Virus record (IMG/VR): IMGVR_UViG_3300020156_000050
Location: 1 to 42,155 of that record
Source: a virus
Direction: 5' to 3' (one strand)
DNA: 42,155 nucleotides
Shown: one piece after another, positions 1-42,155 of the stretch
Position numbering within the stretch: the stretch's first letter is position 1
How the letters are laid out: each line of letters opens with the position of its first letter
Made by a program: the position numbers and the translations under genes
The notes under the pieces: model-generated
Databases searched by the model: none
Told to the model about the DNA's origin: nothing
Seen by the model: the letters and a program-made list of their open reading frames with translations, nothing else

Positions 1-35
1 TGAGCCGGTGCACAACCAACCCGAGGATTAGGCCC

Positions 36-53
36 CCCTACCCGGGGGTAGGG
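36..53 (-). terminator. GC hairpin after the last minus-strand gene
   Basis: A perfect 8-bp inverted repeat (CCCTACCC / GGGTAGGG) with a 2-base loop lies just past the stop of the HNH gene. It is probably the terminator of the leftmost transcription unit. There is no clear T-run, as is common in GC-rich actinophages, so the role is inferred from position. Confidence 0.5.
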
Positions 54-75
54 CACCCGGCCGCGGAACCCGCCG

Positions 76-351
76 TCAGAACTCCTCCGACAACGCCCCG
101 AGACCGGCCGTGTAGTGCTCGCTGTCACCCTTCGTCTGGTTGCAGAGAAGGTGGCTCGAGACCACGTTGCCCGGGTCGTACCGCAGCTCCGGGTACCGGG
201 CCCACGGCCGGAGGTGATCCGCGCTGAAGCTCTGGGGATCAGGCCACTTGAGAGAGTAGTCGATTGGCTGTCCACAGTGCCAACACGGAAGCTTCTTGGC
301 ACGCTGCGCCGCTGCTACCTGCTTCCATCGGTAGTCGCTACCACGTGCCAT
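76..351 (-). CDS. HNH endonuclease
   Basis: A 91-residue protein with a compact HNH nuclease fold: a CWHCGQ zinc knuckle, then SADHLRPW (catalytic DH), then an Asn and HLLCNQTKGD (second His and zinc Cys). HNH proteins of this size in tailed phages are either homing-type nucleases or partners of terminase in DNA packaging. In a linear genome it lies at the opposite end from the terminase genes; if the molecule is circularised it would be close to them. The frame stays open to a start at 426, but that would run through tRNA-Gln, so the ATG at 351 (four bases after the tRNA) is preferred. No strong Shine-Dalgarno is visible. Confidence 0.8.
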   Translation of the reverse strand: MARGSDYRWKQVAAAQRAKKLPCWHCGQPIDYSLKWPDPQSFSADHLRPWARYPELRYDPGNVVSSHLLCNQTKGDSEHYTAGLGALSEEF

Positions 352-354
352 GAG

Positions 355-425
355 CTGCTCCAGCTGGGGTCGAACCAACGCTACCCGGTCCAGGGCCGGG
401 CGTCCTGCCATTAGACTACGGAGCA
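355..425 (-). tRNA. tRNA-Gln (CTG anticodon)
   Basis: A complete 71-nt cloverleaf: acceptor TGCTCCG/TGGAGCA (7 bp with one G-T), D arm GTCT/GGAC, anticodon stem CCCGG/CCGGG with loop CCCTGGA, 4-nt variable region, T arm GTTGG/CCAGC around TTCGACC, discriminator G as expected for Gln. CCA is not encoded. Oddity: position 33 is C instead of the near-universal T. It may help decode CAG codons, which are frequent in this GC-rich genome. Confidence 0.9.
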
Positions 426-429
426 TCAG

Positions 430-502
430 CTGCCACGCCAGGACTCGAACCTGGAACCCCCCGATTAACAGTCGGGTGCTCTGCCCATTGAGCTACGAAG
501 CA
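430..502 (-). tRNA. tRNA-Asn (GTT anticodon)
   Basis: A complete 73-nt cloverleaf: D arm GCTC/GAGC, anticodon stem CCCGA/TCGGG with loop CTGTTAA, T arm CCAGG/CCTGG around TTCGAGT, discriminator G. The acceptor stem TGCTTCG/CGTGGCA has six pairs (one wobble) and one T-T mismatch at pair 5-68. No CCA is encoded. Its 5' end abuts the open end of a permuted tRNA-like unit with no spacer, and its 3' end is four bases from tRNA-Gln. Confidence 0.88.
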
Positions 503-577
503 AGGACCGGTGCTCTGCCATCTGAGCTACCCATCTGGCGACGGGATGGGACTCGAACCCATGACCTCCGGCGTGAG
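503..577 (-). tRNA. Circularly permuted tRNA-like unit C (3' half before 5' half)
   Basis: Read 5'->3' on the minus strand, the 3' half comes first: anticodon 3' strand GCCGG (572-568), variable AGGTC, T arm ATGGG-TTCGAGT-CCCAT, acceptor strand CCCGTC, then GCCA (539-536), then the 5' half: GATGGG, TA, D arm GCTC/GAGC, A26, and anticodon 5' strand CCGGT (510-506). The halves fit as one tRNA: CCCGTC pairs with GATGGG (6 bp, one wobble) and CCGGT with GCCGG (5 bp, one wobble). The acceptor stem therefore forms a hairpin whose loop is GCCA, and the molecule is open at the anticodon loop. TCAC before GCCGG resembles a tRNA-Asp or -Glu loop, but the isotype cannot be fixed. Alternatives: remnant of a rearranged array, or a decoy. 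Confidence 0.5.
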
Positions 578-643
578 GTGCTCTGCCGCTGAGCTACAGC
601 CGACTGGGTCAGCTGACAGGATTCGAACCTGCGACCATCCTCT
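574..643 (-). tRNA. Circularly permuted tRNA-like unit B with CCA loop
   Basis: Same reversed order as the neighbouring unit. 3' half: AGAGG (643-639), T arm GCAGG-TTCGAAT-CCTGT, acceptor CAGCTGA, C73, CCA (607-605). 5' half follows at once: G604, TCGGCTG, TA, D arm GCTC-AGCGGCA-GAGC, A26, CCTCA. TCGGCTG pairs fully with CAGCTGA (one G-T), and G604 pairs with C608, an 8-bp stem closed by a loop that is exactly CCA. A G at -1 opposite C73 is the tRNA-His hallmark, but no GTG anticodon is visible. The anticodon stem keeps 4 bp (CCTC/GAGG) plus an A-A mismatch. Its 3' end overlaps the start of the next unit by a few bases, so one transcript could not yield both intact. Confidence 0.45.
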
Positions 644-644
644 G

Positions 645-733
645 TGGACCTGATGGGAGTCGAACCCATGTTTCGGCAGGGACTGTTCCTGCCCCTTCAG
701 GCAGGCAGTATGTCGGCGAACCAGGACAGGCCC
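645..733 (-). tRNA. tRNA-like sequence of class II length, isotype unclear
   Basis: Acceptor strands GGGCCTG (733-727) and CAGGTCC (652-646) pair over 7 bp with one wobble, and a perfect T arm ATGGG-TTCGACT-CCCAT sits in the right place, with discriminator A. The 89-nt span suits a Ser/Leu-type tRNA with a long variable arm. The interior does not fold cleanly: no D arm is recognisable, and the best anticodon hairpin (TGCCT/GGGCA) has an 8-nt loop containing TGA. A competing hairpin (GGCAGG/CCTGCC) offers CAG without T33. It is probably a degenerate or highly derived tRNA. Confidence 0.35.
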
Positions 734-760
734 AGAGCAGAGGTTTCCCTCGCTCATAGT

Positions 761-766
761 TATATA
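761..766 (-). promoter_or_regulatory. Candidate promoter of the tRNA array
   Basis: Minus-strand ACGC-TATATA lies about 28 bases upstream of the first tRNA-like element, between it and a terminator-like hairpin. The preceding CGC resembles other start boxes in this genome. No -35 consensus is seen. Confidence 0.35.
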
Positions 767-786
767 GCGTCTTAGGGGGGACGAAC

Positions 787-823
787 GGCCCGAGCCTATG
801 TCTCGTGAACATAAGCCCGGGCC
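787..823 (-). terminator. Long hairpin between gene 842 and the tRNA array
   Basis: A 15-base inverted repeat (GGCCCGAGCCTATGT against its near complement) with two mismatches and a 7-base loop lies 19 bases past the stop of the gene ending at 842. It probably ends the protein-coding transcript and insulates the tRNA promoter. Confidence 0.55.
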
Positions 824-841
824 GCGGGGAGCCGGCCTTGG

Positions 842-1192
842 TTAGACCTCGACCTCCACGACGCGCTCATCCTGGAGCGCCTCGGGAACGCGGTACTCGA
901 TGATGGCGTCCACCACGAGCTCGGGGAACTGCTCCTGCACCTCGTCCCAGCGACGGGCCGCCTGGCTGAGGTCCTTCTCGCGGCCGAGCGTGCCCCAGTA
1001 GTCACCCTCGAAGACGGTGGTGCCGAAGCCCGTGTAGGCCTGGATCAGGGCGTGGTGCTCGGTCCCGGTGACGTAGGCGTGGCCGACGACGCGGGCCTCG
1101 TCCGCGGTGAGCTCCTTGCCGATGGTCACCCGCCAGGGGACGGCCGTACGCCGGCGGGCCTTCTTGGGGATCGGCTGACGGGCGACGCTCAC
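842..1192 (-). CDS. Hypothetical protein
   Basis: 116 residues with a basic N-terminus (PKKARRRT) and an acidic C-terminus (ERVVEVEV). No family is recognised. The GTG start overlaps the preceding gene's stop as GTGA, so it is translationally coupled to it. It is the last protein gene of the 2284-842 cluster, followed by a hairpin. Confidence 0.7.
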   Translation of the reverse strand: MSVARQPIPKKARRRTAVPWRVTIGKELTADEARVVGHAYVTGTEHHALIQAYTGFGTTVFEGDYWGTLGREKDLSQAARRWDEVQEQFPELVVDAIIEYRVPEALQDERVVEVEV

Positions 1193-1404
1193 AGGCGCAC
1201 CCCCGCGGAGGCGAGGATGCCCAGGGCCTGACCGACGGCCTCGGCGTGAGCGGCCGCGGTGTGGCTGTCCTGGCGCGCGATCGCCGCGAGGGACGCGAGC
1301 TCGTGAGCCTCGTCCTCCTTGGTGACGGCGGCCTCCTCGAGCTCGATCTGCTTGACGGCGAGCTGGTCGGCCAGGGGGACGGTCTTGCGAAGGGTGATGC
1401 CCAT
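1189..1404 (-). CDS. Hypothetical small helical protein
   Basis: 71 residues, strongly predicted helical, rich in Ala and Glu (residues 15-60), with hydrophobic spacing compatible with a coiled coil. A clear Shine-Dalgarno (AAGGAGAG) precedes the ATG. No known domain. Confidence 0.7.
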   Translation of the reverse strand: MGITLRKTVPLADQLAVKQIELEEAAVTKEDEAHELASLAAIARQDSHTAAAHAEAVGQALGILASAGVRL

Positions 1405-1416
1405 TTCGTTCTCTCC

Positions 1417-1599
1417 TTAGAGGATGGTGAGGTCGAGACCCGACCCCGGGGTTGCGTCGTAGACGACTTCTTGCGTGCGGGTGTCCACCACGGTGCCAGA
1501 CACGCTGGCGGCGATGAACTTGAGCTGGTCATCGAAGACGGCGTCCCCGGCGACCGGCTGGCCCGCGGTGTCGCGGACCTCGTAGCGTGCCCTTGCCAT
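1417..1599 (-). CDS. Hypothetical protein
   Basis: 60 residues, mostly beta-like with alternating polar and hydrophobic positions; no recognisable family. A strong Shine-Dalgarno (GAGGAGGTG) precedes the ATG by a few bases, which fixes the start. Confidence 0.7.
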   Translation of the reverse strand: MARARYEVRDTAGQPVAGDAVFDDQLKFIAASVSGTVVDTRTQEVVYDATPGSGLDLTIL

Positions 1600-1600
1600 T

Positions 1601-1813
1601 CTACACCTCCTCGACCAGGTCGACGGTCTTCTTGGCCTTCTCCAGGAGGGCCTCGAGCTCGCCGCCCTCGTAGGTGACGCGGGCCAGCTCGGTGGTCTCC
1701 GCGGGGAAGCTCCGGGGCTCGCTGTAGCGGTCCTCCTTGACGGAGTGCGCCGGCACGGTCTTGCTCACGAAGAGGCTGACCGTGTAGCCCGCCTTGGGCG
1801 CGGCGTCAGCCAT
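1601..1813 (-). CDS. Hypothetical protein
   Basis: 70 residues, acidic C-terminal helix (ALLEKAKKTVDLVEEV). The frame is open further upstream, but the ATG at 1813 overlaps the previous stop as TGATG, the coupling style used throughout this genome, so it is taken as the start. Function unknown. Confidence 0.68.
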   Translation of the reverse strand: MADAAPKAGYTVSLFVSKTVPAHSVKEDRYSEPRSFPAETTELARVTYEGGELEALLEKAKKTVDLVEEV

Positions 1814-1950
1814 CAGGCCTTCGCCTCCTTGTCCTCGTGGATCGCCTGCCAGACGATGCCGACGGAGCGAAGGGCGCGGGTAAGCGCCTGCACCGACTTC
1901 GCGTTGACGCGGAAGACGCGGCGCTTGCCGATGACGGTGAACTGTGCCAT
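1813..1950 (-). CDS. Hypothetical small basic protein
   Basis: 45 residues beginning MAQFTVIGKRRVFRV. The start at 1950 is chosen because AAGGAGA lies 7 bases upstream; an in-frame start at 2019 lacks one. The protein looks like a short beta hairpin followed by a helix. The 145 bases between this gene and the next upstream gene hold no clear ORF or structure. Confidence 0.62.
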   Translation of the reverse strand: MAQFTVIGKRRVFRVNAKSVQALTRALRSVGIVWQAIHEDKEAKA

Positions 1951-2095
1951 GTGTGTTTCTCCTTGTATGTCGGGGACAAGCCGGGAGGCCCCGCAGTCGC
2001 GCAGCCGCAAGCCCCGCAAGTCCCGTGACCCGCGCTGTGGCCAGCACGGGCGGACGCGACCAGGCGACCGAGTCGCGGAGGTCGCTGATGTCGCG

Positions 2096-2284
2096 CTAGT
2101 CGCGCCGGCCGGTGACCGCGAACGAGCCGCGGAACACGAGGATGGCGACGAGCACGAGCCAGAAGGCGCCCCAGAAGCTGGGGGCAGCCACGAAGGCCAG
2201 CAGGAGCCCCGCCAGAATGGCGGCGAACCCGGCCAGCACGGCCAACCCCAGGACCAGAATGCCGATGAACATTACGATGGGCAC
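2096..2284 (-). CDS. Small membrane protein with two transmembrane segments
   Basis: 62 residues with two hydrophobic stretches (about residues 2-30 and 35-52) and a short basic tail (TGRRD). No family recognised. It sits just downstream of the TS-like gene, far from the lysis cassette, so a holin role is not implied. It ends with TAG before a 145-base gap. Confidence 0.65.
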   Translation of the reverse strand: MPIVMFIGILVLGLAVLAGFAAILAGLLLAFVAAPSFWGAFWLVLVAILVFRGSFAVTGRRD

Positions 2285-2298
2285 AATGGCCCCCTCTC

Positions 2299-3237
2299 TC
2301 AGACGGCCGGCTTGCCAGCGTCGATCGCAGGGGCCGGGTTGTAGTTCTCCACGGTGATGTGCCCCGGCTCGAGCGAGCTGTCCAGGAGGCGCAGGCTCGG
2401 GAAGGGGTCTACCTTGAGCGTAGCGCGTACGGGCTCAGCGGTCAGGGCCTGCCCGAGCTGTTCCCGTGCAGCGGCCAGCTGATTGGCGTAGACGTGCACG
2501 TCGCCGGCCGACCAGACCAGGCGAGCCGCGGAGACCTGGTGGCCAGAGACGAGGGTCAGCTCGCGGGCCACGAGGTGGGCTAGCACGCTGGCCTGGAAGA
2601 GGTCGAACGGCACCCCCAGCATCATGTCGGCCGAGCGCTGGTAGACGTGCAGGTGGAGCTGGTCGTACTTCGGGCCACGGAGGCTGAACTGGAACAGGAC
2701 CATGCAGGGCTCGAGCGCCATGTCGCGGAGCTCGGGGACCGACCAGAGCGAGATGACGGCCCTGCGGGTGTCGGGCGCGTCCAGCAGGCGCTTGACCACC
2801 TCGGTCAGCTGGTCGACCCCCGCAGCCGGCTGGTCGATGTCATCCCAGGGGTGCGGGGCCTGCAGGCGCGAGCCGCCGGCGTCGCGGTACTGAGCGCCGT
2901 AGGTCGGTCCGATGTCACCGTCCTTGTTGGCCCACAGGCTCCAGAGGTCGGCCATCGCGGGCGACCACTGGCGCAGGTGGTGGACGCTGGTCGAGCCGGT
3001 CAGCATCCACATGAACTCGCGGAGCGCCATCTTCCAGGGCACCCGCTTGGACGTGATGAGGGCCAGCCGGCCGCCGCTGAGGTCGTACTCCAGGTGCGGG
3101 GGCGCGAAGACGCTCATGGTGCCCGTGCCGGTGCGGTCGCGCCGGGGCTCACCGTCGTTGACCACCAGGGCCAGCAGGTTCTCGAAGGTGAAGTCCGCGT
3201 TGACGTGCTGGGCGAGCTCGCCGTAGGTCATGCTCAT
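2299..3237 (-). CDS. Thymidylate synthase-family enzyme, predicted dCMP C5-methyl or hydroxymethyltransferase
   Basis: 312 residues covering the full TS fold. Conserved TS positions are present: R35 (DRTGTGT), E74, W102, Y113 (GPTYG), nucleophile C178 in LEPCMVLFQF, R201 and D204 in YQRSADMMLG, and H248/Y250 in GDVHVYAN. The position equal to E. coli TS Asn177, which recognises the uracil face, is Asp212 (GVPFDLFQ). In T4 dCMP hydroxymethylase this position is Asp, and E. coli TS N177D acts on dCMP; the residue therefore predicts dCMP as substrate. The His after the catalytic Cys is Met here. A DHFR gene lies about 0.5 kb upstream in the same run, which fits a methyl transfer that makes dihydrofolate. 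The start overlaps the preceding stop as TGATG. An ordinary TS with an atypical residue remains possible. Confidence 0.88.
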   Translation of the reverse strand: MSMTYGELAQHVNADFTFENLLALVVNDGEPRRDRTGTGTMSVFAPPHLEYDLSGGRLALITSKRVPWKMALREFMWMLTGSTSVHHLRQWSPAMADLWSLWANKDGDIGPTYGAQYRDAGGSRLQAPHPWDDIDQPAAGVDQLTEVVKRLLDAPDTRRAVISLWSVPELRDMALEPCMVLFQFSLRGPKYDQLHLHVYQRSADMMLGVPFDLFQASVLAHLVARELTLVSGHQVSAARLVWSAGDVHVYANQLAAAREQLGQALTAEPVRATLKVDPFPSLRLLDSSLEPGHITVENYNPAPAIDAGKPAV

Positions 3238-3500
3238 CAGAAACCGTCCCTCGGAGCGGGCGCGTTCAGCGCGGCGATGAGGCCAGCGCGGGTGCGCTCG
3301 CCGGAGAGGCCCAGACGGTCAGCGTCCTCCCAGGCCTTCTTGAACGCGGCGATCTGGGCGCGCGTGGGCTGGACCGGGACGGGGGTCAGGGTGACGGTGC
3401 CGTCCGGGGCGGGCCTGCCGATCGTGTACTCACGGGTCGGCCCGCCGGCCGGGTCACGCAGGGCAACCCGGTCGGTGGTGAAGACGAGAGTGGCCGTCAC
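3237..3500 (-). CDS. Hypothetical protein
   Basis: 87 residues: a beta-rich N-terminal half (VTATLVFTTDRVALRD) and a helical C-terminal half. The GTG at 3500 overlaps the upstream stop as GTGA and is preferred to the longer in-frame start at 3542. It sits between DHFR and the TS-like gene and is coupled to both sides, so a role in the same pathway is possible but unproven. Confidence 0.65.
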   Translation of the reverse strand: MTATLVFTTDRVALRDPAGGPTREYTIGRPAPDGTVTLTPVPVQPTRAQIAAFKKAWEDADRLGLSGERTRAGLIAALNAPAPRDGF

Positions 3501-3790
3501 GCGAAGACCTCCTTGACGGGGCCCCAGAACTGCTCGAGCCACTCGCGGGAGTGGGTGCCGTACTCGGGGCTGTGGAAGTCGCCCGCGGGGGTCAGGTCGT
3601 GGCGATCGCCGTCATCATCGATGAGGGCGACCAGCTTGGGGCCCGCCGGCGGGACGATCTGCTTGGACAGGTTCGCCGCCTCCATGGTGCGGGCGACGAT
3701 GATCGTCTTGGCCTGGCTGTCGCTGAAGCCGAGGGCGACGAGGCCACTCAGCTCGGCCGCGGCGGTGTCGGCGATGGGCGTGGTGCTCAC
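3497..3790 (-). CDS. Hypothetical protein
   Basis: 97 residues. The GTG start forms a GTGA overlap with the DHFR stop, so the two are translated together. A helical N-terminal half (LVALGFSDSQAKTIIVARTM) is followed by a more polar region ending EWLEQFWGPVKEVFA. No family recognised. Confidence 0.65.
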   Translation of the reverse strand: MSTTPIADTAAAELSGLVALGFSDSQAKTIIVARTMEAANLSKQIVPPAGPKLVALIDDDGDRHDLTPAGDFHSPEYGTHSREWLEQFWGPVKEVFA

Positions 3791-4359
3791 TTGGTGTTCC
3801 TCTCGAAGGTGGTGACAATCGTCCCGAAGTCCAGGACGGAGGTGGAGACCGAGCGGAAGCCGTCGAAGGCCCCCGCGCTGGGTGCGGGCACGTCGGCCTG
3901 CGGGTAGCGCCCCCTGACGCGGGACACCACGAGCCGGTCGACCACGGGGCCGAAGAGCTCGATGACCGAGCGGCCGCCGATGACGGCGACGCCGGCAGGC
4001 TTGTCGAACCAGCGGGGCGCCTCGAAGAGGAGGTCGCTGGCGATGCCCGGGGTGGCGACCCACGGGATGCCCTGAATCTGCAGGCCGGAGGTCTTGTCGT
4101 GGACGGAGTGGGGGTCGCTGGTCAGGACGACCAGCGGGCGCTCCCGAGTCGACTCGCGCGACTTCAGGATGGCCGGCAGGGCCTCGTAGGTCTTGCGGCC
4201 CATCACGAGGACGCGGTCGCGGGTGAGCTCGCGGAAGTGGCGCAGGTCGTCGGGCGCGTGGTGCCACGGCAGGCCGGACGGGCGGGCGGTGTCGCCCATG
4301 ACGAACTCCCCGGCCCGACCAGGCGCCTCCGCCCAGATGGCGATGCTGTCAGTGGTCAT
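3787..4359 (-). CDS. Dihydrofolate reductase
   Basis: 190 residues with DHFR hallmarks: GLPWHHAPDD (residues 29-38, with D37 as the substrate-protonating acid and W32 of the Met20 loop), MGRKTYEALP (53-62, NADPH binding), and VAVIGGRSVIELF (124-136). It reduces dihydrofolate to tetrahydrofolate with NADPH. It is encoded in one coupled run with the TS-like gene, whose methyl transfer would generate dihydrofolate; a pure hydroxymethylase would not need it. Confidence 0.88.
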   Translation of the reverse strand: MTTDSIAIWAEAPGRAGEFVMGDTARPSGLPWHHAPDDLRHFRELTRDRVLVMGRKTYEALPAILKSRESTRERPLVVLTSDPHSVHDKTSGLQIQGIPWVATPGIASDLLFEAPRWFDKPAGVAVIGGRSVIELFGPVVDRLVVSRVRGRYPQADVPAPSAGAFDGFRSVSTSVLDFGTIVTTFERNTK

Positions 4360-4570
4360 AGGTCTCTCCTGGGTTCACGGTCTGAGCCTGGACAGGCTCG
4401 TACCACTCGTAGCTGCCGCCGATCTTCTCGGCCCAGCGCTTGGCGTCCTCCTCCGTCTTGGGCGTGGAGAACTGGTGACCCTCCGCGGTGCGGACGAGCC
4501 AGCCGGCGGGAACCGGCCTGTAGTCGAGGACGCCGCTGTCGCGGTAGTCCTGGAAGGTGGGCTTGGGCAT
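4349..4570 (-). CDS. Hypothetical protein
   Basis: 73 residues; the central part (GWLVRTAEGHQFSTPKTEED) looks like a small beta-sheet domain. It is the first gene of the DHFR/TS unit: a TAGGAT box lies exactly six bases before its ATG, so the message is probably leaderless. It overlaps the DHFR start by 11 bases. Confidence 0.68.
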   Translation of the reverse strand: MPKPTFQDYRDSGVLDYRPVPAGWLVRTAEGHQFSTPKTEEDAKRWAEKIGGSYEWYEPVQAQTVNPGETYDH

Positions 4571-4576
4571 GGCTCC

Positions 4577-4582
4577 ATCCTA
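4577..4582 (-). promoter_or_regulatory. -10 box of a leaderless promoter (TAGGAT)
   Basis: TGCGC-TAGGAT, then six bases, then the ATG at 4570. The geometry puts the transcription start on or next to the start codon. It lies just downstream of a GC hairpin. Confidence 0.65.
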
Positions 4583-4588
4583 GCGCAG

Positions 4589-4615
4589 GGGGAGGGGATC
4601 AGGCGCCCCCTCCCC
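4589..4615 (-). terminator. GC hairpin terminator
   Basis: A perfect 9-bp stem (GGGGAGGGG / CCCCTCCCC) with a 9-base loop, between the stop at 4631 and the leaderless promoter at 4577. It separates two transcription units. Confidence 0.6.
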
Positions 4616-4630
4616 AGGGATGCCGGAGGG

Positions 4631-5113
4631 TCAGCCCTCGTCGGTCTCGACCGGCGGGGTGGCCAGCGCCTGGAGCTCGGCCTCCGAGAGCTCGCGCTCC
4701 GGGTCGGACCAGTCCAGGTCGGCGTAGAGGTTCTGCAGCGCGGTCTGGAGGTCCATGCCGAGCACGCCCATGAAGAAGCCCGTGCTGTGGGCGGTGTCGT
4801 ACGCGGCCTCGAGGACCACGGTGCCGTAGACGCGGGCGAGGATGCGCACGACGTCCTCGGTGGTCTCGGGCTTGGGCGTCTCGGGGTCGTTGGCCAGCCC
4901 GTCGAGGAAGGTCTCGATGAGACGCGCCTCGCTGTTGAGCATGTACTCGAGCGCCTGGTAGTGGGCGCGGGAGTGGACCAGCTCGGCCTTGACCACCTCG
5001 ATGTCGTCCGAGGCCAGGGCCTCCTCGACCATGCCGTAGGTGCGGGTGGAGGGCAGGGCGCCGGCGGTGCGGACGGGGAAGGTCTGGTTCAGCTTGTCGG
5101 TGAAGTCGGACAC
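4631..5113 (-). CDS. Hypothetical acidic helical protein
   Basis: 160 residues, strongly acidic and mostly helical, ending ALATPPVETDEG. GTG start at 5113; upstream in-frame codons would extend into the neighbouring gene. The spacing of the acidic residues (ERELSEAELQ) is not diagnostic of a known family. Confidence 0.68.
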   Translation of the reverse strand: MSDFTDKLNQTFPVRTAGALPSTRTYGMVEEALASDDIEVVKAELVHSRAHYQALEYMLNSEARLIETFLDGLANDPETPKPETTEDVVRILARVYGTVVLEAAYDTAHSTGFFMGVLGMDLQTALQNLYADLDWSDPERELSEAELQALATPPVETDEG

Positions 5114-5162
5114 GGTGGGTTCTCGATTCTGTGAGAGGGTTGGGTTGGTGTTCAGTTGTGGT

Positions 5163-5324
5163 TCAGCGGAAGAGGATGCGGCCGCGCTTCTGCAGGTAGG
5201 CCAGGGTGGCCTCCGCCTCACGAGTAGCATACGCCGTCTTGCCGAGAACGGCCCGGGACTCGTTGACGGTCGCCCTGGCGCGGCGAATGCGCTGGGCGAG
5301 CCTGATGGTGTCGTCGCCGATCAC
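5163..5324 (-). CDS. Small basic helical protein
   Basis: 53 residues, rich in Arg (IRRARATVNESRAVLG, LQKRGRILFR). The GTG start overlaps the upstream stop as GTGA. Its basic, helical character would suit nucleic-acid binding, but no family is recognised. Confidence 0.6.
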   Translation of the reverse strand: MIGDDTIRLAQRIRRARATVNESRAVLGKTAYATREAEATLAYLQKRGRILFR

Positions 5325-5635
5325 GCGAAGGCCTCGACGTTCTCGAGGGGCTCGCCGTAGGCGTTGACCTCGACGGGGCTGCCGATGTAGTCGCGGCCCT
5401 CGGTGACCCGGCGCTCCATGCCGGCGATCGCGCCCGGCTTGGTGAGGAAGGGGTAGTCCCGGCCGGCGTGGTAGTCGCGCAGGACCCAGCCGGAGTCCTC
5501 GCCCATGAAGACGAGGAAGCGGGCCGGCTTGGTCTCGATGACGGCGTCCGAGAGGTCGGGCGCGCCCTCGTTCTCGGTGAAGGCGCGGGAGAGGTCGCTC
5601 ATCAGCATGATGGGCGGGGTGTCGTACTTGTTCAT
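5321..5635 (-). CDS. Hypothetical protein
   Basis: 104 residues with mixed alpha/beta character (RFLVFMGEDSGWVLRDY). It follows the repeated intergenic element (5651-5773), which probably supplies its promoter; ACAGGAACC upstream of the ATG is a moderate Shine-Dalgarno. No family recognised. Confidence 0.68.
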   Translation of the reverse strand: MNKYDTPPIMLMSDLSRAFTENEGAPDLSDAVIETKPARFLVFMGEDSGWVLRDYHAGRDYPFLTKPGAIAGMERRVTEGRDYIGSPVEVNAYGEPLENVEAFA

Positions 5636-5650
5636 GGTTCCTGTTTCTGT

Positions 5651-5773
5651 GGGGTCTGGGCGCCAGGGCGCGTAGGGCAGTTAGGGCCTCGCGTTCCATT
5701 AACTCCTAAAGGGCGAGCCTTCTTAGAACTATATAGGAAGCGTGCCCCCCTGATCGCCCTACGCGCCCTGGAT
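5651..5773. repeat. Intergenic repeat element, copy 1 (partner at 21768)
   Basis: Bases 5722-5773 are identical to 21841-21892, and 5651-5721 are clearly related to 21768-21840. Copy 1 also has 16-bp perfect inverted repeats, CCAGGGCGCGTAGGGC at 5663 and its complement at 5756. The identical core contains the AT island CTATATAG, unusual in this GC-rich genome and usable as a -10 on either strand. The stop of the upstream HNH gene falls inside the repeat. It may be a promoter/regulator site, replication signal or small mobile element. Confidence 0.75.
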
Positions 5774-6142
5774 GGGCCTCCGGAAGGCCTTCAGGGACTT
5801 CACGGCGGCGTAATCGAGCTCGAAGCGGTCCGGCGGGACCTGAGTACGGAGGGTGTCGGGGAGGTGGATGAGGCGCCACAGGGCGTACTTCCGAGCCATC
5901 GGGACGCCGGCCTTGTCCATCCAGAGCTCGGGCTCGAGGCCGTTCTTGGACTGGTTGCAGCGATCGCACGCCGGCACGAGGTTGGCGACGTTGCTGCCGC
6001 CCCCCATGGCCTCAGGGATGAAGTGGTCCACCTGGAGGCCGGTGGTCCGGCCACAGTAGACGCACCTCCACGTGCGCTTGGGACCCCAGCGGGTCTCCGC
6101 GAGGCGAGTCAGCTCGAGCGACTCCTGGACTGACTTCTTCAC
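5759..6142 (-). CDS. HNH endonuclease
   Basis: 127 residues with a full HNH motif: zinc pair CVYCGRT (residues 28-34), catalytic VDHFIP (38-43), the Asn of GGGSNVANL, and CDRCNQSKNG (59-68). GTG start at 6142 with GGAGG upstream; it is coupled to a 27-codon ORF by GTGA. The stop codon lies within the repeat element, so insertion or drift of the repeat may have set the gene's end. It is probably a free-standing homing-type or DNA-processing nuclease. Confidence 0.82.
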   Translation of the reverse strand: MKKSVQESLELTRLAETRWGPKRTWRCVYCGRTTGLQVDHFIPEAMGGGSNVANLVPACDRCNQSKNGLEPELWMDKAGVPMARKYALWRLIHLPDTLRTQVPPDRFELDYAAVKSLKAFRRPIQGA

Positions 6143-6222
6143 AGCGGCCTCCGCAGGGCTGGGCGGTAGATGGCGAGGACGGCCCAGATGACCGCCCCCG
6201 CCAGGATGAGACGACGGATCAC
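6139..6222 (-). CDS. Tiny single-span membrane peptide
   Basis: A 27-codon ORF: MIRR, a hydrophobic stretch (LILAGAVIWAVLAIY), then a basic tail RPALRRPL. It fills the gap between two genes exactly, with GTGA overlaps at both ends, which argues that it is translated. The topology suggests one transmembrane helix. No homologue can be named. Confidence 0.5.
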   Translation of the reverse strand: MIRRLILAGAVIWAVLAIYRPALRRPL

Positions 6223-6662
6223 GCGGGCACCGGGGCGCGGAGAGCGCGAACGAACTGCTCACGCGCCTCGCCCCAGGTGTCCCCCTGGTCCTGCGAGGTC
6301 TGGAGCAAGTGGAGCGCGCGGCCCAGCGCGCGGTCCTCGACAGCCACGACCTGGTGGCTCTCGAAGCGCGAGTCCGCCCACTCCTCCACGCCGCGGGCGA
6401 CCTTGGGGAGGCCACCGTAGGGGCTGCGGTGGATGGCGCCGTTGCCGTCGTCCGTCGGGGCCTCGAAGTTCCGGAGAACCTCGTAGGCCTCGGGCGCGAC
6501 CTTGGCGAGGATGGCCCCGACGGCGCACCCCGGAGTCCCGTCCTCGAACGAGTAGTAGCACTCGCCGGAGCCGTCCTCCTTCGGGTAGACGTAGTCGGGC
6601 CCGCGCTCGATGATGACCTGGTCCAGGGCCTCGGCGACCTCGGCGGCGGTGAGAGTCTTCAT
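6219..6662 (-). CDS. Hypothetical protein
   Basis: 147 residues starting at the ATG at 6662, two bases after the upstream stop; the longer in-frame ORF overlaps that gene. The region GDGTPGCAVGAIL-like (residues 41-52: EDGTPGCAVGAI) recurs in actinophage proteins of unknown role. Function unknown. Confidence 0.68.
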   Translation of the reverse strand: MKTLTAAEVAEALDQVIIERGPDYVYPKEDGSGECYYSFEDGTPGCAVGAILAKVAPEAYEVLRNFEAPTDDGNGAIHRSPYGGLPKVARGVEEWADSRFESHQVVAVEDRALGRALHLLQTSQDQGDTWGEAREQFVRALRAPVPA

Positions 6663-6664
6663 GG

Positions 6665-7120
6665 TCAGTTCTCCTTCTTCTTGGTGATGAACAGGGACTC
6701 GATGTCCCGGCCCTCGTGGACGAGCATGTTGTCCGGCACGAACGCCGGGGAGCACCCGCAGCCGCACCCCGCGGTGCGGGAGAAGGTCAGCTTGCCGGCG
6801 CGGGCGAGGATGCTGTCGGCCTCCTCGGAGGTCTGGCGGAGCTCCTCCACCACGGCCTTCTGGTTCTTGACGACCTGGCGGTTGAGGCGCGCGAAGAGCT
6901 TGTCCTCCTCGGGGAACTCACCCTTGCCGTAGTAGGGGTCGCCGTGGGCCTCAGCGTTGGCACGCTGCATGGCGTAGGCCTCGCTGAAGTCGACCTCCTC
7001 CTCGCCGCCGACGTAGACGCGCGTCTTGGTGTTGCGCTTCCAGCCGTAGGCGGGGTGGAGGACGATGGTGATCTGGAATCCGTCGGCCTCGAGGGTGAGG
7101 CGCTCAGTGCTTGTGCTCAT
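6665..7120 (-). CDS. Hypothetical protein with Gly-Cys motif
   Basis: 151 residues. Beta-strand N-terminus, a long charged helix (about 70-110, KNQKAVVEELRQTSEEAD), then a striking GCGCGC segment (about 118-123) that could bind metal or form a thiol cluster. It is preceded by a TAGGAT box six bases from the ATG. Confidence 0.7.
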   Translation of the reverse strand: MSTSTERLTLEADGFQITIVLHPAYGWKRNTKTRVYVGGEEEVDFSEAYAMQRANAEAHGDPYYGKGEFPEEDKLFARLNRQVVKNQKAVVEELRQTSEEADSILARAGKLTFSRTAGCGCGCSPAFVPDNMLVHEGRDIESLFITKKKEN

Positions 7121-7126
7121 GTAATG

Positions 7127-7132
7127 ATCCTA
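7127..7132 (-). promoter_or_regulatory. -10 box of a leaderless promoter (TAGGAT)
   Basis: TAGGAT, six bases, then ATG at 7120; same spacing as the other leaderless starts. A terminator hairpin lies 22 bases upstream. Confidence 0.6.
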
Positions 7133-7154
7133 CCCCACAGCGGCCGCGCCCCGC

Positions 7155-7175
7155 AACCCCCTCTTCACGGGGGTT
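7155..7175 (-). terminator. Hairpin at the end of the ParB-like gene
   Basis: A 7-bp stem (AACCCCC / GGGGGTT) with a 7-base loop begins at the stop codon of the gene ending at 7175 and precedes the next promoter. Confidence 0.55.
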
Positions 7176-7642
7176 CACCAGGAACACACCGCGCCCGAGT
7201 AGTCGGAGGGCACGTCGCCGTTGCGGTAGCTGATGCCGGCGCGGCGCGACACCGGCTTGCTGGCGTCCCAGTCCCCAGAGTCGGGCGAGACCGTGCTGTA
7301 CTCGCTGACCAGGACGGGGACCGCCTCGTAGCCGAGGTCGATCGCGGCCGCGAACCGGTGATGCCCGTCGGCAAGGCGCACCATGCCGGCGCTCTCGTCG
7401 CTGTCGTCGTAGTGGAAGTTGGTCGCGGCGTCGAGGGGCCGGATGAACCCGTGCTCCCTCACGGAGTCGACCACGTCGTCGTAGTGGCAGTCCTCCCGCT
7501 TGTGCTCGAGCTTCCGGTCCCAGCGCTCGGCCCAGGTGTCCCCGGTCACGTAGCGGTTGACGTCCCCCGAGCGGCGGGTCATAAGGTCCGCGATCAGCCA
7601 CACGTAGGTGCGGCCGATGCGGGGCGGTTCGATCGCGAGCAT
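7175..7642 (-). CDS. ParB/Srx-like domain protein
   Basis: 155 residues. The central part, VREHGFIRPLDAA (63-75) and RLADGHHRFAAAIDLGYEAV (about 89-108), matches the ParB N-terminal/sulfiredoxin fold with its D-G-H-H-R nucleotide or phosphate motif. Such stand-alone phage proteins may bind CTP or have nuclease activity. No partition system or parS-like repeats are visible, so DNA segregation is unlikely. Confidence 0.7.
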   Translation of the reverse strand: MLAIEPPRIGRTYVWLIADLMTRRSGDVNRYVTGDTWAERWDRKLEHKREDCHYDDVVDSVREHGFIRPLDAATNFHYDDSDESAGMVRLADGHHRFAAAIDLGYEAVPVLVSEYSTVSPDSGDWDASKPVSRRAGISYRNGDVPSDYSGAVCSW

Positions 7643-7644
7643 GG

Positions 7645-8223
7645 TCAGGCTTCCTCCATCGTGTCGTCACAGCAAGGGCACTTCGGGGCCCCGTAGGCCT
7701 CAAGGCGGGCCTTCGAGATTGATACTACGTAGTCCTCACCGGAGGCACACTGGAGCTTGATCGACTTGCCGGAGCGGGACTTGGTCTTGGCCTGCGGGCT
7801 GAGGGCCGCGTGGGGGAAGGCGCCCAGCGCCTCAGCCAGGGCGGCGAGCTCGACCCTGAGGGCCTCGCCGGCGACGGTCTCGGTCATCTTCCCGGTCAGG
7901 CCCACCTTGACGGCGATCGTCTTGAAGGGCTTGCCGTGCCCCGTGTCGCCGGCCGCGTGGTTGATGGCGTGGACCAGCTCGTGGGTGAGGACGTCCAGGA
8001 TGCGCACGGGGTCGGAGAGGACCGGGCTGATGAAGACGTGCCCGACGCCGTCCGCGGACGCGGAGCCGGCGAAGCACTGGCCGATGGTCGAGGCGCGACC
8101 ACCGTGGGGCCAGCCGATGGACACGTGGACGTCGGGGACGTCGTAGCCCTCGCGCTGGAAGATGACGGCGAGCTCTGCGACGGCCTGCTTGAGCCAGGCC
8201 TCGCGGTTGGTGTGGTTGGTCAT
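7645..8223 (-). CDS. SprT-like zinc metalloprotease
   Basis: 192 residues. Metal-binding HELVHAINH (81-89) in LDVLTHELVH is the gluzincin signature of SprT/Spartan-like peptidases. A C-terminal zinc ribbon follows: KLQCASGEDY and PKCPCCDDT (C159, C182, C185). Known relatives cleave DNA-bound or crosslinked proteins; in phages their target is unknown. It starts its own leaderless unit (TACTAT six bases from ATG), divergent to the small plus-strand gene at 8332. Confidence 0.8.
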   Translation of the reverse strand: MTNHTNREAWLKQAVAELAVIFQREGYDVPDVHVSIGWPHGGRASTIGQCFAGSASADGVGHVFISPVLSDPVRILDVLTHELVHAINHAAGDTGHGKPFKTIAVKVGLTGKMTETVAGEALRVELAALAEALGAFPHAALSPQAKTKSRSGKSIKLQCASGEDYVVSISKARLEAYGAPKCPCCDDTMEEA

Positions 8224-8229
8224 GACTCG

Positions 8230-8235
8230 ATAGTA
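8230..8235 (-). promoter_or_regulatory. -10 box of a leaderless promoter (TACTAT)
   Basis: CGCGC-TACTAT followed by six bases and the ATG at 8223. It faces away from the divergent plus-strand promoter at 8320. Confidence 0.6.
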
Positions 8236-8255
8236 GCGCGCCGCGGGAACGAGAA

Positions 8256-8299
8256 ACACCCCCCAGAAGAAGTTCCGAAGAATCTCTTCCGGGGGGTGT
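8256..8299. repeat. Inverted repeat between divergent promoters
   Basis: ACACCCCCC / GGGGGGTGT (9 bp), then an A-C mismatch, then GAAGA / TCTTC (5 bp). It lies upstream of both divergent leaderless promoters, so it is outside both messages. That position suits an operator for a dimeric regulator or an insulating terminator for read-through. No candidate regulator can be assigned. Confidence 0.5.
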
Positions 8300-8319
8300 A
8301 CCCGCAGCGCCTCGCGCGC

Positions 8320-8325
8320 TAGAAT
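8320..8325 (+). promoter_or_regulatory. -10 box of a leaderless promoter (TAGAAT)
   Basis: CGCGC-TAGAAT, ATAGAT, then ATG at 8332. The same ATAGAT spacer follows the box at 15658, and AGAGAT follows the box at 32024. Confidence 0.65.
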
Positions 8326-8331
8326 ATAGAT

Positions 8332-8508
8332 ATGAACATCAACGAGATGACCGACGCACAGCTCCTCAACAGCACCCTCCCGGGCGCCATGGACGAAGCC
8401 GGCCGGCGAGGCTTCATGGTCAGCCCCTCGGGCAAGACCTTCCGCCGCGGCAACGCCGAGCAGAGCGCCCAGTGGGCGCGCGCCGGCTGGACCGTCTGCG
8501 CCGGCTAG
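8332..8508 (+). CDS. Small plus-strand protein (moron-like)
   Basis: 58 residues, MNINEMTDAQ onward, with a basic Gly-rich middle (SPSGKTFRRG). No family recognised. It is one of only a few plus-strand genes, with its own leaderless promoter. Its TAG stop and the TAG of the convergent sigma gene share one CTAG palindrome. Confidence 0.65.
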   Translation: MNINEMTDAQLLNSTLPGAMDEAGRRGFMVSPSGKTFRRGNAEQSAQWARAGWTVCAG

Positions 8509-9239
8509 TCGACCAGGGCCTCGCGCATCTTGGCGAGCGCCCGGCCGCGCTGGGTCTTCACGGTGCCCTTGGTGGACTCGAGGATGAGCGACACCTCCTC
8601 GTCCGACTTGGGCTCTCCACGGAAGCCGTAGACCAGCTCGATGACGTCCCGCTCGGCCGGCGAGAGCAGGCCGAGGGCGTAGTGGGCGAGGCGGTAGGTC
8701 TCCGCGTCCGCGGTCGGGACGCCGGCGCCCCAGGGCACGGTGACCCACTCGGAGTCGGCGTGGGAGAGGGCGTGCTGGATGGCCCGGAAGGTGTCGGCCG
8801 TCATGCCCATCGACGGTGCCAGCTCCGCCGCGCGGGCGTAGTCCTGGTCGGCGGCGCGCCAGACCTTGAACCAGCGGTCCAGGGTCCCGGACGGCACCGC
8901 CAGCGAGGTGGCCATCTCGGTCGCCACGCCCCGCAGGACGGTCGGCAGCACCTGCGCCAGCCGCACGTACCGGACGAGGTCGAACCCCTTGATGGCCTCC
9001 ACGGCCGCCAGGACAAGGTCGGCCTGGAGGTCCTCCACCTGCTCCGGGGTCATGCCCCGCACCGACGACCGCACGCGGTTCGCCGTCTTCTGCAGGATGC
9101 CCCTGTACTGGACCAGCAGGGCCCAGCTCGCGTCGCCGTCGCCGGCCTGCGCGCGGGTGATGAGGTCCCGCTCCTCCTCCAGGGCGAGCGACACGCGCCC
9201 GACCCTCGCCTTGAACAGCTCGTCCATCAGCCCTGCCAC
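8505..9239 (-). CDS. RNA polymerase sigma factor (phage-encoded)
   Basis: 244 residues with sigma70-like layout: region 2 (about 20-85; ALEEERDLITRAQAGDGDA and a helix ending VLAAVEAIKGFD), a linker, and region 4 (about 190-244; LGLLSPAERDVIELVYGF, a helix-turn-helix with GTVKTQRGRALAKMREAL). It would redirect host RNA polymerase to phage promoters. The recurring TANNAT boxes make it a candidate specificity factor, though TANNAT also fits host sigma-A. It is the last gene of the replication unit and converges with gene 8332. Confidence 0.72.
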   Translation of the reverse strand: MAGLMDELFKARVGRVSLALEEERDLITRAQAGDGDASWALLVQYRGILQKTANRVRSSVRGMTPEQVEDLQADLVLAAVEAIKGFDLVRYVRLAQVLPTVLRGVATEMATSLAVPSGTLDRWFKVWRAADQDYARAAELAPSMGMTADTFRAIQHALSHADSEWVTVPWGAGVPTADAETYRLAHYALGLLSPAERDVIELVYGFRGEPKSDEEVSLILESTKGTVKTQRGRALAKMREALVD

Positions 9240-9529
9240 TTCTCGAATGCTTCGTTGAGGTGCCGCTCCGCGGCCTGAAGGGTGAGGGCCGCCTTAGCGA
9301 GCGCCTGCTCGGCCTCGATGGCGGCGACCCTGAGCGCCAGCCGGCGGGTGTCCACCACGATCGACGGCGTGGGGTCCGAGGTCAGCCCCTTGCTGCGCTC
9401 GGTCGTGTCCTCCTTGGCCACGGGCGACTTGCCGGCCCGCCACTGGGCGTCTCCGACGTCGGCCAGGAGCTGGCGCACCCGGAGGTAGCCGGCCCCGAAG
9501 GCCTCGAGGGTCTGAGGGGTATCGGTCAT
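9227..9529 (-). CDS. Hypothetical helical protein
   Basis: 100 residues; the C-terminal half (65-100) is a long Ala-rich helix. The ATG at 9529 forms an ATGA overlap with the upstream gene; the longer frame overlaps that gene. It shares 13 bases with the sigma gene. Function unknown. Confidence 0.65.
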   Translation of the reverse strand: MTDTPQTLEAFGAGYLRVRQLLADVGDAQWRAGKSPVAKEDTTERSKGLTSDPTPSIVVDTRRLALRVAAIEAEQALAKAALTLQAAERHLNEAFEKWQG

Positions 9530-9723
9530 TCGCGGAGCTCCTTCGTCGGCTCGATCCAGATGCGGCAGTCGCGGCACGCCACCCGCGTGCCGATGGTGGT
9601 GATCCCGTCCATGTCGATCCGCTGCAGGTGGTACAGCTTTAGCGCCGGGTTGAAGCACTTCGGGCACAGCCCATCCGGGGTGGGGCTGTCCTTGAAGTGC
9701 ACGTAGTGGTTGATCGCAGCCAT
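9526..9723 (-). CDS. Zinc-ribbon protein
   Basis: 65 residues with two CxxC pairs (LCPKCFN and VACRDCR) spaced about 30 residues apart, a typical small zinc ribbon. Coupled to DNA polymerase by TGATG. It may bind nucleic acid or a replication protein; no specific family named. Confidence 0.7.
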   Translation of the reverse strand: MAAINHYVHFKDSPTPDGLCPKCFNPALKLYHLQRIDMDGITTIGTRVACRDCRIWIEPTKELRE

Positions 9724-11594
9724 CAGAACGGCCTCTCGGTGAACAGGGGCGTGTCCAGGGCGGACTTGCCGGGCGGGTGGTAGTCGGGGCCGTGCCCCCA
9801 GGAGAAGCCGTACACGACGCCGTCGGAGTCGAGCTTCATCGAGCCGACCTGCGTCTCCATGGTCTCGCGGATCGCGCGGGCCACGTCCTCGGCGTCCTCG
9901 GTGGGGGCCTGGGCGATCAGCTCGTCGTGGACCGGCATGAGGAGGTACTCGCCGAGGCCACCGGTGAAGAGGGCCTCCATGGCGTTCTTGAGGACGTCGG
10001 CCGCCGTCGACTGGATCATGTAGTTGATGGCCGCGTAGGTGCGGTCGCGGTCCAGCGCCAGGATGCGGCCGGTCGGCGAGCGGAGCTCCATGCCGTTCCG
10101 CTTGGCGTCCCGCTGGAGCTTGTTGGAGTAGCGCTTGATCTCCGGGTAGACCCGGTTGTAGGCGCGTACGACCGCGGTCGACTGGGCGAGGCTGATGCCG
10201 AGCTTGGGGGCCAGGCCCTTCGCCCCGCCACCGTAGACGATGCCGAAGCCGGCGCCCTTCATGTGGGTACGGTTCTGCTTGGTGTACCCGGGGCCGTAGG
10301 CGAGCTCGGCGGTGTAGCCGTGGAGGTCCAGCCCGTTGAGGATGGCCTCCTTCATCCGCCTGATGTTGGCGAGCTCGGCCACCAGGCGCATCTCGATCTG
10401 GGCGTAGTCCGCGGAGATGATGTCCATCCCCGGGTCGGCCACGATCGCGCGGCGCACCTTCCAGTCGCCGGCCGGCAGCTGCTGGAGCGGCGGGTCCGAG
10501 ACGGCCATGCGCGAGGTGCGCGCCTCCAGCCCGGTGACGTTCGGGTGGATGCGCTGGGCCTCGTCCATCAGGTCGAGGAACTTGCCGAGGTAGGCGTCGG
10601 CGAAGCGGAACGACCGCTTGCCGAGGGCGATGTGGCGGGCGAGAGGGTTCGGGTTCTCGAAGCCCTCGATGTCCCCCCAGTACTCGTCCATGCCGGCCAG
10701 CGGGAGGAGGACCTCCTTGCCGACCTTGTAGCCGGTCTTGTTCCGCTCGATCAGCTCCGCGCCCGACTCCAGGAGGGCCCGCTCGACCTGCCTAGTCGAG
10801 TTGAGGTTCTCCAGGCCGTACTGCTCCCGCACGACGCGGAGGTGCTCCTCGCCCTCGCGGAGGAACTCCTCGCGCTGGCGGGCGGCGTAGCCGGCGTCGA
10901 TGCGGATACCCTTGCGGCGCATCAGGTTGAGGTAGCCCTGGATGGTGTGCTCGAACTGGGCGAGCTCCACCAGGAGCTTCTGGCGGACCAGCGGGGCCAG
11001 GGCCTCGTACAGGCGCGCGGTATAGATGACGTCCAGGCCGGCGTACCGGTTGTAGAGCTCGTCATCGATCGGGATGAGCGCCCAGCCGGTGTCCTTGGTG
11101 AACCCCAGCCGGCGGAAGTGGTCGTTCAGGCCGTCCGCGGTGTCGAGCGCGTTCTCGTCCACGTACTGCTCGGAGAGCGGCTTCAGCTTGTGGCCACCAC
11201 GGCGGTGGGGCTCGACCAGCTTCGACAGGATGATGGTGTCCATCACCCTGGCGGTCATCTCCTCGATGCGGATGCCCGCGACGCGGTTCAGGACCTGGAG
11301 GTCGTAGGCCGCGTTGTGCAGGAGCCAGCGCTTGTGCCGGCGGATGCACTCGGTGATGATGTCCCGGAAGACCGACCACTGGAGCACCCAGGCCTCCCGG
11401 GTGTCACCCACCTGGACCAGCCTGATGTTGAACGACCGGCCGAACACCTGCAGGCCTGAGGTCTCGGTGTCGAGCGCGAGCGGCGCCTCGGTCCTGGTGT
11501 TCAGCCAGGCGAGGAACTCGCGTCCGTCCTCCGGCGACTCGGGGATGCGGATGGTGCAGGTGTCGCCGTCCACGACGTGAGTAAGGGTCCTCAC
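9723..11594 (-). CDS. polA: DNA polymerase I-type replicative polymerase
   Basis: 623 residues with 3'-5' exonuclease and polymerase domains, no 5' nuclease. Exo motifs: LALDTETSGL (D42, E44), HNAAYDLQ (N94, D98), YAGLDV (Y184, D188). Polymerase motif A ISADYAQIEMR (D396), motif B R442-K446-F450-Y454 (MKGAGFGIVYGG), motif C PVHDELI (H556, D557). It is the phage replicase. If cytosine is modified, it must accept the modified triphosphate. GTG start overlaps the primase-helicase stop (GTGA). Confidence 0.95.
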   Translation of the reverse strand: MRTLTHVVDGDTCTIRIPESPEDGREFLAWLNTRTEAPLALDTETSGLQVFGRSFNIRLVQVGDTREAWVLQWSVFRDIITECIRRHKRWLLHNAAYDLQVLNRVAGIRIEEMTARVMDTIILSKLVEPHRRGGHKLKPLSEQYVDENALDTADGLNDHFRRLGFTKDTGWALIPIDDELYNRYAGLDVIYTARLYEALAPLVRQKLLVELAQFEHTIQGYLNLMRRKGIRIDAGYAARQREEFLREGEEHLRVVREQYGLENLNSTRQVERALLESGAELIERNKTGYKVGKEVLLPLAGMDEYWGDIEGFENPNPLARHIALGKRSFRFADAYLGKFLDLMDEAQRIHPNVTGLEARTSRMAVSDPPLQQLPAGDWKVRRAIVADPGMDIISADYAQIEMRLVAELANIRRMKEAILNGLDLHGYTAELAYGPGYTKQNRTHMKGAGFGIVYGGGAKGLAPKLGISLAQSTAVVRAYNRVYPEIKRYSNKLQRDAKRNGMELRSPTGRILALDRDRTYAAINYMIQSTAADVLKNAMEALFTGGLGEYLLMPVHDELIAQAPTEDAEDVARAIRETMETQVGSMKLDSDGVVYGFSWGHGPDYHPPGKSALDTPLFTERPF

Positions 11595-14047
11595 CAGATA
11601 CCGTCCTCCAGGCTGGGGCCGCTGAGCGGCAGGGTCGGGTCGACCTCCACCTCGATCTTAGCCTGGTGGTCGAAGGGCGAGGCCTGGGAACGCCTGATGT
11701 ACTTGAACCCCATCACGCCGTTGCGCTTGGCGGCCGGGTAGCCGCGCTCCTCGATCGCGCGGTAGAAGGCACGCGAGGACCAGCCCTTGAGGTCGAGGAA
11801 GTTCTCGGCGTCCGCCCAGTCCTGGAAGTCGCGGAAGAGGTCGGTGCGCCCCACCCAGTCGGTCGGGCCGCCCTTGGTGTAGAGGCTCTCCTCGGTGACC
11901 GAGATGAACTCGACCAGGGCGTCCGACTGCTTGCGGTAGTCGTCCGTCACGGCGGTGATGCTGGCCGGCTCCTGGAGGCCCGCGCGGTACCAGTCGACGG
12001 CGCCGGCGATCGCCCAGGCCAGGATGCCCTCGGCCTCGGCCATCAGCTTCTCCTGGAGGTTGTGGTCCCGCTCCTCGGGCTTGAAGTAGCGGCGCCACTC
12101 GATCAGCTTGACGCGGCGCCAGAGGCCCTCGTCCTGGCCCTTGAACGCCGGCTTGTAGTTGGTCGCCATGAGCAGGAGGAACTGCGGCCGGTACTCGAAG
12201 AACTCGCGGCGCAGGAAGCGGGCGGTGATCTTGTCCTGGCCGGTGACCCTCTTCAGGAGGGCCTCGTCCATCAGCTTCCCCTGGTTGCCCTCAGGAGCGA
12301 TGACAAGACGCGCGCCTGCCAGGGCAGCAAGGTCATTGGGAACACCATCTCCGCGACGAGCCTCGAAGGTGCTGAAGGGGGTGATGGTGGTGATGGGCTC
12401 GAAGATGGTCGTGAGGACGTCCGACCAGATGGACTTGCCATTGGCTCCCGTTCCGTAGTTGACGATGAAGACCTGCTCGTCCGTCTCGCCGGTGATCCCG
12501 TAGCCGACGACCCGCTGCATGTACGCCGGCATCTCGGGCTGGTCGGGGAAGACCTCCTGGAGGAACTGCATCCAGCGGGGTGCCGGCGTCGCCTTGCGGT
12601 AGTCGAGGTCGATGCGGCGGGTGAGGAGGAGGGAGGGGTCGTGCGGGAGCAGGGCGCCCGTCTTGAGGTCCACGACGCCGTTGCGGACGGCGAGGAGGTG
12701 AGGGTGGCGGTCGAAGTCGCCCAGCTCGGCGCGGATGCCCGGCAGGGACTTCAGCTCCTTGAGGACCGAGTCGATGCCCCGGCTGGTCTCCACGATCTGC
12801 TTGTAGCGCCAGGCGCTCGCCGCGAAGTCGGGGTCGTCGTCCACGGCCGCCTTGTACAGCTCCTCGAGGTCGCGGCCGATGAACTGGGCGGCGGTGCGGA
12901 CGTCGCCGTCGGGGGTCTTGGTCCAGACCCCGTTGTGGAGCTGGAAGAAGCCGGCGGCGTCGGTGAAGCGGAGCGGGTGCCCCTCGTTGGCCAGCTTGTC
13001 GCGGAGGTACTGAGCCCCGCCGATGTCGGCGAAGGGGTACGACCAGCGCTTGAGCTTGGCCTGCCGGCCAGTCACGGTGCCGAGCTTGGCAACCTCCTTG
13101 ACGAAGCCCTGACGGAACCAGGCCGGGTCCTCGGCCCTCCAGTCGGAGAGGTCGAGCCCGTCGCGCATGGGAAGGATCTTGGTGGTGATCCCACGGGCGA
13201 TCAGCGCCTCGGCGAGCTTCGCGGAGAACTGCTTGCCCGCCGAGTCGCCGTCGCCGGCCACAATGGCCGTACGGCCCTGGAGCATCTCAGCTACGCGGTC
13301 GAGGGTGGCCGAGTTCTCCACCAGGCCGGCACCCCGGATGGCCAGGGCGTCGTAACCGGTCGAGACGGCGGTGAGGGCGTCGCCCGGGCCCTCGGTGATG
13401 ATGACCTCCTCCCAGCCGCTGGTGCCGGGGAAGAAGCCGATGCGGGTCCACGAGGCCTTGGCGGGGTTGGCCGGCCCGGCCCAGCGGACCTGGGCGACGT
13501 TGTTCAGCGCGCGGGCCTGGAAGCCGAGCGGCCGGCCGTCGAGGTCGCGGAAGGGGACGACGAGGCGAGGCCCGCCGCCGAGGGACGCGGTCACGCCCAG
13601 GCCCAGACGGCGGGCGTCCTCGGGCTCGAGGCCGAAGCGCTGAGCGGCGTAGGCGAGGGCGTCCGCCCCCAGCGGAGTGTCGAGGTCCAGCGCCCAGGTG
13701 TTCAGCTGGTCGCCGAGCTCGGCGATCGCAGCCTCCTCGGGGAGGGCGTCGTTGGAGGCGGTCGTGTGCTCTGCGGAGTCGGGGTCGGCCTTCATGGCGG
13801 CCAGGTCCTTGATCGTCAGGCCGAGGGCCTTCATGACCTTCGTGTTGGAGCAGCCGGCCCGGCACTTCAGGAGGACCTTGCCGGACTCCTCCGAGACGGT
13901 GACGCGGAGAGAGGCCTTGTCGTCGTCGTGGCCAGGGCACTTGCACAGCCAACCGTCGCGCTCCTCCTCGGCGACCTGGAGCTTGGAGAGGAACTCCTCC
14001 AGGGTGATGCCATCGCCCGACGGCGTGTCGCTGACCTTGATCGTCAT
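11591..14047 (-). CDS. Primase-helicase (CHC2 zinc / TOPRIM / SF3 helicase)
   Basis: 818 residues. N-terminal zinc site CPGH (37-40) and CRAGC (62-66); TOPRIM core ITEGPGDAL (E219) with AGDGDSAG (D266, D268); C-terminal D5/SF3 helicase with Walker A YGTGANGKS (531-539), a Walker B-like LVIAPEG (581-587), sensor MATN (627-630) and an Arg finger pair near 644. It makes primers and unwinds DNA for the adjacent polymerase. A TACAAT promoter and AAGGG Shine-Dalgarno start this unit. Confidence 0.93.
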   Translation of the reverse strand: MTIKVSDTPSGDGITLEEFLSKLQVAEEERDGWLCKCPGHDDDKASLRVTVSEESGKVLLKCRAGCSNTKVMKALGLTIKDLAAMKADPDSAEHTTASNDALPEEAAIAELGDQLNTWALDLDTPLGADALAYAAQRFGLEPEDARRLGLGVTASLGGGPRLVVPFRDLDGRPLGFQARALNNVAQVRWAGPANPAKASWTRIGFFPGTSGWEEVIITEGPGDALTAVSTGYDALAIRGAGLVENSATLDRVAEMLQGRTAIVAGDGDSAGKQFSAKLAEALIARGITTKILPMRDGLDLSDWRAEDPAWFRQGFVKEVAKLGTVTGRQAKLKRWSYPFADIGGAQYLRDKLANEGHPLRFTDAAGFFQLHNGVWTKTPDGDVRTAAQFIGRDLEELYKAAVDDDPDFAASAWRYKQIVETSRGIDSVLKELKSLPGIRAELGDFDRHPHLLAVRNGVVDLKTGALLPHDPSLLLTRRIDLDYRKATPAPRWMQFLQEVFPDQPEMPAYMQRVVGYGITGETDEQVFIVNYGTGANGKSIWSDVLTTIFEPITTITPFSTFEARRGDGVPNDLAALAGARLVIAPEGNQGKLMDEALLKRVTGQDKITARFLRREFFEYRPQFLLLMATNYKPAFKGQDEGLWRRVKLIEWRRYFKPEERDHNLQEKLMAEAEGILAWAIAGAVDWYRAGLQEPASITAVTDDYRKQSDALVEFISVTEESLYTKGGPTDWVGRTDLFRDFQDWADAENFLDLKGWSSRAFYRAIEERGYPAAKRNGVMGFKYIRRSQASPFDHQAKIEVEVDPTLPLSGPSLEDGIW

Positions 14048-14086
14048 GCGGTCCCTTCTGGTCGGTAGGGCGGACAGGGTAGTTTC

Positions 14087-14092
14087 ATTGTA
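14087..14092 (-). promoter_or_regulatory. -10 box (TACAAT) for the replication genes
   Basis: GTGC-TACAAT lies 39 bases before the primase-helicase ATG, directly downstream of a GC hairpin. This message has a leader with AGAAGGGA as ribosome site, unlike the leaderless units. Confidence 0.6.
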
Positions 14093-14112
14093 GCACCCCT
14101 GAACGCACGAGG

Positions 14113-14149
14113 GCCCCGCCCCCGGGCTACTCGAGCCTGGAGGCGGGGC
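14113..14149 (-). terminator. GC hairpin terminator
   Basis: An 8-bp outer stem (GCCCCGCC / GGCGGGGC) with further inner pairing (CCGGGCT / AGCCTGG), between the stop at 14164 and the promoter at 14087. Confidence 0.6.
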
Positions 14150-14163
14150 GATCAGGGCGGGGC

Positions 14164-14352
14164 CTAGCGGAGCCCCTGCCCGAACATGGCCGAGGCCATC
14201 AGCAGGGCGGTCTGCTCCGCCGGCGGGGTCGCGAACTCCTTAGCCAGGAGGGCGTCGCGGAACGTGGCCGCGAGGTCGGCGAAGCTGTTCGCCGCCTCGA
14301 TGATGTCGAGGGGGTTCGGGCCCTGGAGCTCGCCCGGCTTCGGGGCGGCCAT
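14164..14352 (-). CDS. Hypothetical small helical protein
   Basis: 62 residues; central helix LDIIEAANSFADLAATFRDAL, then a second Ala-rich helix. Coupled to the preceding gene by TGATG. Unknown function. Confidence 0.66.
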   Translation of the reverse strand: MAAPKPGELQGPNPLDIIEAANSFADLAATFRDALLAKEFATPPAEQTALLMASAMFGQGLR

Positions 14353-14630
14353 CAGGCGACCCGGTACTTGGCGAAGCCGGCGACCTCGTTCATGCCGTCG
14401 ACCCAGGCGGAGAGCTTCTCGGGCGCCATGTCCTTCAGGGCGTCGAGCGTCTTGGCCTGGGACCAGGCCTGCTTGGTGTCGCGACGGACGAGGATCGGGG
14501 ACGGGCCGACGTGGCGGTCGCCCTCGGCCTGCACCTGCTCGATGACGTCGGCGAGCTCGCCGAGGGTCATCTCGGTGCTGAAGTCCCCGACGGGGGCGGC
14601 GGGGTCGATGTGGGTGTTGGTCTCAAGCAT
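14352..14630 (-). CDS. Hypothetical protein
   Basis: 92 residues. The ATG at 14630 is chosen for its CAGGGAG site and upstream TACAAT; the longer frame would cross a hairpin. A helical segment (TLGELADVIEQVQAEGD) is followed by a beta-like stretch (VGPSPILVRR). No family recognised. Confidence 0.66.
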   Translation of the reverse strand: MLETNTHIDPAAPVGDFSTEMTLGELADVIEQVQAEGDRHVGPSPILVRRDTKQAWSQAKTLDALKDMAPEKLSAWVDGMNEVAGFAKYRVA

Positions 14631-14665
14631 GGCGTGCTCCCTGTTCGTGGTGGGCTGTTGATACG

Positions 14666-14671
14666 ATTGTA
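14666..14671 (-). promoter_or_regulatory. -10 box (TACAAT)
   Basis: Same hexamer as at 14087, abutting the terminator hairpin at 14672, 35 bases before the ATG at 14630. Confidence 0.58.
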
Positions 14672-14706
14672 GGCCCCGCACCCGGGGGTTAGCCGGGCAC
14701 GGGGCC
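14672..14706 (-). terminator. GC hairpin terminator (minus-strand specific)
   Basis: A 14-bp stem (GGCCCCGTGCCCGG with CCGGGTGCGGGGCC) in which two pairs are G-U in the minus-strand RNA but A-C mismatches on the plus strand, so the structure is stable only in leftward transcripts. It follows the gene ending at 14713. Confidence 0.62.
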
Positions 14707-14712
14707 GGGGTT

Positions 14713-15009
14713 TCAGAGACCGAACTCGCGGGGGTACATCTCCTCGAGCTCCTCGATCGCGAGCTCGAGGGCCCGTGCGAAGTGGTCGAGGACGGTGGCG
14801 GCGTCCTGGTCAGCGGGGTAGATGACACCGAAGCCGTCGTTGTCCATGACGATGGAGACCGGGAACTCGTTGTCGGAGATGGTCTGAACAGCCCAGCACA
14901 GGTTGTTCGTGACGGACGCGTCCGGGAGGAAGTCCGAGAGGGCCTCCTCGTAGCTGACGACGAGAGCGTGGCTGGCCTCGTGGCTGAGGCGGATCGTGTT
15001 GTTGTTCAT
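14713..15009 (-). CDS. Hypothetical acidic protein
   Basis: 98 residues, acidic, ending in a long helix (ARALELAIEELEEMYPREFGL). It begins a single-gene unit: TACGAT, six bases, ATG, and a terminator hairpin after its stop. Function unknown. Confidence 0.68.
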   Translation of the reverse strand: MNNNTIRLSHEASHALVVSYEEALSDFLPDASVTNNLCWAVQTISDNEFPVSIVMDNDGFGVIYPADQDAATVLDHFARALELAIEELEEMYPREFGL

Positions 15010-15015
15010 GCTCTA

Positions 15016-15021
15016 ATCGTA
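15016..15021 (-). promoter_or_regulatory. -10 box of a leaderless promoter (TACGAT)
   Basis: TACGAT followed by six bases and the ATG at 15009, in a 27-base gap that has no room for a leader with ribosome site. Confidence 0.62.
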
Positions 15022-15036
15022 CCACGCGAGGCGCAG

Positions 15037-15366
15037 CTACTGGCCGGGGGTCTCCCGGGACTGGAGCAGGAGAATGAAGTCGGAGAGGGGCATGGCCACG
15101 ACGGCCTCGCCCATCCGCTTGCCCCCCTGCTTGACGACCGCGACCCCGATCGGCCGGCCGGCCCGACGCTTCTGGGCCTGGGCGCCGGCGACCCCGACGC
15201 GGACGCCCTCGGCGAGGTTCTTCCACGCCTTGGCCTGCACGACCACGTCTCCGGCCACGTGGAGGTCGCCGACGTCGACAGGCCTATCCTGCCGCGGCCG
15301 GACGGCGCGGACGCCGGCGGCCCGGAACGTCTTCTCGAGGTCGTACTCGAAGCGCTTGCCGTCCAT
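15037..15366 (-). CDS. PD-(D/E)XK nuclease-like protein (Holliday junction resolvase type)
   Basis: 109 residues. KRFEYDLEKTFRAAGV places a Glu in the first helix, VDVGDLHV supplies the Asp, and VVQAKAWKN gives the Q/E-x-K of the active site, the order expected for Hjc/VRR-like nucleases. The C-terminal part (LSDFILLLQ) would complete the fold. It could resolve branched replication or packaging intermediates. Glu is replaced by Gln in the central motif, as in some resolvases. Overlaps the redoxin start? No: it lies directly downstream of the redoxin gene and is coupled to it by TGATG. Confidence 0.65.
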   Translation of the reverse strand: MDGKRFEYDLEKTFRAAGVRAVRPRQDRPVDVGDLHVAGDVVVQAKAWKNLAEGVRVGVAGAQAQKRRAGRPIGVAVVKQGGKRMGEAVVAMPLSDFILLLQSRETPGQ

Positions 15367-15596
15367 CAGTTCACCGAGCGGATGATGTTGCCCAGGTCGG
15401 CGATGCCGAACAGCTCGCCCTCGAACTCGAGGATGGGCGTCTGGAGCAGGGGCACGCCCAGACGCTCCTTCAGCTCCTCGACCTTCTCGGGGTCCTGGGT
15501 GAGGTCCACCTTGGCCGCGAGCATGCCGGCGCCCTCGAGACGGGCCTCGGCGACCTTACAGGGGGCGCAGGTGGGGGTGGAGTAGAGGATGACCAT
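15366..15596 (-). CDS. NrdH-type glutaredoxin/thioredoxin-like protein
   Basis: 76 residues with the CAPC redox motif (C10, C13) after a first beta strand (MVILYST) and a cis-Pro region (LLQTPILEF). Size and layout match NrdH-redoxins, which reduce ribonucleotide reductase. No reductase gene is in the window, so it would act with the host enzyme or another phage protein. It is the first gene of a unit divergent to the plus-strand operon at 15670. Confidence 0.78.
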   Translation of the reverse strand: MVILYSTPTCAPCKVAEARLEGAGMLAAKVDLTQDPEKVEELKERLGVPLLQTPILEFEGELFGIADLGNIIRSVN

Positions 15597-15657
15597 GCGG
15601 TCCAATCTTCCCGGGCTCTCCCGGGCATAGGGGGTGGCGCAGAGCGCAGGGTCTGTG

Positions 15658-15663
15658 TAAGAT
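15658..15663 (+). promoter_or_regulatory. -10 box of a leaderless promoter (TAAGAT)
   Basis: TAAGAT, ATAGAT, then ATG at 15670. Upstream in the divergent gap is a short CCCGGG-type inverted repeat. Confidence 0.62.
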
Positions 15664-15669
15664 ATAGAT

Positions 15670-16077
15670 ATGAACAGCAACGAAACCACCAACCTGAACC
15701 TCGTCTCCCTCGGATCGGTCGTGGACTTCCGCGGCACTGAGTACACGGTCATCAAGCACAACCCGAAGAACACGCAGATCAAGCGGTCGTCGGACGGCGT
15801 CATCTTCAACCTGAACGGCTCGGCGCCGGTCAAGGTCCTCGAGAAGGCCACGTTCGAGAAGTCGCTCGACACGCGGTTCGCCGCGGCGGTCGTGAAGATC
15901 AAGATGGGCGACGCGGTCCGCGTCCCCAACGGCCGCCTCAAGGGCACCGTGGGGATCGTCTCGAAGGTCACGTCGACCCGCATCGAGGTCGCCCAGCTCG
16001 GAGGCGCAGGCTTCTGGGTGAGCATCCACGCGGACCTCGACGTCATCACCCGCGACGAGTACATCGCGAGCCTGTGA
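15670..16077 (+). CDS. KOW-like domain protein
   Basis: 135 residues. The C-terminal part (about 78-110), MGDAVRVPNGRLKGTVGIVS, has the KOW/SH3-like signature found in ribosome- or polymerase-binding proteins such as NusG and L24. The N-terminal part has a second beta-rich segment. It heads a three-gene plus-strand operon ending in a strong hairpin. A link to transcription or translation is a guess. Confidence 0.62.
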   Translation: MNSNETTNLNLVSLGSVVDFRGTEYTVIKHNPKNTQIKRSSDGVIFNLNGSAPVKVLEKATFEKSLDTRFAAAVVKIKMGDAVRVPNGRLKGTVGIVSKVTSTRIEVAQLGGAGFWVSIHADLDVITRDEYIASL

Positions 16078-16187
16078 TGATCGCCGAGATTGTGGCCTCG
16101 GTCCACCCGCTCATCTGGGCGGCAGCCGCGGTGTCCGGCGTCACCGTCGGCATCGCCGTGGAGATGGTCTGGGGGCGGAAGGAATGA
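16077..16187 (+). CDS. Small single-span membrane protein
   Basis: 36 residues: short N-terminus, hydrophobic helix (about 11-30, PLIWAAAAVSGVTVGIAVEM), basic end VWGRKE. TGATG overlap with the KOW-like gene and ATGA overlap with the next ORF support real translation. Confidence 0.55.
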   Translation: MIAEIVASVHPLIWAAAAVSGVTVGIAVEMVWGRKE

Positions 16188-16273
16188 GCAACGTCCCGCA
16201 CCTGCCGCCCCCTCCCGAGACCGACCACCACGGAATCACGCACAAGCCCCTCCAGAACCCCGACCGCGACTAG
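16184..16273 (+). CDS. Short proline-rich peptide
   Basis: 29 residues (MSNVPHLPPPPETDHHG onward), coupled by ATGA and preceded by GGAAGG. No transmembrane segment or domain. It is the last ORF before the terminator. Its reality rests on the overlap pattern. Confidence 0.42.
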   Translation: MSNVPHLPPPPETDHHGITHKPLQNPDRD

Positions 16274-16282
16274 ACGACGAAG

Positions 16283-16312
16283 GCCCGTACCCCGGAGTAG
16301 TGGGGTACGGGC
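16283..16312 (+). terminator. Strong hairpin terminator of the plus-strand operon
   Basis: A perfect 11-bp stem (GCCCGTACCCC / GGGGTACGGGC) with an 8-base loop, ten bases after the last plus-strand stop. The following 129 bases up to 16442 hold no visible gene. Confidence 0.75.
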
Positions 16313-16441
16313 TCTCGCCGTTATGAGGCGCCCCTAACAGCAAGCACCCGCCGCGAGACGGGCCTGTGTCTTGGAGCTCGCGCTCCGCAGGGTCCCTGGT
16401 CTGGGCGCCGGCTACTGCGGCCCCTTGTTCGCCTCAGCCGG

Positions 16442-17191
16442 TCAGAAGGCCGGCTTGTCCTCGTCGCCGGCGACCTCGGGCTTCTCAGCCCCGCCGACGG
16501 AGCCGCGGACGATGAGCTCCGGCTTGGTCCAGGTGAACTTCTTCCCCTCGACCGTGGTCAGCTTCAGGACGGCCTTGATGGGGCCCTCCGGGAGGCGACG
16601 GAGCTTGGGCTCCGGGTCGTTGTGCACCAGCGACCAGCCGCCCGAGCGGAACTCGAACGTGCCCCACTCGGGGTGGTCGGCGACGGTGAACTTGATCCGG
16701 ATATCCGGGCTGGAGCCGAGGCCCTTCTTGGCCTTGGCCTTGCGGGTGGCGAGGTCCTGGCCGAGCTGGGGGTCGGGGTTGCCGACCTCGTACTCGTCCT
16801 CGAAGTCCTCGCCGACGGCCGTGATGACCTCGCCGTCGGTGGCGTACATGAAGTCGCCGTCCTTGGCCCGGCGGACCAGCGAGCTCTTGTAGCTGCCCGC
16901 CCCCTCGAGGATGATGTTCACCGAGTCGGTCGTGGTGAACACCTCGAGGTAGTCCTCGCCGGCGGCGTCCCACTCCTGGACACCGTCCTTGGCCGCGTCC
17001 TCGCCCAGCTTGGACTTGTCCACGCCGAACGCCTTAGCGATCGCGGACGCGATCTTGGCGTCGCCGGTCGTGATGCGGAAGGCCGACAGGCTCGCCGGCG
17101 TGCCGTCGATCTGGTAGCCGGAGCGGAAGCGGCCGACGACGTCGGACTGCTCTTCGGGGGTGGTCTCTGCGTCAGTGTTGATCTTGAGCAT
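16442..17191 (-). CDS. phiC31 gp3-like protein (recombination directionality factor family)
   Basis: 249 residues. Residues about 12-60 (VGRFRSGYQIDGTPASL, then SAFRITTGDAKIASAIAKAFG) and VQEWD/YLEVFTTTDSVNIIL match the conserved core of the phiC31 gp3-like family. phiC31 gp3 switches a serine integrase to excision, but relatives occur in lytic phages and probably have a replication or recombination role. No integrase is visible here. The start at 17191 has AGGAGA upstream, somewhat far (13 bases). Confidence 0.68.
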   Translation of the reverse strand: MLKINTDAETTPEEQSDVVGRFRSGYQIDGTPASLSAFRITTGDAKIASAIAKAFGVDKSKLGEDAAKDGVQEWDAAGEDYLEVFTTTDSVNIILEGAGSYKSSLVRRAKDGDFMYATDGEVITAVGEDFEDEYEVGNPDPQLGQDLATRKAKAKKGLGSSPDIRIKFTVADHPEWGTFEFRSGGWSLVHNDPEPKLRRLPEGPIKAVLKLTTVEGKKFTWTKPELIVRGSVGGAEKPEVAGDEDKPAF

Positions 17192-17207
17192 GGTTGGTGT
17201 GATTCTC

Positions 17208-17717
17208 CTAGTTGAGAACGGGCGCCGACGTGCTGTCGGCAGTGACCCAGTACGCTCCGCGCTCGGCGAAGTGCTGGGAGTAGAAGGCGCCCACGAGGGG
17301 CTGCTTGTCATCGAAGGTCTCGCCGCGGGCCTCGATCCTGGACCGGCGCACGGCCTGGTCGGCCTTCATGCCGAGGAGGAGCACGCCGTGGCGGGCGGCG
17401 AGGCGCTCCAGCCGGCGGGCCTGCCTGTCGGTGATCCGGGCACGGCCGCGGTAGATGCGGCCGTAGATGAGCTCGCTGAGGAACGAGCGGTCGATGTAGG
17501 TCGAGACGCCGGCCTCGCGGAAGGCGAGCGCGTCCAGGAGCTGGGCGCGGTAGTGCCGGTAGAGCGAGCCCGGCAGGCGGTGGTCGCTGGCGTCGTTGTG
17601 GATGACCCGGGGGACCGCCGTCCCGCCGTCGAGGTGGGCCTTGGCCATGCGCTGGACGAACGTGGTCTTGCCGGTGCCGTCCGCGCCCTCGATGAGGATG
17701 ATCTGTGCGTCGGTCAT
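17208..17717 (-). CDS. Deoxynucleoside monophosphate kinase (thymidylate kinase-like)
   Basis: 169 residues with P-loop EGADGTGKTTF (10-20), a DRS motif (TYIDRSFLSELIYG) like the DR(Y/H/S) of thymidylate kinases, and a lid-like Arg-rich segment (ARITDRQARRLERL). It phosphorylates dNMPs to dNDPs. Directly coupled (ATGA) to the dUTPase/dCTPase gene. In a cytosine-replacement scheme it would do the job of T4 gp1 on modified dCMP; otherwise it supports dTTP synthesis. Confidence 0.78.
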   Translation of the reverse strand: MTDAQIILIEGADGTGKTTFVQRMAKAHLDGGTAVPRVIHNDASDHRLPGSLYRHYRAQLLDALAFREAGVSTYIDRSFLSELIYGRIYRGRARITDRQARRLERLAARHGVLLLGMKADQAVRRSRIEARGETFDDKQPLVGAFYSQHFAERGAYWVTADSTSAPVLN

Positions 17718-18286
17718 GAGAAGGAGCCCTCCAGGTGGGTGCCGCCCGCGAACTCGGGCTTGGGGTAGAAGCGGCCGCGGGAGACACACATGACGCCGCC
17801 CCTGACCTCGTCGCTGCCCAGCCGCTGGCGGGTCGGGTAGCACTCGACCGCGTCGTCGTCAAGGGCCCGGTTGCACCCGGGACACTTGGTCGAGACGCCG
17901 TCGTAGCCGTCCTCCTGGCGCTTGACGTTCTTGGCGTGCTTGGCGTGGTAGCGCCGGCGCACCTCGTCGGCGTCGAGGCCGAGGACGAGGAAGTCGTTGA
18001 GGAGGAAGTGGAGCATGTCGATCGCCTCGCCACGGGCGGCCTCGAGGTTCACGAAGCGCTTGGTGGCCCAGGGCTTCCAGCCGGTCTCGGACTCGAGCTC
18101 GACCATCTCGTGGAGGAGCGCCTTGTGGTTCCACTGGATGAACTCGGTGACGGCCTCGGCGGCGATAGCACCCCCCGCGGGGATGCGCGCCTCGAGCAGG
18201 TCGAAGAGCACCGACGGGTGCATCGTGGGCATCTTCGTCTGGAGCTCGGACTGGGCGTCCAGGAGCTCCTGCAGGGTGTCGGTCAT
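17714..18286 (-). CDS. All-alpha dimeric dUTPase/dCTPase-family pyrophosphatase with zinc-finger tail
   Basis: 190 residues. Metal-binding HEMVELE (E60, E63), EAIDMLHFLLND (E87, D90), and the dimeric-dUTPase motif KN-x-x-RQ-x-x-GY (119-128) identify the all-alpha NTP pyrophosphatase clan that includes phage dUTPases and T4 dCTPase gp56. It would convert dUTP or dCTP to the monophosphate. The C-terminal 55 residues add CPGC (135-138) and further Cys residues, probably a zinc finger. Its message starts at TAGAAT eight bases from the ATG. Confidence 0.76.
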   Translation of the reverse strand: MTDTLQELLDAQSELQTKMPTMHPSVLFDLLEARIPAGGAIAAEAVTEFIQWNHKALLHEMVELESETGWKPWATKRFVNLEAARGEAIDMLHFLLNDFLVLGLDADEVRRRYHAKHAKNVKRQEDGYDGVSTKCPGCNRALDDDAVECYPTRQRLGSDEVRGGVMCVSRGRFYPKPEFAGGTHLEGSFS

Positions 18287-18294
18287 GAAGTTCC

Positions 18295-18300
18295 ATTCTA
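18295..18300 (-). promoter_or_regulatory. -10 box (TAGAAT), near-leaderless
   Basis: TAGAAT is eight bases before the ATG at 18286, two more than in the other units. It is divergent to the promoter at 18355. Confidence 0.55.
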
Positions 18301-18354
18301 ACGTGCGGTAGGGCAGTCCCGCCTAACCCCGGGACCATCCCCGGGCCGGCGGGC

Positions 18355-18360
18355 TACGAT
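18355..18360 (+). promoter_or_regulatory. -10 box of a leaderless promoter (TACGAT)
   Basis: TACGAT, six bases, ATG at 18367. A CCCGGG inverted repeat (about 18328-18345) lies between this and the divergent minus-strand promoter. Confidence 0.6.
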
Positions 18361-18366
18361 GTACTT

Positions 18367-18564
18367 ATGGCAATGAACAAGGACCTCAAGAAGCTCATCG
18401 CGACGGTCGAGGCGCAGGGATGCGTCGTGACAGTCTCGACCAAGGGCCACCTGCTCTTCAACAAGGACGGCCGGCGAGTCGCCGTGACCGGCTCGACACC
18501 CAGCGACGTCAGGTCCTTCAGGAACCTGAAGGCCGACCTGCGGCGAGCCGGCTACGACGTCTAG
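18367..18564 (+). CDS. HicA-like mRNA interferase-fold protein
   Basis: 65 residues in the compact HicA layout: helix DLKKLIATVEAQG, strand, KGHLLFNKDGRRVAV with the catalytic-position His, and a final helix SFRNLKADLRRAGYDV. HicA toxins are dsRBD-fold RNases. No HicB-like antitoxin is adjacent, so it is orphan, perhaps used against host mRNA. Leaderless plus-strand moron; its TAG shares a CTAG palindrome with the convergent gene's stop. Confidence 0.7.
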   Translation: MAMNKDLKKLIATVEAQGCVVTVSTKGHLLFNKDGRRVAVTGSTPSDVRSFRNLKADLRRAGYDV

Positions 18565-18938
18565 GCCGGCGGGCGGTAGGCCCGGGAGTCGACCCACGCA
18601 GCCAAGTGGCTGAGGGTCATCTCCTGGGCCTCGCCGATCGGCTCGACGGGGTTCCACACCCAGACGCGCCGGTCGGGGTCGTCGTAGTCCTCGGTCAGCT
18701 CGCGGACGACGCGCACCTCGGTGCGGTCCTGGCGGGCGCGGGCGCGGAGCCAGGCGAGCTGCCCACGGCCCACGGCCTTCTCATGCTTCTTCTTGAACTC
18801 GATGACGGTCAGCTTGCCACGGGGGCCGAGCTGCTCAAAGTCCGCGTCGCCGCGGTAGATGAGCCCCTCGCCGTACACCGTGGCGCCGAGCCAGGACTGG
18901 AAGTCGTCCAGCCCCTGCTGGGCCCAGGCCTTCGTCAC
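18561..18938 (-). CDS. PD-(D/E)XK nuclease-like protein
   Basis: 125 residues. YRGDADFEQ (D31, D33) and VIEFKKKHEKA (E47, K49) form a D-(x)n-E-x-K active site, with a conserved Gln-containing helix (RGQLAWLRA) after it. This fits small VRR-NUC or Vsr-like nucleases. GTG start coupled by GTGA to the gene before it, in a run with the RecB-like exonuclease. Confidence 0.55.
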   Translation of the reverse strand: MTKAWAQQGLDDFQSWLGATVYGEGLIYRGDADFEQLGPRGKLTVIEFKKKHEKAVGRGQLAWLRARARQDRTEVRVVRELTEDYDDPDRRVWVWNPVEPIGEAQEMTLSHLAAWVDSRAYRPPA

Positions 18939-19138
18939 AGGTCCCCGAAGTAGGTGTAGACGTAGTAGGGGAAGTCGGGGTCCCCCTGCGGGTCGCTGCG
19001 GAGGTACTGCTCCACCCGGCCGGCGAAGAGCCCGCCCACGCGGACCTCCACCAGCGAGGCCGGCTTGCCGTTGACCTCCAGCTCGAAGTCGCGGACCTCG
19101 CCCTCCATGGAGCCGCCCACGAACGCGCACGTGGCCAT
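18935..19138 (-). CDS. Hypothetical protein
   Basis: 67 residues, beta-rich (DFELEVNGKPASLVEVRVGG), ending YYVYTYFGDL. Coupled to the exonuclease gene by TGATG. No family recognised. Confidence 0.65.
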   Translation of the reverse strand: MATCAFVGGSMEGEVRDFELEVNGKPASLVEVRVGGLFAGRVEQYLRSDPQGDPDFPYYVYTYFGDL

Positions 19139-20061
19139 CAGTCCTTCACCTGCACCAGCTCGATGGGCTCCACCGGAGCGATCGCCTTCGGCTCGGCGCT
19201 CGCCTTGCGGCGGGCACGGCGGACGCGGTTGCCGGCGACGGGGGCGTGGATGATCTTCTTGCTGTGCTCCCGGGTGTAGTCCGTGATGGCGCGCAGGTGG
19301 ATGAAGACCTCGAGCTCCTCCAGGCCGGCCTCGACGGGCACGAGCTCCCAGCCCTCGGGCCGGACGTGCAGGACCAGGGCGAAGTCGCCCGGCCGGTTCT
19401 TGGCGAGGGTGCCGTCCTGGCGGATGATCCAGGGTGCGTGGCGGTAGGCGGCGAGCTGGAGGCCGACCTCGGGGTGGACGCCGGACCGGGTAGTCTTGTT
19501 GTCCTGCCAGGCCACGCCGACGAGGGGCTGCTCGACGCCGAAGCTGTCGCGGATGACGAGGTCGGGGTTGTCGTACTCGGCGATCGCGTCGAACGTGCCG
19601 GCGTAGTCGTGGACGTCGGAGTAGACGCCCTCCTCGAGCAGGAGGAACCTCGGCTGCATGGTGTCGAGGTAGTGCTTGAAGTGGTCCACGATGAGGCGGA
19701 CGTCCTCCTCCTCCCTGGAGGTGTCGACCACGTTGCCGAGGGCGAGCTCCTCCATGTAGCCGTGGCTGATCTTGCCGACCTTGGCGCTGTGCGCGGTGAA
19801 CCGGTTCGGCGCCTTCTTCAGCCAGTCGACGGCGGCCTCCTCGTCGGCGGCACGCAGGTTGCCCAGCTGCTCGTACTTCGCGACGGCCTCCTGGGCCACG
19901 AGCTTCTGGCCCCAGGCCTTCAGGAACGGCTTCGGGAGGTTGTCGATGGTCGAGGTGACGCCGGGGATGAAGTCGCCGGTCTGCGGGTGGATATAGAGCC
20001 GGTGGTCGTCGCGGGTGATGAACCGGACGGCCGGCTTGCGGGCGGGTACGGGAGCGCTCAT
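19138..20061 (-). CDS. RecB/Cas4-like PD-(D/E)XK exonuclease
   Basis: 307 residues. Core motifs: a His in SHGYMEELALG, YAGTFDAIAEY (Asp), VAWQDNKTTRSG (D-x-K), and GLQLAAYRHA (QxxxY), the order of Cas4/AddB-like exonucleases in phage recombination modules. It would resect DNA ends for recombination-dependent replication. Flanked by two smaller nuclease-like or unknown genes and by the UDG-like gene, coupled by ATGA. Confidence 0.78.
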   Translation of the reverse strand: MSAPVPARKPAVRFITRDDHRLYIHPQTGDFIPGVTSTIDNLPKPFLKAWGQKLVAQEAVAKYEQLGNLRAADEEAAVDWLKKAPNRFTAHSAKVGKISHGYMEELALGNVVDTSREEEDVRLIVDHFKHYLDTMQPRFLLLEEGVYSDVHDYAGTFDAIAEYDNPDLVIRDSFGVEQPLVGVAWQDNKTTRSGVHPEVGLQLAAYRHAPWIIRQDGTLAKNRPGDFALVLHVRPEGWELVPVEAGLEELEVFIHLRAITDYTREHSKKIIHAPVAGNRVRRARRKASAEPKAIAPVEPIELVQVKD

Positions 20062-20549
20062 GAGCTCTTCTCTGGTGCAGCCAGCACCGAGCGCCAGAAC
20101 GCCTCGCCGGCCGCACGGGCCACGGGGTCGTTCCAGAACATCGAGGTGCCGGCGGGGTGGGGGCTGGCGTAGACAATCGTTCCAGCGTAGAGGTAGTGGG
20201 GCTCGAACCAGTCCAGGCGGGGCAGGTCGGTCACGGCCGTGAAGGCATCCGACACCGCGCGGCCCAGGAACACGACGCGCCGGTACTCCCACAGGCGGGG
20301 GACCATCATGCGCGCCAGCTGGCGGGCGGTCGCGGTGTCGAAAGCGTCGTACTTGTCACCGTCGTTGACGCGCCCAGGGAACCAGGACAGGAGGTTGACG
20401 AAGTCGGCCCGCAGGTGCATCTCGTGCGGGTCGAGGCCGGCGTAGGCAGCAAGGCGCCGGCCGGACGCGGAGCGCGGGTCGAGCGCGACCCAGTTCTGCT
20501 CCGACGCCTTGGCCGGCGCCTGACCCACCACGAGGGTGGAGAGGGTCAC
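20058..20549 (-). CDS. Uracil-DNA glycosylase superfamily protein
   Basis: 163 residues. VVGQAPA (7-13) corresponds to the UDG motif I (GxDP-like), FVNLLSWFP to the central Asn motif, and SPHPAGTSMFW (129-139) to the H-P/S leucine-loop motif. The canonical catalytic Asp of motif I is replaced (Q10-A11), so it may be a non-classical glycosylase or base-binding protein. In a phage with a predicted dCMP-modifying enzyme, a role in base modification or in removing uracil is worth testing. Confidence 0.68.
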   Translation of the reverse strand: MTLSTLVVGQAPAKASEQNWVALDPRSASGRRLAAYAGLDPHEMHLRADFVNLLSWFPGRVNDGDKYDAFDTATARQLARMMVPRLWEYRRVVFLGRAVSDAFTAVTDLPRLDWFEPHYLYAGTIVYASPHPAGTSMFWNDPVARAAGEAFWRSVLAAPEKSS

Positions 20550-21103
20550 TGCTGGTCCCGCACCTCGGCGCCGAGGGCGGAGTAGCCGGCCAGGTCGACC
20601 CAGGTGTCGTCCTTCTCGTCACCGCCCGCGAGGCGGGACAGCTTCATCGCGATCATGACCTTGGCGGCGGTGGCCGGCGTGATCTTGATGCCGGGGGCGA
20701 TGGGGTCGAGCACCAGCTGGATCGCCGCTGCGAGGCGGGTAAAGCTGTCGACCGGGGAGCCGTAGTCCTTCTCACGGTCGCCGTGGATGATCGTGTTGGC
20801 CGTCCGCAGGATGGTCTCGCGCTTGGTCGCGCCGACCGGCGAGATGTGCGCCTGGACCTCCGACGCGCCGAGAGCCACCCCGCCCACCATGTCGGTGCGC
20901 GGCGGGTAGTTCTCCACGAAGATGTCGAGCGAGGCGGGCTCCTCGTTGTGCAGGCGCTCGAGCCAGTAGCGGCGCTGCGCCATGTAGGCCTGGGCGGGCG
21001 TCTGCATCCGCTGGACGGCGGGGTCAGCCTGCCAGGGGCTGAACGACATGTCCTTGATGGCCGAGGTGAGGACGGAGTCCTCGGGGGTGATGGGGTCTGC
21101 CAT
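20546..21103 (-). CDS. DUF6378-like protein
   Basis: 185 residues. The C-terminal half (about 95-185), HGDREKDYGSPVDSFTRLA onward with KLSRLAGGDEKDDTWVDLAG, matches a widespread phage domain I know as DUF6378. Its acidic helices resemble the all-alpha NTP pyrophosphatase layout, but activity is unproven. Coupled by ATGA to the UDG-like gene. Confidence 0.62.
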   Translation of the reverse strand: MADPITPEDSVLTSAIKDMSFSPWQADPAVQRMQTPAQAYMAQRRYWLERLHNEEPASLDIFVENYPPRTDMVGGVALGASEVQAHISPVGATKRETILRTANTIIHGDREKDYGSPVDSFTRLAAAIQLVLDPIAPGIKITPATAAKVMIAMKLSRLAGGDEKDDTWVDLAGYSALGAEVRDQQ

Positions 21104-21115
21104 GAGAGCGTCCTT

Positions 21116-21682
21116 CTACTTGGTGAGGTCCGCGACTGCCTGCGCGGTGAGCGTGTCTACGTATTGTAGCAGGTCCTGGTGCGCACCCCTCGTCTGCACG
21201 AGGAACCCCGAGGTTGGGCTCAGCAGGAAGGTGCGGAAGGTCGTGATGCCCCGCCTCGTCGCGGAGCGCCAGGTGGTGTCGCTGCGGTCGTTCGCCCGCT
21301 GGGCGTGGTTGAGGAGGGCGTAGACGAGGTAGTCCTCGGCGGGGCCGCGGTCCTCGGTCATCCCCCAGAACATGGTGAACCGCCCGTCGTAGGGCGTGGG
21401 CTCCCCGTCGTGGGTCAGCGACGTGAAGAGGCGGTTCCACAGCGAGGGCAGGCGGGCACTGTTCCACCGCTTCGTCCCGTTGAACTCGTAGGTGCCCGAG
21501 GCGGCCGTGTTGATCGGGGCGTCGAGGCGGGCGAGCACGTGGCCCACGAGGTCGTGCGGGTAGCCCGCGGAGTCGAGGTACGCGTGGCGAGCGGTCTGCT
21601 CGGGGGCCTCGCGCATGACGTCGAGGAGGGCGAAGAGGACCACGTCGAAGGAGGGGCAGGGGATGCGGTTGTCGAGAGTCAT
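21116..21682 (-). CDS. Hypothetical protein
   Basis: 188 residues starting at the ATG at 21682, which has TATGAT six bases upstream; the longer frame crosses the promoter and a hairpin. Mixed helical protein (SFDVVLFALLDVMREAPE) with a Trp-rich middle. First gene of the left-half unit. No family recognised. Confidence 0.68.
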   Translation of the reverse strand: MTLDNRIPCPSFDVVLFALLDVMREAPEQTARHAYLDSAGYPHDLVGHVLARLDAPINTAASGTYEFNGTKRWNSARLPSLWNRLFTSLTHDGEPTPYDGRFTMFWGMTEDRGPAEDYLVYALLNHAQRANDRSDTTWRSATRRGITTFRTFLLSPTSGFLVQTRGAHQDLLQYVDTLTAQAVADLTK

Positions 21683-21688
21683 ACGCCC

Positions 21689-21694
21689 ATCATA
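21689..21694 (-). promoter_or_regulatory. -10 box of a leaderless promoter (TATGAT)
   Basis: TGCGC-TATGAT, six bases, ATG at 21682, immediately after a GC hairpin. Confidence 0.65.
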
Positions 21695-21703
21695 GCGCAG
21701 AGA

Positions 21704-21743
21704 AGCCCCCGCGGCACTGACTCTCGCCAGAACCACGGGGGCT
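21704..21743 (-). terminator. Hairpin ending the late/lysis region
   Basis: AGCCCCCG / CGGGGGCT (8 bp) around a 24-base loop. It follows the repeat element and precedes the next promoter, so it would stop transcripts leaving the lysis genes or started in the repeat. Confidence 0.55.
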
Positions 21744-21767
21744 GATGCGGGTGACCGGGCCGCGGTT

Positions 21768-21892
21768 GGGGTCTGCCCTGCGCAGGGCGAGTAGGGCGAG
21801 TAGGGGGCCCGCGTTCCGATAAGCCTAAAGGACGAGGTCCCTTAGAACTATATAGGAAGCGTGCCCCCCTGATCGCCCTACGCGCCCTGGAT
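21768..21892. repeat. Intergenic repeat element, copy 2 (partner at 5651)
   Basis: Shares a 52-bp identical core (21841-21892) with copy 1 and related flanks. The left inverted-repeat arm is less perfect (CAGGGCGAGTAGGGC) than in copy 1, and GAGTAGGGC is tandemly repeated here. It lies between the holin-like gene and the replication-side transcripts. Confidence 0.75.
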
Positions 21893-22209
21893 CAGGCCTT
21901 GGGGGTCGCCCCGAGGCCGATCGACGTCAGGAACTGGTTGACGAGCGGGATGGCCATGATGCGGGTGATGACCGCCGCGACACCGGTCACGATGCCGGCG
22001 GTGGCCAGCAGGACCACGGTGACCTGCTCGGGCAGCGACTGCCCGAACTGCTCGAGGATGATGTCCACGATCTGCGGCACGACGATGCCGAGCGCGATGA
22101 ACACGGGGATGCCCACCTGGACGATGGTGCGGAGGACGGCCTTGACCGGGTGCTGGACCTGGGTCGCGTTCAGGCTGTCCTGGTAGTCACTGCGAGGGGT
22201 GAGGCTCAT
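21892..22209 (-). CDS. Holin candidate (two transmembrane segments)
   Basis: 105 residues with a polar N-terminus, then hydrophobic segments at about 30-50 (IVQVGIPVFIALGIVVPQIV) and 63-85. Position at the end of the lysis cassette and size fit a holin that times release of the endolysin. Coupled by ATGA to the next membrane protein. Confidence 0.65.
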   Translation of the reverse strand: MSLTPRSDYQDSLNATQVQHPVKAVLRTIVQVGIPVFIALGIVVPQIVDIILEQFGQSLPEQVTVVLLATAGIVTGVAAVITRIMAIPLVNQFLTSIGLGATPKA

Positions 22210-22532
22210 GAGCTCTCCTTACTTGGGGGGTTGTCGTCGGGCCAGGGGTCCGGCTCGATGCCGGCGTTGATGAGACGGACACGCTGCCGGGCGGCGTGCT
22301 CCATCCACCGGATGCGGCGTGCTCGTTCCTCGTCCGCCACCCTGTCGGCCTCGTCGGCCGCCTTGATGGCTTCGTTACGCGCCTTGACGATGTCCTCCTT
22401 GCGGTTGTCCTCGCGGACAGCCACGCCGCGCTTGGCCGCGCGGATGGAGTTGATGATCGACGTCACAACGGCGGTCAGGCCGCCGGAGCCGAGGATGGCC
22501 ACAAGCACGGCGACCAGGTTAGCGTCGCCCAT
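22206..22532 (-). CDS. Membrane-anchored coiled-coil protein, lysis cassette
   Basis: 108 residues: one N-terminal transmembrane helix (about 6-28), then a long charged helix with heptad character (about 40-80, KARNEAIKAADEADRVADEE). The topology resembles a small holin or a spanin-like/accessory lysis protein. Exact role unknown. Confidence 0.6.
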   Translation of the reverse strand: MGDANLVAVLVAILGSGGLTAVVTSIINSIRAAKRGVAVREDNRKEDIVKARNEAIKAADEADRVADEERARRIRWMEHAARQRVRLINAGIEPDPWPDDNPPSKESS

Positions 22533-22541
22533 GGGGCCTCC

Positions 22542-23021
22542 TTAGCTGTGGGACACGGTGTTGGCGGTCTTCCGCTGCATCGCCGCCGCCAGCCGGTGCT
22601 TCCAGTCGCCCGGCTCGCTCCCGAAGATCTGAAGCTCGAGCCAGCGCCGGAGCACCAGGAAGAAGGCGAGGATGACGAACGACCAGGTGAACGCCGCCGC
22701 GATCGACTCGATGGCGAACTGGCCGAGGACGACGACGTAGATGAGCACGCCGAACGCGCTCGCGATGGTGGCGCTGTTCTCGATCATCCAGTAGCGGGTG
22801 AGGCGGCCGAGGAACCCGACCAGCCCACCCCCGAGGAGCAGGCCAGCCCAGACCACGACGAGGGGCTCGAAGCCCCTCAGGATCTCGGTGGCCTGCCCGA
22901 ACGGGAGAACGGCCAGCGCCACGCCGCCCAGGAACACGACGGCGTAGACGAAGAGGTCGACCACGCGAATGGCCGCTTCGAGAGCCATCTTGCGCCGGGG
23001 CGGCGCGGGAATCTTATCCAT
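22542..23021 (-). CDS. Polytopic membrane protein, lysis cassette
   Basis: 159 residues with about four transmembrane segments (near 20-40, 52-72, 85-105, 110-125) and a basic C-terminus. It directly follows the endolysin and may be a holin or a membrane protein modulating lysis. Confidence 0.62.
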   Translation of the reverse strand: MDKIPAPPRRKMALEAAIRVVDLFVYAVVFLGGVALAVLPFGQATEILRGFEPLVVVWAGLLLGGGLVGFLGRLTRYWMIENSATIASAFGVLIYVVVLGQFAIESIAAAFTWSFVILAFFLVLRRWLELQIFGSEPGDWKHRLAAAMQRKTANTVSHS

Positions 23022-23028
23022 GAGGTCC

Positions 23029-24732
23029 TTACTTCCCGAGGAGGCCCTTGAGCCAGTCGTAGAACTCCTGCAGCTTGGACCGGGGCACCAGGACCGTGTC
23101 GGACGGCTCGGGCTCCGGCTGGGGCTCGGTCGCGGGCTCCTCAGAGCGGACGCGCACCTGCTCCACGATGTAGTCCATCTTGGACACGAGGAACTCACCG
23201 GGGCAGCGGGTCGCTGCGCCAGGCGCCTCCTTGTGGCCCTTGATGTGCTGGCGGTCCGGCTTGACATCGACCCGCACCCGCGTCCCGTCGGGGGCGGTGA
23301 GGTAGGGGTCGCTGGAGCGGGACAGCTTGACGAGGTAGACACCGATCGCGATGATCGACTCGACCGAGTCGTCCGAGACCTTCCAGTCCGGCTCGCCGGA
23401 GATGTTGGTGGTCTCGATCGCCACCGAGCCGGCGTTGCCCGCGCCGGTCGCGCTCGGCCGCATGGCCGGGTGGATCATCTCAGTGACCACCTTACCATTG
23501 ACCTCCCACGTCGGGCAGGACCCCCGGTCGTTCGCCGTCTTGAAGTAGGCGACCTGCGAGGTGAAGGCGGTCTCGTGGTGGACGTAGAGGGTCGTGATGA
23601 CCTCGCCCGCCGGCCGCTTGACCTGGCCGAGGGGAACGTTCCAGCCAGCGACGGCGCCGGGGTAGACCGGCGTGCGGGGCGAGACCACGAAGCCGGGGTC
23701 GGCCGGCTGCGGCTGCGGGGACACCTCGACGGCGACCCACGGCTTGCCGGAGTTGAGGAACTCCTGCAGCTTGCGGACCGTGTCGGGGCCGATCTGGCCG
23801 TCCTCCTCGGCGCCCACGTTCTTCTGCAGGGCCTTGATGGTCTGCGGGCCGAGCTCGCCGTCGACGCGCGCGCCGAGGGCCTTCTGCAGGGCGCTCGTGG
23901 TGGCAGGGCCCCACTCGCCGTCCTGGTCGACGCCCACGGACTGCTGGAGGCGCTTGACCGTCTCCGGGCCGAGCTCGCCGTCGACCTTGATCTGGCCGGG
24001 GGCGGCGGGCTGGGCAGGGGCCGCGGGGGCGGACAGGTTGCCGCCGGCGTTCAGGTGCTCCTGCAGCTTGCGGGTGGTCTCGCCACCCCAGTCGCCGTCG
24101 ACCTTCGCGCCCACGCGGGCCTGGAGGGCCGAGATGGTCTGCGGGCCGAGCTCGCCGTCCACGTGCACGCCGAGGCGGGCCTGGAGCTTGCTGATCGTGT
24201 CGGGGCCCATCTGGCCGTCGACGCCAGCCCCGATGCGGGACTGGAGGAACGCGATCGTCTGGGGGCCGAGCTGGCCGTCGACGTCCACGCGCCCGGGGGC
24301 GGTGACGACGCCGGAGCCGCCGACGCGGATGCCACGGCCCTCGTAGTGCCAGCCCTCGCGCGGGTTGAAGTAGTGGCCGGCGTTGGTGAAGCCCCAGCGG
24401 CCGCAGTTGGCGGCGAGCCAGTTGGAGCGGGCCGAGCCGATGCGGGTCACCCCGGCGTCGTTCCCGGAGTCGCGGAGGTCGAGGGCGATCGGGCCGATGG
24501 GGCCGGACTCCTCGTGGTTGGACTGGCCCGGAGGGGCCGCGAGGTTGTAGCCCGGCAGGCGCCGGACCCAGCCGTCGTAGAGCCGCTGCTGCTCGGCGCG
24601 CGTGCGCGTGCCCGAGCTGATGATGAGGTCGACGCCCCACACGCGGCGGAACTCCTCCTCCATGAGACGGTACTGGCGCGCGATGTTGACCTCGACGCGC
24701 TGGCCGTCGATGATGACGTAGCTGTAAGCCAT
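23029..24732 (-). CDS. lysA: Endolysin: M15 peptidase + eight binding repeats + amidase
   Basis: 567 residues. Residues 1-131: an M15/VanY-type peptidase with zinc ligands H73 (SNHEE), D85 (ALDLRD) and H129 (GWHYEG). Residues about 150-330: eight copies of a 20-residue repeat of the form VDG-x-x-GP-x-T-x-x-x-LQ, split four and four by a Pro/Ala linker (231-247), similar to peptidoglycan-binding repeats. Residues about 355-525: type-2 amidase with YVHHE (H385), KGHKE (H500) and C510. A C-terminal helix LQEFYDWLKGLL follows. It would cut both the stem peptide and the glycan-peptide bond of the host wall. Confidence 0.88.
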   Translation of the reverse strand: MAYSYVIIDGQRVEVNIARQYRLMEEEFRRVWGVDLIISSGTRTRAEQQRLYDGWVRRLPGYNLAAPPGQSNHEESGPIGPIALDLRDSGNDAGVTRIGSARSNWLAANCGRWGFTNAGHYFNPREGWHYEGRGIRVGGSGVVTAPGRVDVDGQLGPQTIAFLQSRIGAGVDGQMGPDTISKLQARLGVHVDGELGPQTISALQARVGAKVDGDWGGETTRKLQEHLNAGGNLSAPAAPAQPAAPGQIKVDGELGPETVKRLQQSVGVDQDGEWGPATTSALQKALGARVDGELGPQTIKALQKNVGAEEDGQIGPDTVRKLQEFLNSGKPWVAVEVSPQPQPADPGFVVSPRTPVYPGAVAGWNVPLGQVKRPAGEVITTLYVHHETAFTSQVAYFKTANDRGSCPTWEVNGKVVTEMIHPAMRPSATGAGNAGSVAIETTNISGEPDWKVSDDSVESIIAIGVYLVKLSRSSDPYLTAPDGTRVRVDVKPDRQHIKGHKEAPGAATRCPGEFLVSKMDYIVEQVRVRSEEPATEPQPEPEPSDTVLVPRSKLQEFYDWLKGLLGK

Positions 24733-24746
24733 GAGAGCCTTCCTTG

Positions 24747-25532
24747 TCAGTCGGCCGGCACGACCCAGGCCCCGTTCACCGAGACGAGAATCTCGGGGGA
24801 GAGCCAGGTGTTGCCGTTTGAGTAGAGAACCTGCGGGGCGAGCCACGGGGCGGCGCCGCTCGAGACCTTGACGCTGGAGAGCGTCTTGGCGTAGGTGGTG
24901 CCAGACCACGACCCCGCGCCGGCGCTGGTCTGCGCCCGCGAGCGGAAGTAGTAGGTGGTCGCCGGCTTGAGGCCGGTGACGGTCGAGGTGCCGTTGGAGC
25001 CGACCAGGGTCGCGTTGTTGAACGACGGGTTGTCGGCGTACTGGAACTCCCAGCCGTAGAGCGAGCCGCCGCGGAGGTCGTTGCCGCTGAAGCGGTAGCG
25101 CATCGAGGTGGCGGTAATCTCGTCGGGCCAGAAGCCGGTGGGGGCGGCGGCCGGCTGGGCGATGCGGGGCGCCCAGAACCCGGAGTGGACCTCCGTGTAG
25201 CCCAGGGTGCCTCCGTTGCAGTACCCCGCGATGGTCACGTACATGTGACCCTCGGAGTCGTTCCCGAACCAGTTGTCCGAGGCGTGGATCAGCATCTGGT
25301 CGGAGTTGCGGAAGTCGTACCCGAAGTTGCCGTTCGACCCCACGGACACGCCGTTGACGACCATGTTGTAGGACGCGCCCGAGGCCTGCCAGGTGGGCGA
25401 GTAGCTGTTCTTCCTGATCCAGAGCTCGGAGTGCAGGAGGGTGTTGTTCCCGTTCCACCACGCGTTCTGGCCCCAGACGTAGACACCCTCCTCCAGGCGG
25501 AAGGGGCGGTTGGGGAAGTTGGAGCTGACCAC
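24747..25532 (-). CDS. Minor tail protein with fibronectin type III domain
   Basis: 261 residues. Residues about 130-215 form an FnIII-like domain (TGLKPATTYYFRSRAQTSAG). The N-terminal 125 residues are aromatic and Gly/Asn-rich (WWNGNNTLLHSELW), like receptor- or glycan-binding tail tips. GTG start with TAAGGAGG upstream. Probably an exposed adhesion protein. Confidence 0.7.
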   Translation of the reverse strand: MVSSNFPNRPFRLEEGVYVWGQNAWWNGNNTLLHSELWIRKNSYSPTWQASGASYNMVVNGVSVGSNGNFGYDFRNSDQMLIHASDNWFGNDSEGHMYVTIAGYCNGGTLGYTEVHSGFWAPRIAQPAAAPTGFWPDEITATSMRYRFSGNDLRGGSLYGWEFQYADNPSFNNATLVGSNGTSTVTGLKPATTYYFRSRAQTSAGAGSWSGTTYAKTLSSVKVSSGAAPWLAPQVLYSNGNTWLSPEILVSVNGAWVVPAD

Positions 25533-25542
25533 GCGGGCCTCC

Positions 25543-26379
25543 TTACGGGAGCTTGATCCAGATGCGGCCGGGGGCGTGGCCCGGGTCGGCCTGCTGCACC
25601 TTGAGGTCGATGGTGTCCCGGATGCCGTCGCGGGTCGTGGCGCCGGTGCCGCCGTTCGCGACGGGGAGCGGCGCCGAGGTGGACGCCCCCAGGCCGAGCG
25701 AGTTGCGCAGCGCGTTGAGGGTGGTCTGGCCGGTGCCGCCGTTCGCCACGGGGAGGATGCCCGTCACCTGGCCCGAGGACGCCAGGTCGACGTAGCCGAT
25801 GTTCAGCCACGCCGTGCCGTCCAGGGTGAACTCCCAGCGCTGGAGGGTCGTGTTGTACCCGAAGCTCAGGGGGGTGTTGGGCCGCGCCGCCGTCGACCAG
25901 ACGCCCGTGGAGGGGCCGGTGAAGCGACGGAGGTCGGTGAGGTTGGCGGAGGAGATGGTCGTCACGTTGGCCCCGACCGCGACGGCGGCGAGGGGAATCT
26001 CGTAGACCCCACCGGTGCCCCACACGGGGGAGGGAGGGGTCGAGCTGCCGGCCGTGCCGGTGCGGATGGCCGGGCCGATGGTGTTGGCCGCGTAGTCGAG
26101 GCGGAGGACCACCAGGTCGGCGCGGACGGTCGCCGCGGCCGCCGGGACGGTCACGACCTCGTTGGTCGTCATGAGCACAGCGTGCCCGCGGACGAGGGCG
26201 CGGGAAGCGCCGCCGACCGCGGTCACGGTGAGCTGCATGCTGGAGCCGGCGGCCGTCACCTTGAAGTTGTTGGCCGTCGGCGCCCCCAGGATGCCGGACT
26301 GCGCGACGGACCCGAAGAGGTCGCCGTACTGCTGCTCCGTCACCGTCTGGTTGTCGAAGGGGTATGCGGTGAGCGCCAT
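25543..26379 (-). CDS. Minor tail/baseplate protein with NGGTG fibre repeats
   Basis: 278 residues. The N-terminal part resembles siphophage upper-fibre/baseplate proteins (early YPFDNQTVTEQQYGDLF). Near the C-terminus two copies of LPVANGGTG (about 211 and 243), the classic phage tail-fibre repeat, are followed by helices, suggesting a trimeric fibre stem. Confidence 0.72.
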   Translation of the reverse strand: MALTAYPFDNQTVTEQQYGDLFGSVAQSGILGAPTANNFKVTAAGSSMQLTVTAVGGASRALVRGHAVLMTTNEVVTVPAAAATVRADLVVLRLDYAANTIGPAIRTGTAGSSTPPSPVWGTGGVYEIPLAAVAVGANVTTISSANLTDLRRFTGPSTGVWSTAARPNTPLSFGYNTTLQRWEFTLDGTAWLNIGYVDLASSGQVTGILPVANGGTGQTTLNALRNSLGLGASTSAPLPVANGGTGATTRDGIRDTIDLKVQQADPGHAPGRIWIKLP

Positions 26380-26397
26380 CAGGCGACTCCTTCCAGG

Positions 26398-28350
26398 TCA
26401 GGTCTTGATGATGTAGTTCAGCACCCGGTAGGGCTGGAGGTTCCCGGAGTCACCCGACCCGGTCACCTCGGTGTAGTCCCAGGAGTTCTGCATGGTGAAC
26501 GCACCGTTGCCGCCCGAGGGGCCGGCCACAGCCTGGATATCGGGGCTGAAGTGCACGTTGCCGCCCGCGCCCCAGATGAAGGGGTAGGCGTGCTGGTCGT
26601 TGCGGCCGAGGACGTGCTGGTGGGCCTGCAGGTCCTTGTGGCCCCCGGCCTCGCCGAGCGCGTTGAACTGCTCCTGCGACCCGTCCTGCCCGACCGGCAC
26701 GCGCCCGCGCATGTCCGGCACGACGAACGTCGTGGAGTTGGCGACGCCCCCGACGGAGAAACGCAGGGTGTGCGTCCCCGACTGGGTCCCCGACGTGTTG
26801 ATCGCCGGGCCCCCGCGGGTGGCAGAGAGGGAGAAGGTGTTGGCGGTCGCCGAGGTCACGTAGTAGGTGGTGTTGGCCGCCAGGCCGGTCGGCAGCGCTC
26901 CCGTGGTCGTGAAGAAGACGGCGGCGCCGTTGCTCAGCCCGTGGGCGGTGCGGGTCACCACCGCTGGGCTGGCCACCGACACGGTGGCGGTGCCCACAAC
27001 CGGGTTGAGGGCCGCGAAGAGGGCGGCGTAGGTGGTCCGGCTCACGGACTGCCCCTGCATGAGGAGCCAGCCCGCGCGGGCGGTCGGGAGGGCGGTCAGC
27101 TTGACGTCGCCCGTCTCGGCGAAGGCACCGTCGGGCTTGTTGGAGACGTCCGCCCAGTCCACGCCCTGGCCGACGAGGCGCTCGACCTGGCCGACGCGCT
27201 TCTCCACCTCGCGGACCTTGCTCGCGATCTTGGCGTCGAAGCTGAACCCCACGGGGTCGCCCACGGTGGCCTGGCGGAGGACGCCGGCGGGCCCGATGCT
27301 CACGGCCACCTGGGTGACGAGAGCGGTCGTCTCCTGGCCGTCGACCACCACGGTGATGCGATCGCCGCGGTACCAGTCGCGACCGAGAGCCATGCCGGGG
27401 GTGTCGCTCGGAACTACCTTGAGGCTGTTGACGGTGGAGCCCTGCTCGGCGAGAATCTCCTCGCCGGCCTGGAGGAGCTCGTCGGGGTCGTCGGTGTTGC
27501 GCTGGTCCTTGACGACCTCCCAGCGGAGGTTCCAGGCAGCGACCTCGGCGGCCGCCTCGGCGGAGGTGACGCTCAGGATGGTCCGCTCGGCCCCCTCGCC
27601 CTGGCCCATGACCAGGACCTCCGACGCCGAGGGCGCGGTGAAGCCGAGCTCGTTGGACTCGAGGCCGCCGTTCCTGATGTCGAGGCGCACCTCGCCGGTC
27701 TTGTCCTGCGGCTCGTAGACGTCGAAGGCGACGCCGTCGCCCGACTGGCGGAACTCCCAGCCGAGGCCGGCGGCGGTGCCCAGGGACGAGAGGAGGTCGC
27801 CCAGCACGTCGAAGCGGCTGGAGCACTTGACGTCAGCGCCGCGGAGGCTGTTCGCCGCGATCGACAGCCAGGGGTAGCGACGGGCCGGGATGGCAGTCGA
27901 GCCAGCGTTCAGCTGGACCGCGAGCTTCATCACGGTCTCGCCGTTGCCGGACTGCTCCCAGTAGCCCGCCGTCTGCGCGGTCGCGGGGCTGGCGGGGTCG
28001 CCGTACACGCGCGTTGCGGCGGCCACGACGTTGTCGTCCACGCCGGTCACCAGCCAGGTGCCCACGGGGTCGGCGCCGTCCTGGCTCAGGCGGGCCGAGC
28101 GCATGCGGCCGGAGAAGATGCGGTACTTGTGGACCCCCGCCTCCACCCAGTGCTCGGTGACGACGATGCCGGAGCCCTTCTCCTTGAGGGCCGGCAGGAG
28201 GACGTGCTCGGCCGGGAGCTTGAGCTCCCAGGAGCCGACGCCGTTGTGGACGTCCACGAACTTGAGGTCGGTGTACTCCGGGGCGATCTGGCCGACACGC
28301 TGGAAGTCGCGGTCCCTGACCTCGATCGTGAAGTCGGCAGTCTCGCTCAT
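26398..28350 (-). CDS. Minor tail protein, Gp37-like with C-terminal collar domain
   Basis: 650 residues. The N-terminal ~380 residues (IEVRDRDFQRVGQIAPEYTD; GSGIVVTEHWVEAGVHKYRIF) match the siphovirus ReqiPepy6 Gp37-like tail protein family. A collar/Mdp-like segment follows from about 420 (GWLLMQGQSVSRTTYAALFA), with PDMRGRVPVGQD and the terminal LQPYRVLNYIIKT typical of tail-collar proteins; an Ig-like insert (about 455-525) sits between. A fusion of tail-hub and fibre-tip functions. Confidence 0.75.
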   Translation of the reverse strand: MSETADFTIEVRDRDFQRVGQIAPEYTDLKFVDVHNGVGSWELKLPAEHVLLPALKEKGSGIVVTEHWVEAGVHKYRIFSGRMRSARLSQDGADPVGTWLVTGVDDNVVAAATRVYGDPASPATAQTAGYWEQSGNGETVMKLAVQLNAGSTAIPARRYPWLSIAANSLRGADVKCSSRFDVLGDLLSSLGTAAGLGWEFRQSGDGVAFDVYEPQDKTGEVRLDIRNGGLESNELGFTAPSASEVLVMGQGEGAERTILSVTSAEAAAEVAAWNLRWEVVKDQRNTDDPDELLQAGEEILAEQGSTVNSLKVVPSDTPGMALGRDWYRGDRITVVVDGQETTALVTQVAVSIGPAGVLRQATVGDPVGFSFDAKIASKVREVEKRVGQVERLVGQGVDWADVSNKPDGAFAETGDVKLTALPTARAGWLLMQGQSVSRTTYAALFAALNPVVGTATVSVASPAVVTRTAHGLSNGAAVFFTTTGALPTGLAANTTYYVTSATANTFSLSATRGGPAINTSGTQSGTHTLRFSVGGVANSTTFVVPDMRGRVPVGQDGSQEQFNALGEAGGHKDLQAHQHVLGRNDQHAYPFIWGAGGNVHFSPDIQAVAGPSGGNGAFTMQNSWDYTEVTGSGDSGNLQPYRVLNYIIKT

Positions 28351-29204
28351 CAGTACATGACCTCCCGGCGCTCGGGGTAGACGGCCTGGATAGAGGTGGC
28401 CGTGGTGGCGTCCGCCATGGAGACGTCCACGATGGACGTCCCGGGCGGGAACTCAAGGAACCAGGGGGCCGGGCCCAGAGCGGTGTAGAGGTTGGCGCCG
28501 TTCTGGTCCTTGATGGTCCAGCCGCCGTCCTCGAACTTGATCGTGACGACGCCGCCCACCGGGATGGAGTAGTCCTCCAGCACCAGGCCCCGGCCGCCGA
28601 TCGTGATCGAGAGGCCCGAGCCCGGACCGGTGATGGTCCAGGTCGGGCGGCTCGCCACGTCGCCGACGTTGTTCACGACCACCTGGCCCTGCGCGACCGA
28701 GCTCGAGACGTGGAGCTCCGCGAGCTCGGGCAGGAGCGGGTCGCCGAGGGCGGGCTTGACGGTGAGGGACTGGAACTGGACGGAGGTCCAGTAGGGGTCG
28801 GGGCACTTGAGGACGATCGGCATGTCCGCCTGGCGGGTCGGGTTGTTCCCGTACTGCCCGGACGCGCCGGCCTCGTAGACCGCGTCGATGTAGTACGACC
28901 GGCCGTCGTCGTAGTCCATGAAGACCTTGAAGGGCTCGCGGATCGTGCCCGCCAGCCGGCGGAGCAGGAGCTCCACCGCCGCACGGGACATGCCGAAGGC
29001 CGAGATGGGGATGACCAGCTCACGCTGCACCCGGCGGGTGCCCCGGAGGCGCGCACCGTCGGCCGCGCCCTCGAACCACGAGTTGATGACGGGCACCATG
29101 CCCCACCCCGACCCGCCCGGACGGCGCATGAGCTCGTCGGGCGAGTCGAGGAGGGTGACGGACTGACCGTTGGCGCCCACGAGGCGGATAGTCGCGTCAA
29201 TCAT
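28350..29204 (-). CDS. Distal tail protein (Dit-like)
   Basis: 284 residues, mostly beta. Position right after the tape measure and the layout (ELVIPISAFGMSRAAVELLL; FKVFMDYDDGRSYYIDAVY; C-terminal galectin-like sheet) fit siphophage distal tail proteins that join tail tube to baseplate. Coupled by ATGA to the tape measure gene. Confidence 0.7.
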   Translation of the reverse strand: MIDATIRLVGANGQSVTLLDSPDELMRRPGGSGWGMVPVINSWFEGAADGARLRGTRRVQRELVIPISAFGMSRAAVELLLRRLAGTIREPFKVFMDYDDGRSYYIDAVYEAGASGQYGNNPTRQADMPIVLKCPDPYWTSVQFQSLTVKPALGDPLLPELAELHVSSSVAQGQVVVNNVGDVASRPTWTITGPGSGLSITIGGRGLVLEDYSIPVGGVVTIKFEDGGWTIKDQNGANLYTALGPAPWFLEFPPGTSIVDVSMADATTATSIQAVYPERREVMY

Positions 29205-31978
29205 GGCAGGAATACCTCCGCGCGGTTGGCGAACGTCTCGAGCTCCTGCGAGGGAGTCGAGCCGAGGGGTGCATGGTTCTCGAAGATGATCGTGCGGCCG
29301 TCCGGGACGTCGTCGTAGTCGGGGTTGACCTGCGCGCCCTCAGGGAGGTTGAGCAGCTCGGGGCCCCGCTCGCCGACGACGGTGTAGCCGGCACGAGTGA
29401 CCGTGCCCCCGTTCATCAGCCCCGGCAGCACGCCGCCGTCGCGCATGGCGAGGTGGACGTGGTTGTAGTGCTGGGCCTTCACCGCCGGCGACCAGCCCGC
29501 GAAGGGCTTGCCGTTCAGCAGCTGGCGCGAGCCGGCCGGGGTGTAGATGAGCTCGGAGGCGTTCGGGAACATGCGCGCCAGGGCATTGAACGTGTTCATG
29601 CTGGCCGGCACCACGTCGATCGCGCGCCCGAGGGCGTGGTACGACTGACCGCCGTTGACGGTCCTGGAGCCGGGGCGGAAGCCCGACGTCATGACAGCGC
29701 CGGGGAGCGCCGCCTTGACGACGTTCCACATGTTCTGCCAGCCCATGCCCTTGGTGCCCTTGCCCGCGCCGCCAGGCGCCTGGAAGAGCTTGGACGCGCC
29801 CTTCACCATGTTGGTGACGAGCCCGCCCACCGTCTTGCCGAAGACGCCGTCGCCGGCGCCCGACATGAGGGGCTGGATGATGCCCTGGACCACGTGCTTC
29901 TGGATCGCGCCGGCCGGGTCGCTCAGGAACTCCCAGGCCACGTTGGCGGCCCCGGTGATGTTGTCCCAGACGTCGCCGGCGAAGCCCATGACGTGGCCCC
30001 AGACGCCGCCGTCCTTGAACCCGAGGGACCCGCTGCGGGCCATCCGGTTCAGGCGGTCGACGCCGGCCTTCCCGCCGACAAGGCGGGTGAACTCCGGGCG
30101 CATGATCGCCTCGCCACCGGAGAGCGCGAGCCCGCCGGCCGTAGGCGACCAGAACTGGTGGACGTCCCGGCCCGGCGTGTAGCCGGGCATGACGCCACCG
30201 GACGCGAACTTCACGAGCTCCGCCTTGGGGAGCTTCATGTCGTTCAGGCCCAGAGTACCCACCATATCGTTCCAGAAGGAACGGAGGCCGTTGTTCCAGA
30301 CAGTGTCCAGGACGAAGTTGATCGGGACCGCGGCAGCCTTCTTGATGCCGTCCCACGCCGTGCCGATCGCCTTGGCGACGTTCTCGAACGCCTTGCCGAT
30401 CAGGTCGATGCCGACCTTGAAGGGCGAGAAGACGTTCTGGTCGATCCAGTTCCACACCGTCTGGAGGACGGTGCCGATGGCCTCGAAGGCCGGCTTCACG
30501 AAGGTCTCGTAGAGGATGCGGAAGCCGAGGCCGAGGAGGTTCAGCTTGTCGGTGATCCAGTCGACCACCGGCTTGATGACGTACGTCCAGATCCAGTTGA
30601 AGATGTCGCCGATGGCCTTGAACATCGGCTGGACGGCGTTCGTGTAGAGCCACATGGCCACCGCTCCCCAGAAGCGGAAGTAGTTGACCACGAGGTCCAC
30701 GATGGGCTTGATGATGTAGGTCCAGAGCCAGGTGAAGACCTCGCCGATGCCCTTGAACACCGGCTGGAGGACGTTCTCCCAGACCCACGTGAAGACGGCC
30801 GAGATGTTGGTCCAGGCCTCGCCGAGGAAGCGGGTGAACTCAGCCCACACCGCCCGGCCCAGCTCGGTCTGCGTGAAGAAGTAGATGAGGCCGCCCACCA
30901 GAGCCGCGATCGCGGTGACGATCAGCATGATGGGGTTGGCGTTCATCACGAGGTTGAACGCGGCCTGGACGCCCGTGGCGATCTTGGTCGTCGCCAGGAA
31001 CTTGGCGAGCCCGCCGGCGGCAGCAATGTTCGCCGCGATATTGATCGCGCCGAAGCCCGCCGCCACGATCCCCAGGCCGATCCCGATGGGCGCGATCCAG
31101 GTGAGGTTGTTCTCGATCCAGTCGATGGCCGGCACGACGGCGCCGAAGGCCTCCGAGATGGCACCCGTCACGACCGTGAACGCCGGAGCGAGCCGCTCGA
31201 GGATCGCGGCACCGACCTTGACGACGCTCGCCTGCATGTTGCCGAGCGCGCCCTCGAAGGTCGAGGTGCTCTGCGCAGCCTTGACGGCGACCGGGTCCGA
31301 GCCGAGCTCGAGGAGCGCGGCGTTGAACTCCTCCGAGGTAATCTCGCCCTTGGACATGGCCTCGCGGAAGTTCCCGACGAAGGCGCCGTTCTTCTCGAGG
31401 GCCTGCTGGATCTTACCGCTCGCGCCGGGGATGGCGTCGGCGAGCTGGTTCCAGTTCTCGGCCGTGAGCTTGCCCTGGCCGGCGGTCTGGGTGATGACCA
31501 TGCCGACGGACTTGAACGTCTCGGCGTTGCCGCCGGCGATCGCGTTGAGGTTACCCCCGGCCTCCGCCAGCTTGTCGAAGTCCTTGACCCCGTTGGAGGC
31601 CAGCTGCGACGTGATGTTGCGGATATCCGTCAGGTTGTAGATCGTGCGATCGGCGTAGGCCTGGGTCGACTTGGTGAGCTGCTTGATGTTCTTGTCGGAG
31701 ACATCGGCGAACTCGAGGGTGGAGCGGAACTTCTTGGTGGAGTCGACCTGCGCGGCCATCTCGCCGACAAGGTTCTTGATGCCGGCGAGGGCGGAGGCCG
31801 CCATGGGGGCAACGATACCGGCCACGGCGCCGGCCATCGCACCGCCGAAGCGCTTGCCCGAGTCCCGGCCCGCCTTCTCGACGTCGCTGCCGAGCTCCTT
31901 GGAGATGACGCCCTGCGCGCCCTCGAACGAGGGGACGAGGCGCACCCACGCGGTTGCAATCTCGACGCCAGTGGGCAT
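29201..31978 (-). CDS. Tape measure protein with C-terminal M15-like peptidase
   Basis: 925 residues; the longest gene, as expected for tail length control. Residues 1-260 are the tape-measure domain (KQLTKSTQAYADRTIYNLTD). Several transmembrane-like segments lie near 270-365. Residues about 385-530 hold repeated W-rich units of the form W-x-x-x-I-KP-x-x-D. Residues about 740-865 form a peptidase M15-type domain: SGFRPGS, SYHALGRAIDVV (H, D) and HYNHVHLA (H-x-H). This would be a virion wall-cutting activity used at DNA entry. Confidence 0.9.
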   Translation of the reverse strand: MPTGVEIATAWVRLVPSFEGAQGVISKELGSDVEKAGRDSGKRFGGAMAGAVAGIVAPMAASALAGIKNLVGEMAAQVDSTKKFRSTLEFADVSDKNIKQLTKSTQAYADRTIYNLTDIRNITSQLASNGVKDFDKLAEAGGNLNAIAGGNAETFKSVGMVITQTAGQGKLTAENWNQLADAIPGASGKIQQALEKNGAFVGNFREAMSKGEITSEEFNAALLELGSDPVAVKAAQSTSTFEGALGNMQASVVKVGAAILERLAPAFTVVTGAISEAFGAVVPAIDWIENNLTWIAPIGIGLGIVAAGFGAINIAANIAAAGGLAKFLATTKIATGVQAAFNLVMNANPIMLIVTAIAALVGGLIYFFTQTELGRAVWAEFTRFLGEAWTNISAVFTWVWENVLQPVFKGIGEVFTWLWTYIIKPIVDLVVNYFRFWGAVAMWLYTNAVQPMFKAIGDIFNWIWTYVIKPVVDWITDKLNLLGLGFRILYETFVKPAFEAIGTVLQTVWNWIDQNVFSPFKVGIDLIGKAFENVAKAIGTAWDGIKKAAAVPINFVLDTVWNNGLRSFWNDMVGTLGLNDMKLPKAELVKFASGGVMPGYTPGRDVHQFWSPTAGGLALSGGEAIMRPEFTRLVGGKAGVDRLNRMARSGSLGFKDGGVWGHVMGFAGDVWDNITGAANVAWEFLSDPAGAIQKHVVQGIIQPLMSGAGDGVFGKTVGGLVTNMVKGASKLFQAPGGAGKGTKGMGWQNMWNVVKAALPGAVMTSGFRPGSRTVNGGQSYHALGRAIDVVPASMNTFNALARMFPNASELIYTPAGSRQLLNGKPFAGWSPAVKAQHYNHVHLAMRDGGVLPGLMNGGTVTRAGYTVVGERGPELLNLPEGAQVNPDYDDVPDGRTIIFENHAPLGSTPSQELETFANRAEVFLP

Positions 31979-32023
31979 GGGAACTCCCGACTTTCAGGGG
32001 TGGCGGATGAGCGCGCGAGGCGC

Positions 32024-32029
32024 TAGAGT
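32024..32029 (+). promoter_or_regulatory. -10 box (TAGAGT) for the plus-strand gene at 32064
   Basis: AGGCGC-TAGAGT-AGAGAT mirrors the 8320 and 15658 promoters, but here an AAGGAGA ribosome site follows, giving a short leader. Confidence 0.58.
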
Positions 32030-32063
32030 AGAGATATCAAGTCAACCACGAAGGAGACCGATC

Positions 32064-32270
32064 ATGGCTAGGAACTTCCGCACAGAGGACGAGGCGATCG
32101 CCTACGAGATGTCCCTGTACAGCTTCACCGGCCCGCACTTCCACACGGAGCACCCGCGGGACGAGGCCGGCGAGTTAACCCGCGAGACCCACATGGTCAC
32201 GGACCGCTGGGGCAACCAGTACGAGGACTTCGTGACGATCCAGGTCCCCTGCGAGGGATGCTGGCTGTAG
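32064..32270 (+). CDS. Small plus-strand protein inside the tail operon (moron-like)
   Basis: 68 residues (MARNFRTEDEAIAYEM onward), acidic with several His, ending VPCEGCWL (a CxxC that could bind metal). AAGGAGA precedes the ATG by 7 bases. Inserted on the opposite strand between tape measure and chaperone genes, with its own promoter and a terminator. No family recognised. Confidence 0.7.
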   Translation: MARNFRTEDEAIAYEMSLYSFTGPHFHTEHPRDEAGELTRETHMVTDRWGNQYEDFVTIQVPCEGCWL

Positions 32271-32276
32271 ACGAGG

Positions 32277-32311
32277 GAAGCCCCCGGCCGAGTCATTCGG
32301 TCGGGGGCTTC
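32277..32311. terminator. Bidirectional hairpin terminator
   Basis: A 15-bp stem with one G-T (GAAGCCCCCGGCCGA and its complement) and a 5-base loop, between the convergent stops at 32270 and 32293; its right arm overlaps the end of the chaperone gene. T-rich on the plus-strand side. Confidence 0.78.
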
Positions 32312-33002
32312 TTCGCGCGCTTCCTGCGCTTGGACTTGCGGCCGTCCCACCAGTCGGCGAACTGACTGATCGGGATGGCGCCCTTGCCGAGCACAGTGGC
32401 CTTGGGCTTCTCCCACGGACGCGGGATGCGCTTGGGCTTCTGGGCAGACCGCCGACCCGCGCGCTGCCAGTTGGCCATCGCGAGGTGGTCGGCGGCGATC
32501 GCCATGAGCTGGGCCTCGATCGTCCACGCGGGGCCGTGGAGCTCCCGCGCGAGGGCGGACGCGGTCTCGGCCTGCACGTGCTTGACGAAGGCGGAGAGGT
32601 CGTACCAGGTGAAGGCCTCGGTGCCGAGCGACTCCAGAGTGAGCCCCCGCACGAGCAGGTCGTACTGCAGAGCCTGCCGTGCGGGGGGCCGGCTCAGGAC
32701 GTCTCGGTGGAGGCCGAGGATTCCCCCACGGAGAGCCCGCTGTCCTCCTGCCAGGCCTCCATGAGCGCCATGAGCTGCTCCTGGTCGAGGGCGCGCACGG
32801 CCTCGCGGGCCTCGCCCTGCCCGAGAATCTCGAGAATGTCGGTGATGGCGACCTCCTCACCCTTCAGGGAGAGGGTCTCGACCTGGCCGACGCTGAGGTA
32901 CTTGGCCTTCGGGATCGAGTAGGTCTTGCGGTCGCCGGGGACCTTGAACTGGAACTGGTTCTGCTTGATGGAGCGCTTGCTCGCGGGAACTTCGAACGCC
33001 AT
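32293..33002 (-). CDS. Tail assembly chaperone, long frameshift product (GT)
   Basis: The short chaperone reading frame stops at 32694, but the -1 frame is open from before the slip site through to 32293 (LHRDVLSRPPARQALQYDLL, then GLTLESLGTEAF). A -1 shift at 32721-32727 would give one protein of about 236 residues. This gpG/gpGT arrangement just upstream of the tape measure is conserved in siphophages and the product chaperones tail assembly around the tape measure. Confidence 0.75.
32694..33002 (-). CDS. Tail assembly chaperone, short product (G)
   Basis: 102 residues: beta-rich N-terminus (KVPGDRKTYSIPKAKYLSV), a helix-rich acidic C-terminus (AREAVRALDQEQLMALMEAW) ending SSASTETS. Position between major tail protein and tape measure and the overlapping -1 frame identify it as the gpG-like chaperone. 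Confidence 0.8.
   Translation of the reverse strand: MAFEVPASKRSIKQNQFQFKVPGDRKTYSIPKAKYLSVGQVETLSLKGEEVAITDILEILGQGEAREAVRALDQEQLMALMEAWQEDSGLSVGESSASTETS
32721..32727 (-). promoter_or_regulatory. -1 ribosomal frameshift slippery site
   Basis: GGGGGAA in the minus strand, read GGG-GAA in the short frame and GGG-GGA after slipping one base back. It lies 27 bases before the short frame's TGA and is the only suitable heptamer in the overlap. Confidence 0.68.
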
Positions 33003-33046
33003 GGCGGGAGCCTTTCGTCTTGGGTGGGTCGGGAGCCTAGGAGGTT

Positions 33047-33081
33047 ACCTGGGGGGACGGGCTCCCGTCGTCCCCCCAGGT
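33047..33081 (-). terminator. Hairpin after the major tail protein gene
   Basis: An 11-bp stem (ACCTGGGGGGA / TCCCCCCAGGT) with a further 4-bp inner stem, between the major tail protein stop and the chaperone gene. A partial terminator here would keep tail-tube transcript high relative to downstream genes. Confidence 0.65.
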
Positions 33082-33087
33082 GGTGGA

Positions 33088-33678
33088 TCAGACGCCGGTC
33101 GAGAAGACGCCGTCGTCCGTGTAGATGTAGATGTTCTGGCCGTCCTCGTCGGGGTAGGTGGCCAGCTCGACGGGCAGCGTGATGGCGCCCGTGGCGGTGA
33201 GGGGAATCTCGCCGCGGCTGACGACCTGGCCCTTGGGGACCACGACCAGCACGCGCCGGTCGCCGTCCTTGACCTTGAAGACCCAGCGCTTGGTCTCGAG
33301 CTCGTTCTTGCCGAGGCTCATGCGCATCTGCGTGCCCGTGGTCGAGGTGGCGGCCGCGATGTCGACGTTGTCGTCACCGAAGTAGTTCCGCGCAGCGCCG
33401 GCCGAGAGCTCGAGGTGGGTCCACGAGATGGTGCCCGTGAACTCGGTGAGGATGCGGCGGATCTCCGCGCCCGACCAGTCCTTGATGGACTCGGTCGTGT
33501 CCTCGGGGGTGATGGTCACGCCGTCCTCGGACACGTAGCCCGAGTCGGTCAGACCAGCGAGGTCGACGTCATCGATGAACTCGGCGGCGGGGACGTCCGT
33601 GGTCGCGCCGGACAGGATCGCGCCGGTGACAGACTGATCCGGGGCGCCGACGAACACGTTGTTTGCGTTGACAGGCAT
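33088..33678 (-). CDS. Major tail (tube) protein
   Basis: 196 residues, beta-rich with few Cys (ITPEDTTESIKDWSGAE; TGTISWTHLEL). Size, strong AAGGAGA site, position between tail terminator and chaperones, and the terminator after it all indicate the tail tube subunit. Confidence 0.82.
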   Translation of the reverse strand: MPVNANNVFVGAPDQSVTGAILSGATTDVPAAEFIDDVDLAGLTDSGYVSEDGVTITPEDTTESIKDWSGAEIRRILTEFTGTISWTHLELSAGAARNYFGDDNVDIAAATSTTGTQMRMSLGKNELETKRWVFKVKDGDRRVLVVVPKGQVVSRGEIPLTATGAITLPVELATYPDEDGQNIYIYTDDGVFSTGV

Positions 33679-33694
33679 AGTAGCCAGTCTCCTT

Positions 33695-34093
33695 TCAGAG
33701 GTTGACGACCCGCCGGCGAGCTGCCGGAGCGATCGTTGTGATGTACCGCTTGTGCGTCGGCACGGACGGCAGAGGGTAGTTCTGGGGCAGGCCCACGAAC
33801 CGGATACGGGACACCGCGACGTCACCGATGCGCCCGCGGCTGCGGACGGCATACTGGAGACGGGCGAGGACGCTGTCGAGCGCCTCCCTAGCGGAGGTCT
33901 CGCGCAGCCCAAAAGCCTCGATCGTGACGAACGGCTCGTCCTGCACGATGTTCAGCTCAGAGCCCCCGGTCGCGAGGACGCGGAGGAAGAGTGCCGGCTT
34001 CTCAGCCGGGATGGAGGTGCCGACCGTCCAGAGCGGGGAGAGCTCATCGATGACGGCCTGCTCGATGTCGGTGGGAATCAGGAGCTGGTCCAC
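33695..34093 (-). CDS. Tail terminator protein
   Basis: 132 residues; layout (IPTDIEQAVIDELSPLW; FLRVLATGGSELNIVQDEPF; EALDSVLARLQYAV) matches siphophage tail terminator/gpU-like proteins that cap the tail tube. Located immediately before the major tail protein, as usual. Confidence 0.7.
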   Translation of the reverse strand: MDQLLIPTDIEQAVIDELSPLWTVGTSIPAEKPALFLRVLATGGSELNIVQDEPFVTIEAFGLRETSAREALDSVLARLQYAVRSRGRIGDVAVSRIRFVGLPQNYPLPSVPTHKRYITTIAPAARRRVVNL

Positions 34094-34094
34094 G

Positions 34095-34358
34095 TCACCT
34101 CCCGCGATCGAGCGCGCGCATGAGCGCGTTGTTCTCCGCCGACGCGAGGCGCGCGGCGTGGTTGGCGGTCCGCACGACCGTCTGGGCGCGGTCGTAGCCG
34201 AGGAAGCTGTCGACCGCCCACTCCTCGCCGTTGTCCCTCGGGAGGCCGGCCTCGATGGCGTGGCCCCTGCGGGTGAGGTCGGCCTGCACGCCCGGGGACT
34301 TGAGGAGGGCGACCACGCCGGCGGGGTTCATGCGGATCTTCGTGACCGCGCCCACCAT
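34095..34358 (-). CDS. HK97 gp10-like head-tail connection protein
   Basis: 87 residues: MNPAGVVALLKSPGVQADLT with a helical start and TANHAARLASAENNALMRAL at the end, like the gp10/minor tail-completion family. The start at 34358 is a TGATG overlap; an alternative GTG start lies four codons in. Confidence 0.65.
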   Translation of the reverse strand: MVGAVTKIRMNPAGVVALLKSPGVQADLTRRGHAIEAGLPRDNGEEWAVDSFLGYDRAQTVVRTANHAARLASAENNALMRALDRGR

Positions 34359-34687
34359 CAGCCGGCCCACCTCGAGAGGCGGATGACCATGTGGTCCAGG
34401 ACGCCGGAGCCCCACACCTCGGGGGCGCCGTTCACGCGGAACTCCCCGTCGGGGAGGACCAGCACGTCGTCGTCCTGCACGTCGCTGCCCGGCTGGGCCC
34501 AGACGGTCTTGACGACCTCGTAGCCGTTCCGGTTGATGACGTCCTCGGTGCCGGTGCCCGGCTGGGCGTCGCCGTAGATCGTGGCGGTGGCCGGCGTGCC
34601 GGTGTAGTCCCGCGTCTCGGAGCCGTGGTCGGAGACCATCGGGTACCGCCGGCGGGTGATCGGCTTGGCCATGAAGGACGGAAGCAT
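34358..34687 (-). CDS. Head-tail stopper-like protein
   Basis: 109 residues, mostly beta (DVQDDDVLVLPDGEFRVNG). Small beta proteins at this position in HK97-like gene orders are head-closure/stopper proteins. The start at 34687 forms a TGATG overlap with the preceding stop. Confidence 0.65.
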   Translation of the reverse strand: MLPSFMAKPITRRRYPMVSDHGSETRDYTGTPATATIYGDAQPGTGTEDVINRNGYEVVKTVWAQPGSDVQDDDVLVLPDGEFRVNGAPEVWGSGVLDHMVIRLSRWAG

Positions 34688-35235
34688 CAGGCCTCCTTGG
34701 GGAGGCGGTAGGAGTTGACGACCGCGAGGTCGCGCTCCAGCAGGCTCAGCCCGCCGGCGACGCCCGGGGCCGTGGTGGCCCAGCTCATCGCGACCTGGCC
34801 GGCCTGCTCGCGGGTGGCGCCCGTGGGGGAGCTCAGCGCGATCGAGGCGACCTGCAGCACGACCTGCTTGAGGTCGGCGGGCACAGCCTCGTAGCCCGAG
34901 TTGAAGACGACGACGACGCCGCCCCAGGACTCGGGGAAGTGGCCGCCCCTGCGCCGGAGGTTGCCGGTGCGGTGGGACCACTCGAAGTCGGTGACCGGGG
35001 ACCCGTCGACCTGGACGGACGCCACGGAGTTGACCCTCAGCGAGGGCAGGTACAGGACCGACCCACCGCCGTCGAGGGTCGCAGTCACGTCCTCGGCCGG
35101 CGCGATGTTCCACCCGCAGTAGCGGCGGATGGCCTCAGTCGCGCCATCGAGGACGAGCTGCGACCGCTCGTCGGACGGCGAGATAGCGCCCTTGGTGTAC
35201 GCCGAGAGCTCAGCAGGAGTCGCGAACGCAACCAT
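34687..35235 (-). CDS. Head-to-tail adaptor (HK97 gp6-like)
   Basis: 182 residues. Helical N-terminus with LVLDGATEAIRRYCGW, typical of gp6-like adaptors, and a following beta segment. Such proteins ring the portal and accept the stopper. Confidence 0.7.
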   Translation of the reverse strand: MVAFATPAELSAYTKGAISPSDERSQLVLDGATEAIRRYCGWNIAPAEDVTATLDGGGSVLYLPSLRVNSVASVQVDGSPVTDFEWSHRTGNLRRRGGHFPESWGGVVVVFNSGYEAVPADLKQVVLQVASIALSSPTGATREQAGQVAMSWATTAPGVAGGLSLLERDLAVVNSYRLPKEA

Positions 35236-35268
35236 GGGCAGGACCTCCTCAGGTCAGGATGAAGCGGA

Positions 35269-35574
35269 TCAGGCCTTGTTCTCGGGGGCGTCGGCAGCCT
35301 TGTTGTCGGGCTGCTTGGCCGCCTTCTCAGCCGCGTCGACGTCGGCCTGGTGGGCCTGGCCGCGCGCGGTCTCATCGAGCTTGTTGTCGGGCTCCTGAGA
35401 GTCCACGACCGGGGCGGGGTCCGCACCGGCGGGGGCGGACTCGGTCTCGACGCCGGAGCGCCGGACGAGCTTCGCACCCTTGGGGAAGCCGACCTCGCCG
35501 GCCACTTCCTTGTCCCACTGGAAGGTGCGCGACCCGAAGTTGGGGTCCTCGACCTTGTATTCCTGAAGCGCCAT
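35269..35574 (-). CDS. Small hypothetical protein with disordered acidic tail
   Basis: 101 residues. The first 45 residues look folded (EYKVEDPNFGSRTFQWDKEV); the rest is Ala/Asp/Lys-rich and probably disordered. Sits between capsid and adaptor genes, where some phages encode head fibre or decoration proteins. Start at 35574 rather than 35604, to use the GAGAAGGAGG site. Confidence 0.66.
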   Translation of the reverse strand: MALQEYKVEDPNFGSRTFQWDKEVAGEVGFPKGAKLVRRSGVETESAPAGADPAPVVDSQEPDNKLDETARGQAHQADVDAAEKAAKQPDNKAADAPENKA

Positions 35575-35604
35575 GCGCTCCTCCTTCTCGAGGTGGTGTC
35601 CCAA

Positions 35605-35631
35605 GGGCCGCCGGCGCTAGACCAGCGGCCC
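35605..35631 (-). terminator. Hairpin after the major capsid gene
   Basis: GGGCCGC / GCGGCCC stem (7 bp) with a 13-base loop. Like the one after the tail tube gene, it would leave capsid transcript in excess. Confidence 0.5.
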
Positions 35632-35643
35632 CCGGGGGGTAAC

Positions 35644-36837
35644 TCACGCGGTGAGCGTCAGCTTCACGAACGCGGTCGGACGGTACACCGCGAGGAGGAT
35701 GCGCTCCTCGGCCCGCAGGGCCACGCGGTTGTACTTGAAGTCGTCCTCGTTCGAGTTGGTCGAGTCGACCTGGATGCCACCCTTGCGGAACAGCTGGGCC
35801 GCCGTGCCGAACGCGCCGACCAGGACGGTGCCCTGGGCGATCGCGGGGGTCACGATGGTGCTGACGCCCCACAGCGGGGGGTTGCCGCCGGCGAACGGGC
35901 CGCCAGCGTAGTAGCGCTCGTCGCCGTCCTTCGCGAGGCGGAGGACCTCGTAGTCGGCCGGGTTGATGACGATGCCGTCAGCCGTCTCCTGCGCCGACCC
36001 GGTCGAGACCATGGTCAGGGCGTGGAAGATGGCGTCGAAGCCCTTCTGAGGCGTGTAGCCCGCGGAGGTCGCGTAGGTCTGGAGACCCGAGCGGTTCAGG
36101 ATACCGCGCAGGTTCGGGGCGGTACCCGAGCCGTTGAGGATCTGGTCCTCCTCGACCACCACGAGGCGGCCGACGAGCTGCGAGTTGATGACCGAGACCA
36201 GGTAGTCGGTGTCGCTCATGGCCTCGTCGGAGACCTTGGTGATGACCGCGATCTTCGACAGCGCCTCGGTGACCGGGCTGAAGTTGAAGTGGATCTGAGG
36301 CTTCAGACCCTCTTCGGCGACGGCCGCGGGCTCACCCTCGACCGCACCCTGCACCCAGTAGGTGAGGCTGGTGTTCTGCATCGCGCCCTGGCCGAGCAGG
36401 TTCGCGATGGTCAGGCGGCGCAGCGGGGTCGCGTAGACGCCACCGTACTGCACCTTGCCGTTGCCGTCCACCGTGTTGGTGTCGGTCGGCGCCTTGAACT
36501 CCGGAGCCGACGCGGTGCGCTGGCCCTGGCCCTTGAGGAACGCGGCCTGCGCGCCGGACTTGACGAAGTGCTCGCCGAGCGTGGCGGCCTTGGCGCCCGA
36601 GGGGGCGTCGGCCGAGTCGGTGACCTCGCCGGCCCCGCCCAGGTCGGCGACGGCCTGCATCAGCTTGGCGTTCTTCTCGCCGCGCTCGATGATGCCCTTG
36701 AGCTCGACCGCGCGGGCCGAGTCCTTCTCGATGTCAGCGGCTTCGGCGTCCGTGAGCTCACGGTTGGACGCCTTCACGCCCGCGACGATGGCGCTGAGCT
36801 TGGCCTGGATGGCGGCCAGTTCTGCCTTGGGGTCCAT
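35644..36837 (-). CDS. Major capsid protein (HK97 fold)
   Basis: 397 residues. Residues 1-~100 form a helical, charged delta-like scaffold (ADIEKDSARAVELKGIIERG) likely removed by the protease; the remainder has HK97 features, including LTYWVQGAVEGEPAAVAEEG (E-loop/N-arm region), a long spine helix region (SDEAMSDTDYLVSVINSQL) and AYRPTAFVKLTL at the end. GGGGAG precedes the ATG. Confidence 0.92.
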   Translation of the reverse strand: MDPKAELAAIQAKLSAIVAGVKASNRELTDAEAADIEKDSARAVELKGIIERGEKNAKLMQAVADLGGAGEVTDSADAPSGAKAATLGEHFVKSGAQAAFLKGQGQRTASAPEFKAPTDTNTVDGNGKVQYGGVYATPLRRLTIANLLGQGAMQNTSLTYWVQGAVEGEPAAVAEEGLKPQIHFNFSPVTEALSKIAVITKVSDEAMSDTDYLVSVINSQLVGRLVVVEEDQILNGSGTAPNLRGILNRSGLQTYATSAGYTPQKGFDAIFHALTMVSTGSAQETADGIVINPADYEVLRLAKDGDERYYAGGPFAGGNPPLWGVSTIVTPAIAQGTVLVGAFGTAAQLFRKGGIQVDSTNSNEDDFKYNRVALRAEERILLAVYRPTAFVKLTLTA

Positions 36838-36870
36838 GGGGACTCCCCTTTCGTGTGGTGTGGTTACGAC

Positions 36871-37611
36871 TCAGAGAGTCGAGATGAAGGACGCCGTCGC
36901 GAGAGCGGACTTGGTGCGCGCAGCGGCGGACTTGGCCTCCTGGCCCTCGTCCTCCCGCGACTTGCCCGAGCTGGCCTCGTCGTTGGTGTCGTTGGAGGCC
37001 TCGGCCGACTTGATGACGGCGCCGAGCGCCTCATAAGCCGAGCGGAGGGACTCCAGGTTCTTGGCGGAGAGGACCTTGCCGGCCTTGAGGGAGATGGACT
37101 CCTTCAGGGCCTTGACGGCCAGGACCTCCGTGTCGGAGTTGGCGCCGAACGGAACGACCGACGCCTCGTAGATCTTGACCTTGCGCAGCTCGCGGGCCGT
37201 CTTCTCGTCGCCGAGGTCCACGATCCCGTCCTCGAGCGTGTCGAAGGCGAAGGACATCTGGTTGATCCGGCGGCCCTTGAGCATCCGGTACACCTGCTTG
37301 GCCTTCGGGTTCTCGAGGTCCAGGACGGCGTGCACGAGAAGCCCGTGGTCGTCCTCCACCAGCGACTTGGCGTAGCCGAGGTTGCTGAAGGGGTCCACGA
37401 GGTCGTGCCCGAAGAGGATCGGCATGACGGCGTCGGACTTCTCCCACTCCGCGATGGAGTCGGCGAAGGCGCCCTTGGCGACCACGTCGCCATAGCTGTC
37501 GGGCTCGCGGGTCCAGGTGCTGACGTACGCCGTGAACTCGCCCTCAGCGAGGTCCACTCCGTCGTCGCCGGCAGCCTTGAGCCCGGTGAGCCGTACGGAC
37601 TTGAGGTCCAT
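36871..37611 (-). CDS. Prohead (capsid maturation) protease, HK97 U35 type
   Basis: 246 residues. ILFGHDLVDPFSNLG carries the catalytic His, INQMSFAFDT the Ser, and the segment YEASVVPFGANSDT is characteristic. The start at 37611 has TAGGAG upstream; the longer frame overlaps the portal gene. It cleaves the capsid scaffold domain and itself; the C-terminal Ala/Ser-rich tail is probably a targeting region. Confidence 0.88.
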   Translation of the reverse strand: MDLKSVRLTGLKAAGDDGVDLAEGEFTAYVSTWTREPDSYGDVVAKGAFADSIAEWEKSDAVMPILFGHDLVDPFSNLGYAKSLVEDDHGLLVHAVLDLENPKAKQVYRMLKGRRINQMSFAFDTLEDGIVDLGDEKTARELRKVKIYEASVVPFGANSDTEVLAVKALKESISLKAGKVLSAKNLESLRSAYEALGAVIKSAEASNDTNDEASSGKSREDEGQEAKSAAARTKSALATASFISTL

Positions 37612-37618
37612 GTTGCTC

Positions 37619-39634
37619 CTACTTGTCGTAGTTGATGTCGACGCCGCAGCCGCAGTTGCTGACGCCCTTGGCGCCGAGCACAGGGTCACCGGGCCACATG
37701 GCCCCGTTCGAGAACGGCTCGTCAATGGGGACCGTCTCGCCGCCCATGGCAGCGTGGCGGGAGTTGGGGAGGCCGGAGGCTACCCACGTCTTGGTCGGGC
37801 CCTTCTCCGCGGGCACCAGCTGCTTGGCCGCCTCGACGGCCGCGAAGGCGCCGATGAAGGTCAGCAGGGTGTTGGAGACGGTCTTGGCGTGGGACTTGGT
37901 GTCCTCGTAGACCGTAGCAGGGTCGGTGCCGTTCTCGAGGGCCTCCTCGTAGTGGTCCCGCACAGTGGCGTTGACCAGGTCGGCGCGGCTGTCCGCGACC
38001 GACTTGAGGAAGTTCTCGGTCCGGGCGACGGAGTAGTCGTCCGGGTTCAGGTCAGCACCAGCCGCTACCCGGCGTGCAGCACCAGCACTCTCCGTGAGGA
38101 GGTGCGGGAACAGCAGGCTCGAGAGCTCCTGGTTCCACTTCTTCTGGTTCCACCAGTCCGGCTCCGCCTTCTGGCCGATCCGGCCGAGCGTCACGCGCTT
38201 GACGCGCTCGAAGTAGTCCGCGAGGTCAGCCTCGAGGGCCGGGGACTCCAGCGCCTTCCGGCCGGAAGCAACCTCACCACGCGCACGGTCTCCGTGAGCC
38301 ATGCCGTTTGACTTGGGTGCCGCCTTGCCAGGGTCGCCAGTTTCCGCGGCCCCAGAGGAGACCGGAGCGTCGGCCGCCGGACCGTTGTTGCCGGCCGCAC
38401 CCATGTTCAGGGGGGCCAGGAGCTCGTCGCCGCCATCGATCGCCGACAGGTTGACCTTCTTGCGCGCCTCGTTCGGCGTCATGTAGGGGCCGCCGACAGC
38501 CTTGAACAGCTGCTCGGCCTCCTCCTGGAAGTCGCCCTGGAGCTTCTCGTGGATGTTCAGCTCGAAGTAGTGCGTCGAGGGCTCACCGATGATCGGGAGG
38601 AGGAACTGGTTGATCGTGTCCTCGACCTGCGCGACGGAGGGCCCGAGGGTCTCCGTGTAGAGCATCTTGCGGAACTCCTTGACCGACGCGAACGACGCCG
38701 TAGCGCCCTGCACGCCAACCATCGAAGGCGGGACGTGGTAGGCGCCAGCGACGGTCGCGAGGCTGAGGGTCGCGGCCTCGAGCCACTGCTCCTCCTTCGC
38801 GGTGAAGCCGACGCGCTTGAGCTCCATCCCGTCCTCGAGGAGGGGGGTGGAGCCAGCGTTGGCACCGGTGCCGGACCACGAGCTCTTCCAGTTCTGGATG
38901 AACTTGGCCTTGGCCTCGGGCGACCACTCGGGGGCGTCCTTCGGGCGAGACATGAACATGCCGACCCGGCCGCCGCGCGCCCACATCTGCTCGCGGAACT
39001 TCATGGCCGCGACCTGCTCGGCGAGGGTCGAGCGGAGCGACACGACCGCGGAGCTGCCCTTGGCGAAGGTCGTCGGCGAGTAGCCGCGGAAGACGACCGC
39101 GTCCGAAGCCTCGACGTAGTACCAGGTGTTGGAGCCGGGCTTCTGGACGCGGTAGCGCTCGGGCACGCCGAAGGCGTTCGACTTGTGGCCGGTGATCCAG
39201 GACCCCGGGATGGGGTCGATCTGCCAGCCCTTGTCGGTCAGCTTCGGGACCCAGATGGCGATGTCGTAGAGCGCGAGCTCGGAGAACAGGTGGGCGAAGA
39301 GGTCGTAGCCGGTCATGTAGTCGTTCGGCTTGTTCAGGAGCTGGGCCGCCTGCGAGGTGCGGACGCGCTCGCGCCCGTCGTCGGGACCGTGCCGGTAGAC
39401 GTGCCGGCCGAGCTGCGCGCCGTTGCGGGCGACGAAGCTCACGACCGTGCGGAGGTGCGGCTGGGTCTCGTACAGGTCGCCGGCCGTCATGCCTTCCACG
39501 AGGGACTGCGCGACGAGCGGGTCGTAGATGTTCAGGTCGGAAGCCAGCTGGCCGCCCACCCCGCCGGCCGCGTGCGGGCCCGAGCCCCAGAGGGTCTGCG
39601 TGGCCGCCTTGACGGCGTCTGCGAGCTTGCCCAT
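37619..39634 (-). CDS. Portal protein fused to a MuF-like C-terminal domain
   Basis: 671 residues, longer than a usual portal (about 400-500). Residues about 30-430 form an HK97-type portal (QAAQLLNKPNDYMTGYDLF; VAGAYHVPPSMVGV; ETLGPSVAQVEDTINQFL). A low-complexity linker (about 415-460) leads to a helical region and a MuF-type minor head domain ending in TKTWVASGLPNSRHAAMGG, FSNGAMWPGDP and SNCGCGVDI. It forms the packaging ring at the capsid vertex; the fused part probably lies inside the head. Confidence 0.88.
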   Translation of the reverse strand: MGKLADAVKAATQTLWGSGPHAAGGVGGQLASDLNIYDPLVAQSLVEGMTAGDLYETQPHLRTVVSFVARNGAQLGRHVYRHGPDDGRERVRTSQAAQLLNKPNDYMTGYDLFAHLFSELALYDIAIWVPKLTDKGWQIDPIPGSWITGHKSNAFGVPERYRVQKPGSNTWYYVEASDAVVFRGYSPTTFAKGSSAVVSLRSTLAEQVAAMKFREQMWARGGRVGMFMSRPKDAPEWSPEAKAKFIQNWKSSWSGTGANAGSTPLLEDGMELKRVGFTAKEEQWLEAATLSLATVAGAYHVPPSMVGVQGATASFASVKEFRKMLYTETLGPSVAQVEDTINQFLLPIIGEPSTHYFELNIHEKLQGDFQEEAEQLFKAVGGPYMTPNEARKKVNLSAIDGGDELLAPLNMGAAGNNGPAADAPVSSGAAETGDPGKAAPKSNGMAHGDRARGEVASGRKALESPALEADLADYFERVKRVTLGRIGQKAEPDWWNQKKWNQELSSLLFPHLLTESAGAARRVAAGADLNPDDYSVARTENFLKSVADSRADLVNATVRDHYEEALENGTDPATVYEDTKSHAKTVSNTLLTFIGAFAAVEAAKQLVPAEKGPTKTWVASGLPNSRHAAMGGETVPIDEPFSNGAMWPGDPVLGAKGVSNCGCGVDINYDK

Positions 39635-39644
39635 GGGGCCTCCT

Positions 39645-41210
39645 TTAGAGCATGAGGTCGAACTCGGCCGGCGCGTCCTCGTAAGCGGAACGCTTCACGA
39701 CGACCTCACGGTTGAGGAGGGCCCAGACGGCCGCGGTCGCGGCAACGAGGGGGCTGACGTCGGCTGGCGACTTCGACCGGTCCCAGAACCAGCTGTCGCC
39801 GGCGATCTTGGGAAGGGCGGTGTTGGCTGCGACGTCGAGAGCGGGCTGCGGCCGGTGGAAGGCCAGCGGGTCGTGCTTCTCGTCGTCGTCCAGGTGGGTG
39901 ATGAGGTCGTAGAACTGGCCGGTGCCGCGGCCGAGGTCCGTCCCGCCCCAGTGGGCGGTCGGGAGGTCGGACTCGTCCAGCGCGTCGGTGAGCGACGAGA
40001 CGGGGGCGCCCGAGAGCTGCCAGGTCACGATGTCGGGCTTGCGCTTGCGGTCGGGCGACTTGAGCCAGGGGATGACCCACTCGGTGCCGGCGCGCGAGGC
40101 GACGACCTCGAAGTGGACCTTGCCGTCCGGCCGGTAGCCGGCGATCGCGATCCGGGTCATCGTGCGGTCCCACGAGGTGTCGATGCCGTAGGCGATGCGG
40201 GTCTTGTCGGCGAGCGCGGACTCAGGGTCCTTGCTGCCGTCCCAGGTGCCAGAGGGGAACGGGCCCTCGATGGCTCCGTCGAACCACTGGCAGAGCACCT
40301 CGGTGCGGAACTCCCACTCGGGGTCGGAGTTGAGCGCGGAGATGATGGCCTTCTCGGTGATCGTGTAGCCGAGGGAGGGGTTGGCCTCCTGCCAGCCGGC
40401 GCGGTCGCGGATGGACCGGCCAGGGGCGGCGCTCCACTCAAAGATGCCGATGGAGTCGTCCTGAGGCAGCTCGTCGTCCTCGAGGTCGATGACCTCCTCC
40501 TCGATGGGCTCGCCCGTGGCCGGGTCGACCCAGAGGCCGTCAGGGTCACCGAGCGTGCGGTGGGCCTGGCGCCGGAGGTGGCGGAGGACGATGGAGGAGA
40601 CGTCGCCGGCGTTGGAGAGGGCGAAGACGATGGAGTTGTCGCGGGCCATGGTGGTCTTGGAGATGGCCGACCAGGCCTTCCAGGTCTGGTGCTCGCGGAG
40701 CTCGTCCAGCATGACCAGGTCGCCGGAGAGACCACGGCCGCCGCGACGGGTCGCAGCCTGCACCTTCCAGCGCGAGCCGTTGGACAGCTCGAGCGCCTTG
40801 GAGCCGCGCTGCTGGACCACGCGGGTCTTCTGCTGCACCAGCTCCTCGTCGCCCTCGACCATGTCCACGCCGCCCTGCCAGACCTCCTCGGCGATGTCGA
40901 GGTTCTGGGCGGTGCTGAGGATGAGGGGGACCTCGACCACGTACATGAAGAAGAGGGCCAGGAGCTGCGCGAAGGTCGACTTGCCGTTCTGGCGGGCGAC
41001 CAGCAGGATGACCGTGCGGAAGCGGAACTGGCCGTTGGGCAGGAGCTCGAGCATGTGCTTGCCGAGCCAGTCCTGCCAGGGGAGGAGCGGGGTCTCGCGC
41101 TCCGCGCAGAACTCCGCGAAGGCGAAGCCGAGGGTGGTCTCAGGCGTCAGCTCGCGCAGGGGCGGGGTGTAGACCCGCGGCACCTGGTTGCCGAGTAGCG
41201 CCTGCGCCAT
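39645..41210 (-). CDS. terL: Terminase large subunit
   Basis: 521 residues. ATPase: Walker A VARQNGKST (71-79), Walker B DLVMLDE (164-170). C-terminal RNase H-like nuclease begins at IAYGIDTSWD (D344). It translocates DNA into the head and cuts it. The ATPase-nuclease order matches cos- and pac-type terminases alike, so the end type cannot be read from it. Confidence 0.93.
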   Translation of the reverse strand: MAQALLGNQVPRVYTPPLRELTPETTLGFAFAEFCAERETPLLPWQDWLGKHMLELLPNGQFRFRTVILLVARQNGKSTFAQLLALFFMYVVEVPLILSTAQNLDIAEEVWQGGVDMVEGDEELVQQKTRVVQQRGSKALELSNGSRWKVQAATRRGGRGLSGDLVMLDELREHQTWKAWSAISKTTMARDNSIVFALSNAGDVSSIVLRHLRRQAHRTLGDPDGLWVDPATGEPIEEEVIDLEDDELPQDDSIGIFEWSAAPGRSIRDRAGWQEANPSLGYTITEKAIISALNSDPEWEFRTEVLCQWFDGAIEGPFPSGTWDGSKDPESALADKTRIAYGIDTSWDRTMTRIAIAGYRPDGKVHFEVVASRAGTEWVIPWLKSPDRKRKPDIVTWQLSGAPVSSLTDALDESDLPTAHWGGTDLGRGTGQFYDLITHLDDDEKHDPLAFHRPQPALDVAANTALPKIAGDSWFWDRSKSPADVSPLVAATAAVWALLNREVVVKRSAYEDAPAEFDLML

Positions 41211-41211
41211 G

Positions 41212-41538
41212 TCAGCCTCCGGTCTGCTGGGCCTTCTTCGCCTGGTCCTTGATGAGCTGGAGCCGGCTGGCCTTCTTGGTGTCCGCCGCCGCGATGCCCA
41301 CGGCCTTGCGAGCGGCCGGCGTGGCCAGGAGCTCGCGGAGGATGGCGACCAGGTGCGGCGCGAGGTAGAGCGCCTTCGTCTTGTCGGTCGCGGACGCCGT
41401 GGGGTCGGCGAGGATGCTGTCGATCGACCGGGCGATGGAGCGGCCGGTCTCGATGATCGCGGCGTCCACCTTCTCGGTCTGCTTGTTGTCCTCGAGCGCC
41501 GCGTTGAACGCGGAGAGGAGGGACTGCTCGAGAGGCAT
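41212..41538 (-). CDS. terS: Terminase small subunit
   Basis: 108 residues, almost all helical (TEKVDAAIIETGRSIARSID; APHLVAILRELLATPAARKA), with a Lys-rich end. Placed directly before the large subunit with one base between. It should recognise the packaging site, perhaps in the gene-less stretch just upstream. Confidence 0.78.
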   Translation of the reverse strand: MPLEQSLLSAFNAALEDNKQTEKVDAAIIETGRSIARSIDSILADPTASATDKTKALYLAPHLVAILRELLATPAARKAVGIAAADTKKASRLQLIKDQAKKAQQTGG

Positions 41539-41750
41539 CAGGCGAACGCCGCCGAGGGAGCGACCTTCGCCACGACCTTGTCGGCGAGCCGGTCATCGGT
41601 GACGATGCCCCACAGCCGCAGCTTGGGCATGTACTCGTCGGCGTGGTGGCCGCAGTAGTGGAGCTCCAACTCGTTCTGCTCGAACTTGCTCACATGGACG
41701 AGGGAGCGCGCAGGGCAGCGCGGGCCGTCACACTGAATGAACTCGTCCAT
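41538..41750 (-). CDS. Small zinc-finger protein
   Basis: 70 residues. CDGPRCPAR (C7, C12) and LHYCGHHADE (C33, H35/H36) make a plausible zinc site like small actinobacterial DUF7455-type ribbons. ATG at 41750 chosen for the AAGGAGA site 7 bases upstream. First gene of the late operon, coupled by TGATG to the small terminase. Confidence 0.72.
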   Translation of the reverse strand: MDEFIQCDGPRCPARSLVHVSKFEQNELELHYCGHHADEYMPKLRLWGIVTDDRLADKVVAKVAPSAAFA

Positions 41751-42155
41751 GATGTCTCCTTGAAGGTTGGCCACCGACGCCCGCGGACGGTATGCTACGG
41801 GCGCCGGTGGAAGCACGTGCCTGGGTGCCGGCGCGACCGGCTGACGTCGCCCAGGGCGGCGGTCCCTGGCTCAGACCTAGACGTCAGGCTCCGCCGCGGT
41901 GGTCACCGCCGGTCTCACCCTCGCGGTTGCCCGCATCGGTGGTCTGGGCGGCGGCCCTCGCGGGTTGCCTGCGCCTAGGCTGGGCCTGAGGCGGTAGTGG
42001 GGGCGGCCGGTGTCGATCCGGCTGGCTACGGGGTTACGGCCCGCGCCGCAGGCTGCTGCTCGCCCGCGAAGCCCGGGGAGGGCTCGGGGGTACTTCCTTA
42101 TACCGCGCGCACGCGTCGCGCGATGGGGTGGGCCTCTCGCACACACACAAACCAT
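41751..42155. other. Gene-less terminal region (possible packaging site)
   Basis: 405 bases without a convincing gene; the open frame here has no domain or ribosome site. It contains a late promoter candidate (41792), the inverted pair CCGCCGCGG/CCGCCGG near 41892-41915, two AACC(C)GCGAGGG copies on the minus strand, a CGCGCGCACGCGTCGCGCG near-palindrome (about 42105-42123), and TATAAGGAAG-x-x-CCCCC on the minus strand, which resembles the repeat-element core. A cos/pac site next to terminase genes is plausible. Confidence 0.45.
41792..41797 (-). promoter_or_regulatory. -10 box (TAGCAT), candidate late promoter
   Basis: TAGCAT about 42 bases before the first late gene, leaving a leader with an AAGGAGA ribosome site. 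No other promoter-like box is seen before the structural operon. Confidence 0.5.

Follow-up and report, generated by a model that had tools for sequence, protein, structure and literature searches.

In the window, the tRNA-like unit with reversed halves at 572–642 probably opens a tandem pair of YrlA-type tRNA-mimic modules, which would act in trans as tRNA look-alikes. The modules would be a new version of the tRNA-like domain found in bacterial Y RNA, and the closing stem of each occupies the place of the anticodon stem. Bacterial Y RNAs have mostly been treated as partners of Ro60; here a phage keeps and doubles the tRNA-like half, and its host genus has no Ro60 that could be found. This suggests a separate function for the tRNA-mimic part.

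Genome setting and organisation of the RNA cluster

The window, meaning the whole stretch of 42,155 bases that was analysed, is a virus record as long as the genomes of its complete relatives. Its nearest relatives belong to the genus Dismasvirus of Microbacterium phages, at no more than 85% identity across 80% of the first 25 kb. The RNA cluster is small, sits at one genome end and lies on the minus strand, where it runs from a promoter-like box through a tmRNA-like element, the modules and the tRNAs to an HNH gene:

755–766, minus strand: promoter-like AT-rich box TATATAACTATG, also given as TATATAAC, 5′ of the RNA cluster (from sequence and relatives)
646–733, minus strand: tmRNA-like element (E0), with acceptor strands GGGCCTG/CAGGTCC, a D-like loop, an extended hairpin and a T arm
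572–642, minus strand: module 1, a YrlA-type tRNA-mimic and the unit described previously (RF02553, model R1, covariation with BAjuniper)
Parts of module 1, minus strand: closing stem 642–639/578–575, T arm 632–616, acceptor hairpin 615–597, D arm 594–580
504–571, minus strand: module 2, the second YrlA-type module (RF02553, model R1, compensatory pairs relative to BAjuniper)
Parts of module 2, minus strand: closing stem 571–568/510–507, T arm 562–546, acceptor hairpin 545–530, D arm 527–512
634–641, minus strand: 5′ strand of an alternative outer stem, AGGATGGT, from the minimum free energy (MFE) fold of BAjuniper; pairs with 511–503, with one bulged G
503–511, minus strand: 3′ strand of the alternative outer stem, ACCGGTCCT, ending directly before tRNA-Asn
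430–502, minus strand: normal tRNA-Asn(GUU) (ARAGORN; Rfam, 64.6 bits)
355–425, minus strand: normal tRNA-Gln(CUG) (ARAGORN; Rfam, 50.9 bits)
351–76, minus strand: HNH gene, the last in the cluster, after tRNA-Gln

The AT-rich box at 755–766 is found in most relatives; its promoter role is only suggestive, because a scan with the sigma-70 consensus gave no match for it. Two other ARAGORN calls on the plus strand, tRNA-Thr(cgt) at 14232–14319 and tRNA-Pro(agg) at 36066–36160, are probably false, as both stay below the cut-off of the Rfam tRNA model.

Relatives that lack the two modules carry another structured segment between the tmRNA-like element and the next tRNA. Judged by eye, this segment has a 9-bp stem (GCGG.....TGC) whose sequence varies while its pairing is kept; it lies at about 820–870 in L012, and the same slot is filled in L004, L006, L007, L010, L011, L013, L014 and L018. 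The slot after the tmRNA-like element seems to swap RNA elements. Several relatives also have a hairpin-like segment between tRNA-Asn and tRNA-Gln (L006 865–918, for example CCAGAGG...CCTCTGG; L005 866–920), a position at which the window has none.

Structure of the two modules

Read from the sequence on the minus strand, module 1 has the reversed order given in the earlier note: T arm, CAGCTGA-C, CCA, G-TCGGCTG and D arm. The two acceptor strands pair at eight of eight positions, with one G-T (T611-G601) among the pairs C615-G597, A614-T598, G613-C599, C612-G600, G610-C602, A609-T603 and C608-G604, and the loop at 607–605 is exactly CCA. The description of the neighbours was likewise accurate, in that tRNA-Asn (502–430) and tRNA-Gln (425–355) encode no CCA. 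The earlier note overlooked module 2, which adjoins module 1 in the same reversed order and whose hairpin, CCCGTC-GCCA-GATGGG (545–530), forms six of six pairs around a GCCA loop.

The modules stand in tandem, 70 nt apart, and each has its own closing stem, GAGG/CCTC in module 1 and CCGG/CCGG in module 2. In an alternative, modelled fold, both modules would lie inside a shared outer stem of possibly 8 bp (AGGATGGT/ACCGGTCCT), together with a central hairpin, ACCTC-ACGCCG-GAGGT. The separate closing stems and the shared outer stem are both preserved by the changes in BAjuniper, the outer stem with one A-to-G wobble change. The free-energy z-scores of the modules (−0.4 to −2.3) are close to those of the two normal tRNAs; since these unremarkable values do not discriminate, the case rests on covariation and not on stability.

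Rfam places a partial tRNA match of 30.2 bits (model positions 7–64) at 545–597, which combines the T arm of module 2 with the D arm of module 1. Only the core of this match fits a normal tRNA, and the reading was rejected because its acceptor strands, TCGGCTG and CCCGTCG, do not pair.

Compensatory changes in BAjuniper

A BLAST search among phages found it in BAjuniper alone, at 84% identity over 141 nt and with both modules, and an exact-pattern search of IMG/VR for module 1 gave no match. The tandem pair is thus found in two phages only, the window phage and BAjuniper. A BLAST match in a Stenotrophomonas phage was set aside as a relative because it spans two annotated tRNA genes, fMet and Ile.

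Hairpin 1 aligns without gaps between the two phages and differs by two double compensatory changes (A-T to G-C and C-G to A-T), with no pair broken. The compensating changes between acceptor strands that the earlier note had suggested looking for are therefore present in the one relative that has the element. Hairpin 2 differs by 3 nt in length. If the loop takes up the indel (CCCGTC-GCCA-GATGGG versus CCGCCC-CCTTCGC-GGGTGG), all six pairs are kept, with three double changes and none broken; default MAFFT opens the gap within the 3′ strand, so that three pairs appear broken. The loop placement is judged to be correct, because the near-identical T and D arms anchor the alignment and because the sequence of each phage folds into six pairs by itself.

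Because the pairing of both hairpins has been kept by compensatory change in BAjuniper, they appear to be selected structures and not debris. This comparison of sequences favours selection on the pairing, and it bears out the view that the two acceptor strands have been selected together. In all four modules of the two phages, the T-loop, the GG of the D-loop, the closing stems and the spacing are intact.

The expected frequency of such acceptor matches was estimated from 1,218 distinct acceptor pairs, drawn from the 1,663 tRNA genes of the fetched loci. Pairing at seven of seven positions between the 3′ acceptor strand of one tRNA and the 5′ strand of a different one arises in 0.46% of combinations; for adjacent tRNA genes, such a match is seen in 6 of 764 cases. 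In the window, the acceptor match occurs twice in succession, at eight of eight positions in module 1 and then at six of six in module 2.

The neighbouring tmRNA-like element

The element at 646–733 is found in Dismasvirus and Armstrongvirus, in 25 Microbacterium phage records by BLAST and also in BAjuniper by alignment. It is mostly unannotated, and BAjuniper labels its copy tRNA-Pro(agg). The copy in phage Franklin22 matches the tmRNA model RF00023 from the first to the last model position, with the middle missing, at 41.1 bits (E 2.5e-13; cut-off 47). The window copy reaches only 12.3 bits, and its tmRNA identity therefore rests on this homologue. Across nine phages, 12 of 27 pairs show double compensatory changes. 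The element is about 88–91 nt long and has one internal hairpin; it has neither a tag reading frame nor pseudoknots. Judged by sequence comparison, it resembles a tmRNA reduced to the tRNA-like domain with a capping hairpin. A separate Rfam match to the permuted tmRNA model was discarded as being at chance level (13.1 bits, E 1.8).

A tmRNA that consists only of the tRNA-like domain (TLD) is on record for the mycobacteriophage DS6A, and strong inhibition of tmRNA, which may come from titration of SmpB, is reported for a similar TLD-only molecule (PMC4131195). The Microbacterium element is likened to that of DS6A, independently of the DS6A sequence, in that phage tmRNA-like matter has been cut to little beyond the tRNA-like domain. 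It differs from the DS6A case in being unannotated or called tRNA-Pro, and in covarying over at least two genera.

Comparison with bacterial Y RNAs

In YrlA, as described in PMC8394870, a large stem formed from the two ends of the RNA binds Rsr/Ro60, and the tRNA-like domain resembles the D, T and acceptor arms. The window modules have this tRNA-like domain. Like YrlA (RF02553; Salmonella structure 6CU1), they present in order a T arm, a capped acceptor-like hairpin and a D arm above a short closing stem. Unlike YrlA, they are arranged in tandem, have CCA in the hairpin loop and lie within a tRNA array.

In an Rfam scan at a relaxed threshold, RF02553 (YrlA) scored module 2 at 43.2 bits (E 2.3e-8) and module 1 at 33.2 bits (E 1.8e-5), and the two modules of BAjuniper at 36.7 and 36.1 bits; none of these modules reaches the Rfam gathering cut-off of 69 bits. 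The cut-off was calibrated by a pattern search of IMG/VR for a T arm, a short segment and a D arm, in which matches were kept where the segment was a hairpin. Among the matches listed, 10 of the 16 contigs with such modules contain a TROVE (Ro60) gene. Eight sampled phage loci with putative Y RNA modules, six of them in TROVE contigs, scored 26–51 bits by RF02553. Since all of these Y RNA-type loci score below 69 bits, the cut-off does not exclude the window modules, whose scores fall within the range of the phage modules and are similar to those of the tested Ro60-linked ones.

For a covariance model, R1, 13 modules were taken from phages other than these two, and TROVE contigs supplied most of the 13. 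R1 scored window module 2 at 66.8 and module 1 at 55.4 bits, and the BAjuniper modules at 60.6 and 56.9 bits. Ordinary junctions between neighbouring tRNAs can score as high as about 58 bits by R1 (for example Arg-Lys in L254) and 30.5 bits by RF02553, and module 1 is accordingly not claimed from model scores alone. It is the hairpin covariation that carries the case, because score alone backs module 2 better than module 1.

Alternative explanations

The earlier note read the unit as a circularly permuted tRNA gene, which would be ligated at the anticodon and cut after CCA to give a functional, His-like tRNA with G-1:C73. The window indeed has the 3′ half upstream of the 5′ half, with an 8-bp acceptor pairing, and the exact CCA loop of hairpin 1 is retained in both phages. 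Known permuted genes (Cyanidioschyzon merolae, prasinophytes, Thermofilum pendens) likewise have the 3′ half first, with the acceptor strands across a short loop, and their intervening sequence can be very short (1 bp in the tRNA-Tyr of T. pendens; PMC3978253). However, the ends to be joined read CCTC-ACG/ACA-GAGG (CCTC-AAG in BAjuniper), with no T at position 33 and no conserved anticodon, and as read from the sequence they form no 7-nt anticodon loop with U33 in the window or in BAjuniper. The known cases, reported in a review from algae and one archaeon only, need bulge-helix-bulge (BHB) motifs at the junction (PMC3978253), and the annotation of BAjuniper lists no RNA ligase. Moreover, the second module follows in the same order and shares a flank, and its BAjuniper copy lacks the CCA loop; among the matches listed, most other modules also have loops without CCA, including UUCG and GNRA loops. 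The permuted-tRNA reading is therefore given up as highly improbable. If the modules were instead functionless debris of an ordinary tRNA array, in which a deletion between two tandem copies of the same tRNA left a 3′ half and a 5′ half, duplication of a single tRNA would explain the perfect 3′/5′ pairing at the junction, the CCA-bearing loops would resemble a tRNA end with encoded CCA fused to a 5′ end, and the absence of the element from most relatives would be natural. Such a duplication may account for the origin of the modules, but not for their later covariation: the double changes in BAjuniper preserve pairing, the tRNA-like features are intact in four of four modules, and a seven-of-seven match arises by chance at 0.5–0.8% of junctions. 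Debris is thus unlikely, though the origin itself may lie there. Among 49 distinct related hairpins of at least 6 bp in the matches listed, 40 have loops of 3–4 nt, including UUCG and GNRA tetraloops, and only this phage pair has a loop consisting of CCA or ending with it (module 1 in both phages, module 2 in the window only). Because CCA loops are confined to this pair, the CCA hints at origin, and its source would most simply be tRNA genes with an encoded CCA abutting a following 5′ end. We infer that either tandem tRNAs or a Y RNA gave rise to the modules, which were later kept as mimics.

A canonical Y RNA would bind Ro60/Rsr and tether it to PNPase. The match of the tRNA-like domain to YrlA speaks for such a role, as does the frequent presence of a TROVE gene, among the matches listed, in phages with RNAs of this kind. 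For Listeria phage CKA15, a Y RNA identity has been suggested for three highly transcribed regions that lie close to an Rsr-like gene (PMC12282133). Against it, the YrlA matches of the window modules cover only model positions 22–89 of 114, so that the Ro60-binding basal stem is unmatched, and the window modules lack the GTTAC segment that precedes many phage Y RNA modules. No TROVE gene was found in the window, BAjuniper, Dismas, Skylord or Franklin22, nor in any of 198 sampled Microbacterium genomes; one was found among 300 genomes of the host family Microbacteriaceae. A role as a canonical Y RNA is very doubtful on this evidence, and a Ro60 route could operate only with a Ro60 so diverged that the search missed it. 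Because the basal stem is unmatched and TROVE was not found, the modules are not classed with the Ro60-binding Y RNAs; their likeness to the tRNA-like domain of YrlA stands, as does the reading that they work like that domain.

Proposed mode of action

As tRNA mimics of the YrlA type, the modules would be co-transcribed with the tRNA array. They fit almost exactly between the 3′ end of the tmRNA-like element and the 5′ end of tRNA-Asn, and tRNA-processing enzymes could free them at these two ends. Contacts between T-loop and D-loop would fold them into a tRNA-like L, which TruB and Dus enzymes may modify, as PMC8394870 reports for the tRNA-like domain of YrlA with DusA and TruB. The modules might then serve in trans as stable decoys for proteins that bind tRNA (modification enzymes, PNPase or a tRNA-cleaving defence nuclease); with these proteins occupied, the real tRNAs of the phage would be spared. 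For the tRNA-like domain of YrlA, PMC7790460 proposes, as an idea not tested there, competitive inhibition of an anticodon nuclease.

A bolder and tentative proposal, for which the odds are against us, is a Ro60-independent class of phage RNA in which tandem Y RNA-type modules lacking the Ro60 stem are expressed along with the mini-tmRNA-like element as a decoy cassette and block tRNA-directed proteins of the host. Its targets could be defence nucleases and SmpB/trans-translation, during the use of the phage's own tRNAs. The adjoining mini-tmRNA-like element suggests a hidden layer of tRNA mimics in phage tRNA arrays. Annotation overlooks such elements or names them tRNA, as with tRNA-Pro(agg) in BAjuniper and the partial Rfam tRNA across the window modules. 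Relatives can be cultured in the laboratory on Microbacterium foliorum, so that these ideas can be tested.

Similar modules in other viral contigs

Many phage contigs show the design of T arm, capped hairpin and D arm, and a Ro60 gene often accompanies it on the contig. A broad search for closely spaced tandem T arms revealed no other pair with two good hairpins among the matches listed. The viral contig L140 offers a close single counterpart at 8273–8340, a YrlA-type module (R1, 61.3 bits) that likewise has only a closing stem, of 6 bp, and lies between tRNA-Arg and tRNA-Tyr in a contig without TROVE; unlike the window, it has one copy of the module.

A possible tandem pair of minimal modules is seen in L161 at 8950–9082 (R1, 48.5 and 43.7 bits), in which the second acceptor hairpin is only 3 bp long, yet has a 6-bp closing stem, CGGGGG/CCCCCG. 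Three successive Y RNA-type modules, spaced 127–162 nt apart and several of them with GTTAC, occur in each of the TROVE phage contigs L129 (4977–5300) and L175 (183–614). The 265-kb viral contig L207, which has no TROVE gene, carries an RNase P RNA gene (RF00010, 170 bits) and many tRNAs together with a Y RNA-type module.

Follow-up and report, generated by a model that had tools for sequence, protein, structure and literature searches.

The window, by which we mean the whole 42,155-nucleotide stretch of DNA analysed (IMG/VR record IMGVR_UViG_3300020156_000050), is the genome of a soil-bacteria phage, a Microbacterium phage of the Dismasvirus (cluster EB) kind. Cluster EB phages are reported to be lytic, to have neither integrase nor repressor, and to carry one to three tRNA genes at the end of the genome (PMC7302621). 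The RNA cluster of the window lies on the minus strand and, in the order of transcription, consists of a TATATAACTATG block, a tmRNA-like element termed S, two closed tRNA-like modules, tRNA-Asn, tRNA-Gln and an HNH endonuclease gene. The RNA features are as follows.

754..766, minus strand: TATATAACTATG block, upstream of the RNA cluster and kept in relatives, as judged by sequence inspection
643..733, minus strand: tmRNA-like element S (RF00023, 34.7 bits)
574..643, minus strand: module 1, closed tRNA-like (RF02553, 33.2 bits; independent covariance model, 62.9 bits; compensatory changes in phage BAjuniper)
506..573, minus strand: module 2, closed tRNA-like (RF02553, 43.2 bits, model positions 23-85 of 114; independent covariance model, 69.6 bits; covariation)
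429..502, minus strand: ordinary tRNA-Asn(gtt), directly downstream of the modules (ARAGORN; RF00005, 64.6 bits)
354..425, minus strand: ordinary tRNA-Gln(ctg) (ARAGORN; RF00005, 50.9 bits)

The TATATAACTATG block is a possible promoter element; a simple sigma-70 scan returned no site. ARAGORN additionally calls a tRNA-Thr at 14232-14319 and a tRNA-Pro at 36066-36160, both outside the cluster, on the plus strand and without an Rfam match; these two calls are probably false.

Read on the minus strand, module 2 has first a basal-stem strand (GCCGG, 572-568) that pairs with CCGGT at 510-506 (5 bp, one G.U). This strand is followed by AGGTC (567-563), a T arm (562-546) and an acceptor hairpin (545-530), in which CCCGTC (545-540) and GATGGG (535-530) pair over 6 bp with one G.U around the loop GCCA (539-536); on the 3' side, TA (529-528), a D arm (527-512) and A511 lead back to the CCGGT strand. 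All the pairings from which the original prediction had derived a permuted tRNA-like unit, namely six in the acceptor and five, with one wobble, between the anticodon strands, are present on this strand. The four-way junction that it had drawn, closed at the acceptor end and open at the anticodon end, is exactly the minimum free energy (MFE) structure of the isolated 75-nt stretch. The neighbouring unit of the same design, to which the prediction had also appealed, is real as well: module 1 (643-574) has four basal pairs (GAGG, 642-639, with CCTC, 578-575), a T arm (632-616), an acceptor hairpin CAGCTGAC-CCA-GTCGGCTG (615-597) of 8 bp with CCA as its loop, TA (596-595) and a D arm (594-580). 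The order in both modules is T arm, capped acceptor hairpin and D arm, with the basal stem at the anticodon end.

As an argument against chance, the pairing seen in one sequence is of moderate strength only, and it is the evolutionary comparison that decides. Among 1,408 junctions between neighbouring 3' and 5' halves in tRNA-array loci, 47 (3%) reach 6 or 7 acceptor pairs out of 7, the junction between the intact tRNA-Asn and tRNA-Gln genes of the window itself forms 6 of 7 acceptor pairs and five basal pairs, and the folding energy of module 2 is unexceptional (z -0.75). Energy alone cannot decide the fold, because the MFE of the whole 143-nt stretch favours a mixed fold: the unconstrained minimum (-58.9) lies 5.5 kcal/mol below the two-module fold (-53.4).

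The same module pair occurs in phage BAjuniper, with 85% identity over 149 bases and with scores of 36.7 and 36.1 bits against RF02553. Between the window and BAjuniper, five of the 14 acceptor pairs differ in both partners (A-U to G-C, C-G to A-U, C-G to G.U, G.U to C-G and U-A to C-G), none is changed on one side only and none is broken; when an equal number of changes was placed at random, all pairs were kept in 38 of 400,000 Monte Carlo trials. Among the known close relatives, BAjuniper is the only one with the module pair, which is absent from most cluster EB phages and therefore dispensable. A search of viral contigs with the upstream protein returned a single locus, without modules. No normal-order ancestor was found in the relatives, where an intact tRNA in normal order would have spoken against the permuted design. 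Five loci of other EB phages (L003, L004, L007, L013 and L014; L numbers are our handles for the loci compared) have, between S and the next tRNA, a long conserved hairpin (CTGCGG...CTGCTG) instead of the two modules. Microbacterium phage DirtyBubble (L010, 624-694, minus strand) has a single closed module between tRNA-Asn and tRNA-Gln, which scores 47 bits and has a 5-bp basal stem and two central mismatches in its acceptor.

IMG/VR was searched with a key that carries no pairing information, a short distance from a D arm to the next T arm. The junction search returned 90 non-redundant matches, 55 of which are normal-order, short-armed tRNA-like genes with 6-7 acceptor pairs of their own and were excluded from the module set. 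In such normal-order viral genes (for example L152, L157 and L163), the anticodon arm is too short for a normal stem and a 7-nt loop. Pairing at 5 or 6 of 6 positions was found in 12 of the 19 matches with an upstream T arm and in 11 of the 14 with a downstream D arm. Both arms are present in 11 matches: the window phage, BAjuniper, eight further tandem loci (L153, L166, L170, L179, L217, L226, L243 and L248, with only 4 of 6 pairs in the upstream acceptor of L153) and one ordinary array. With L148 and L228, which were added by inspection, tandem modules are present in about ten further viral loci and recur in unrelated phages. Tandem modules also lie inside apparently larger structured RNAs in Bacteroidota (L346, 5450-5700; L293, 4300-4600; L256, 1000-1300) and Myxococcota (L276); the Bacteroidota RNAs share a similar upstream region of about 200 nt and end in a hairpin resembling an anticodon arm, and Rfam did not recognise the larger RNA as a whole in L256 or L276.

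The covariation in relatives that had been proposed as a test of the fold is present across 21 modules from many phages. In this alignment, 97.8% of the pair cells are standard, as against 33-46% when the partners are slid by 1-3 columns; nine of the 15 pairs show changes on both sides, five of the six acceptor pairs show compensatory changes, and the covariation is 0.60, compared with 0.17 after shuffling. RNAalifold recovered the fold unguided, including three basal pairs. When strands were swapped among loci, cognate acceptors kept 5.6 of 6 pairs and cognate basal stems 4.4 of 5, compared with 3.2 and 2.4 for swapped strands; none of 20,000 permutations was as good, and the acceptor and both basal stems are each significant separately (p<5e-5). 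A covariance model built from 16 modules, with the Microbacterium sequences left out, gives its highest scores to the four Microbacterium modules (72.5, 69.6, 63.9 and 62.9 bits; E-values are rough), but the score alone does not identify a module because ordinary tRNA junctions reach 53.8 bits. The comparison makes it very probable that the RNA adopts the predicted structure of two tandem closed modules.

Two other pairings were scored in the same way. The colinear, normal-order X-Y junction hairpin shows no covariation (strand-swap p=0.14), and a long-range alternative pairing gave a strand-swap p of 0.63. The four half-pieces have no normal-order partner, the X-Y acceptor pairing at 3 of 7 positions in both the window phage and BAjuniper. 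A normal-order X-Y tRNA, which reaches 30 bits in Rfam, was rejected on this acceptor and on the lack of covariation in its junction hairpin.

Directly upstream of the modules, element S is a tmRNA-like domain of about 90 nt without a reading frame, with an acceptor (GGGCCTG/CAGGTCC) that contains G3.U70, a T arm and a long stem. Its RF00023 match (34.7 bits, E 5e-11) misses the threshold of 47 and spans model positions 1-374; since about 90 nt cover the whole 374-position model, there is no room in S for a tag frame. S is conserved in its homologues (L002-L009 and L012-L016), with compensatory changes in 14 of 27 consensus pairs and with G3.U70, the alanine identity element, in 9 of 9. In L166 and L228, short elements resembling S score above the RF00023 threshold, at 57.8 and 52.1 bits respectively. 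The 'tRNA-Pro(agg)' annotated in BAjuniper (L002, 703-792) is the S element and not a tRNA. A tmRNA or tmRNA-like gene accompanies the tandem modules in the window, BAjuniper, L166, L228, L378, L179 and L217, and none was found at the tandem loci L148, L153, L170, L226, L243 and L248; among 15 control array loci, for which matches of 44 bits or more were counted, one has such a gene. The association of tandem modules with tmRNA-like genes is suggestive, not established. Phage DS6A has a CDS-less tmRNA that reportedly inhibits the tmRNA of the host (PMC11915505).

The 'inverse tRNA' design is already known, a point that the original prediction had missed: it is that of the tRNA-like module of the bacterial Y RNA YrlA, because RF02553 matches both modules with the same order and the same loops. 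The match is confined to the tRNA-like part of the model (positions 22-89 of 114), and its scores of 43.2 bits for module 2 and 33.2 bits for module 1 are both below the Rfam gathering score of 69 bits. In YrlA, the tRNA-like domain imitates the D, T and acceptor arms and receives modifications from DusA and TruB; it touches PNPase, while Rsr/Ro60 is held by the basal stem (PMC8394870). The anticodon nuclease of Salmonella did not accept YrlA as a substrate, and competitive inhibition by the tRNA-like domain of this RNA has been proposed (PMC7790460).

On these grounds, we read window positions 643-506 (minus strand) as two tandem closed mimics of the tRNA elbow, of the YrlA-module kind, that most likely serve as a stable tRNA decoy, and we give this reading as a whole a probability of about 0.5; the decoy function, taken by itself, is held tentatively. 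Upstream S, the modules and downstream tRNA-Asn and tRNA-Gln would be made as one transcript, from which the modules would be freed as the flanking tmRNA-like and tRNA ends are processed. In each module, the T arm would be stacked on the short acceptor-like hairpin, and the basal stem of 4-5 bp would join the strands at the open anticodon end. The conserved T-loop and D-loop residues suggest that the D arm docks on the T loop as in tRNA, giving an L shape, so that the decoy would offer the elbow that tRNA-binding host enzymes read. A module that lacks a free acceptor end as well as an anticodon loop could therefore be neither charged nor used in decoding, nor could it be cleaved at an anticodon. 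An elbow that is offered in a form that can be neither cleaved nor charged would thus titrate a host tRNA-binding factor, which might be an anticodon nuclease, another tRNA-targeting defence or PNPase, the last being bound by YrlA. The decoy idea, which the original prediction had offered as speculation, is compatible with the data and is our favoured reading as a best guess; it is plausible because YrlA resists, and may inhibit, an anticodon nuclease and because the frameless tmRNA of DS6A is reported to inhibit tmRNA.

The gapless arrangement allows for another role. The modules fill the stretch between the tmRNA-like RNA and tRNA-Asn completely, and similar modules lie within tRNA arrays elsewhere, as would suit a structural spacer or processing element of a polycistronic tRNA transcript that guides RNase P/Z or shields the RNA from exonucleases. 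Most EB relatives, however, have the same tRNAs without modules, and we regard this role as unlikely.

That phages carry tRNAs is known, as is the presence of Ro60 together with Y RNAs in some of them. The YrlA-like make-up of the modules, and the presence of Y RNAs beside Ro60 in other phages such as Gordonia phage VanLee, would fit a phage Y RNA that binds host Ro60 (Rsr) and either links it to PNPase or draws it away from that enzyme. However, no TROVE (Ro60) gene was found in the phage, in 12 relatives or in 14 other viral records (mostly tandem-module loci, several being fragments); the Ro60-side stem positions of RF02553 are unmatched in both modules; and the TTACTTC motif is absent from the window, BAjuniper and all other tandem loci examined. 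At Ro60-linked loci, this motif does lie beside the modules, in VanLee (4 copies), Bradyrhizobium (L252 and L307) and Thalassococcus (L318), with variants at some others, and as a positive control the genome scan picked up, in Bradyrhizobium and Thalassococcus, single modules that directly adjoin TROVE genes. The modules are not a canonical Y RNA, and a role through host Ro60 appears decidedly unlikely. In VanLee (L435), the two Y RNA modules lie at 1349-1577, and an annotated tRNA-Arg(tct) that overlaps one of them is probably not a tRNA. Mycobacterium phage Reindeer (L434, 1161-2676) carries, in a row, a tmRNA, tRNA-Asn, a single closed module (RF02553, 31.9 bits) and a GOLLD RNA.

Functionless debris of tRNA-gene recombination would account for halves that look like real tRNA halves, in a class of phage gene clusters known to be labile, and for the 30 bits that X-Y still scores as a degenerate tRNA, yet it is very improbable: both units have undergone compensatory changes, the structure covaries and recurs in unrelated phages, and the relatives yielded no normal-order ancestor. 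Conservation and recurrence likewise disfavour the by-product of copying a cleaved tRNA, which had been another early suggestion.

That the modules are two permuted pre-tRNA genes, with RNase P cutting the acceptor hairpin behind its CCA and a ligase closing the anticodon loop to give working tRNAs, along the lines of the early proposal of a pre-tRNA in need of a ligase, is scarcely credible: the order of 3' half, CCA and 5' half, the complementarity of the halves in the acceptor and anticodon stems, the 7-bp acceptor of module 1 with U8, A9 and the D and T loops intact, and the precedent of bacterial permuted tmRNA, which tRNA-processing enzymes mature from genes of this layout (PMC11915505), all speak for it, but no RtcB or RNA_ligase-family gene was found in the phage or in six relatives, CCA is missing from module 2 of BAjuniper, neither phage pairs position 1-72 in its module 2, the acceptors of homologous modules are often closed by stable GNRA/UNCG-type tetraloops (GCAA, UUCG, UCCG and UACG in several phages), as expected of a permanent cap, and the rejoined halves would yield a Trp, Cys, Val, Glu or nonsense anticodon according to the cut that is assumed.

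Tandem closed tRNA mimics that occur without Ro60 in unrelated phages, and that tRNA finders overlook or misread, would form a class of phage RNA in their own right. Should they be decoys, as we favour, RNA-based escape from tRNA-targeting defences could be tested directly and by simple genetics, and there would be an explanation for some phage 'tRNA' annotations that make no sense as tRNAs. A more ambitious and speculative extension, to which we give rather little weight, is a Ro60-independent phage decoy cassette, in which a frameless tmRNA would block trans-translation while the elbow mimics sequester tRNA-targeting factors, the whole forming a class of viral counter-defence RNA that recurs but has gone unannotated.

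Four known systems bear comparison with the modules. Permuted tRNA genes of algae and Archaea, which give working tRNAs through bulge-helix-bulge splicing (PMC3978253, PMC3218864), likewise place the 3' half ahead of the 5' half, whereas the modules come with neither a phage ligase gene nor a defined anticodon, and the acceptors of their relatives are capped. The DS6A tmRNA resembles the locus in that S, too, is frameless and tmRNA-like, and in that an RNA mimics a tRNA-like host RNA; S, however, only neighbours the modules and is no part of them. VanLee shares phage-encoded YrlA-like modules with closed acceptor hairpins, but its modules are separate, each has TTACTTC, and they lie upstream of a gene for a 'Ro-like RNA binding protein'. 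YrlA (RF02553) itself shares the succession of T arm, closed acceptor hairpin and D arm, the basal stem at the anticodon end and the D- and T-loop consensus; the modules described here differ from it in standing in tandem, in lacking the Ro60-binding stem, the TTACTTC motif and a Ro60 gene in the phage, and in scoring below the family threshold.

Follow-up and report, generated by a model that had tools for sequence, protein, structure and literature searches.

Several members of the thymidylate synthase (TS) family act on cytosine nucleotides, and one active-site position accompanies this choice of substrate. In the portion of PMC5175136 consulted, an Asp is common to MilA, BcmA and T4 gp42, all users of cytosine nucleotides, while Asn is found in TS and in dUMP hydroxymethylase. 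The N177D change is cited in PMC8670742 as redirecting TS to dCMP instead of dUMP, the product being 5-methyl-dCMP; across the 433 TS sequences compared there, no positions separate contigs with modified cytosine from others better than 177 and 147. The order of events in T4, as outlined in part of PMC6400193, runs from a dCTPase through the TS-like enzyme, a dNMP kinase and the host NDP kinase to the polymerase. Phage Xp12 has 5-methylcytosine (5mC) for every cytosine, according to an excerpt of PMC7653180, and the DNA of its relative AXL1 withstood all but 5 of 31 enzymes, according to an excerpt of PMC9206674.

Methyl and hydroxymethyl transfer are associated with different residues. In the part of PMC6400193 at hand, hydroxymethylases are recognised by an acidic residue (Asp or Glu) at -3 relative to the catalytic Cys, by Ser or Thr at -2 relative to the active-site Tyr, by Val in place of Trp83 and by the lack of a C-terminal tail. 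The TS features in the same text are Leu143, Trp83 and the tail, and dihydrofolate arises from TS chemistry only, hence the need for dihydrofolate reductase (DHFR).

The window, i.e. the whole stretch of DNA analysed, is a 42,155-base virus record of Microbacterium phage type, belonging to cluster EB (Dismasvirus-type), with a GC content of 69%. Its first 25 kb matched 148 phage records, the best of which are Microbacterium phages with 83-85% identity across 80-82% of the query, and its gene order parallels that of phage Quenya. The gene of interest (2299..3237, minus strand, ATG start at position 3237) is named thymidylate synthase in GenBank and encodes a TS-family protein of 312 amino acids, predicted here to be a dCMP methylase. 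A small ORF (3237..3542, minus strand, phrog_31680) separates it from a gene for DHFR (3787..4359, minus strand, PF00186 E 1.1e-16). Also on the minus strand are a gene of the DNA polymerase I family (9723..11594), whose position and length agree with those of Quenya DNA polymerase I, a gene for a P-loop dNMP-kinase-like protein (17208..17717) and a PF08761 (dUTPase_2 family) gene homologous to T4 gp56 dCTPase/dUTPase (17714..18286). ARAGORN reported tRNA-Thr (14232-14319) and tRNA-Pro (36066-36160) on the plus strand, both opposite coding genes and both likely false positives.

The protein matches PF00303 over residues 18-307 (E 6e-66), and its AlphaFold2 model, built from a 43-sequence alignment, has a pLDDT of 93.2 and a pTM of 0.90. 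As predicted, the structure superposes on Mycobacterium tuberculosis ThyA (4fog_D) with Z 34.9 and an rmsd of 1.5 Å over 263/263 chain residues, C-terminal tail included, at 36% identity in the structure alignment; T4 gp42 is not among the 50 structure matches listed for the model, an absence that carries no weight. Alignment with E. coli ThyA (E. coli residue first) gives R21=R35, E58=E74, W80=W99, W83=W102, Y94=Y113, R126/R127=R158/R159, C146=C178, Q165=Q200, R166=R201, S167=S202, D169=D204, H207=H248 and Y209=Y250, and residues 299-312 align with the ThyA tail. The TS fold with its Cys nucleophile and phosphate-binding arginines is therefore present, while the two markers of a canonical dUMP-type TS, Asn177 and His147, are both absent. 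The first is replaced by Asp212 and the second by Met179, the sole non-canonical active-site residue besides Asp212. Further positions of interest are Glu176 (A144 in E. coli), Thr112 (V93), Leu175 (L143) and Trp102 (W83). The initial annotation had found all TS catalytic and phosphate-binding residues present, which holds for the set aligned above but not for His147. Its equation of Asp212 with E. coli Asn177 was borne out by the alignment, the same Asp was recovered in T4 gp42 once this was aligned, and its statement that N177D moves TS toward dCMP agrees with the part of PMC8670742 cited above.

The pair Asp/Met at positions 177/147 occurs in 13/13 distinct EB-type genomes or contigs examined (the window, Quenya, Eden, Franklin22, Shayna, Dismas, Didgeridoo, Elva, Armstrong, L004, L006, L007 and L046), a sample to be set against the ~97 Microbacterium records that carry the gene. 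This conservation, together with the Asp of T4 gp42, argues that the motif is not due to chance. dCMP is likely the substrate, whichever product is formed.

The product could be 5-hydroxymethyl-dCMP if water instead of hydride ended the reaction on dCMP, as in a dCMP hydroxymethylase. Asp212 is shared with T4 gp42, and two residues point the same way: Thr112, directly before Tyr113, occurs in 12/13 members of the EB-type group vs 1/75 Asn-type sequences, and Glu176, two residues before the Cys, in 13/13 vs 0/75. Both resemble the water-handling polar residues of hydroxymethylases, and a Ser/Thr and an acidic residue before the Cys are tied to hydroxymethylation in the available part of PMC6400193. 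However, the window protein has Leu175 three residues before the Cys and Pro two residues before Tyr113, and it keeps Trp83 (W102), Leu143 (L175) and the C-terminal tail, all features of hydride transfer, so that methylation is likelier than hydroxymethylation. Moreover, the hydroxymethylase signature is displayed by phages of cluster EA, which share the host, and no Pfam glycosyltransferase or carbamoyltransferase was found among the scanned window proteins, a scan that excludes the structural genes beyond 26379; such further modification enzymes are not a requirement of an Xp12-type pathway. As judged from these residues, methyl transfer is clearly favoured over hydroxymethyl transfer, and a hydroxymethylase appears doubtful; one of T4 type was rejected because the protein departs from the published signature at three places.

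The occurrence of the Asp form beyond this group was explored by a motif scan of IMG/VR (QRSxDxxLGxPF-Asp), which returned 41 stretches, every one a TS homologue, vs at least 120 matches for the Asn form of the same motif, 80 of them listed and taken further. Among cellular genomes (one for each of 84,980 bacterial and archaeal species, Asp form alone counted), only 14 matches were found, eight of them encoding TS; all eight lie in contigs of metagenome-assembled genomes, and His147 is lost in seven. With duplicates and one fragment excluded, His147 is lost in 14/37 Asp-type vs 1/79 Asn-type IMG/VR sequences listed (Fisher p 1.8e-7, on related rows) and kept in the other 23 of the 37. When the link between Asp177 and a missing His147 was tested on independent pairs, the result was not significant (8 pairs on starred branches, ~3.2 in the same direction, 0 opposite, median p 0.25). 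Three T4-sized virus records of ~170 kb (L019, L038 and L043) encode a canonical-looking TS with Asp177 and a retained His147, and a PF08761 protein is present in both records searched for it (L019 and L038).

In a quick tree of 126 rows, from which columns 177 and 147 were excluded, Asp and Asn switch 17 times, and for at least 8 of these switches the branch is well supported. Sequences of EB type form a 13-row Asp clade (SH-aLRT 100), 12 of its rows carrying Met147 (99), and its nearest Asn-type relative is Arthrobacter phage Kardesai (Asn/His), whose sister position has a support of only 84. The EB enzyme is likely of separate origin from the T4 gp42 and AXL1 types, two very long branches whose placement in this tree is unreliable.

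The surrounding genes offer a second line of evidence. The product of 17714-18286 matches PF08761 (E 4.6e-11), as T4 gp56 itself does, and matches gp56 by BLASTP (E 4e-13). Searched by tblastn, it finds 839 phage records, chiefly T4-like ones that label the gene dCTPase or dUTPase, and 67 records from Microbacterium; its GenBank relatives are named deoxyuridine triphosphatase. From this homology, it is a candidate for removing dCTP and supplying dCMP. Its stop overlaps the start of the kinase gene as ATGA. The kinase matches phrog_761, 'thymidylate kinase' (E 8e-24), its Pfam kinase matches staying under the cut-off, and the only records in which it turned up are 94 from Microbacterium and 4 from Curtobacterium. 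Among Microbacterium records, TS occurs in 97, DHFR in 94 and the kinase in 94, vs 67 for the dCTPase-like gene at E 1e-5. The DHFR gene next to the enzyme supports methyl transfer, an argument already put forward in the initial annotation; the gene does lie one small ORF away, but the argument is weaker than it looks and is tempered by Curtobacterium phage Shayna, which has the Asp-type enzyme, the pyrophosphohydrolase and the kinase with no annotated DHFR, so that host DHFR may suffice. More broadly, PF08761 or PF01503 occurs in 24/39 Asp-type contigs (PF08761 in 8, PF01503 in 17, both in one) vs 3/50 Asn-type contigs (0 and 3; Fisher p 1.3e-8), where the Asn-type contigs are the first 50 of the 80 loci, many Asp-type contigs are short, one lineage gives 9 of the 24 and the rows are related. 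This suggests that the pairing of a pyrophosphohydrolase with Asp-type TS is general.

The same neighbourhood can be read as that of a normal phage TS that uses dUMP and tolerates the Asp: the fold and all the transfer residues are kept, and neighbours annotated as dUTPase, thymidylate kinase and DHFR fit the supply of dTMP. This is improbable given the near absence of the Asp form from cellular TS (the eight true matches above), the additional loss of His147, the association with pyrophosphohydrolase genes, and the N177D and association data in the cited part of PMC8670742. On the same evidence, a plain TS with a neutral Asp was judged unlikely. Among other candidates, a C5-methyltransferase acting on DNA was rejected for lack of any PF00145 protein in the window, and no second thymidylate synthase of the ThyX type was found there.

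If every cytosine is modified, there is no need to avoid C-rich restriction sites. Six-base palindromes were scored as observed/expected ratios under a maximal-order Markov model, with matched non-palindromes as the null and genome parts standing for clusters EC, ED2, EF and EG. Eight EB-type genomes have ratios of 0.93-1.00 (z -2.0 to +0.4) and Shayna, counted apart from these, one of 0.93, vs 0.46 in EC, 0.57, 0.62 and 0.69 in three EA phages, 0.51 in ED2, 0.75 in EE and 0.72 in EF (z -6.6 to -17.9). All-GC palindromes in EB stand at 0.98-1.06, and a 22-kb piece of AXL1 is much like EB (0.89 overall, 0.90 for all-GC). AT-rich palindromes are avoided in all 18 sequences tested and are not diagnostic. 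Since the EB genomes form one lineage, these data are supportive and not proof. They fit the earlier proposal of restriction as the selective pressure, to which there are two counterexamples: Hyperion, of cluster EG, does not avoid palindromes (0.95) and has no annotated TS in the two pieces examined, and EA phages avoid them strongly despite their hydroxymethylase signature. That 5-methyl-dCMP is deaminated to dTMP, as a detour to thymidylate instead of a DNA modification, recalls the 1982 Xp12 paper entitled 'A New Thymidylate Biosynthesis' (title cited in the part of PMC11946847 consulted) but is very improbable, the window containing no PF00383 dCMP deaminase and the missing avoidance of GC palindromes being left unexplained.

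Several observations on these genomes stand apart. Not one TGATCA occurs in the genomes of EB type and of Shayna that were counted (the window, L002, L188, L189, L190 and L196), against roughly 6-12 expected per genome; CTAG is also low, and most other palindromes are near expectation. Hyperion (L201, L204) encodes two MazG-like pyrophosphohydrolases and possibly carries another DNA modification. Avoidance of 6-base palindromes is very strong in most M. foliorum phages tested (L192, L194 and L195 of EA, L193 and L198 of EC and ED2). The 'thymidylate synthase' genes of EA phages (TeddyBear, MH045564, L195:35612-36379; Eleri, L192:34621-35385; Golden, L194:33891-34697; all on the minus strand) encode Asp at 177, Asp three residues before the Cys, a Ser-x-Tyr motif and no tail. 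The TeddyBear protein is 29% identical to T4 gp42 (E 7e-30), and its gene has a TAGT glycosyltransferase gene (PF20691) and one for a PRA-PH pyrophosphohydrolase beside it; 191 Microbacterium records match the EA type. EA phages are predicted from these genes to carry glycosylated 5-hydroxymethylcytosine, a modification that may be recent, partial or directed at something else.

Taken together, the gene probably encodes a dCMP methylase (5-methyl-dCMP synthase) that serves cytosine replacement in the phage DNA, and viruses of this group probably make DNA with methylated cytosine. In such a pathway, the gp56-like pyrophosphohydrolase would convert dCTP into dCMP and keep dCTP low. The Asp212 enzyme would bind dCMP and add the one-carbon unit of methylene-tetrahydrofolate, and hydride transfer would yield 5-methyl-dCMP and dihydrofolate, the latter being recycled by the phage DHFR. 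Phosphorylation by the kinase encoded next to the pyrophosphohydrolase and by host NDP kinase would then give 5-methyl-dCTP, which the phage polymerase would accept and put in place of cytosine; the resulting DNA could shield a genome of 69% GC from C-dependent restriction. The use of dCMP, the transfer of a methyl rather than a hydroxymethyl group and the modification of cytosine, all anticipated by the initial annotation, are each favoured, though none is proven, by independent sequence evidence: the residue association, the H147M change, the dCTPase and kinase genes, the kept hydride-transfer features and the lack of GC-palindrome avoidance. On the other side stand the GenBank name, a gene set (dUTPase_2, kinase, TS and DHFR) that could equally supply thymidylate, the hydroxymethylase-like Thr112 and Glu176, the many Asp-type sequences that keep His147, the smaller number of records with the dCTPase-like gene, Shayna, and the palindrome data of EG and EA.

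A broader proposal stands at about an even chance: essentially all C in cluster EB DNA (~1/3 of bases at 69% GC) would be 5mC, the work of a dCMP methylase with an origin in the canonical TS family apart from T4 gp42 and the Xp12-type enzymes. The Asp177 switch would have been repeated in phage TS, so that many 'thymidylate synthase' genes, those of T4-like kind in cluster EA among them, would be cytosine-modifying. The literature searched, subscription papers being outside its scope, yielded no account of DNA modification in phages of cluster EB, and modified DNA is unmentioned in the part of the cluster description consulted (PMC7302621). If the methylase reading is true, ~97 public Microbacterium phage records misname a dCMP methylase as 'thymidylate synthase', and a large teaching collection of isolates holds phages whose very GC-rich DNA has 5mC in place of every C. 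Xp12-type modification would extend to actinobacteriophages, and the comparison of methyl with hydroxymethyl chemistry would gain a second dCMP methylase, apparently independent and with its TS tail intact. Misnamed TS genes could be spotted by a cheap rule: Asp177, the more so if residue 147 is not His and a dCTPase gene is present.

Among known systems, canonical bacterial and phage ThyA share the fold and transfer residues of the window protein, which differs at Asn177 and His147. T4 gp42 dCMP hydroxymethylase shares the TS superfamily, Asp at 177 and a gp56-type dCTPase in the genome, but has Asp three residues before the Cys, Ser two before the Tyr, Val for Trp83 and no tail. The engineered N229D (L. 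casei) and N177D (E. coli) enzymes, as described in part of PMC8670742, differ from a canonical TS by this one substitution; the window enzyme is natural, adds Met147, Glu144 and Thr93 and lies within a dCTPase/kinase gene set. For the Xp12 dCMP methylase, the sequence compared was that of its relative AXL1 (gp63, a Bosavirus TS-like protein), which likewise has Asp at 177 and a replaced His147 (by Pro), with pyrophosphohydrolase and DHFR genes nearby. AXL1 differs in having Phe83, Asn143, no canonical tail and a dCMP deaminase gene. The window enzyme would work like the Xp12 dCMP methylase and the N177D/N229D laboratory mutants.
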